Shown: piece after piece, positions 1 to 32,974 of the stretch
How positions within the stretch are numbered: the stretch's first letter is position 1
Layout: every line of letters starts with the position of its first letter
Notes under the pieces: model-generated
The model's database searches: none
Seen by the model: only the letters and a program-made list of their open reading frames with translations
What the model was told of the DNA's origin: nothing
DNA from: Terriglobia bacterium
GTDB taxonomy: Bacteria > Acidobacteriota > Terriglobia > 20CM-2-55-15
Assembly: GCA_036496425.1 (NCBI GenBank)
Contig: DASXLG010000192.1
Span: forward strand, 1-32,974
Length of the DNA: 32,974 nucleotides
Direction: 5' to 3'
Translations under genes and position numbers: made by a program

Positions 1-37
1 AGGAACCACAAGAAGCACAAAAGGCACAAGCAAGATG
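1..37. repeat. CACAAGAAG-type repeat arm at window edge
   Basis: The first 37 bases carry CCACAAGAAGCACAAAAGGC followed by ACAAGCAAG. This matches the left arm of the long palindrome at 2643-2724 and resembles the arm at 5591-5608. Only one arm lies inside the window, so it may be half of a hairpin continuing to the left. It ends just upstream of the exported hydrolase start at 51. Confidence 0.6.
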
Positions 38-50
38 GTATAAAGTTCCC

Positions 51-764
51 ATGAAGAACCTGCTGTTCATAGCGGCGATGATCATTTTGCTGGCGCAACC
101 GGGCCGTGCCGAGCTCCTGGAAAAGACAAAGAAGGTTGGGACGACCACCGTCCACTACAAGGTTGTTCTGCCGAATGGCTACGATCCCGCAAAAGCCTAT
201 CCGGCTATTCTTGCGTTCGGCGGCGGCCCCCAGACCATGAATACGGTCGACAGTGTTTTAAGCCGGAACTTCCGTGCAGAGGCGGAAAAGCGCGGATACA
301 TCGTTATCGCGCCCGCGGCTCCGGACGACCAATTGTTCTTTGAGGACGGGGCACTGATCTTTCCGACCTTCCTTAAATCGATCCTGTTGGATTACAAAAT
401 CGAGAACAACAAGTTCCATATCGCCGGACCGTCCAACGGCGGGATCGCTGCATTCCATATCGCCGCTGCCAACCCGCAGTACTTCATATCCGTTACCGCC
501 TTCCCGGGTTATATGTGGCAGCCGAGCCAGGCGAAGCTGCAGGCTATTTCGAAGATGTGCGTATTCATGTACGTCGGCGAACTTGACGAATATATGTGGC
601 ACGGCGAGATGCAGAAGGAAGCGGAATTCCTCCGTTCGAAAGGCACCGTTGCGCGCTACACCGTCGAAAAGGGGCAGCCGCATCGTCTGGAAACGCTCGC
701 CGGCGCGAACGCCACCCGCTTGTTCGAAGGGTTCGAAGAGACAAAAAAAGGCTGCAACAGATAG
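51..764 (+). CDS. Exported alpha/beta-hydrolase (esterase/depolymerase-like)
   Basis: A 237-residue protein that starts with a signal peptide (MKNLLFIAAMIILLAQPGRA, cleavage near residue 20), so it should act in the periplasm or outside. It has an alpha/beta-hydrolase layout: a GxSxG-type elbow GPSNGG with Ser128, an acid Asp179 in the GELDE segment, and His211 in GQPHR, which would complete the triad in the right order. The early FGGGP segment (residues 56-60) fits an oxyanion-hole loop. The overall look is of the small PHB-depolymerase/feruloyl-esterase-like group that releases ester-linked substrates; the substrate cannot be read from sequence. The ATG at 51 is preceded by a weak ribosome site and by the repeat at 1-37. 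It is followed by a palindrome element and a convergent gene. Confidence 0.8.
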   Translation: MKNLLFIAAMIILLAQPGRAELLEKTKKVGTTTVHYKVVLPNGYDPAKAYPAILAFGGGPQTMNTVDSVLSRNFRAEAEKRGYIVIAPAAPDDQLFFEDGALIFPTFLKSILLDYKIENNKFHIAGPSNGGIAAFHIAAANPQYFISVTAFPGYMWQPSQAKLQAISKMCVFMYVGELDEYMWHGEMQKEAEFLRSKGTVARYTVEKGQPHRLETLAGANATRLFEGFEETKKGCNR

Positions 765-795
765 CCGCGCGTCTGGAGAAGAATACTTATTGAAA

Positions 796-893
796 GTTGC
801 ATCATTTCGCGAAGCGCGAGCCCGACAGGGCGAAGCCTCAAGTGAGGTTTCTGCATTTCAAATTTGAAATGCAGAAACTTCGAATGATGCAAC
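796..893. repeat. Nested palindrome element between convergent genes
   Basis: An outer inverted repeat (GTTGCATCATT at 796-806, complement at 883-893) encloses an inner perfect 32-bp palindrome at 847-878, GTTTCTGCATTTCAAA followed at once by its reverse complement. The two neighbouring genes converge on it (ends at 764 and 913), so as RNA it could act as a bidirectional terminator. There is no clear T-tract, and the nested design also fits a small non-autonomous (REP/MITE-like) element. No ORF of note lies inside. Confidence 0.65.
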
Positions 894-912
894 CTCCAAA
901 TAACCAGCCCAA

Positions 913-1293
913 TTAGTGTTCGTGATGGAAGTCGCGCTCTCGGTGTTTGTCCCAGTGGTGATCGTGTTCGATCCGGCCGCGTTCACCGTTCCAATAGCCC
1001 TGAAAGTATCGGCCGCCTTCATAATGGGGCCCAACCCAGCGGGCACCGCCGTATGGAGCACGGGTCCAATAACCTTGATGCCACTTGTAGTGGCTTCCCA
1101 CGGGATACCAATAGCCTTCGACCCATGTGTAGTCCGGACCCGGACGCACCGGGACGACAGCTACCCGTGGCGCCGGAGGCGGCCCGATCCGGATTCCAAA
1201 GGATACTTGGGCGCCAAATACGGGCACGCTGGTGACAAGCATGACAGCCATCAATGTCGTCAGTAAGAAAGTTTTCATAAAGAAAGTTTTCAT
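913..1293 (-). CDS. Exported WxxGxW-repeat protein
   Basis: A protein of about 126 residues with an N-terminal signal peptide (hydrophobic stretch LLTTLMAVMLVTSVPVFGA). The mature part carries three spaced copies of an aromatic motif of W/Y-x-x-G-Y-W form (WVEGYW, WHQGYW, YFQGYW), characteristic of YXWGXW/WXXGXW repeat proteins of unknown function found in many Gram-negative envelopes. The tail is rich in His, Arg, Glu and Asp (HDHHWDKHRERDFHHEH), suggesting metal or polyanion contact; this is inference. The start is ambiguous between ATG codons at 1293 and 1278 because a 15-bp tandem duplication copied the start codon. It is monocistronic and convergent with the upstream hydrolase. Confidence 0.75.
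   Translation of the reverse strand: MKTFFMKTFLLTTLMAVMLVTSVPVFGAQVSFGIRIGPPPAPRVAVVPVRPGPDYTWVEGYWYPVGSHYKWHQGYWTRAPYGGARWVGPHYEGGRYFQGYWNGERGRIEHDHHWDKHRERDFHHEH
1264..1293. repeat. 15-bp tandem duplication spanning a start codon
   Basis: The bases 1264-1278 and 1279-1293 are two copies of a 15-bp unit (core AAGAAAGTTTTCAT) with one difference at the first base. Read on the - strand, each copy contains ATGAAAACTTTC, so the WxxGxW gene has two equivalent in-frame starts five codons apart. Confidence 0.8.
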
Positions 1294-1483
1294 AAGGATT
1301 ACGATCGCAAGCACTCAGCCAAAGGGCCGTTTCCGCCGGCAGGCTTTTATTTCAATGAGTTAGGGTAAATCTGGTCTTACATTACACAACGCAAGAGGCG
1401 GCCATGCCGGTAACTTTTCCCAGAAACCACCGTACCTTTATATTGGAGCCATCCAGATCCGGAGCGGAGAAAAGCAGGCGCCT

Positions 1484-2335
1484 ATGGTCCATCGAAAGGC
1501 TGCAATCGTGTTCACGATCCTTCTCGGCGGGATTCTTGCCGAAGTGCTCCCTGCTGCGCAACAAACCGATCGTACGGTTTTTGTGCCGGTTAATGTCATC
1601 GGTGACGCCAATGCCGCAGTCACCGGACTGAAGCCGGAGAACTTTCAATTGTTCGAGGACAACAAGGAACAGAAGATTACGTCCTTCTCTCCCGAAAACG
1701 CTCCTTTAAGTGTGTCGATCATTCTGGGAGCCGGCGCGATGGTGCGCTCGGACCGCGTATCCGAGAAGATCATGGAGTCGGTAGACGCGTTCAAGAAGAC
1801 GGGCAATCGCGCGAATGAGTATTTCGTCGATCCGTACCCCAGTACCGGCGTGGAAGATGCGATTGCGCGAGGTCTCGACAAACTGGCGGGCGCCAAGAAC
1901 CGGCGTAAGGTTCTCGTCATGTTCATCGATAACTTCGATACTCCCGCCAATCCGGAGCAAGGGGCGCTCGAATCCGCGATGAAGCAGGATATTCCGATTT
2001 ACTTCATGTTCATCAAGAACCAGTTTTTCCGCTTCTCCGGCACGCCGACAACAGCGGAAGATACCGGCGCCTATCCGATCTCATGGATGAATGTGTTTGA
2101 AAATGTCGCCTCGGACACCGGCGGCCGCGTCATCAACGCTGAACCCATGGGCAACCTGCAGGATGAATCCGTCAAACTCGCGGATGAACTCAAGAATCAA
2201 TATGTGCTGGGGTTCACACCGAGCTCAGATGCCAGGACTGACAAGTGGCGAAATCTGAAAGTGACCGTCAAGGGCGTTTCCGGCCAGCAGAAAGCTGTCG
2301 TGCGGTTCAAGAAGCGCTACTTCGCATTCAGGTAA
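1484..2335 (+). CDS. VWFA-related Acidobacterial domain protein
   Basis: A 283-residue exported protein with a signal peptide (core AIVFTILLGGILAEVLPAA). The order of segments fits the VWFA-related Acidobacterial family (TIGR03436 type): an N-terminal beta-rich part with LKPENFQLFEDNKEQKI (residues 49-65), then a von Willebrand A fold, then the C-terminal YVLGFTPSS and KVTVKG strands. The family is common in Acidobacteriota and its role is unknown. An oddity is the first strand of the A domain: at residues 77-87 it reads VSIILGAGAMV, where active metal-binding A domains carry DxSxS. The metal site (MIDAS) therefore looks lost. The gene stands alone. Confidence 0.85.
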   Translation: MVHRKAAIVFTILLGGILAEVLPAAQQTDRTVFVPVNVIGDANAAVTGLKPENFQLFEDNKEQKITSFSPENAPLSVSIILGAGAMVRSDRVSEKIMESVDAFKKTGNRANEYFVDPYPSTGVEDAIARGLDKLAGAKNRRKVLVMFIDNFDTPANPEQGALESAMKQDIPIYFMFIKNQFFRFSGTPTTAEDTGAYPISWMNVFENVASDTGGRVINAEPMGNLQDESVKLADELKNQYVLGFTPSSDARTDKWRNLKVTVKGVSGQQKAVVRFKKRYFAFR

Positions 2336-2349
2336 CGACGACCGGCTGT

Positions 2350-2595
2350 TCAAATCTTCCAGTCTGGTGTTGCGACATACGACCGATTGATGTCTGAAAC
2401 CGTGCGTGTGCCGCAGTTGCCCATAGCGAGTTTCAATTCTCCTTGAAGTGCGCCGCTGTACGTTTCACTGTTCCGTCCTGTCGTGTTGTCCACTGTAAGT
2501 AAGACACCGGTTGAGCCTGCGGCTTCGACACGCCGCAAGAGTTTTTCACATGGGTCCCATTTACTTGCGCCGCGCGATCGAAGAATCGTTGTGTC
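2350..2595 (-). pseudogene. Remnant of an FMN-dependent alpha-hydroxy-acid oxidase-like gene
   Basis: On the - strand an open stretch reads SKWDPCEKLLRRVEAAGSTG, then VLLTVDNTTGRNSET. This resembles the middle of FMN-dependent alpha-hydroxy-acid dehydrogenases (lactate/glycolate oxidase family), where a W-(x)n-EKL-(x)2-RAEAAG-(x)n-LTVD segment precedes an R/N-rich loop. No start, FMN-binding C-terminal half or catalytic His is present, and a stop at 2596-2598 closes it upstream. It is about 80 residues of what should be a protein near 350-400. I read it as a decayed fragment; the family match is from memory of motifs, so confidence is moderate. Confidence 0.4.
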
Positions 2596-2628
2596 TCATG
2601 GCGGGGATTCTTGTATCTTCGATGTCAA

Positions 2629-3915
2629 ATGTCAAACGGGAAGGGAAGGAACCCCAAGAAGCACAAAAGACACAAGAAAGTCCGGTCTTTCTTGTGTCTT
2701 TTGTGCTTCCTGGGGTTCCTTCCCCTGCTGTGTGCCGCTTGCCGGAGCCACGCCATGCCGGAAAAAAGTTTCTGGGCCGGGACTGTAGAACTCGCTCCGG
2801 GCGTCCATCTGCCGTTTCAGATGTATCTGGACCTGGAGGGGAAGAAGGCCGGCTATTTTCTGGTGGGCGAAGAGAAGACGCCGATCCCCGAAGTGGAATC
2901 CGCTCCCTCCCAGGTCGCGTTGAAGTTCTCCGAGTACGGCGCAGAAATGCACGGCGATTGGAACGGCGGTGGCCTGACAGGCGACTACATGCGGATCCGG
3001 TCGACCGGAACGAAGTCGTTCAAATTCACAGCCGCCCCGGAACGCCAACCTCAGCCGGCCGAGCGTGTGGACATTGCACCGGCAGGGAACTATCAGGTCG
3101 ATGAAACTACGGTCGCCAGGCTTTGGAAAAAGGACGGTGGCGCCTACGGAACTTTCATCGCTACCGACGGCGACTATGGGCTCCTCGCGGGACGGCTCGC
3201 CGGACGCGGCGTTCAGTTCAACCGGTTTACCGGATGGCAGGCGATTTCGATCATTCTCGGACCTGCGTGGAACGGAACGTTGCAGGGAAAGTATTATGCC
3301 GCCGCGAATGATAAGCCTCAGGAACTGGTCTTGCGCCCTCGCTCCGACCTTAATTTAGAGCTGCCTGCGGCCCAGCAGACCGTGATGAAAGACTCCGGCG
3401 CGGGATTTTCCTTCTCTGGTGTTTCACTCGACGGGGCCACGGTTCGAAACACCGATGAGCGTTTCAAGGGTAAAGCGCTCATCCTCGACATCATGGGAAC
3501 CTGGTGTCATAACTGTCTCGACGAGGCGCCTTTGCTCGAGCAGCTTCAGCGGGAATACGGCAAAGACGGTCTGGAAATTGTCGGACTCTCTTTCGAGATC
3601 AATGCCGATCCCGTGCTCGCAAAGAAAAATCTTCAGCTCTTCAAAGATCGCTTCGGCCTGACCTATACCCTCCTGTTCTGCGGAAGTCTCGACGACGAGA
3701 ACGTGAAAGCGAAGATCCAAGGCCAGCTGGAGCACTTTTTTGCGTACCCCACAACGGTCTTTCTCGATAAGAGTCATCAGGTTCAGTTCATACACAGCGG
3801 ATTCAACGGACCGGGAACTGGAGACCGGTTTCAGGCCCAGCAGGGGGAATTTCGCGACCTTGTAAACAAGCTGGGCTTGTATAATGTCGCGGCAGAGTCC
3901 AAACCAATAAAGTGA
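2629..3915 (+). CDS. Exported thioredoxin-fold (TlpA/redoxin-like) protein
   Basis: A protein of about 428 residues (from the ATG at 2629; a TTG at 2611 is also in frame). The C-terminal 160 residues form a TlpA/AhpC-like thioredoxin domain with the active motif WCHNC (Cys293 and Cys296), a FSFSGVSLDG strand before it, and the cis-Pro strand FAYPTTVFLD. The N-terminal 230 residues form a separate beta-rich domain I do not recognise. It should act as a periplasmic thiol reductant or oxidant. Its N-terminal export signal (Lys/His-rich, then Leu/Phe/Cys-rich, ending CAAC near residue 38, possibly a lipoprotein site) is encoded by a 38-bp-arm palindrome. Its stop overlaps the next gene's possible GTG start, so the two are probably co-transcribed. 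Confidence 0.8.
   Translation: MSNGKGRNPKKHKRHKKVRSFLCLLCFLGFLPLLCAACRSHAMPEKSFWAGTVELAPGVHLPFQMYLDLEGKKAGYFLVGEEKTPIPEVESAPSQVALKFSEYGAEMHGDWNGGGLTGDYMRIRSTGTKSFKFTAAPERQPQPAERVDIAPAGNYQVDETTVARLWKKDGGAYGTFIATDGDYGLLAGRLAGRGVQFNRFTGWQAISIILGPAWNGTLQGKYYAAANDKPQELVLRPRSDLNLELPAAQQTVMKDSGAGFSFSGVSLDGATVRNTDERFKGKALILDIMGTWCHNCLDEAPLLEQLQREYGKDGLEIVGLSFEINADPVLAKKNLQLFKDRFGLTYTLLFCGSLDDENVKAKIQGQLEHFFAYPTTVFLDKSHQVQFIHSGFNGPGTGDRFQAQQGEFRDLVNKLGLYNVAAESKPIK
2643..2724. repeat. 38-bp-arm palindrome (CACAAGAAG family)
   Basis: Arms 2643-2680 and 2687-2724 are reverse complements with a single mismatch (pairing position 2710), separated by a 6-base loop TCCGGT. The left arm contains CAAGAAGCACAAAAGACAC and the right arm its complement. 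It lies inside the first codons of the redoxin gene and encodes that protein's n-region and hydrophobic core. Related arms occur at 1-37, 5591-5652 and 19684-19723. Confidence 0.9.
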
Positions 3916-3923
3916 GAATACAA

Positions 3924-5579
3924 ATGATGAAGCGCATTTTAGTTCTGGCATCGGCCGCAGCCCTGCTCGCTGCGGTTACGTTCCTGGCTCAGGGGCGAGG
4001 ACAGGGGCCGCAACGCCAGGCGCCGGATCCGGCTGTCACGAACGATCAGCTCTTGAACACGGCGAAAGCGCCGGAGAACTGGCTCATGTACGGTGGTTCA
4101 TACATGAACCAGCGGTACAGCCTGCTGAATCAGATCACGCCGGCGAACGTGAAAGATCTCGAGCTGAAGTGGGTATTTCAATCGCGCTCGCTCGAAAAGC
4201 ACGAAGTCACGCCGCTTGTCGTGAATGGCGTGATGTACACGATCCAGAGCCCGAACGATATCGTGGCGTTGGACGCCGTCACCGGCAAGACGATCTGGAA
4301 CTACTCGCACAAGCCGGATAAGGCCGCCCACAATTGCTGCGGGAATTTGACACGCGGCCTCGCCATCCTCGGCGACAAGTTGTTTCTCGCGGCCTATGAC
4401 GCGCGCATGATCGCAATTGACGCCAAGACCGGCAAAGAGCTGTGGAACACCGAAGCCGCCGATCCGAAGCAGGGTTACGCGTTCACGGTTGCGCCGCTTG
4501 TCATCAAGGACAAAGTCATCGCCGGCACGGCAGGTGGTGAGTTCGGCGTCCGCGGTTTCATCGCTGCGTGGGATGTGAATACCGGCAAGGAAGTGTGGCG
4601 CTTCAACACCATTCCCGGACCCGGCGAGCCCGGCCATGAAACATGGAGCGGCGACTCCTGGATGCACGGCGGCGCGCCGATATGGGTTACCGGTTCCTAT
4701 GATCCGGATTTGAACCTCACTTATTGGGGCACCGGAAACCCCGGTCCCGATTGGGATGGCGATGCGCGGCTCGGCGATAATTTGTACAGCTGTTCCGTCA
4801 TCGCGCTGAATCCCGACACCGGAAAGCTTCAGTGGCATTACCAGTTTTCTCCGCACAACGAATTCGATTGGGACTCCACGCAGACGCCTGTTCTGGCCGA
4901 CATCGAATGGCAGGGACGGAACCGCAAAGTGATGCTGTGGGCCAATCGCAGCGGCATGTACTATGTTCTCGACCGGATCAGCGGCGAATTCATGAAAGGC
5001 CAGCCCTTCGTCAAGACAAACTGGGCGACAGGTTTCGATCGGGCAGGCCGGCCGATCTTTGCTCCGGGGATTGTGCCCACCAAACAAGGGACACTGGTTT
5101 ACCCCGGTAATCAGGGAGGTACGAACTGGTATCCGCCGTCATTCAGCCCCCGCACCGGTCTTTTCTATATTCCGGCATGGGAAAACAGCTCGAGCACATA
5201 CGTCAAAGGCGAAGCACCGCCGGAGTTTCATGATGGCCAGACTTTTTCGGGCCCGTTCCCGAAGGGCGGCGCCACCGGCGAGGACGAGTACTCGGCTGTA
5301 CGCGCGATCGATCCGAAGACGGGTGAAAAGAAGTGGGATTTCCGCCAGCCCGTGCGGCAAACCGAGGCCGGCATTCTCACGACGGCTTCCGATCTTTTGT
5401 TCAGCGGCGCGCGGGACGGCACGTTCTACGCGCTCGACGCCCGCGACGGGAAACTCCTGTGGCAGACCAGCCTTGGACCATCCGTCGCCGCCGGGCCGAT
5501 GTCCTACTCTGTGAACGGCAAGCAATACCTCACCATCATGGTGGGCAGTTCGCTGTTCACGTTCGGTTTGCGACAATAG
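3924..5579 (+). CDS. PQQ-dependent alcohol-dehydrogenase-like quinoprotein
   Basis: About 551 residues, with a signal peptide (MMKRILVLASAAALLAAVTF). It belongs to the eight-bladed PQQ quinoproteins (methanol/ethanol dehydrogenase family) that oxidise alcohols or aldehydes in the periplasm and pass electrons to cytochrome c. Evidence: LMYGGSYMNQRYS near the start, the vicinal cysteine pair in NCCGN (about residues 137-141) that forms the ring near PQQ, repeated AxDAxTGK-type blade motifs, and FDWDS containing the likely catalytic Asp. It ends near residue 550 with no C-terminal cytochrome c domain, so it needs a separate acceptor; the cytochrome at 17297 is a candidate but is distant. The ATG at 3924 is preferred over the GTG at 3912, which overlaps the redoxin stop. 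The substrate and the bound metal (Ca or lanthanide) are not determined. Confidence 0.9.
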   Translation: MMKRILVLASAAALLAAVTFLAQGRGQGPQRQAPDPAVTNDQLLNTAKAPENWLMYGGSYMNQRYSLLNQITPANVKDLELKWVFQSRSLEKHEVTPLVVNGVMYTIQSPNDIVALDAVTGKTIWNYSHKPDKAAHNCCGNLTRGLAILGDKLFLAAYDARMIAIDAKTGKELWNTEAADPKQGYAFTVAPLVIKDKVIAGTAGGEFGVRGFIAAWDVNTGKEVWRFNTIPGPGEPGHETWSGDSWMHGGAPIWVTGSYDPDLNLTYWGTGNPGPDWDGDARLGDNLYSCSVIALNPDTGKLQWHYQFSPHNEFDWDSTQTPVLADIEWQGRNRKVMLWANRSGMYYVLDRISGEFMKGQPFVKTNWATGFDRAGRPIFAPGIVPTKQGTLVYPGNQGGTNWYPPSFSPRTGLFYIPAWENSSSTYVKGEAPPEFHDGQTFSGPFPKGGATGEDEYSAVRAIDPKTGEKKWDFRQPVRQTEAGILTTASDLLFSGARDGTFYALDARDGKLLWQTSLGPSVAAGPMSYSVNGKQYLTIMVGSSLFTFGLRQ

Positions 5580-5590
5580 ACAATCAAAGA

Positions 5591-5652
5591 GGGACGAAAC
5601 CACAAGAGCGCAAAACGCACATGTCCTCTTGTGCCTCTTGTGGTTTCGTCCC
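5591..5652. repeat. 18-bp-arm palindrome (CACAAGAAG-related)
   Basis: GGGACGAAACCACAAGAG at 5591-5608 pairs perfectly with 5635-5652; the flanks CAAAG/CTTTG extend the stem after a one-base bulge. The inner part repeats the CACAAGAGGCACAAG theme. It sits 11 bases after the PQQ dehydrogenase stop and just before the VOC gene, so it could terminate or separate the two transcripts. Confidence 0.8.
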
Positions 5653-5674
5653 CTTTGCTCATAGACTTGGCGGC

Positions 5675-6709
5675 ATGAAAACCATCAGCCGCCGGAACCT
5701 TCTTCAATCTCTTCCGTTCTTCGCAATTGCACCACGTTTCCTGAGCCAAACCTCGAAGCCTGTCGTGTCCGTGAAGGCGCTCAACTACTTCGCGCTCGAA
5801 GTGTCGGACATGAAACGGTCTCTCGACTTCTATCAGGGGCTGTTCGGCATGCCCGTGCAGCTCCACCGCGACGGGGGTGTGCTGCTGCGCATCGGCAACG
5901 GTCCGCAGTTCATGTCGCTGATGCCGGCTGGTTCGAACCCGCCGCGGATTGTTCCGAACGTGGGCATGAGCGTCGGGAACTTCAATGCGGATCGGATTGT
6001 TGCAACCTTGCTCGAGCATGGTGTGACGAAAGCGCAGGCTTCCGATCCCGGTCTCAGCGGTGGCCCGATGAAGGTCCGCATCAAGATGCGTGATCGCACG
6101 CAGGAAGTTTACCTCGGCGATCCGGATGGCCTCGTTCTGCAATTGCAGGATACGAGCTTTTGCGGAGGCAGCGGACCATTGGGAAACATGTGCCTCGCCA
6201 AGCCGGAGCCTTCGCCAAAGCAGGGGCTCATGGCCGTCAAAAATCTCAGCCACTTCACGATCAACTCTTCCGACGGCAACCGGTCGAATGCATTTTATCG
6301 CGAAGTGTTCGGCCTGCCGGACCGGTCGAAGCAGGGCGCGGCCGTCGGTCTCGGCGTGGGGCCCGGCGTGATGTTCCTGATGTTTGCCGGCGGCGGTGGC
6401 GGCCGCGGCGGCGCGCCTGCGGCACCGAAACCTGCAAGCATCAACCACGTCTGTATGAACATGGAGAACTTCGTGCCCGACGCGGTGATGAAGACGCTGG
6501 CGTCATACGGAATCCCGCAGCGGGAAAATCCTCAAGGGCCGGTCGGTCCGCTGAAATCCTATATCAGTCTCCGCATGGAAAACCGCGGCGGCGCGCCGGG
6601 CGGCACACCCGAACTCTATTTCACGGACCCCGACGGGCTGCTCCTTCAGCTTCAGGATGTCACTTACTGTGGCGGCGCCGGCTTTCTGGGGAACGTCTGC
6701 GTGGGTTGA
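5675..6709 (+). CDS. Tat-exported protein with two VOC (glyoxalase-fold) domains
   Basis: About 344 residues. The N-terminus MKTISRRNLLQSLPFFAIA is a twin-arginine signal (SRRNLLQ), so a folded, possibly metal-loaded, protein is predicted outside the cytoplasm. Two vicinal-oxygen-chelate units follow: the first begins at LNYFALEVSDMKRSLDFYQG and closes with LGDPDGLVLQLQD; the second begins at LSHFTINSSD and closes with FTDPDGLLLQLQDVTYCGG. Both keep the paired motifs typical of glyoxalase/dioxygenase-like domains. A Gly/Ala-rich linker lies inside the second. I chose the ATG at 5675 because it gives the Tat signal; upstream in-frame codons run into the palindrome. The reaction is unknown. Confidence 0.8.
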   Translation: MKTISRRNLLQSLPFFAIAPRFLSQTSKPVVSVKALNYFALEVSDMKRSLDFYQGLFGMPVQLHRDGGVLLRIGNGPQFMSLMPAGSNPPRIVPNVGMSVGNFNADRIVATLLEHGVTKAQASDPGLSGGPMKVRIKMRDRTQEVYLGDPDGLVLQLQDTSFCGGSGPLGNMCLAKPEPSPKQGLMAVKNLSHFTINSSDGNRSNAFYREVFGLPDRSKQGAAVGLGVGPGVMFLMFAGGGGGRGGAPAAPKPASINHVCMNMENFVPDAVMKTLASYGIPQRENPQGPVGPLKSYISLRMENRGGAPGGTPELYFTDPDGLLLQLQDVTYCGGAGFLGNVCVG

Positions 6710-6771
6710 CCTATAGGGTGGGCGTGTGGCTGCCGGGTATCAATGATGACTATTCGCCACAAAAGGCACAT

Positions 6772-6841
6772 AAGGAAAATGGGGACGTCTCCCTATTTCC
6801 GCGAATTACAACGGAAATAGGGAGACGTCCCCATTTTCCTT
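6772..6841. terminator. Perfect 30-bp hairpin between convergent genes
   Basis: Arms 6772-6801 and 6812-6841 are perfect reverse complements around a 10-base loop; the core is GGGGACGTCTCCCTATTTCC. It fills most of the gap between the convergent VOC and M13 genes and stops two bases before the M13 stop codon, so it can work as a bidirectional transcription stop. The AAAATGGGGAC arm start is shared with the hairpin at 8901-8965, so it is also a copy of a dispersed element. Confidence 0.7.
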
Positions 6842-6842
6842 T

Positions 6843-8891
6843 CTACCAGATCTGGACGTGATTCTCCGGCGGCAACCACATCGGCTGTCCCTGCTTCACT
6901 CCAAAAGCCTCATAGAAGTCCGCTATGTTGGATAACGGGCCGACCACGCGCCACTTTGCGGGGGCATGGACGTCGCTCAGCAGGTTGCGCTGGGTGAGTT
7001 CAGGGCGCCGCTGCTCCATCCAACCCAGGGCGTAGCCCAGGAAGTAGCGTTGAACGGGCGTAAGTCCGCCGATCTTTTCGCCCTTCTTGTATTGATCGGT
7101 TTTCTTGAAGGCATCCAGGCCGAGCAGAATTCCGCCGTAGTCCGCGATGTTTTCGCCGAGGCTGGCCTTACCGTTGATGTGCAATCCGGGCAGCGGTTCG
7201 TACGCATTGAACTGTTTCACCATCACTTCGGCCCGCTGCTGAAATTCCTTTGTGTCTTCTTTGGTCCACCATTTGGAAAGATTTCCGGCAGCATCGTACT
7301 GGCGGCCTTCGTCGTCGAAGCCGTGAGTCATCTCGTGGCCGATCGTCGAACCTCCGGCATAACCGTAGACGACAGCGTCGTCGACGTCGGAATCCTTCAC
7401 TCCGGGAATCTCGAACGCAGCTGCCGGCAGGACGATCTCGTTATTGGACGGATTGTAATACGCGTTATAGGTCTGGGGCGTCATCGTCCATTCGGTGCGA
7501 TCGACGGGTTTGCCGAACTTCGAGAGCATGTCGTCGAATTCCCACCGCGAAATAGCCATCATGTTGTCGGCATAGGATGATTTGCCGATCGTCAGGCCCG
7601 AGTAGTCCTTCCACTTGTCGGGATATCCGACCTTCTTTGTGATCGATGCCAGTTTCTGATGGGCTTTGGCTTTCGTCTCGGGGCTCATCCATTCCACCCG
7701 GTCGATGCGGTCGCTGTATGCCGCGCGGATTGCTTCGACAAGATCCGAGTAACGCTTCTTCTCGGATTCCGGGAAATACGCCTTCACGAAGATACGGCCA
7801 ACGACCATTCCCATCGGACCGTTTTCCGCATCGAGGATGCGCTTCCAGCGCGGCCGCGGCTCTTTCTGTCCCGAGAGGACGCGATGGTAGAAGTTGAAAT
7901 CCTCGGCGTCGATATCTTTGCTGAGGAATGGCGAGTACTCGCTGACCAGGTGGAAGCGGAGATAGTCCTTCAAAACAGGCGCTGGCGTCTTCTTCAGCAG
8001 CGCTTCAACTCCGCTGAAGAATTCGGGCTGGCCGACGACGACATACGATGCCTGCAGATTCCAGGCTGCGAGCCGATCGTTCCACGCGATCGAAGGCGTG
8101 TGCTTCTGGGTCACCTCGGCCGGCGTCATCTTGTTGTAGTTACGCACCGGGTCGCGCAGGTCTTCGAGTTTGCGCGAGACTTTGGCGAGCGCCGTCTCGA
8201 ATTCCATGATCTTCGCGGCGTTTGCCTTTGCCGTCGGCTCGTCCTCGCCAATCAGCTTGAGCATGTTTCCAAGGTGCGTGACGTACTCGGTGCGGTTTTT
8301 CGCGACGGCGGGATCCGGGTTGAAGTAGTAGTCCCGATCCGGCAAACCGAGGCCGCCCTGCTGCAGGTGGACGGACATCACGTCGCTTTGTTTTTCGTCC
8401 TGACCGACGTAGAAGCCGAAGAAGGCGTCGATCCCCAATCGCTGAAGCGAAAACGCTTCATTGATCGCGTCCTGCGTGTTGGCAATGGTGTCGATCTTAT
8501 CGAGCTCCGCTTTGAGGGGCATCAACCGCAATTGTTCGGCCTTGCCTTCATCCATCGCGGTGGTCCAGAAGTCGCCGATCTTCTGCTCGTCGGTGCCGGG
8601 GGCGGCAGTGGCCTTCACGGAGTTTTCATTAATGGTGCGAAGCTGGACGTACAGGTCGTCGCGAACGAGATTGCCGATACCCCATGCGGATTCCGTCGCG
8701 GGAATCGGATTCTTCTTCAGCCATCCACCGTTAGCGTACTGGAAGAAGTCATCGCCTGGATTGACCGACGTGTCCATGTTGGCGGCAAGAAAGTCCGGCT
8801 TCGGCGCCGCCGGCTGCGGTTGAGACTGAGGTTTGCTGCAGCTCGCGACCAGCAGGGCGGCAAGAAGTGCAACGCGTATCTTCTGTTTCAT
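6843..8891 (-). CDS. M13-family (neprilysin/PepO-like) metallopeptidase lipoprotein
   Basis: About 682 residues, the usual size of M13 zinc endopeptidases, which cut small peptides outside the cytoplasm. The zinc motif HEMTH is at residues 519-523, the third ligand Glu580 and the conserved Asp584 lie in GENIADYGG, and the substrate-binding NAYY motif is at about 476-479. The N-terminal M13 domain begins with VNPGDDFFQYANGGW. A lipoprotein signal ends at VASC (Cys18), so the enzyme is probably membrane-anchored. The ATG at 8891 gives this signal; codons upstream belong to the palindrome. The C-terminus ends VQIW rather than the frequent CxVW. It is followed by a convergent gene and preceded, in the same direction, by an M16 peptidase. 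Confidence 0.93.
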   Translation of the reverse strand: MKQKIRVALLAALLVASCSKPQSQPQPAAPKPDFLAANMDTSVNPGDDFFQYANGGWLKKNPIPATESAWGIGNLVRDDLYVQLRTINENSVKATAAPGTDEQKIGDFWTTAMDEGKAEQLRLMPLKAELDKIDTIANTQDAINEAFSLQRLGIDAFFGFYVGQDEKQSDVMSVHLQQGGLGLPDRDYYFNPDPAVAKNRTEYVTHLGNMLKLIGEDEPTAKANAAKIMEFETALAKVSRKLEDLRDPVRNYNKMTPAEVTQKHTPSIAWNDRLAAWNLQASYVVVGQPEFFSGVEALLKKTPAPVLKDYLRFHLVSEYSPFLSKDIDAEDFNFYHRVLSGQKEPRPRWKRILDAENGPMGMVVGRIFVKAYFPESEKKRYSDLVEAIRAAYSDRIDRVEWMSPETKAKAHQKLASITKKVGYPDKWKDYSGLTIGKSSYADNMMAISRWEFDDMLSKFGKPVDRTEWTMTPQTYNAYYNPSNNEIVLPAAAFEIPGVKDSDVDDAVVYGYAGGSTIGHEMTHGFDDEGRQYDAAGNLSKWWTKEDTKEFQQRAEVMVKQFNAYEPLPGLHINGKASLGENIADYGGILLGLDAFKKTDQYKKGEKIGGLTPVQRYFLGYALGWMEQRRPELTQRNLLSDVHAPAKWRVVGPLSNIADFYEAFGVKQGQPMWLPPENHVQIW

Positions 8892-8900
8892 ATTCACCCA

Positions 8901-8965
8901 AAAATGGGGACAGATCACTCACATGTTTCGTTTCGAAACAGAGTGAGTGATCTGTCCCCGCTTTT
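8901..8965. repeat. GGGGACAGATC-type hairpin element
   Basis: GGGGACAGATCACTCAC at 8906-8922 is the exact reverse complement of 8943-8959, flanked by AAAAT and GCTTTT. A second hairpin (TGTTTCG/CGAAACA, 8924-8940) fills the loop. It lies between the two peptidase genes, which read the same way, so in the mRNA it is an intercistronic stem. It shares its outer sequence with the hairpin at 6772-6841. Confidence 0.8.
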
Positions 8966-8976
8966 GTTCCTTTTTG

Positions 8977-11799
8977 TTACTTTTGCTCGGGGAACAGGCT
9001 GACTCTCACGAAGTCGCCGGTATTGAGATACTTCTTCGCGGCATCCTGAATGGTGGCGGCATCGAGACTCTTGTAGAGTTCGGGCGCATTCCAGACGCCG
9101 GCGATATCTTCGCCGTACTGAATCTTGCCGACGAGCTGGCTCAACAGGTAGCCGTTCTCCTTGCTGTTCGTCTCGAACTCGCGGAGCAGCGCTTCCTTCT
9201 CGTCCGCGACTTGCTTGGCCGTCGGTCCTTGAGTTTTGAGCTTGTCGATTTCCGTGAAGACCTGTTTTACCAGTTCATCGGTTCGCTGCGGATCCGAGCC
9301 GAACTGGATCGCGAGCTCATACTCCGTACGCGGGTACTTATCCGTTGAAGCGCTTGCGCTGATGCTGTATGTTCCGCCGAGTTCTTCGCGGATGCTTTCC
9401 AGCAATCTGGTCTGCAGGATCTGCGACATCGCGCGTATCGCCGTTCGGTGTGCCGGATCGAAGTCGAATGGTCCGGTGAACACGATGGCCGTCTGGCTCT
9501 TCGGCTCGATACCTTTTTCAACCCGTTTTTCGATAACGCCGGCCGGCAGCTTTACACCGACGTCCTTGAATGCGTGGGTCTGATTCAGCGAAGGCAGGCT
9601 TGCGATGTAGCGCTCGACCAGCGGCTTCATGGTTGCCAGGTCGAAGCTTCCGACGAAGACAAAGGTGAATCCGCTGGCATCGGCGAAGCGTTCCTTGTAG
9701 AAGGCCAGAGATTTGTCGAGGTTCCACTTATCGACGTCGGTTGCCTTGGGCATCTGCCGGCGTGGATGGTTTCCTCCGAGGATCGTGTTCAACGTGTCAG
9801 CGAATGCGTATCCGGGCGCGGCGGTCTGATTCGCGAGGGCGATTCGCGCCTGATTCGACTGGACGGTAAATGCGTCGGCGTCGGCCCTCGGCTTCATGAA
9901 CCGCAGGTACGCCAGCTGGAACATGGTTTCGAGATCTTTGCGGGACGCGTTGCCGCTGAAACCTTCGGTCGTTTCACCGATGAACGCGCCGGCCGACGCA
10001 ACCTTGCCGGTCAGAGCCTTCGACAGATCGACGCGGTTGAACGGGCCGACTCCACCTGCGCTGACAAGCTGTACCGCAGTGCTGGCCGGAATGAAATCGG
10101 CGTCGCTCGCCAGCGACGTGCCGCCGGGTCTGGTCGCGCGAAAAAGGATTTCATCCTCGCGGAAGTTCGTCGGTTTGAGAATGACCTTCACGCCATTCGA
10201 TAGGTCCCATTCCGTAATACCGAGAGCGCCCAGCGTCATGGTTTTTGTAACCGTTCCTGGCGACGGAAGCGGATCGAGCAGCGCGGCCGTGCTCACCGTA
10301 TCGACATAGGCTTTGATGTCTTTGCCGCCGGCGCCTTTTATCACTGCAGCAATCTTCGCTTCGTCGGGAAGGGCAACACCTGTTTTTTCCGGAGCCGTGA
10401 CCGTGACGATGCGGTTGGTGTCCGTGAACCACTGTTTCGCGATGGCGTTGACTTCGGCTAGCGTGATCTGCGGAACGAATTGCAGATGCAAGGCCTGCTC
10501 GCGTTCCGCCCCGGGCAGAGGCTCCGCGGTCAGGAAATTCCGGATGTACTCATCCGCGCGATCGTTCGACTCTCTGTTCTGGTCTTCGATAACCATGCGC
10601 TCGTAGGCGCGGAGCACGTCCGTCTTCTCACGGTCCAGTTCGGTTTGCGTGAATCCGAACCGCTCGACCCGATCGACTTCGGTGAGCACGGCTTCGAGTC
10701 CTTTCTCGATGCCATCGTCTTTTACCCGGGCCCCGAGATCGGCTTCGTCCTTGGTCTTCGCTACGAACGGACTGCGATCGACGGATGCCGCCAGGAACGG
10801 CGCTCCCGGTTTCTGCGTGATTTCCGCGAAGCGTTCATCCAGCATGCCGGTGAAAAGTCCATCGACGATGTCCTGGCGGTAGACGCCGACCGTGCCTTCC
10901 TGCCGGTGGGGCAGGATATTTTCAATTTCGACGCTGGTCGAAGTCAGTTCTTTATCCGACAAGATTGCATAAACAGAACCCTTGCGGTCCGGCACATCGA
11001 ATGTCGGCCGCGCTTTCGGCGAGGTGGAAGCCGGAATCGCGTTGAAGTGATTCTTGATGAGATTTTCGACCGCGCCTTTGTCGAAGTCGCCGACGGCAAC
11101 AACCGCCATGAGTTCGGGCCTGTACCAGTCTTTATAGAACCTCTTCAGCATGTCGACTTTGGCGTTCTGAATGATCTCCGTCTTGCCGATCGGCAGCCGG
11201 TCCGCGTAGCGCGAGTCTTTCAGAACGATCGGCAGCAGCTTGTCCTGAATGCGGGCGCCCGCGCCGCGCCGGAGCCGCCACTCTTCCATAATGACCGGGC
11301 GTTCTTTCTCGACCTCAACCGGGTCGAAGCTGACGTTGTGCGCCCAGTCTTCGAGAACCTGGATGGCTTTGTCCATGGTTTCCGGCTTGTCGGTCGGAAC
11401 CTGCAGCATGTAAACGGTCTCATCGAAGCTCGTATAGGCGTTGAGGTCCGCGCCGAACCGCATTCCCAGAGATTCGATGAAGGAAATGATGTCGTTTTTG
11501 GGGAAATGTGAGGTGCCGTTGAAGGCCATGTGCTCGATGAAATGAGCGAGGCCCTGCTGATCGTCATCTTCGAGGACGGAGCCGGCCTTGACAACAAGGC
11601 GCAATTCCGCGCGTTTTTCCGGCTTTTTGTTGGCGCGAACGTAGTACGTGACGCCATTCGACAGGTGCCCGATGCTGATTGTGGGATCTACCGGAATAGG
11701 CTGGTTCAGGTCCGCCTGAGGCGCCGCGCTGAATCCGGCGGCGACGGCGAGACTGGCGAGACAAAGAACGATCAGAGGTAAGTATTTGCGGTTGGTCAT
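8977..11799 (-). CDS. M16-family zinc protease (PqqL-like double domain)
   Basis: About 940 residues, matching the full-length PqqL-like periplasmic M16 proteases with two M16 halves. The signal peptide core is LPLIVLCLASLAVAAGFSAA. The inverted zinc motif HFIEH is at residues 86-90 and the distal Glu at about 166, so the N-terminal half looks catalytically complete. The second half begins near GITEWDLSNGVKVILKP and lacks HxxEH, as usual for the structural half. The family degrades small unfolded peptides. The ATG at 11799 has no strong ribosome site; in-frame codons upstream run through low-complexity repeat sequence. It may be transcribed together with the M13 gene downstream, interrupted by the hairpin at 8901-8965. 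Confidence 0.93.
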   Translation of the reverse strand: MTNRKYLPLIVLCLASLAVAAGFSAAPQADLNQPIPVDPTISIGHLSNGVTYYVRANKKPEKRAELRLVVKAGSVLEDDDQQGLAHFIEHMAFNGTSHFPKNDIISFIESLGMRFGADLNAYTSFDETVYMLQVPTDKPETMDKAIQVLEDWAHNVSFDPVEVEKERPVIMEEWRLRRGAGARIQDKLLPIVLKDSRYADRLPIGKTEIIQNAKVDMLKRFYKDWYRPELMAVVAVGDFDKGAVENLIKNHFNAIPASTSPKARPTFDVPDRKGSVYAILSDKELTSTSVEIENILPHRQEGTVGVYRQDIVDGLFTGMLDERFAEITQKPGAPFLAASVDRSPFVAKTKDEADLGARVKDDGIEKGLEAVLTEVDRVERFGFTQTELDREKTDVLRAYERMVIEDQNRESNDRADEYIRNFLTAEPLPGAEREQALHLQFVPQITLAEVNAIAKQWFTDTNRIVTVTAPEKTGVALPDEAKIAAVIKGAGGKDIKAYVDTVSTAALLDPLPSPGTVTKTMTLGALGITEWDLSNGVKVILKPTNFREDEILFRATRPGGTSLASDADFIPASTAVQLVSAGGVGPFNRVDLSKALTGKVASAGAFIGETTEGFSGNASRKDLETMFQLAYLRFMKPRADADAFTVQSNQARIALANQTAAPGYAFADTLNTILGGNHPRRQMPKATDVDKWNLDKSLAFYKERFADASGFTFVFVGSFDLATMKPLVERYIASLPSLNQTHAFKDVGVKLPAGVIEKRVEKGIEPKSQTAIVFTGPFDFDPAHRTAIRAMSQILQTRLLESIREELGGTYSISASASTDKYPRTEYELAIQFGSDPQRTDELVKQVFTEIDKLKTQGPTAKQVADEKEALLREFETNSKENGYLLSQLVGKIQYGEDIAGVWNAPELYKSLDAATIQDAAKKYLNTGDFVRVSLFPEQK

Positions 11800-12007
11800 T
11801 AGGCTATAAGACCACAAAAATCCGGAGGGGTCACAAAAAACTTTGGCCATCGCGTGTTTCTTGTGATTTGCGGCCTTAAAAGGGTATGAACATTCACAAA
11901 ACTCAATGGGGGACAACCATGGCGAGACTGCTGCGCGTAGTGTCTTTGGGCTTCTGATCGCCTCACTGCTTTAGATCCATTCGCTGATTGCGCAACAGGG
12001 CGCAACG
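11800..12007. other. Intergenic stretch with degenerate repeat arms
   Basis: About 208 bases separate the M16 start and the end of the MauE-redoxin gene. The part 11806-11878 contains A/C-rich arms (ACCACAAAAATCC, GGTCACAAAAAAC) and a T/G-rich counterpart (GTTTCTTGTGATTTG) that look like a decayed CACAAGAAG-type palindrome. No gene was recognised. A promoter for the M16 gene must lie here if it is transcribed independently, but no convincing boxes were seen. Confidence 0.35.
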
Positions 12008-13072
12008 TTATGAAGATGGCTGCTCTCGATTACAAGAAGTTGCTCCCCGAACTGACAGCAGGTGCCGGATCTCCGCTCCGCCGACGGCGAGGCCGCTCCG
12101 GATCAACCCGTCTGCGCCGATGAGAACACCGGTGGGAGTCGAGATGCAGTCGTAGGCTTCGGAGACTTCGAATTCGCGTTGAAGCAGAACGCGGGCTGCG
12201 TCGAATCCCTTGAATTTGGCCAGATTGTCTTTCACGGCTCCACGGCTGATGATCGCGACATTCGGCGCATTCTCCGCCTGGCGGATCCAGGCGGGTAGCT
12301 CAGCCGCAACAGCGACGCATGATTCACAATACGGACTGGAGAAGATCAGCAGGATGTCCTTTCCTTCCTCCTGCAGCGATTGCAGTGTCTTCATCTCACC
12401 GTTCAGGGAGCTCAGTGCAAATTCCGGCGCCGGCGTTTCCATCGGGAGTCCGATTCCCATTGCGGGGGCTTTTTCCGGTGCGGGAGGTTGCGCGGCGGTT
12501 TCCACTTCGTCTGCATCCGCTTCCTCCGGTGATTCTTTCGCGCGGCTGTCGGGCTTGGCATGATCAATCACATAAAAGAAGCAGAACAACGCGCCGCAGG
12601 CGGCCAGGATCGCCGCTCTGCGCTGGTTGCCTTCCAACGATGCGGCCCACGTCCACAACGCCGGTCCCGCATGACCGCGTCCCGCGCTCACCACCCAGGC
12701 GCCGCACACTGCCAGTACGCCATTGCGAATCAAGGTAGATGAGCCTATCGGCGCTGAATGCAATTGGCCGAAACATCCGCAATCGGGTTTACGGCCTCGC
12801 CACAGCGCGATAGCGGCGGCTATCGTAAATATTGTTAAAAGGATCATCGACCCCCAGGCGCCGTACCAGGCGGTGGAGGCGGGAATCAACGCGGCCGCGA
12901 TAAGCAATTCAAGAACTGGAAGGAACTTCGCTACAGGAGAGGCGAAGCGCGAGGGCAGGCCGAAATCAGGTAAGACCTCGCGCAATCCGGCGGGATTCAC
13001 GATCTTGGCCGCGCCGGCGAAGAGAAACACCGCTGCCAGTAGGAGCCGGACAGCGATAAAACCTGCCGACAT
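12008..13072 (-). CDS. MauE/DoxX-like membrane protein fused to a redoxin domain
   Basis: About 354 residues. Residues 1-130 form a four-helix membrane domain of the MauE type, with the signature CGCFG (Cys98 and Cys100) that marks MauE proteins involved in disulfide handling for methylamine dehydrogenase and related systems. A further helix lies near residue 165, followed by a charged Pro/Glu/Ala linker (about 173-212). The rest is a thioredoxin-fold domain with APEFALSSLNG and an active CESC motif (Cys249, Cys252). This joins a membrane electron donor and a periplasmic thiol effector in one chain, so I infer a disulfide relay similar to DsbD-TlpA. A GTG three bases upstream is an alternative start. 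It follows the DinB-like gene by about 28 bases in the same direction. Confidence 0.85.
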   Translation of the reverse strand: MSAGFIAVRLLLAAVFLFAGAAKIVNPAGLREVLPDFGLPSRFASPVAKFLPVLELLIAAALIPASTAWYGAWGSMILLTIFTIAAAIALWRGRKPDCGCFGQLHSAPIGSSTLIRNGVLAVCGAWVVSAGRGHAGPALWTWAASLEGNQRRAAILAACGALFCFFYVIDHAKPDSRAKESPEEADADEVETAAQPPAPEKAPAMGIGLPMETPAPEFALSSLNGEMKTLQSLQEEGKDILLIFSSPYCESCVAVAAELPAWIRQAENAPNVAIISRGAVKDNLAKFKGFDAARVLLQREFEVSEAYDCISTPTGVLIGADGLIRSGLAVGGAEIRHLLSVRGATSCNREQPSS

Positions 13073-13100
13073 CACCAGTGCATTTTATATAACACTTCGG

Positions 13101-13640
13101 CTACCCGCGCGGGAAATCTGCAGATGATTTGACCTCGACGATCTGTTGGGTGTGGCGGCTGCAGTGGCTGCCGAGCAAAATCAGCCATTGGTGGCAATCG
13201 AGCGGCCCGAAGAAAGGATGAGCAACCGACCGTTGACGGAAATCTGCAGGTGCTGTCTCCAGAATCTTTGCGATCTGTCCGGGGCCGGCGACGAGACGCT
13301 CCAGAGAATCCCGCATTGATGTTCCCGTCGGGTGCGTCGGTTCGGGGGCCTGCGCCTTCCTGGATCGATCCACTAACTTGCCGCGGAGCGTTTCATCCTC
13401 GATCTTGCCGGCGGGTGAACCCGCCATGTCCGCCGGAGATACAAGCAGCTGGTCGATTCTGCCGATGACCCGCTCCTGCACCCGCGCGAGATGCTCGACA
13501 ACTCCGGCCACGGACCAGCCGCCGGAAGCCGGTTTGAAATTCGCTTGAGCCTCCGAGAATCCCGCGACGGCTTCATTCAACGCGCTATAGGCCTGATCTA
13601 TTTTCCCCAGTACTTCTGTCTTTTCATGTGTCGAATACAT
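13101..13640 (-). CDS. DinB-superfamily (DUF664/YfiT-like) protein
   Basis: A 179-residue cytoplasmic protein without a signal. It shows the four-helix DinB pattern: WSVAGVVEHLARV with His50 early, and the late helix WLILLGSHCSRHTQQI with His159 and His163. These three histidines fit the metal triad of DinB/YfiT proteins, a group that includes thiol-dependent S-transferases and many proteins of unknown role. A strong ribosome site (AAGGAG) precedes the ATG by 6 bases. It sits 13 bases after a small membrane protein and before the MauE-redoxin gene, so it is probably part of a long - strand transcript. A thiol link to the redox neighbours is possible but only suggested by position. Confidence 0.85.
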   Translation of the reverse strand: MYSTHEKTEVLGKIDQAYSALNEAVAGFSEAQANFKPASGGWSVAGVVEHLARVQERVIGRIDQLLVSPADMAGSPAGKIEDETLRGKLVDRSRKAQAPEPTHPTGTSMRDSLERLVAGPGQIAKILETAPADFRQRSVAHPFFGPLDCHQWLILLGSHCSRHTQQIVEVKSSADFPRG

Positions 13641-13653
13641 CAGATCTCCTTAT

Positions 13654-14112
13654 TCAGCTGTGCGCTCCCTGGGTTTGCGGCGGGTTTCGCGAGCGCACCA
13701 GGGTGAGAACGACGGATCCGATCGCTCCGCCAATCACAAGAGAGGCAACGACCCAGAAGGCGGCGGTGAATAATGGAAGCGTGATGTAACCGGCAAATGC
13801 ACTCGGTCCCTCGAGTCCGTTGAAACGAGGTTCCTCCCAATTCAAAAGGCGCGCGAGCCAATATGTGGGCAGGACCAGGGCGCGCGTCCATAGGGCATAA
13901 ACGGCGACCAGTTTGATGAGCATCCAATACGGCCGCGGCTTTCCGGCGAATCCCACCTGGAGTCCGAAGTAAATCGGACCAAGCACGGTTATCAGAGCTA
14001 CTGCGCTAAGCAAGTTGCTTACACGGATCGGAGCTCCCGCCCGTTCCACGATCACTCTCAAGACCACAACAATTGCCGCGGCCGCGCACGGCCACTTTAG
14101 AATGCCCTTCAC
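13654..14112 (-). CDS. Small four-helix membrane protein, unknown function
   Basis: About 152 residues with four predicted membrane helices: near residues 7-22, 35-55, 64-84 and 106-142 (the last long enough for two passes). It ends in a short polar tail. I do not recognise the family. It begins with GTG directly after the TGA of the Abhydrolase_10-like gene (no base between), which implies translational coupling, and it is followed 13 bases later by the DinB-like gene. It has no obvious catalytic motif. Confidence 0.7.
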   Translation of the reverse strand: MKGILKWPCAAAAIVVVLRVIVERAGAPIRVSNLLSAVALITVLGPIYFGLQVGFAGKPRPYWMLIKLVAVYALWTRALVLPTYWLARLLNWEEPRFNGLEGPSAFAGYITLPLFTAAFWVVASLVIGGAIGSVVLTLVRSRNPPQTQGAHS

Positions 14113-15486
14113 TCAGAACGCCGTTTTGGCCGCATCGCCGAGGATCGTGTCCCGATAAACAGGCAGAGACCAGCCGGCCTTTTCCAGTTCGTCGAGATCC
14201 TTCCGGACGCGGCTCTCATAGGTCTTCCTGTTACCGTACAGTTTCTGCAACTGGTCCCTGGAGAAGACATTTTCGTAGCCGGCAAGGCCGCACATCTGAG
14301 CTGGAGCACCTTGTCCATGGGCGGCCACCCAGGCGCTGGGATTCGGGATCGGCGGATTCGCGGCTTCGTTGCGAACGGTGAACTTTGCGGCGGGCACGTC
14401 CACGTAGGGATTCCGGATGCCGCCTTTCGCGTTTCCGTTTTCGTCGACGGCGATGACAGAGCGGCCGTCGACGGTCTCGGTCATGATGCGCGGGGCTCGC
14501 GGCGGAACCTTCCCTTTATCCACCCAGTCGAGGAGCGCGCGGAGCGCAACAGACATATAGGCCTGTTCTGGAAACTGGCTGATCGGGTTGCGGCAGGGAT
14601 CGGGCTTGAAGCGGACGCTATCGCGGCTGTCGACATGCGCCATCCCCGCGAATTCGTAGATCCGGAATTGATCGCCCGGTTTGTCGCCGTCCGGCCGCTT
14701 GCTGACGTTGCCGCCGAAGACTTCGGTCATGGTTGGAACCTCGATCAGAGGAACATCGACGGCGCGGACCGTGGCGCCCGTCGACATCGGTAGAAAGCCG
14801 TCGTAGATGCGCTCCATGTCAGGCGTTCGAAACACCATGTGCGCCGGCAAATAGGCGACCAGGATGGCTGCAGTGGCCGATGTTCCCAGAAGGACCATCT
14901 TCCTTATGGCGAGTCCCGCAAAGGGAGTGCCGGTTTTCTTCTGTTTGATGAGGGCGCCCGCTTGAGCCAGGATCTCGGAGACCTGATCCGGGTCGACTTT
15001 GAGGTCCTTGTAACGCTCCTTGTTTTGTGCGAGCGGCTCCGTCAGGTTGGTCACGACCTCGATGGCCATATTCCCGGACGTCATCGTGTAATCCGAAGTG
15101 AATTCGAACATGTGCGCGGCGCCGCTGGGATGCATGGCCTCGACCTGTACAAGCCCGCTGAATTTCCGGTTGTTGGACGGCTTGCGGACCATGATTCGAG
15201 TCTTGTACGGCTTTCCATTCGCGGAGCCGGAAATGAAGTATTCGCGCGCTTCGTATCCATAGCGCGCGAGACCGCGTCCCTGTGGCAGTGAAGGAGTCGA
15301 ATCGTAGATCGGGCCGGGTCCTGTAATTTCGGCGGAAACCGCGGGAATGGAAACCGCTGTAGGTTTGTCCGGCAGATTGACGGGTGGTCCGCCACGCTGT
15401 CCGCGCTGGGCCGCGGCTGGTGATGAGACAAGTAAACTGACCCCAGCCGTGAACGCGATCAAGGCCGCGAAATGAGTGCGTTTCAT
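14113..15486 (-). CDS. Exported alpha/beta-hydrolase-domain protein (Abhydrolase_10-like)
   Basis: A 457-residue protein with a signal peptide (core FAALIAFTAGVSLLVSSPAAA). Segments such as YEAREYFISGSANG, RIMVRKPSN and MAHVDSRDS match the large secreted alpha/beta-hydrolase group annotated as Abhydrolase_10 (PF20091 type). The likely nucleophile elbow is LLGTSATA with Ser203, and a His in GMAHVDS may complete the triad. The family probably hydrolyses esters, but no substrate is established. A strong ribosome site (GAGGAG) precedes the ATG, and the DUF6152 gene ends 8 bases upstream, so it is the fourth gene of the cytochrome operon. Confidence 0.82.
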   Translation of the reverse strand: MKRTHFAALIAFTAGVSLLVSSPAAAQRGQRGGPPVNLPDKPTAVSIPAVSAEITGPGPIYDSTPSLPQGRGLARYGYEAREYFISGSANGKPYKTRIMVRKPSNNRKFSGLVQVEAMHPSGAAHMFEFTSDYTMTSGNMAIEVVTNLTEPLAQNKERYKDLKVDPDQVSEILAQAGALIKQKKTGTPFAGLAIRKMVLLGTSATAAILVAYLPAHMVFRTPDMERIYDGFLPMSTGATVRAVDVPLIEVPTMTEVFGGNVSKRPDGDKPGDQFRIYEFAGMAHVDSRDSVRFKPDPCRNPISQFPEQAYMSVALRALLDWVDKGKVPPRAPRIMTETVDGRSVIAVDENGNAKGGIRNPYVDVPAAKFTVRNEAANPPIPNPSAWVAAHGQGAPAQMCGLAGYENVFSRDQLQKLYGNRKTYESRVRKDLDELEKAGWSLPVYRDTILGDAAKTAF

Positions 15487-15494
15487 GGTTCTCC

Positions 15495-15977
15495 TCAGAA
15501 AGTGGTTCCGCCGCTGAGCGTGCTGCCGGGAACGGAATCGCAGGTCTTGTCGGCTGCGGGCAATACCACCTTGTTGGTCTCCGGATTAAGCGGACATTTG
15601 GCAATGGCCCCGACCCGCGATCCGAAATTACTGCCGTCGCGCAGCGGATTCAGCTTGACGCTGAACACGGTGCCTACTCCGAACGTCTTAGCCGTGATCC
15701 CTTGCTGCGCAACAGCGGCGGCTCCGGCCATTTCCGCTCCCCATTCGATGGGCTTTCCGTCGGCGCTCTTCAATATTCCCTTGCGGTCGGGGGCGATCAG
15801 ATAGAAGTGCAATTCCGCATGGTTGGCCTGTGCAACGAACTGCTTGACCACTCCCGTCAACACCACCGTCTTTGTCTGATCGTACATGGCGAAAGAATGG
15901 TGCGATAACGCGGGCCTGACAGCCAGGGACGTGCATAAGAGCGTACCGGCGGCAATCCATATGAGTTTGGTTTTCAT
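15495..15977 (-). CDS. DUF6152-family exported protein
   Basis: A 160-residue protein with a signal peptide ending around residue 25 (core LIWIAAGTLLCTSLAVRPALS). The mature N-terminus HHSFAMYD, followed by a beta-rich VVLTGVVKQF and HAELHFYL, is the hallmark of DUF6152 proteins: small periplasmic proteins of unknown function often next to redox or exported enzymes. The two N-terminal His residues would be exposed after cleavage and could bind metal; that is inference. Two Cys (in KCPLNPE and TCDSVPG) may pair. The ATG at 15977 has an AAAGGAA ribosome site. It lies 19 bases after the unknown exported protein and 8 before the Abhydrolase_10-like gene. Confidence 0.8.
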   Translation of the reverse strand: MKTKLIWIAAGTLLCTSLAVRPALSHHSFAMYDQTKTVVLTGVVKQFVAQANHAELHFYLIAPDRKGILKSADGKPIEWGAEMAGAAAVAQQGITAKTFGVGTVFSVKLNPLRDGSNFGSRVGAIAKCPLNPETNKVVLPAADKTCDSVPGSTLSGGTTF

Positions 15978-15996
15978 GGTTCTTTCCTTTATATGG

Positions 15997-17274
15997 CTAT
16001 TTGAAAATGTCGAGTATTTCCTTCGGAAGAGCGCTGTCCTCCGGTTTGTCCCAGTCTTTCTCGAAATATGTCTCCCAGTTTTCAGCCCAGGGCCGGCCGT
16101 AATAATCGACAAAACGCGGGTCGGAGGGCGCCAGCTGCGTCGGCTTGCCATTGACATCCTTGATGTTGCTCAGGCATTCGACGTAGGAAAACCGCCGATT
16201 CGGATCGTCCATCGTGGCTCGCCGCGCAAAGCGATAGGTGGCGTGGACCGGCGCCACGAAGGCGTCCGGATCGTAAAAGGTCGTCTCGTGATCCAGTCCG
16301 ATAAATTTGCCGGCGGCGTCGTAAGCGGGTTTGAAGGTTTCGACGGTTTCCATCTTGTCGCTGATCTCGAACATCGCGTGCGACAGTTGCCAGCCCTGAA
16401 TATTCGCCGTCCAGGTGACCAGTGTCGTTCCATCCCAGAACGCGATCGATTCGCCCCACCATTGCGGGACCTTCTGGACATGTTCTTTCTGGCCGATCAG
16501 GAATTGCCGCAGAAAGTTATCCGCGATACCGGAAACGGTCTGCATCATATACGGCGTCATTGTGAGCTGGAAATTCCCAGCCTGTGAGGGCTGCGCCCAC
16601 CAGCGAATGAATCCTTCGGGATAGCAGAAGGAGGCGCTCCACTGCGGAGCGTTCGTGACGGCCTCATGATAGATCGTTTGAACCATGCGTTTCTGGTATT
16701 CCGGAGTGAGCAGGGAAAGTACTGTCGGAGCCTGGCTCACCCCCCAGATCCATTCGGAGCCATGATCGGCTTGTTGGTCGCGCGAATAATATCCATCCCA
16801 GTCCGGCACCGTTGCTCTGGTGTAAACCGTCGGGCCGCCTTTTGCCTTCGCAGCGGCGAGCAAAGCCTCGTAATGTTCCTGGGCGGTCTTGTAGGAATAG
16901 GGGCTGAGGATGCTCTCGCGTTTTAAGTCCGCATTGCAGTCGCCCCACCCGGCGGAAGTAGGCGGATTGGGTCCGACCACTCCGTTGGACCATGCCTCTT
17001 CGAGGTCGCGCGGGATATTGCACCGGTAGTAGCGCTTGTCCAGCCAGTGTTCCTTGTCCTTGTAAAAGTTCTTCGAGGTGAACAGGTCTATTGCCAAAGG
17101 CTCGACTCCCGGCGGCGGTCCTTTGATTTCCCGCGTACGTCTTTGTCCCCCGCCTCTTTGGCCCTGCCCACCTCCTTGTGCCGCTGCGCCTCTTTGGCCT
17201 GGTGCCTGCTGAGCGAACGCCGCTGTCGATAGAACCGCGAACAGAACGGCGAAGAATGTAGCTTTAGTTCTCAT
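15997..17274 (-). CDS. Exported protein of unknown function, partner of DUF6152
   Basis: About 425 residues. It has a signal peptide (core [15 protein letters not shown]), then a low-complexity Gly/Gln/Arg stretch (about residues 28-45), then a globular part rich in Trp and Tyr (examples: [34 protein letters not shown]). The segment [15 protein letters not shown] followed by METVETFKP resembles the beta-barrel-like proteins often found beside DUF6152 genes. I know no function for that group and see no classical catalytic motif. Four Cys lie in the mature part. An AGAGGG ribosome site precedes the ATG. The spacing to its neighbours is 22 and 19 bases, so it is second in the operon. Confidence 0.7.
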
Positions 17275-17296
17275 CTGACCCTCTTGTAATGAAACA

Positions 17297-18058
17297 TCAG
17301 TTGGTGCAGCTTGTAGCAAGCGTTTCCAGCGAAGTCAAGTTCACTTCGACATACTTCGGATCGCGATACAGCAGACCTCTGACCTCGACCTTTTGGTTTT
17401 GCCGGGAATCGGCCTTTAAAGGCGGACTCACGCTGACTAATTCCAGGACCTGTGCGCCCAGAGGCTTTGCCCGCGCGGCCTCGAGAGCTGCAGGAGTTGA
17501 GTCCTCCTCTTTCGTTGCCACGGGGTCGCTCGCGTTTGTCAAAATCCATTTGCTGTTCCGGGCAAGCGTCAAACAACCAACCGCCTGCACCAGTGAAAAA
17601 TTTGCCGGGCCTGAAGCATCGGCGTCTTTCTTCACTCGTATGTCTTCGAGCGAAGCGATATCCGTTTTGAGTTCGCCGTTGCCCTCGGGGAACCCGTTTT
17701 GCTGAAGAATGTATGAAAGGATGTCGATTTTCACTTCGTCCTTCACGTTGCCCGAATTGCCCTGCGGCATCGTATCGCGAATCTTGGTAAAAAGTCCGGT
17801 CAGGTTGTCCTTCTCCCAATGGGTCAGAAACTCGGGTCCTTTGATAGCGGGCCCTCTTTCGGATCCGGTAAGGGCGAGATTGTGACATCGGGAACAGTCC
17901 ATATCGAAGGCGGCCTTGCCGCGCAAAGCCTGGGCGGAGGTGAAGACGCCGTCCGAAAGGGAAGACCGCTGCGCTGCCGCGGGAAGCCCAAAGGCCAGAA
18001 TTATTAAAATCAGTGTCGATATCGCGCCGGGTTTGCACAAAAAACCGATTTTCGACAC
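17297..18058 (-). CDS. Exported mono-haem c-type cytochrome
   Basis: About 253 residues from a GTG start. The signal peptide core is [18 protein letters not shown] class I cytochrome c domain follows with haem motif CSRCH (Cys55, Cys58, His59) and the probable axial Met in DTMPQG about 45 residues later. The C-terminal 130 residues (from [12 protein letters not shown]) are beta-rich and not recognised; they end with [13 protein letters not shown]. As first gene of the operon it is a likely electron carrier for neighbouring periplasmic oxidoreductases. The start is uncertain: in-frame sequence continues upstream through a repeat element (18060-18193), but only the GTG at 18058 gives a normal signal peptide. 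Confidence 0.85.
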
Positions 18059-18059
18059 G

Positions 18060-18193
18060 GTGTGTGAGCGACCCCCGGCCGCTTCGCGGCTGTCCCCCTG
18101 TATCAAGGGGACAGTAAATCCCGCAGAATGAACACGACCACTCTCTTCCTGATATAGGGGGAGAGCCGACGGAGCCGGCAGGGGGGCGCTCAC
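18060..18193. mobile_element. MITE-like palindromic element, copy 1
   Basis: A 134-bp gene-free element bounded by inverted ends: GTGTGTGAGCGACCCCC on the left and GGGGGGCGCTCAC on the right. Inside are nested stems, including TGTCCCCCT/AGGGGACA around TATCA. A second copy with the same ends is at 23584-23723. It lies between the ankyrin gene stop and the cytochrome start, touching the latter. No transposase is present in the window, so it would need one in trans. Confidence 0.7.
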
Positions 18194-18237
18194 GAGGACT
18201 TTTTGCGCCAAGCCCGATTTCGACCGCACTGCTCCCC

Positions 18238-19737
18238 CTACCTGCCTGACGCCGCTGCCGGCGCCGGAATCCCGTTCTTCGCCATCAAATCGCGAAGCAG
18301 TTCCGCGGCTGCCGCGTTCCCACCGCCGCCTCCGCGGCCTCCCGCCCCGCCACCTCCTCGGCGGCCGCCGGCTCCGCCGCCCTGAGCGATAGCGAGGGGC
18401 GTTCGCCCCTGTTTGTCTTTCCGGTCGAGCCGGGCGCCTTGATCCGCGGCGTATTGAATGATCGCCGTGGAACCGCGTTGAGCGGCATTGTGCAGGACGG
18501 TCTGGCCGTTGCTGTTGAAGGCGTTCAGGTCGACGCCATGCTCGACGAGCAGTTTGATGGCGTCCAGAGAGTTCGCGACCATTGCCGTCGTTGTATGGTC
18601 CTTGAGGGTAAGCGTTGGATCCGCTCCGCCATCGAGCAGCAGCCGCAGGACCGGCAGATCATTGCCCTTTGCCGCCCGCATCAGAGGCGTCGCTCCTTCA
18701 CCCAGTGAGGTGTCACCGACAAGATTGTTATGCCGGCCGATGATCGGCTTCCGAAGTCTGAGGTTCGGGTTCGCGCCATTTGCGAGCAGCACTTTTACCA
18801 TGCCGGCGGCGTCGATTTCATCGTGCAGCTTCGGATCCGGCCGCGTCATCATTCCGGCGGGCGTCCGCATATCGACTGCAGCATACAGCGCCGTCATTCC
18901 GCTACTGTCGGCCACATTGGGATCCGCTCCTTTATTCAACAGCAGGGAGGCGAGATCATAATGAAGATTAATGACCGCCAGCTGGAGCGCGGTTGTTCCA
19001 TCGGCATCGGCCGCATTGAGGTCCGCTTTCAAATCGGCCAGCGCCGCCGCCGCTTCGGCGGCATTTTGACGGGCTGCATACATCAGGGCGGTCCAGCCGC
19101 CGTGGGGCAATATAAATACCGCCATGCCATTGGTTTGATATTTGTATTCGGGGAAGCTCAAGACCTTGGAATGAACGTTCATGGCGGCGCCGGCTGCAAC
19201 CAGCGCCTGGACCGCCGCCGCATGATTCTCGCCGGCGGCCCACATCAGCGCCGTCTCGTCCTGCCATGTTTCCTTTGCATTGACTTCGGCGCCGTGGGCA
19301 ATCAGAGCGTTCACCACGCCGGCATTGCCTGTCCGCGCCGCCGTCATCAGAACCGTTTCACCTTCCGGCAGCGCGGAGTTGGCATCGGCCCCCGCTTTGA
19401 GCAGCGCTTCGACCAGCGCCGCATTCCCATTGGTAGCGGCAAGTGAAATGGGCGTGACGCCATAGCGGTTTGCGGCCTTGACCTTCGCGCCTGCGCGAAT
19501 CAACGACAGCGCGGTTTCGACGTCATCGTTGCGCGCGGCCCAATGAAGAGCCGTCATGCCGTCCGGTTCCTGACCGTTGACGTCGGGATGCTGCTTCAGC
19601 AGCGTCCGGACCAGCATCGTATTGCCCGACTTCACCGCCTCGATCAGATTTGGGTTGTTCCCCGAACCGGCGAAAAGGGGAACGAGCACAAGAAGCACAA
19701 GAAGCACAACAGACACCAGAAAGTAATGCCTCTTCAT
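18238..19737 (-). CDS. Secreted ankyrin-repeat protein
   Basis: A 499-residue protein with a signal peptide (core FLVSVVLLVLLVLVPLFAG) followed by ankyrin repeats from about residue 28 to 450, with typical units such as DGMTALHWAAR, YGVTPISLAATNGN, GETVLMTAARTGN and GQTVLHNAAQRG. About ten units are visible, some degenerate (around 190-215 and 300-330). Ankyrin repeats bind protein partners. The C-terminus has a Gly/Arg-rich tract (about 455-475) and a final short helix. The signal peptide's hydrophobic core is encoded by tandem GTGCTTCTT units of the CACAAGAAG repeat family. Its ATG overlaps the DUF1552 stop by four bases (ATGA), so the two are translationally coupled and the ankyrin protein probably works with DUF1552 and DUF1592. 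Confidence 0.9.
   Translation of the reverse strand: MKRHYFLVSVVLLVLLVLVPLFAGSGNNPNLIEAVKSGNTMLVRTLLKQHPDVNGQEPDGMTALHWAARNDDVETALSLIRAGAKVKAANRYGVTPISLAATNGNAALVEALLKAGADANSALPEGETVLMTAARTGNAGVVNALIAHGAEVNAKETWQDETALMWAAGENHAAAVQALVAAGAAMNVHSKVLSFPEYKYQTNGMAVFILPHGGWTALMYAARQNAAEAAAALADLKADLNAADADGTTALQLAVINLHYDLASLLLNKGADPNVADSSGMTALYAAVDMRTPAGMMTRPDPKLHDEIDAAGMVKVLLANGANPNLRLRKPIIGRHNNLVGDTSLGEGATPLMRAAKGNDLPVLRLLLDGGADPTLTLKDHTTTAMVANSLDAIKLLVEHGVDLNAFNSNGQTVLHNAAQRGSTAIIQYAADQGARLDRKDKQGRTPLAIAQGGGAGGRRGGGGAGGRGGGGGNAAAAELLRDLMAKNGIPAPAAASGR
19684..19723. repeat. CACAAGAAG tandem repeat inside signal-peptide codons
   Basis: The + strand reads GAGCACAAGAAGCACAAGAA and then GCACAACAGACACCAGAAAG. 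This is the CACAAGAAG arm of the family also seen at 1-37 and 2643-2680, here without its complementary arm. Read on the - strand it codes VLLVLLV, the core of the ankyrin protein's signal peptide. Confidence 0.75.
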
Positions 19738-21047
19738 ATTTCGACACGGCCGGTGCTGATGCCGAACTTGTCGATACCGCAGTCGAACTTGTCGGCCAGC
19801 GAAACCAGAAGATTGGCGAACGGCGTTTCCTTTGCGGCCTGAATGTGACGATTACCTTTCAGCTGACCCGCGGCGCCGCCAACCAGAAGCGTTGGGATGT
19901 TCAGGCGCGAATGGGTATCGCTTTCGCTCATCCCGCTGCCGTACAGGATCAGCGAATGATCGAGCAGTGAGCCATCTCCGTCAGGCGTCGATTGCAGCCT
20001 TTCCACGAACTTTGCGAACAGGGTTACGTGATACGTGTTGAGCTTGACCAGATTTGCCAGTTTGTCCGGATTGTTTCCGTGATGAGACATCGCGTGATGA
20101 GGCTCGTTCACTCCAATGTTGGGATAAACCCGCTGGCTGGCATCGCGCGATTTCATAAACGTCACGACGCGCGTGATGTTGGCCTCGTAGGCGACGGCGG
20201 CCAGGTCGTACATCAGCATGGCGTGCTCTTCGAAGGATTCGGGGATGCCGATCGGAGCGTCCGGCACGGTCACCTTGGCAGTTGCCTGCTTCTCCGCCTT
20301 TTGAATGCGCTCCTCAATCTCGCGGACGTGATCGAGATACTCGCTGAGCCGGGCGCGGTCTTTCGGTCCGAGCTTTTTCTGAAGATCCGCAGCATCTTCA
20401 CGGACGGAATCGAGAATACTGCGATCCTCCTGCATCCTTTCCATCCGTTGCGCCCGGGTGCCCGGACGGCCGAACAGGCGTTCGAATACAAGCCGCGGAT
20501 CGATTTCCATTGGAAGCGGCGTGGTCGGCGTCTTCCATGAAATCGTGTTCATGTAGGCGCAGCTGTATGCGGTGTCGCAGCCGCCGATCCAACCCGTGAA
20601 ATCTTCAGTCGCCAATTCGAGGGAAGGGAGCGGCGTGTCCTGACCGATCTGGCCGGCAATAACCTGATCGATCGTGGTGCCCGCCCGGACATTTTCCGCG
20701 ATCGTCTTGAATGGAATCGACCCGCTCAACCAGGCGGCAACCGTCACGGCATGGCCATCCAGCGGATCGCAAAGCTCGGAGACCAGAGTCATCGAATTTC
20801 GAAACGGTTCAAGCGGCTTCAGTATCGGCGTGAATTCGAAATCCGTCCCGGCCTTTGCCGGCGTCCAAAATCCCGGCCGCTCGCCCAGCGGAACAAAGAC
20901 GGCTCCAAAACGCTTGAGCGGATTTGCGGCGGTTCTCGCGGTTGCGGTGAGGGCCGGGACCATCGATTCCAGAAACGGCAGCGCGATGGCGGCTCCCGCT
21001 CCTCTTAGCACTGCCCGTCGAGAGATATGTTTTTTCGTGGCGAACAT
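19734..21047 (-). CDS. DUF1552 protein with Tat signal
   Basis: A 437-residue protein. It opens with a twin-arginine signal (KHISRRAVLRGAG, Arg10-Arg11), so it is exported folded. The body matches DUF1552 proteins of Acidobacteriota, Planctomycetes and Myxobacteria: RFGAVFVPLGERPGFWTP near residue 46, a helical EYLDHVREIEERI segment and the late MSHHGNNPDKL and LDHSLILYGSGMSES motifs. The last is similar to sulfatase/alkaline-phosphatase-like DUF1501 relatives. The function is unknown; its gene is very often adjacent to a DUF1592 gene, as here (17-base gap). It ends in an ATGA overlap with the ankyrin gene. Confidence 0.92.
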   Translation of the reverse strand: MFATKKHISRRAVLRGAGAAIALPFLESMVPALTATARTAANPLKRFGAVFVPLGERPGFWTPAKAGTDFEFTPILKPLEPFRNSMTLVSELCDPLDGHAVTVAAWLSGSIPFKTIAENVRAGTTIDQVIAGQIGQDTPLPSLELATEDFTGWIGGCDTAYSCAYMNTISWKTPTTPLPMEIDPRLVFERLFGRPGTRAQRMERMQEDRSILDSVREDAADLQKKLGPKDRARLSEYLDHVREIEERIQKAEKQATAKVTVPDAPIGIPESFEEHAMLMYDLAAVAYEANITRVVTFMKSRDASQRVYPNIGVNEPHHAMSHHGNNPDKLANLVKLNTYHVTLFAKFVERLQSTPDGDGSLLDHSLILYGSGMSESDTHSRLNIPTLLVGGAAGQLKGNRHIQAAKETPFANLLVSLADKFDCGIDKFGISTGRVEI

Positions 21048-21064
21048 GGAATGGCCTCCTTGTT

Positions 21065-23458
21065 TCAGTCTCCAGCAACGATTCTTTTCTGAAATGGCGT
21101 ACTCTTCACGATTCCCAAAATCAGCGAAGAGAAACGGTAGTTCTGACGCGCGGAATCCCGGACGATGGCCCGCACCGACGGCATGTCGGAATAAGCCAGA
21201 CCGCGGCCGAGCGCAAAGATCATCAATTTTTCCGTAAGCGTTCCCACAAACAAATCCGGTTGCCTCAGTAATGCCTTGCGCAGGGAAACGACTCCATCGA
21301 CTTTGCTGCCGTCGAGAAGCTGTCCGGAGGCATCGATCGGCGTTCCCATCGTCCTGACGGTGTCGCCATCACGGTTGCGCCACGCGCCGACCGCGTCGAA
21401 GTTTTCCAGCGACAGCCCGATGGGGTCCATCAGCTTATGGCAATTGGCGCAGACCGGATTGGACCGGTGTTCCTCCATGCGCTCGCGCATCGTGAGAACT
21501 TTGCCTTCGCGCTGCGGGTTCTCATTCAGCGGAGGAACATTGGCCGGTGGCGCCGGGGGCGGAGCGCCGAGAAGATTATCCAGAATCCATTTGCCGCGAA
21601 CCACAGGCGATGTGCGGTCCGTGTGCGAGGTCACCATCAGCACGGCTCCCTTGCCCAGGAGTCCGAAACGTGCTTCGTCGGTCAGTGTGACACGACGGAA
21701 ATTGCTGCCGTAAACGTTTGGAATCTGATAATGCTTCGCGAGCCGTTCGTTCAGAAACGTGTAGTTTGCCGTCATCAGATCCAGAACGTTGCGGTCCTCG
21801 TGCACGATGCTGTCGAAGAACAGCGAGGTCTCGCGCTCGAGCGCCTGCCGCAGGTTGTCGTCGAAATCCGGAAATTCTTCCGAAAGCGGCTGCATGTTTT
21901 TCAGGTTGCGCAGGTACAGCCACTGGGCCGCGAAGTTGGTGGTGAGCGACTCGGCTTTGGGGTCCGCCAGCATCCGCCGGACTTGTTGCTCCAGCCCGGC
22001 CGGGCTGTGCAGCCGACCCATCGTTGCGTCCTTCAGCAATTGATCGTCTGGAATGCTGCTCCAGAGAAAAAAAGACAGCCGCGACGCCAGTTCCAGATCG
22101 CTGATGCGGTAAACGGTCCCGGGCGCAGCATCCGCAGGATCGGTTTCGATGTGAAAAACGAATTTCGGACTCGCCAGAATCCTTTGCAGCGAAGTCTGGA
22201 TCGCCTTTTCAAAAGTTCCCGTCCGGCGGGAGGCATCATAAAACCCCATGAGCCGGCGGATATCCGTTTCTGTCAGATCGCCGCGATACGCGCGCCTGGC
22301 CAGAGTCGACACGATCTTCCGCGCGCACGGCTGCTCGCCGGCCTGGCTCGTGGGTCTGCAGACAAAGATTTTGCGGCGGCTCGGTGTGTCTCCCGGCCCG
22401 GTGGCGTCGAATGGACCCGTAACAGTGAAGGTTTCGAAATGCGGAAGGCCGGAGGTGTCGCGCGTATCCGTCGAGCTGCGGATAAAAGGCTCCAGGCGCG
22501 TCGGGTTATACGCCGCGGTTCGCTCGACGAAGGCAGCCGTGATCACGTGTGGTCCCGCTTTCAAAGGAATACGAATCCGGCCGCGTTCGTCGATCTCATC
22601 GCCGAGTTTGGTCATGTTCACCAGATTCGCATTGAAATCGGCTTCCCCACCCATCTTGAAGAGGTGAACGCGAACGCCATCGACGGTGTACTCGACTTCA
22701 TGCTCGTATTCCAGTCCGCGCATGACGCCTAAATTCGTTCGAAACAGCCGGACCGTCAGGAGGTACTCGCCGTCGAGAGGCAGCGTCACTTTGGAGAGGA
22801 TGCCTCCGACCGTCCCGATCGGCATGCCTTCCAGATGGACGTCCTGAGAAGCATCCTGCCGGATGCGGAAAGTCTCGCCGCTGGCCGCCGTATCGGGATC
22901 TCCGACCGCGAGAGCGCTGACGATCCCGGCCGCGCCCATGAAACGTTCCAGCAATACCGGAGAGACGCCCAAAACATCGCCGACGTTGTCAAAGCCATAG
23001 GCCGCATCGTCGGGCGGCAACAGGGACGCGGGATCGACTTCGAGCTCCAGCAAATCCCGAATCGCGTTGCCGTATTCGACACGATTGAGGCGATGCAAAA
23101 GCGGCCGTCCGGGATTGGGATTCGCGGCGGCGGCGCGATCGAGTTCTCCCGTCAGCCAGGACACCAGACTTTGCCGCGTTGCCGGATCGGGCTGTGGCGC
23201 CCCTTGCGGCGGCATCATCCCAACGCGCAATTTACGGACGGCTTTCTCCCAGGTCTCCGCTCCCGCAGCCACGCTGGTGAAATCCATTTTGTCGAGCATC
23301 AGCCCCGCCGTCCGGGTGCGCTGGTTGTGGCACGTAACGCAGTACTGATTCACGGCAGCGCGAGATTCCTCGACTCGTGGGGCAGACGTCGACTGACAAA
23401 GGGCTGTCATCGTCAGCCCTGAAAGAGCCAGAACAACGATCGAGAACGGTTTTCTCAC
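21065..23458 (-). CDS. DUF1592-family large exported haem-motif protein
   Basis: A 797-residue protein starting with GTG and a signal peptide (core FSIVVLALSGLTMTALC). It shows the multi-domain arrangement of DUF1592 proteins (order DUF1587, DUF1595, DUF1592, DUF1588, DUF1585): an N-terminal planctomycete-type cytochrome motif CVTCH (Cys40, Cys43, His44) with TRTAGLMLD, HRLNRVEYGNAIRDLLEL near residue 125, DLELASRLSFFLWSSIPDD near 445-465, and a second haem-like CANCH (Cys670, Cys673) followed by KLMDPIGLSLENFDAVG. The C-terminal DUF1585 part contains EKLMIFALGRGL. It is a presumed periplasmic redox protein of unknown reaction. It is first in the DUF1592-DUF1552-ankyrin unit and divergent from the TonB receptor. 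Confidence 0.92.
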   Translation of the reverse strand: MRKPFSIVVLALSGLTMTALCQSTSAPRVEESRAAVNQYCVTCHNQRTRTAGLMLDKMDFTSVAAGAETWEKAVRKLRVGMMPPQGAPQPDPATRQSLVSWLTGELDRAAAANPNPGRPLLHRLNRVEYGNAIRDLLELEVDPASLLPPDDAAYGFDNVGDVLGVSPVLLERFMGAAGIVSALAVGDPDTAASGETFRIRQDASQDVHLEGMPIGTVGGILSKVTLPLDGEYLLTVRLFRTNLGVMRGLEYEHEVEYTVDGVRVHLFKMGGEADFNANLVNMTKLGDEIDERGRIRIPLKAGPHVITAAFVERTAAYNPTRLEPFIRSSTDTRDTSGLPHFETFTVTGPFDATGPGDTPSRRKIFVCRPTSQAGEQPCARKIVSTLARRAYRGDLTETDIRRLMGFYDASRRTGTFEKAIQTSLQRILASPKFVFHIETDPADAAPGTVYRISDLELASRLSFFLWSSIPDDQLLKDATMGRLHSPAGLEQQVRRMLADPKAESLTTNFAAQWLYLRNLKNMQPLSEEFPDFDDNLRQALERETSLFFDSIVHEDRNVLDLMTANYTFLNERLAKHYQIPNVYGSNFRRVTLTDEARFGLLGKGAVLMVTSHTDRTSPVVRGKWILDNLLGAPPPAPPANVPPLNENPQREGKVLTMRERMEEHRSNPVCANCHKLMDPIGLSLENFDAVGAWRNRDGDTVRTMGTPIDASGQLLDGSKVDGVVSLRKALLRQPDLFVGTLTEKLMIFALGRGLAYSDMPSVRAIVRDSARQNYRFSSLILGIVKSTPFQKRIVAGD

Positions 23459-23583
23459 GGGGGCCTCTGCGCTTACAGCTTGGGAATATCGTGTTGAACT
23501 CTACAATGAACGGCGGGGCAGGTCAAAGAGATTGCTCAGAGGATTCGTATTACGGATTCGCAGAACAACTTGATTGCAGCATA

Positions 23584-23723
23584 GTGTGTGACTGACCCCC
23601 TGCCGCCGCTTCGCGTCGGCTGTCCCTCTGTATCAGGGGGACAGCCGAAAGTAGCTGTTTGTCTAACTGTCCCCCTGTCAAGGGGGACAGCCGGCCGCAC
23701 GGCCGGCAGGGGGTCGCTTACAC
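23584..23723. mobile_element. MITE-like palindromic element, copy 2
   Basis: A 140-bp element with ends GTGTGTGACTGACCCCC and GGGGGTCGCTTACAC, the same family as 18060-18193. It contains strong internal stems: CTGTCCCTCTG / CAGGGGGACAG and CTGTCCCCCTG / CAGGGGGACAG-like pairs, plus GGCCGCACGGCC near the right end. It has no ORF and lies between the divergent DUF1592 and TonB genes. Confidence 0.72.
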
Positions 23724-23788
23724 CTCATGTTGAAATCGAGTTTTCTGGCTGAAACGCCGCGTATAGGATTCCTCTTACGAATTTTAAC

Positions 23789-23817
23789 TTGACGATGAAC
23801 GAACGGTGCGTTACAAC
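23789..23817 (+). promoter_or_regulatory. Candidate sigma-70 promoter for the TonB receptor gene
   Basis: TTGACG at 23789-23794 and TACAAC at 23812-23817 are spaced by 17 bases, close to the sigma-70 consensus and 55 bases upstream of the ATG at 23872. It lies just to the right of the MITE-like copy. This is a pattern match only. Confidence 0.4.
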
Positions 23818-23871
23818 CTCGCGCTATCAGTCGGAAACAATTCAACGTCCTACAATCACGGAGCAACCCCC

Positions 23872-26800
23872 ATGCTGCAGACGAAGAGAGTCGGGTTCGG
23901 TTTTCTCATAATGGTGGCAATCGCGGTCACCGGCCATGCACAGACACTCGGCACGATTGCCGGGTTGGTCAAGGACGCGTCCGGCGCGGTTATACCCGGA
24001 GTCAGCGTGGAAGCCGCCAGTCCGGCGCTGATCGAAAAAATTCGATCGGCCGTCACGGACGAAAGAGGCCAATATGCCATCATCAATCTTGTACCGGGCA
24101 CCTACAGCGTGACGTTCACGCTGCCGGGGTTCAACGCGCTCAAGCGCGAGAACGTCGACATTCTGGCCAACTTTACCGCGACGATCAACGCGGAGCTGAG
24201 AGTAGGCGGGGCTGCGGAAACGGTCACCGTTTCTGCGGAGGCGCCGTTGATCGACACCTCGGGCACGATCACCGACCGCGCCGTCACTCCGGACGTCATC
24301 AAGGCGATTCCCAACGGCGACACGATGTATCAGCTGGCGGCGATGATGCCGGGCGTCACCATCAGCGGCGGCCAGGACGTCGGCGGTTCGTCGGGCTCCC
24401 CGGTTGGCGCGCAGCTCAGCGCGCACGGCGGCACGGGCAACGATGAAGTGCAACTGCTGGACGGCGTGCGCATCGGCAATATGATGGGCGGCAGCCGCAC
24501 ACAGCAGACCTTGTCACCACTCCTGTACGACGAAGTGGACGTCCAGATCTCGGGCCAGGGCGGCGATGCGGTGTCCCTCGGTGTGACGAGCAACTCGATT
24601 CCGCGATCTGGCGGCAATGGCTTTTCGGGTACGGTTCTCGTGAACGGGTCGTCGCCGGCGCTGCAAAGCAACAATCTGACCACTCGGCTCCAGGCGCTGG
24701 GCTTGACGTCGGTGACGGCCATAAAGACGCTCTACGATTTCAACGGATCGTTCGGTGGACCCATCCTCAAAGACCGTTTGTGGTTCTACGGGACGGAGCG
24801 GTATCAGACAAACCAAACCTGGGCCGCCGGCGCTTATTATGACCAGAATCCGCTTCCGACGCCCACCAACCTTGTACGCGTTGCGACCCCACAGCAGGGG
24901 TACAACCCGAATTTCATATGGGACAACACCCTGCGATTGACTCTGGCAGTGACGCCAAAGCTGAAAGTGAACGGGTTCGGCGTTATGCAGCGCAAGTGGT
25001 GGCCATACTATCCCGGTAATCTCAGCTCCGCCGTCTCTCCCGAATCAGTGGAACAAGTGACGTGGCCGGGCCGCATGTATCAGGTCGCGGCGAACTACAC
25101 CGCGTCGAGCCGTCTCATTGTCGAGGGCGGTTACAACTACCAGGACAGTTCCGACAAGTGGGCGCCGGAACCTTTTGCGAACAACTCCGCTGGCACGGCA
25201 GTACGGGTCACGGAGCAGGGCACCACGTTGACCACTGCGCAATTCGGCTTGCCTGCCGGCACGGTGATCGCGCCGGTTACCTATGGGCCCGTCGCTCCCA
25301 ATGCCGTCGCAGACAACCCCATGCACATGTACGACGCCCGGGGGACCGCGAGCTACGTGACGGGCACGCACAATTTCAAGGTCGGCTTTGACTTGCAGCG
25401 GGGCTTCCGGGAGCAATATTGGTGGCCTTTAAGCAGCGGTGTGACCAACCCCATTGCCTACCGCACGCTCGGGTACGTGCTCAACCAGATCACGATTTAT
25501 GCGCCGCCCGGCAGGTATAGGGGGAATCTGAACTACGATGCCGGCCTCTTCCTGCAAGATCGCTGGAAGATCAACCGCCTTTCGCTCACCGGCGCCTTCC
25601 GCCTCGATTTGCAGAAGGAGTCGTACAGTCCGACCACGCTCTCTCCATCACAATTCGTCCCCAACCGTCCGATTCAGATCATCCCCGGCGCGAATGTCGT
25701 GAATTGGAGGGATACCAATCCGCGGTTCGGCGCCGCATACGACCTTTTTGGTAACGGGAAGACGGCGCTGAGGGCATCGGCCGCGCGCGGCGTTGCCGGA
25801 GAAACGGTCGCGACCGCCAGCGCGCTCAATCCCGGCTCGGCCTTCGCGACGAACACCGCCAGGACTGTGGCGAACGGCGACGCCAGCAATTGCAACCTGT
25901 TAAATCCAAATGCGAACGGAAACTGCGGGCCATGGCAGACGCCGGCCTTTGGCAGTGCGACCGCGATCACGCAGGAGGATCCGGCCTTGCTGCACGGCTG
26001 GAATGTTCGTCCGTGGAACTGGGAGTTCTCGACCGGCGTGCAACAGCAGATTGCACGCAACGTGTCGGCCGGCATCACGTACTACCGCCGCGTCAATGGT
26101 GGTTTCACCCTCACACAGAACCTGGACCAGGCTGCGGTGGATTACACGTCGTACAATCTGACGGTGCCGACCGATTCGCGGATACCGTCGTCCGGACAAA
26201 CGTTGACTTTCTATGACGTCAACCCCGGAACAACCTCTCTGGGGTTCTCGCCGCTGGCAACGAACAACTTGATCACCGCCGCCTCAAGATTCGGTAATCA
26301 GTTCCAGCATTACAATGGTTTCGACATCGTCGGAAGCATGCGGCAGGTTCACGGCGTGACCATGAGCGGCGGTATCACGTTTGGCCGGACGCTGACGGAC
26401 AACTGCCAGATCGTGGCGAAGCTGCCGTACATTCTGGGGGCGAACCCGCTGCAATATTGTCACGCTCTCACCGGCGAGGTGCCGCAATACAAGTTGCTCG
26501 GGCAGTATACGCTGCCGTGGCAGAACGTCCGGTTCAGCGCCAACTACCAGAGTCTGCCCGGACCGTCCGAGCAGGCAACCGTCCTCTACACCCAGGCGCA
26601 GGTCACCAGCGCACTCGGCCGTCCAGCCACGGTGGCCGGCAACAAGTCGTTTAATACGATTAAGGCCGGCAGCGACTATGGCGATCGCCTGAACCAGGTC
26701 GATCTCCGGTTCAGCCGCATCTTCAAGTTCGGGGAAAGAGGCTCGCTGGATGCGAATTTCGACATCTATAACGCCTTCAACTCGGATGCCGCACTCGCGC

Positions 26801-26901
26801 AGAGCGCCACGTATTCCGGCACCAACGGCGGCGCGTGGCTCCTGCCCACGTCCGTCATCGTGGGCCGCCTCATTAAATTCGGCGGCCGCTGGGACTTTTA
26901 G
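23872..26901 (+). CDS. Oar-like TonB-dependent receptor with carboxypeptidase-regulatory domain
   Basis: About 1009 residues. A signal peptide (core GFGFLIMVAIAVTGHA) is followed by a carboxypeptidase-regulatory-like domain at about residues 25-105 (GTIAGLVKDASGAVIPGVSV through LPGFNALKRENVDIL), a plug domain around 115-230 and a long outer-membrane beta-barrel to the end. The last residues GGRWDF end in Phe, the usual signal for barrel assembly. Acidobacteriota encode many such Oar-like receptors, thought to import oligosaccharides or peptides; the ligand here is unknown. The ATG at 23872 is preferred over an in-frame upstream ATG because it gives the signal peptide. A double hairpin follows the stop. 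Confidence 0.93.
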   Translation: MLQTKRVGFGFLIMVAIAVTGHAQTLGTIAGLVKDASGAVIPGVSVEAASPALIEKIRSAVTDERGQYAIINLVPGTYSVTFTLPGFNALKRENVDILANFTATINAELRVGGAAETVTVSAEAPLIDTSGTITDRAVTPDVIKAIPNGDTMYQLAAMMPGVTISGGQDVGGSSGSPVGAQLSAHGGTGNDEVQLLDGVRIGNMMGGSRTQQTLSPLLYDEVDVQISGQGGDAVSLGVTSNSIPRSGGNGFSGTVLVNGSSPALQSNNLTTRLQALGLTSVTAIKTLYDFNGSFGGPILKDRLWFYGTERYQTNQTWAAGAYYDQNPLPTPTNLVRVATPQQGYNPNFIWDNTLRLTLAVTPKLKVNGFGVMQRKWWPYYPGNLSSAVSPESVEQVTWPGRMYQVAANYTASSRLIVEGGYNYQDSSDKWAPEPFANNSAGTAVRVTEQGTTLTTAQFGLPAGTVIAPVTYGPVAPNAVADNPMHMYDARGTASYVTGTHNFKVGFDLQRGFREQYWWPLSSGVTNPIAYRTLGYVLNQITIYAPPGRYRGNLNYDAGLFLQDRWKINRLSLTGAFRLDLQKESYSPTTLSPSQFVPNRPIQIIPGANVVNWRDTNPRFGAAYDLFGNGKTALRASAARGVAGETVATASALNPGSAFATNTARTVANGDASNCNLLNPNANGNCGPWQTPAFGSATAITQEDPALLHGWNVRPWNWEFSTGVQQQIARNVSAGITYYRRVNGGFTLTQNLDQAAVDYTSYNLTVPTDSRIPSSGQTLTFYDVNPGTTSLGFSPLATNNLITAASRFGNQFQHYNGFDIVGSMRQVHGVTMSGGITFGRTLTDNCQIVAKLPYILGANPLQYCHALTGEVPQYKLLGQYTLPWQNVRFSANYQSLPGPSEQATVLYTQAQVTSALGRPATVAGNKSFNTIKAGSDYGDRLNQVDLRFSRIFKFGERGSLDANFDIYNAFNSDAALAQSATYSGTNGGAWLLPTSVIVGRLIKFGGRWDF

Positions 26902-26910
26902 CTCCTTTAA

Positions 26911-26972
26911 GAATATTGGATCATGCAATGATCCAATATTCTCAAAAGGGGAACCGGATGGTTCCCCTTTTG
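26911..26972. terminator. Double hairpin terminator downstream of the TonB gene
   Basis: First hairpin: 14-bp perfect arms GAATATTGGATCAT (26911-26924 with 26928-26941) and a 3-base loop. Second: CAAAAGGGGAACC (26943-26955) with GGTTCCCCTTTTG (26960-26972), loop GGAT, ending in TTTT on the + strand. The second has the stem-plus-T-run form of a Rho-independent terminator, and since its left arm starts AAAAGGGG it also works in the opposite direction, serving the convergent remnant at 26978. Confidence 0.8.
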
Positions 26973-26977
26973 CCGCT

Positions 26978-27386
26978 TTACAGGGCGACGCGGATGATGG
27001 GATCACTCCAGCCGGTATAACCGTTCGGAGTGACGGCGCGGGCTTGAAAGACGTAGGTGGTGGCGGGAGTAAGACCGGCGATCGTCGTCGCAGATCTCAC
27101 CTGGGCGATTGGCAGGGTCGTCCATGACGCCGGAGTGCCGCCGCCCGGAGGCACCACACCCCATTGCACGAGGTAGCGGACCGCGCCCGCAATTTTCACG
27201 AGTTTGGCCTTGATGACGCCGTGCTCGGGACCCGAAGTAAGCGAACGGAAGGCTTCGAAACCGGCGACTTCTTCGTCCTGGTAGACGTCGCAGCCTGGAA
27301 GCCGGGAACACAAAGATCGTGGCTGACGCGGTAAAGCGGCTTCCCATTGACGTCGAGGAACCGGCCGGCTTCCGGCTGGACGGAAT
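26978..27386 (-). pseudogene. Frameshifted fragment of a fibronectin-III-type protein
   Basis: The C-terminal part reads as an FN3-like domain: a strand KAKLVKIAGAVRYLVQWG, then TTIAGLTPATTYVFQARAV and a closing TGWSDP motif. Upstream the coding signal changes frame near 27290-27300: residues like FLDVNGKPLYRVSHDL are in another frame and continue into DVYQDEEVAGFEAFRSL only after a shift. No start codon, signal peptide or ribosome site is visible, and the 20-bp palindrome array begins immediately upstream. I read it as a truncated, decayed gene of an extracellular binding protein; the parent function is unknown. Confidence 0.55.
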
Positions 27387-27392
27387 CCGACC

Positions 27393-27572
27393 ATGTACGG
27401 TTGCATTTTGGAATGCACGCGTACATTTGCGAATGTACGGAAACATTCGCAAATGTATGGATACATTGGCGAATGTAAGCCTGCAATCGGGAATACAGCG
27501 ATACATTGGCGAATGCAGGGATACATCGGCGGATGTATGCTTACATTCGTGAATGCAGCAATACATCTGGAA
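27393..27572. repeat. Nine-unit 20-bp array of palindromic repeats
   Basis: Nine exact 20-bp units (27393, 27413, 27433, and so on to 27553) follow a consensus near ATGTANGGATACATTGGCGA. At each junction the end of one unit and the start of the next form a 6-bp stem with a 4-base loop, for example TACATT-TGCG-AATGTA at 27422-27437 and TACATT-GGCG-AATGTA at 27462-27477. Stem positions change in a paired way: TGCATT/AATGCA at 27402-27417 and TACATC/GATGTA at 27522-27537. Units 5 and 9 are degenerate. No spacers are present. Confidence 0.88.
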
Positions 27573-28046
27573 ATTTTAAAAAAACTCCCTGCCCGACCTT
27601 ATATATAGGCTCTCAAAACTTCAGGAGCTAACCAATGTGCGGGATGGTTAATTTTGACTGGAGCGCCTGATATCCCTACTTTTAATCCGAATTGAGGTAA
27701 CTCCCGCAAGGTCAAGTTCATAAAGGGGCCGCCAGAGCATCTTGTGCTGGCGCACGCCCGAATCATGTCCCGGGGAATCAGAAGTGCCGGCCTTGGAAAC
27801 GGAAAAGTAGCATCGCTTCTAAGAATAAACCCTCGGGCGCCACGATAAGACGTGTCCCGTTATTTTCGCGGACGCTGCCTATCCTCGTAACCTGGCCAGA
27901 GATTGCAGTGCCAACCGGACGAGCTGGAGTATCGTAGCGCTTGGCCAATGCGCACCAACCGCCCCCTCATGCGGTTCGCAGCCGTAGCAAGCTCTGCTAC
28001 TATTTTGTGGATACCGCGCCGGTTTCTGCACGGTACGGGGTGAAAC
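27573..28046. other. Gene-poor stretch with one tiny open frame
   Basis: About 470 bases with no recognisable gene. A very short frame at 27635-27670 (ATG, 11 residues MCGMVNFDWSA, then TGA) follows a good ribosome site (AGGAG at 27622-27626). It could be a leader peptide or the start of a lost gene; its MCG opening recalls amidotransferase-type or SRAP proteins, which is too little to name it. The rest looks like neutral sequence between the palindrome array and the cupin gene. Confidence 0.3.
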
Positions 28047-28463
28047 ATGGCAGACGATACGATCGATCTATTCAAGAACTACTTGCTGCTCGAGTCCGAC
28101 GGCGAGGCGGTCACACTTCCCGGCGGCGGAGATTTCTGGGGGCAGTTGATGTCGGGTAATCCTGCGGACGCGGGCATTCGCCGGCTTATCGGCAGCGAAC
28201 ATGGGAGACTGTTCTCCGCGCTGGACATGGTCTCCGACTGGACAAACTGGGAGATGCACCCGGCAGGCGATGAGGTGCTGGTGATGCTGCAAGGCGCTGT
28301 GACATTCCGCTTCGAGGAAGCTGCGGGGCCACGCGAAATCGAGTTGGCTGCGGGCCGGGTGCTGATCGTGCCCAGGGGCGTGTGGCACACCGCTAAAGTA
28401 CGTACACCGTCAAAGCTGCTGGCGATCACCGCTGGTCAAGGCACGCAGCACAGGCCCGCGTAG
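28047..28463 (+). CDS. Cupin-domain protein
   Basis: A 138-residue cytoplasmic protein with a single cupin domain: motif 1 WEMHPAGDEVLVMLQG (His71, Glu76) and motif 2 PRGVWHTAKV (His114), bounding a small beta-barrel that usually binds a divalent metal. Motif 1 has only one His where classical cupins have HxH. It has no signal and its function is open (sugar or small-molecule binding or isomerisation are typical). No clear ribosome site was seen. The 3' neighbour is a truncated VOC gene on the other strand. Confidence 0.75.
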   Translation: MADDTIDLFKNYLLLESDGEAVTLPGGGDFWGQLMSGNPADAGIRRLIGSEHGRLFSALDMVSDWTNWEMHPAGDEVLVMLQGAVTFRFEEAAGPREIELAAGRVLIVPRGVWHTAKVRTPSKLLAITAGQGTQHRPA

Positions 28464-28478
28464 CGATGCACGTTTCGA

Positions 28479-28700
28479 TCAGCGGGTATCCGGCCACCGT
28501 GCAGGACCGGCAAAGTCATAAAACACACGAAATAGATTGTCGTCCAGATCCGCGGCCGTGAACTCATGTAACCCCCACGGTTTCGACTCCGGCGCTGAGA
28601 GCAATTTCGACTGGCTCTTGCACCACAAGTCATAAAGCTCATTCACTTCTTCTTTGCTGTGGAGATTGAGCCAGATCAGCACCGGCCCGCGATTTGCATT
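28479..28700 (-). pseudogene. Truncated VOC (glyoxalase-fold) gene, C-terminal part only
   Basis: About 70 residues on the - strand read as the last third of a VOC/bleomycin-resistance-type protein: GPVLIWLNLHSKEEVNELYD, then KPWGLHEFTAADLDDN followed by LFRVFYDF, a typical closing strand with the metal Glu region. The N-terminal half expected upstream is missing; instead the DUF1835 gene starts at 28720 on the opposite strand. The break around 28700-28720 marks a recombination junction. Probably not functional. Confidence 0.6.
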
Positions 28701-28719
28701 CGACCGCCGTCTACGGGCC

Positions 28720-29693
28720 ATGCTTCATATCACTGATGGTGAGTCAGTAGCAGGAACGCTGAGGAAATCAGGGATACCCGGGAATGTCAGAGTCTACGGT
28801 GACTTGATGTACGAAGGACCGGCACCGGCTGGTCTTAACGCGGAAATGTGGCGCGAGGTCCGCGCCCGCTTCATGCCCGAAGCGGGTCTACGCGCCACTC
28901 CGGAGGAGGCACGGGAATATCTGGACGAGTGCCAGGATACGCTCGCCGCTTTCTCTCAATATGAGGAAGCGGTCATCTGGCTCGACAATAGCCTCTCGAA
29001 CCAGTTGATCCTTATCAAAGTGTGCTCGATTGGTTCAGCCGCCGGAATTCAGCTGGCGCAAAGCTGAGCCTCATCTGCATCGGGCGCTACCCCGCCCTGG
29101 ATCACTTTCGCGGGCTTGGAGCACTGATGGCGAACCAACTGGCCTCGCTCGCCGACACGCGACTTCCCGTCGGTGAACTGCAGTATCGCATCGCGCAGAC
29201 GGCATGGCATGCATTCACGTCGCCTGATCCCATGGACATTCAGCGCTTTATCGAGAACGATACTTCTGGGTTACCGTTTATTAACACGGCACTGCAACGT
29301 CATCTGGAACAGTTTCCCGCTGTCAACGGCGGTTTGTCCCGCACGGAGCCGCAGGCTCTTTCTGTCCTTCGGGAGCATGAGTCGCTCTCTGGCGGACAGC
29401 TTTTTGTCGCGGTACAGCGTCAGGAGGAGCAGGCCTTCATGGGAGAACACTCGTTCTACCGGCTGATGGCCGACTTGCACAACGCTCGTCATCCGCTCGT
29501 CAAGATATCCGACACGGCCCAGCAAGGTCGAGTAGACGTCAGGATCACAGAAACAGGACGAGACGTCATTGAGGGTCGCGCGGACCACATCCGCTTGAAC
29601 GGCATCGATCGATGGCTCGGTGGCGTTCACCTTAAGGGTGAGAACGTCCCATGGCGCTGCGATCGCGCGTCTGAGCGGATTATCCATCGATAG
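28720..29693 (+). pseudogene. DUF1835-family gene split by a 2-base frameshift
   Basis: The N-terminal part starts MLHITDGESVAGTLRKSGIP, the usual start of DUF1835 proteins, and the C-terminal part has LDWFSRR, LSLICIGRYPALDHFRGL, SLADTRLPV, then SRTEPQALSVL and FMGEHSFYRLMADLH. All of it matches DUF1835 (with DUF3658-like) proteins of unknown function. The two pieces are in different frames. The join is at GTGTG, 29020-29024; removing one TG restores KVLDWFSRR. Slippage of a dinucleotide fits. Combined length would be about 323 residues. Either the gene is dead or this is a sequence error; the intact neighbours further left have no such lesions. Confidence 0.7.
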
Positions 29694-29928
29694 CTCAAGC
29701 GGCCCGCGCTTCCCGGCGAAATTCGGAACCAAGAACACTTTCGGAGATCGCGAGATTGCTAAATAGGTCGCGCATCTAGAACAAAGAAATTGGATACCTG
29801 CGGCATCTCCGAAGCGTTCAACAAAAACTGGAAGAATAATCGATCGCCGAAAAATCAGAAAATCGTCTGTCCCGTTAGGACGTCCACGTTGAACCCGTCC
29901 GCGGACCCGGAATTGCCCCCTTTAGCGC
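29694..29928. other. Intergenic sequence without recognised features
   Basis: About 235 bases between the end of the DUF1835 remnant and the GlcG/HbpS-like gene. Nothing convincing was seen. Confidence 0.4.
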
Positions 29929-30462
29929 CTATTTGCCTCCAATCGCGTTAATACCCGCCTGACAGAACTTCTCGTCATTCGCGGGCAGCGATCCGCCACA
30001 GCCGATCGCAGCTACAACTTTTCCGTCCTTAAGAATCGGCAACCCGCCCTGCCCAATTGTGATCTCCCATGCGCCCGCGGGAGGTGCAGTGAGCGTTACC
30101 GGAATGGGCTTGCCGGCAGCAATCGACTCCTGAGCTTCTCTGGTCGGCACACCCAGAAGCAACGCTGCACGTGCTTTGCCTTGCGAACTTGTGACCGCTC
30201 TGGCCGAGGCGCCATCCATTCTTTCAAAATAAACAAGATCGCCGTTGCCATCGACGATCGCGATCGCGACTTGTGCATTCGCAGCAACAGCAGCGGCCTC
30301 CGCTGCGGCTATCATCCTTTTCGCTGTCGCTGCATCGACCCCGACGGGTTTTGCGGGCGCGGCCTGACCGCGCCCGCCGCCTTGTGGAGCCTGAGCTGCA
30401 ATTACGAAGGACACAAAAACAAACACGATCAGAATCGAACCGACCGGGACCAACCTCTGCAT
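29929..30462 (-). CDS. Exported GlcG/HbpS-like protein
   Basis: A 177-residue protein with a signal peptide (core PVGSILIVFVFVSFVIAAQA) and a short Gly/Gln/Arg-rich linker. The rest is a GlcG/HbpS-type domain: VDAATAKRMIAAAEAAA, VAIAIVDGNGDLVYFERMDG, a KARAALLLGVPTREAQ helix and GGLPILKDGKVVAAIGCGG. HbpS-like proteins bind haem and sense iron or redox state in some Actinobacteria; many relatives are unassigned. An AGGAG ribosome site precedes the ATG at 30462 by six bases. It lies downstream of the pepE remnant on the same strand. Confidence 0.85.
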   Translation of the reverse strand: MQRLVPVGSILIVFVFVSFVIAAQAPQGGGRGQAAPAKPVGVDAATAKRMIAAAEAAAVAANAQVAIAIVDGNGDLVYFERMDGASARAVTSSQGKARAALLLGVPTREAQESIAAGKPIPVTLTAPPAGAWEITIGQGGLPILKDGKVVAAIGCGGSLPANDEKFCQAGINAIGGK

Positions 30463-30582
30463 AGCATGCTCCTCTCTATGGGTGTGCATGAGCCTACTTA
30501 GAGGTGCACGGTTCGTCAACTCCGAAAGATCGCGATAATCAGGTGAATTCATACTGAAAGTTTCGCGACACGCCGTTCGTTT

Positions 30583-30930
30583 TTAGTGCAGGAGAAAGCT
30601 GAAAGACTCGTTGGACGCGATGTCGCGTGGTAGTTCCCCTTTAACGAAGAGCCGGGCAGGTGTGCCGCCCAGAAGCCTCAGTTCCGAACCATCGATTCGC
30701 AGCATCGTGCCTTCGCGTCTGCCTGGGACGGGAACGCCGGGGTTCGCGTGCGTGAACTCCATGCGCCGCTCGTCGCGGGTCTCTCCCATGTGACCCTCGA
30801 TTTCGCGTCCATGTAATGAGGGTTTATCTGGAATGGAACAAGGCCGAGGGCGTCCAAGGTTTGGCGGTTCGACGATCGGCATGTCGTTGGCCGTCGGATC
30901 GTTGAGAAATAAAGACGCGAGTTTCACTCC
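30583..30930 (-). pseudogene. pepE: Decayed C-terminal fragment of dipeptidase E (PepE, S51)
   Basis: The 3' end is recognisable as the tail of a dipeptidase E-like S51 peptidase: EGHMGETRDERRMEF, GRREGTMLRIDGSELRLLGG and ARLFVKGELP. Upstream the match continues only by changing frame: LDALGLVPFQINPHYMDA (RC of roughly 30805-30860) is in a second frame, and TANDMPIVEPP (roughly 30862-30895) is back in the first. At least two shifts and the loss of the N-terminal half, with the catalytic Ser and His positions, make it a pseudogene. S51 PepE cleaves Asp-X dipeptides in the cytoplasm. Confidence 0.65.
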
Positions 30931-30972
30931 GACTGTTGTTGCGCCTTCTGTTTAGTATTTTTAACGACCTTG

Positions 30973-31725
30973 TTATGCCGCCTTCGGCTGGCGCAGCCAA
31001 TCCTCCAGGCGGATTGCCCCAAGCCGGGCATCGTCGCCGGGCACCAGCGAGCGATCGTCAAGGAGAGCGCCGAAATAACGCGCCTGTGGATCGCTGACGA
31101 CTTCACGCGGGTCGTCGGTTGCCTTGAGGTAGCGTCCAATCAGTTCGCTCATCGGCTGCCGTTCGGGCCCTGCGATTTCGATGATACCGTTGACAGGCGA
31201 GCCAGGCGCAGCGTCCGCCACAGCCTTGGCAACATCGTCGGCAGCGATGGGCTGGAAACTGGCATTCGACAGGCGAACACGTTTGCTGTCGGCGCCGGCG
31301 GCGGCGATCGCGCCCAGGAATTCGAAGAACTGCGTTGCCCGGATGATCGTATAAGGGATGTCCGATGTTTTGATGAGCCGTTCCTGGGCCAGCTTTGCGC
31401 GCAAATACCCACTGTCCGGCAGGCGATCGGTTCCGACCACCGAGAGTGCGACGTGATGACGCACACCGGCCTCTTTTTCCATGCGCGCGAGATTGCGGCC
31501 CGAGTTCTCGAAGAAGGAAAGGACCGCCGCGTCCTCGAAGGACGGAGAGTTCGAGACGTCCACGACCACCGCTGCTCGGGCCAGCGCCTCGGCCAGACCC
31601 CGACCGGTCGTGGCATCGACCCCGGTCTTTGGCGAGGCAGCAAGGACCTCGTGACCCTTTTCGGTCAGTGTCTTTACAACCTTGGTTCCAATGAGGCCGC
31701 TGCCTCCAATCACGACGATCTTCAT
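30973..31725 (-). CDS. NmrA/SDR-like NAD(P)-binding protein
   Basis: A 250-residue cytoplasmic protein with the Rossmann motif GGSGLIG at residues 7-13 after a first strand MKIVVI. It lacks the YxxxK catalytic pair of classical SDRs and fits the atypical NmrA/NAD(P)H-binding family, as shown by HHVALSVVGTDRLPDSGYLRAK and the later YTIIRATQFFEF, PIAADDVAKAVADA and IIEIAGPERQPMSELI segments. Members include quinone reductases and redox sensors; the substrate is unknown. A good ribosome site (AAGGGAG) precedes the ATG. It is not obviously in an operon. Confidence 0.88.
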   Translation of the reverse strand: MKIVVIGGSGLIGTKVVKTLTEKGHEVLAASPKTGVDATTGRGLAEALARAAVVVDVSNSPSFEDAAVLSFFENSGRNLARMEKEAGVRHHVALSVVGTDRLPDSGYLRAKLAQERLIKTSDIPYTIIRATQFFEFLGAIAAAGADSKRVRLSNASFQPIAADDVAKAVADAAPGSPVNGIIEIAGPERQPMSELIGRYLKATDDPREVVSDPQARYFGALLDDRSLVPGDDARLGAIRLEDWLRQPKAA

Positions 31726-32296
31726 TTTGTGTCTCCCTTCAGTTAACGTCACACGTTTGGTTGCGCCCCATCATCGAGCAAGAAAGCACGAGCCAGTGCG
31801 TCTCCACTTAAAAAGGATGGCAGGAATGCGTTCACAACTCAATCCGTAGATTCCCGGGGAATGAGGGCGCACAGAGCGCCGTGAACGGTTGCGGAAATCA
31901 GCACTCCCTTTGATGCATGTCTGTAAAAGCTTATCTGGAGTCGCCGCTGCATTGCGCGGCGAGCGTCACCGGATCGGACCTGAAGACAAGAATCCGCGCG
32001 ATACTCTGCGGCGGCATAGAGTGCGATCTCAGCTGGGCGAAGAAGATCTTGCTGGCAACCGCAGCGTTGCCGCAATCGCCGGACCCGATTGCGGTCGGCG
32101 TGTTGAGTCCGCGCTTACTGCCCGCGGATTCGCTCATATTCCCCGTTCCCGTCCGGCCGCGCCTCTCATTCGAGGTCGCGTCGGCCAAATCCGTCGATCG
32201 GGCATTTCCTCTGCGCGGGAGCTTGAGCACGCGACGTCCTCGCGTTCTAGTTTTTGTGAGCGCCTTAGCGCCCGCCTGATTTGGTTGAGCCTCTAC
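31726..32296. other. Long stretch without a supported gene
   Basis: About 570 bases between the NmrA-like gene and the hicA remnant. Open frames on both strands up to about 150 codons occur, but their translations are rich in Arg, Ser and Ala without domains, signals or ribosome sites, and they overlap each other. I judge them fortuitous. No repeat of the families seen elsewhere lies here. Confidence 0.5.
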
Positions 32297-32486
32297 CTAT
32301 TTATCCTCGGGATTGCGCAGAAGCTTGATAATGTGGGCTGACAAACCCTCCTTGATCTCGTTATGTCGCGGGACTGGTTGGGAAACCTTTGTTTTCGGGT
32401 TTGTGTACCAGTCGTGCTTTTTGCCATGGCGGATGAGGGAACAGCCGAACTTTATCCAGGACCCGAATGAGGTCCGTTCGTTTCAT
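32297..32486 (-). pseudogene. hicA: hicA toxin gene with a 1-base frameshift
   Basis: The first 12 codons read MKRTDLIRVLDK, then one extra G at 32450 shifts the frame; skipping it gives FGCSLIRHGKKHDWYTNPKT and IKEGLSAHIIKLL, a full HicA (62 residues) including the active His in GKKHDWY. HicA is a small mRNA-cleaving toxin with a dsRBD-like fold. Its ATG overlaps the hicB stop (ATGA), the antitoxin-first order. In the read sequence the toxin should be inactive, leaving the antitoxin gene orphaned. Confidence 0.75.
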
Positions 32487-32683
32487 GCGACAATTAAATC
32501 GTCGACTTTACGAATTCCTGAAAGGTTCCCGCTGGTCATCTCGCTATAGAGATCCTTAAGGTGATCTTTCAGATCTTCAAGCGAAGTTCCCTGCGTCCAA
32601 TAGTCCGGATAATCCAGCAGGTATCCGATCCATCCCTCTTGTTCCTGCCAATGTACGAATTTGACAGTCTTCATAAGCTTCAT
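32483..32683 (-). CDS. hicB: HicB-family antitoxin (short form)
   Basis: A 66-residue protein with the HicB N-terminal fold: VKFVHWQEQEGWIGYLLDYP, then TQGTSLEDLKDHLKDLYSEM and a short tail. It lacks the C-terminal DNA-binding helix-turn-helix found in longer HicB proteins, as in many short antitoxins. It would bind and neutralise HicA and may repress its own operon. The first ATG at 32683 and another at 32674 are both possible. It directly precedes and overlaps hicA. Confidence 0.82.
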   Translation of the reverse strand: MKLMKTVKFVHWQEQEGWIGYLLDYPDYWTQGTSLEDLKDHLKDLYSEMTSGNLSGIRKVDDLIVA

Positions 32684-32974
32684 TTTAGGCCGCCGATTAC
32701 GCCAATTGCGCTAATTAATTGCGGAATAAAAAGGGTGCACTGAATCGGCCTGAATTCAGCGCATCCTTCCCGAGTTTAGAAGTTGAGAAGGGTATTGAAC
32801 GAATTAAGTCTATCGGACTGGATATGAAAAACTCTTGAGAAGGAATTAACCCATGAAGACGATACCACTCGATGATGCGTTAGAAGCTCTAGCCTGAATT
32901 TCCACGGCACACCATTCGCCTAAGTTTTGTCAGCCGGAATCCCTGATTGCCGGCCCCCTCGAATCACGCTGAGA
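32684..32974. other. Window-end stretch with a short open frame
   Basis: About 290 bases with no clear gene. A frame at 32853-32897 (MKTIPLDDALEALA, then TGA) follows an AAGGA ribosome site at 32840-32844. It may be the start of a small antitoxin-like gene cut by an early stop, which fits the decaying neighbourhood, but 14 residues cannot be identified. Confidence 0.3.

Follow-up and report, generated by a model that had tools for sequence, protein, structure and literature searches.

Signal peptides evolve fast and share no ancestry, but where new ones come from is rarely visible. The start of a redoxin gene in a draft genome of a Terriglobia bacterium (Acidobacteriota; GCA_036496425.1) raises the question of whether a high-copy palindromic repeat can become an export signal. 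The window analysed is a whole contig of this genome (DASXLG010000192.1, 32,974 nt, here contig C192); the genome comprises 6.16 Mb in 407 contigs. The nearest named relatives holding the redoxin are Acidobacteria MAGs (gp5 AA68; 13_1_20CM_2_55_15). In the preliminary description it was proposed that the palindrome has been exapted as the signal peptide of the redoxin and that repeats of this family could be a portable source of export signals. The features of the window are listed in the table.

Features of the window (positions in the 32,974-nt contig)
Position	Strand	Feature
7..29	+	half copy of the repeat cut by the contig end, upstream of an esterase that keeps its own signal (not exapted)
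781..900		another palindromic repeat (..GTTTCTGCATTTCAAATTTGAAATGCAGAAAC..)
2629..3915	+	redoxin / AhpC-TSA (ResA/TlpA-like) gene (PF00578, PF08534; NCBIfam); start at ATG 2629 inferred, not 2755
2629..2739	+	predicted lipoprotein signal peptide of the redoxin (MSNGKG...LLCAA), n- and h-regions from the repeat, lipobox end native
2643..2680	+	left arm of the palindrome; encodes the Lys/His-rich n-region (GRNPKKHKRHKK)
2687..2724	+	right arm of the palindrome; encodes the hydrophobic core (SFLCLLCFLGFLP)
2740..2742	+	lipobox cysteine (+1), position shared with orthologues
5625..5645	-	partial, intergenic copy upstream of a glyoxalase-family gene with its own twin-Arg-type N-terminus (not exapted)
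6772..6841		perfect palindrome with 30-bp arms, GGGGACAG-like motif
8899..8966; 18087..18114; 23617..23644		further inverted or dispersed repeats with GGGGACAG-like motifs near gene ends and starts
18238..19737	-	exported ankyrin-repeat protein using the repeat-derived core; homologues in relatives have other signal peptides
19684..19723	-	right-arm units of the same repeat forming the signal core of the ankyrin-repeat protein (MKRHYFLVSVVLLVLLVLVPLFAG)
26978..27526	-	ORF with an N-terminal Met/Tyr/Cys-rich stretch
27393..27572		eight diverged 20-bp tandem units (ATGTACGG.. type) supplying that stretch

The palindrome itself is confirmed. It has 38-nt arms and a 6-nt loop, its predicted folding energy as RNA is −69 kcal/mol, and the repeat search extends it to 58-nt arms at 84% (2626-2741). 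It encodes codons 6-32 of the redoxin and reads MSNGKGRNPKKHKRHKKVRSFLCLLCFLGFLPLLCAACRSHAMPEK in frame from ATG 2629, as stated in the preliminary description; the whole N-terminus is MSNGKGRNPKKHKRHKKVRSFLCLLCFLGFLPLLCAAC followed by RSHAMPEK. No RNA families were found in the window. The 23-nt arm pattern with up to 3 mismatches has 118+120 hits in the genome, whereas the reversed control pattern has none. Full copies read GGGAAGGAAC(C)ACAAGAAGCACAARAGGCACAAGA, loop and reverse complement. It could be argued that ordinary signals, which are typically K/R-rich and then L-rich, merely resemble the repeat in amino acid composition. This is refuted at the DNA level by the nucleotide identity of the arms, mostly with 0-3 mismatches in 23 nt, and by the presence of both strands of the palindrome in many cases.

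The signal of the ankyrin gene, said to be built from the same units, consists of right-arm units only, with no left arm (19687-19718). Other statements of the preliminary description needed correction. The copy upstream of the esterase at 51 is only a neighbour, since this gene has its own ordinary signal (MKNLLFIAAMIILLAQPGRAE). The claim that any such palindrome codes for Lys/His on one arm and Leu/Val/Phe/Cys on the other is true in some frames only: the left arm reads KKH, TRS or QEA and the right arm LCF, LVL or CAS.

Does the redoxin start at ATG 2629 or at 2755? Its N-terminus has the elements of a lipoprotein signal, with an n-region charge of +9, an h-region KD of 2.92 and ..CAAC at residue 38. 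The same-genus orthologues (52-57% identity) lack the element. The orthologue in relative G003 has the normal lipoprotein signal MKSKAVLHKRWLLGTVAAVYVVLVLLALLFLSAC, ending in LFLSAC, followed by HRAMPEQ, and that in G004 has ..FLLLALLVLAAC, ending in LVLAAC, followed by SKAMPEQ, with a different GC-rich palindrome just upstream. The orthologues share only the ..A[CA]C/..AMPE junction. Many further orthologues, mostly from Ignavibacteria/Bacteroidota MAGs, also carry a lipobox Cys just before the [AP].PE-type mature start. The protein is thus an ancestral lipoprotein, in which the repeat has taken over the n- and h-regions while the native lipobox end remains. A start at 2755 is unlikely because it would discard the conserved Cys. 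On the other hand, a near-perfect hairpin inside the first codons could hinder translation.

To find out whether this case is unique, we took 60 stretches chosen by the repeat alone, blind to gene context (0.89 Mb with the window), and called genes with a codon-usage model. Of 92 elements, 43 are in tandem gaps, 18 in convergent and 5 in divergent ones, 7 are at edges and 19 overlap a called gene, all at gene ends and none in the middle. After inspection, 14 were found to supply the N-terminus of an exported protein, and a targeted search of the rest of the genome added five. A strict lipobox pattern missed some repeat-derived lipoproteins, and orthologues were therefore used instead. The 19 genes encode LptE, PagL, three solute-binding lipoproteins (Peripla_BP_2, NMT1 and SBP_bac_5), an SLT lytic transglycosylase, a cytochrome c, two PSD/PSCyt proteins, M1 and M20 peptidases, the redoxin, two acidobacterial VWFA proteins, three ankyrin proteins and two proteins without a Pfam match. 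The extracytoplasmic families LptE, PagL, SBP_bac_5, Peripla_BP_2, NMT1, SLT, cytochrome c and PSD/PSCyt are recognised independently of the signal.

For nine of these families, relatives in the same GTDB family lack this repeat at the N-terminus and carry unrelated but normal signals with conserved mature parts, although orthology is less sure for the ankyrin proteins, which were compared with homologues in a family rich in paralogues. LptE, for example, has ..LVLLVFLALLPGC followed by GYRLA in this genome (G000), against ..CLAASGC followed by GYHLA and ..VSLAGC followed by GYRLA. In the M20 case the upstream gene is conserved in four relatives and the start codon ATGAAGACC in one of them (G002); right after the upstream stop codon the palindrome stands where the others have their n/h-region. 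This also argues against misassembly. Short repeats might have joined unrelated contigs in a metagenome-type draft, and some contigs do end inside a repeat copy (C192, C259, C260). However, both flanks belong to the same orthologous locus in the M20 case and in the recX-lptE region in G005, and 19 in-frame joins to exported genes only would not arise by misjoining. An assembly artefact is therefore very unlikely.

Among genes with an element at their 5' side in the sample, 14 of 26 exported genes but 0 of 28 others use it as N-terminus (Fisher p=3e-6). Exported status and start codons were assigned by hand with knowledge of the protein family, which favours this contrast, and three non-exported genes were moved to a downstream GTG start. 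Before two non-exported genes were moved, the count was 2 of 28 (p=1.8e-4). Two apparent non-exported overlaps (an HMG-CoA-lyase-like gene and an AAA ATPase) and the RecX neighbour have plausible GTG starts downstream of the element. Right arms inside coding regions are in the LCF frame in 9 cases, LVL in 5 and CAS in 0, whereas those upstream of starts are distributed 20, 17 and 17, so the hydrophobic frames are selected.

These relocated starts bear on the possibility that the repeat is an intergenic REP-like element and that the true starts generally lie downstream. Downstream starts are indeed plausible for several neighbours (DUF305 in locus L035, RecX, PurN and the HMG-CoA-lyase-like gene). 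Nevertheless, the orthologues of the redoxin, LptE, M1 and BtuF-like proteins place the lipobox or cleavage site upstream of the alternative starts, and without the repeat these proteins would have no signal. We consider misplaced starts very unlikely as a general explanation.

Why does the repeat occur there? Copies as a whole are not enriched at gene 5' ends but favour 3' ends, and divergent regions are depleted (5/66 vs 82/365). In tandem gaps the copies lie a median 17 nt after the upstream stop and 43 nt before the next start, closer to the stop in 32 of 42 untied cases. In 13 of 19 exapted cases the repeat-coded peptide begins −4 to +28 nt from a same-strand upstream stop. The simplest reading is that a normal post-stop position in a tight operon happens to be the signal region of the next gene. 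The redoxin copy, 308 nt after the upstream stop, does not fit this. LptE and RecX share one divergent element, which is read as signal by LptE only.

Taken together, these data support with good confidence the explanation that a repeat of about 60-85 bp has repeatedly become the n- and h-regions of predicted Sec signal peptides. Its arms consist of 9-nt GCACAARRR units, so each arm stays in one reading frame, and because the arms are reverse complements, a Lys/Arg-rich first arm is followed by a Leu/Val/Phe/Cys second arm, so that in most frames the translation resembles a signal peptide. If the gene needs export, the repeat probably replaces the old n- and h-regions while the native cleavage site or lipobox is kept; if the gene is cytosolic, such insertions may be lost or the start codon stays downstream. 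That the peptides work as signals, the order of events and the way the repeat moves are inferred from sequence and orthology, without a signal-peptide predictor, expression or localisation data, and replacement rather than simple insertion is not explained. When an element does enter a 5' coding region, the gene is an exported one in every sampled case. A portable source of export signals is thus supported as a recurrent outcome and not as a targeting preference.

It remains possible, though we regard it as the less likely alternative, that the repeat inserts anywhere near gene starts and that signal-peptide regions are simply the only coding place that survives it, with no benefit and no special supply of signals. 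The absence of elements from the middle of genes in the sample is in agreement with this, as are the GC-rich palindromes of other families in or next to the n-region of signal peptides of the BtuF-like gene in G001 and G003 and of the redoxin gene in G004. However, the exapted copies do not merely sit beside a native signal: the native n/h-regions are gone and the repeat is the only hydrophobic stretch. This alternative differs in evolutionary cause, not in outcome.

A second palindrome family does the same in three sister species. In G002 the VWFA orthologue has a near-perfect palindrome of ACACAAAG units as its signal (MKHKDTKTQRHKERP...AAFLCAFVSLCLCVSYAQQ), and a TPR protein and another exported protein do likewise; G003 has MKDKDIKTQRNGKRILIWIVSLCLCVFVVPSLYAQ and the G005 VWFA orthologue a decayed version. 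Exaptation has thus recurred with different elements, twice in orthologues of genes (both VWFA) that use the first family in G000. In contrast, none of 37 elements of the first repeat in a distant lineage (f7:g10) enters a gene start, so the phenomenon is not a general property of the repeat. A tentative extension, slightly less likely than not, is that palindromic repeats with a purine-rich arm act as a mobile reservoir of ready-made Sec signals, in which the reverse-complement relation of Lys and Leu/Phe codons makes either orientation a potential signal and different repeat families have re-supplied signals to the same genes.

One earlier repeat-derived signal peptide was found in the literature, the Yersinia palindromic sequence (RU-2) in YPO1552 (Delihas 2007, PMC2759123; reviewed in PMC2229807). 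It is one described locus with a 168-bp element and a signal partly from the repeat, whereas here at least 19 genes in one genome, including conserved genes such as lptE, both arms and two repeat families are involved. The scale, the use of both arms, the restriction to exported genes and the recurrence with a second family appear to be new. Rickettsia palindromic elements (PMC2229807; PMC10969869) are similarly inserted in frame in many unrelated genes and translated, but they are 105-150 bp long, carry their own ORF and enter protein bodies, whereas the coding overlaps sampled here lie only at gene ends and the 5' ones become predicted export signals. Like REP/REPIN elements with RAYT transposases (PMC3733652; PMC3116915; PMC2817692), the repeat is high-copy, palindromic, mostly intergenic in the sample and biased to gene 3' ends. 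However, copies read GGGAAGGAAC(C)ACAAG... at the ends, by inspection, with no GTAG or CGTC tag in the consensus, and the only Y1_Tnp gene found (PF01797, contig C15) has no element within its 3.3-kb locus. The coding palindromes of nematomorph mitochondria (PMC6649704) are also inverted repeats whose two arms are both translated, but in different genomes and with no export role.

The replacements in one genome make the origin of export signals directly testable, give palindromic repeats a concrete coding fate and warn annotators that gene starts inside such repeats may be real. A possible intermediate is the DUF305 lipoprotein gene (L035:567-669), in which a full repeat-coded signal-like ORF (MKHKRHKKHRVALVPLVLLVFLP) lies in frame upstream of an intact native signal. 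The other palindromic repeat, at 781-900, is also nested beside the first family on contig C7 of the genome (locus L001) and occurs upstream of the VWA gene in locus L086, where it may provide the n-region.
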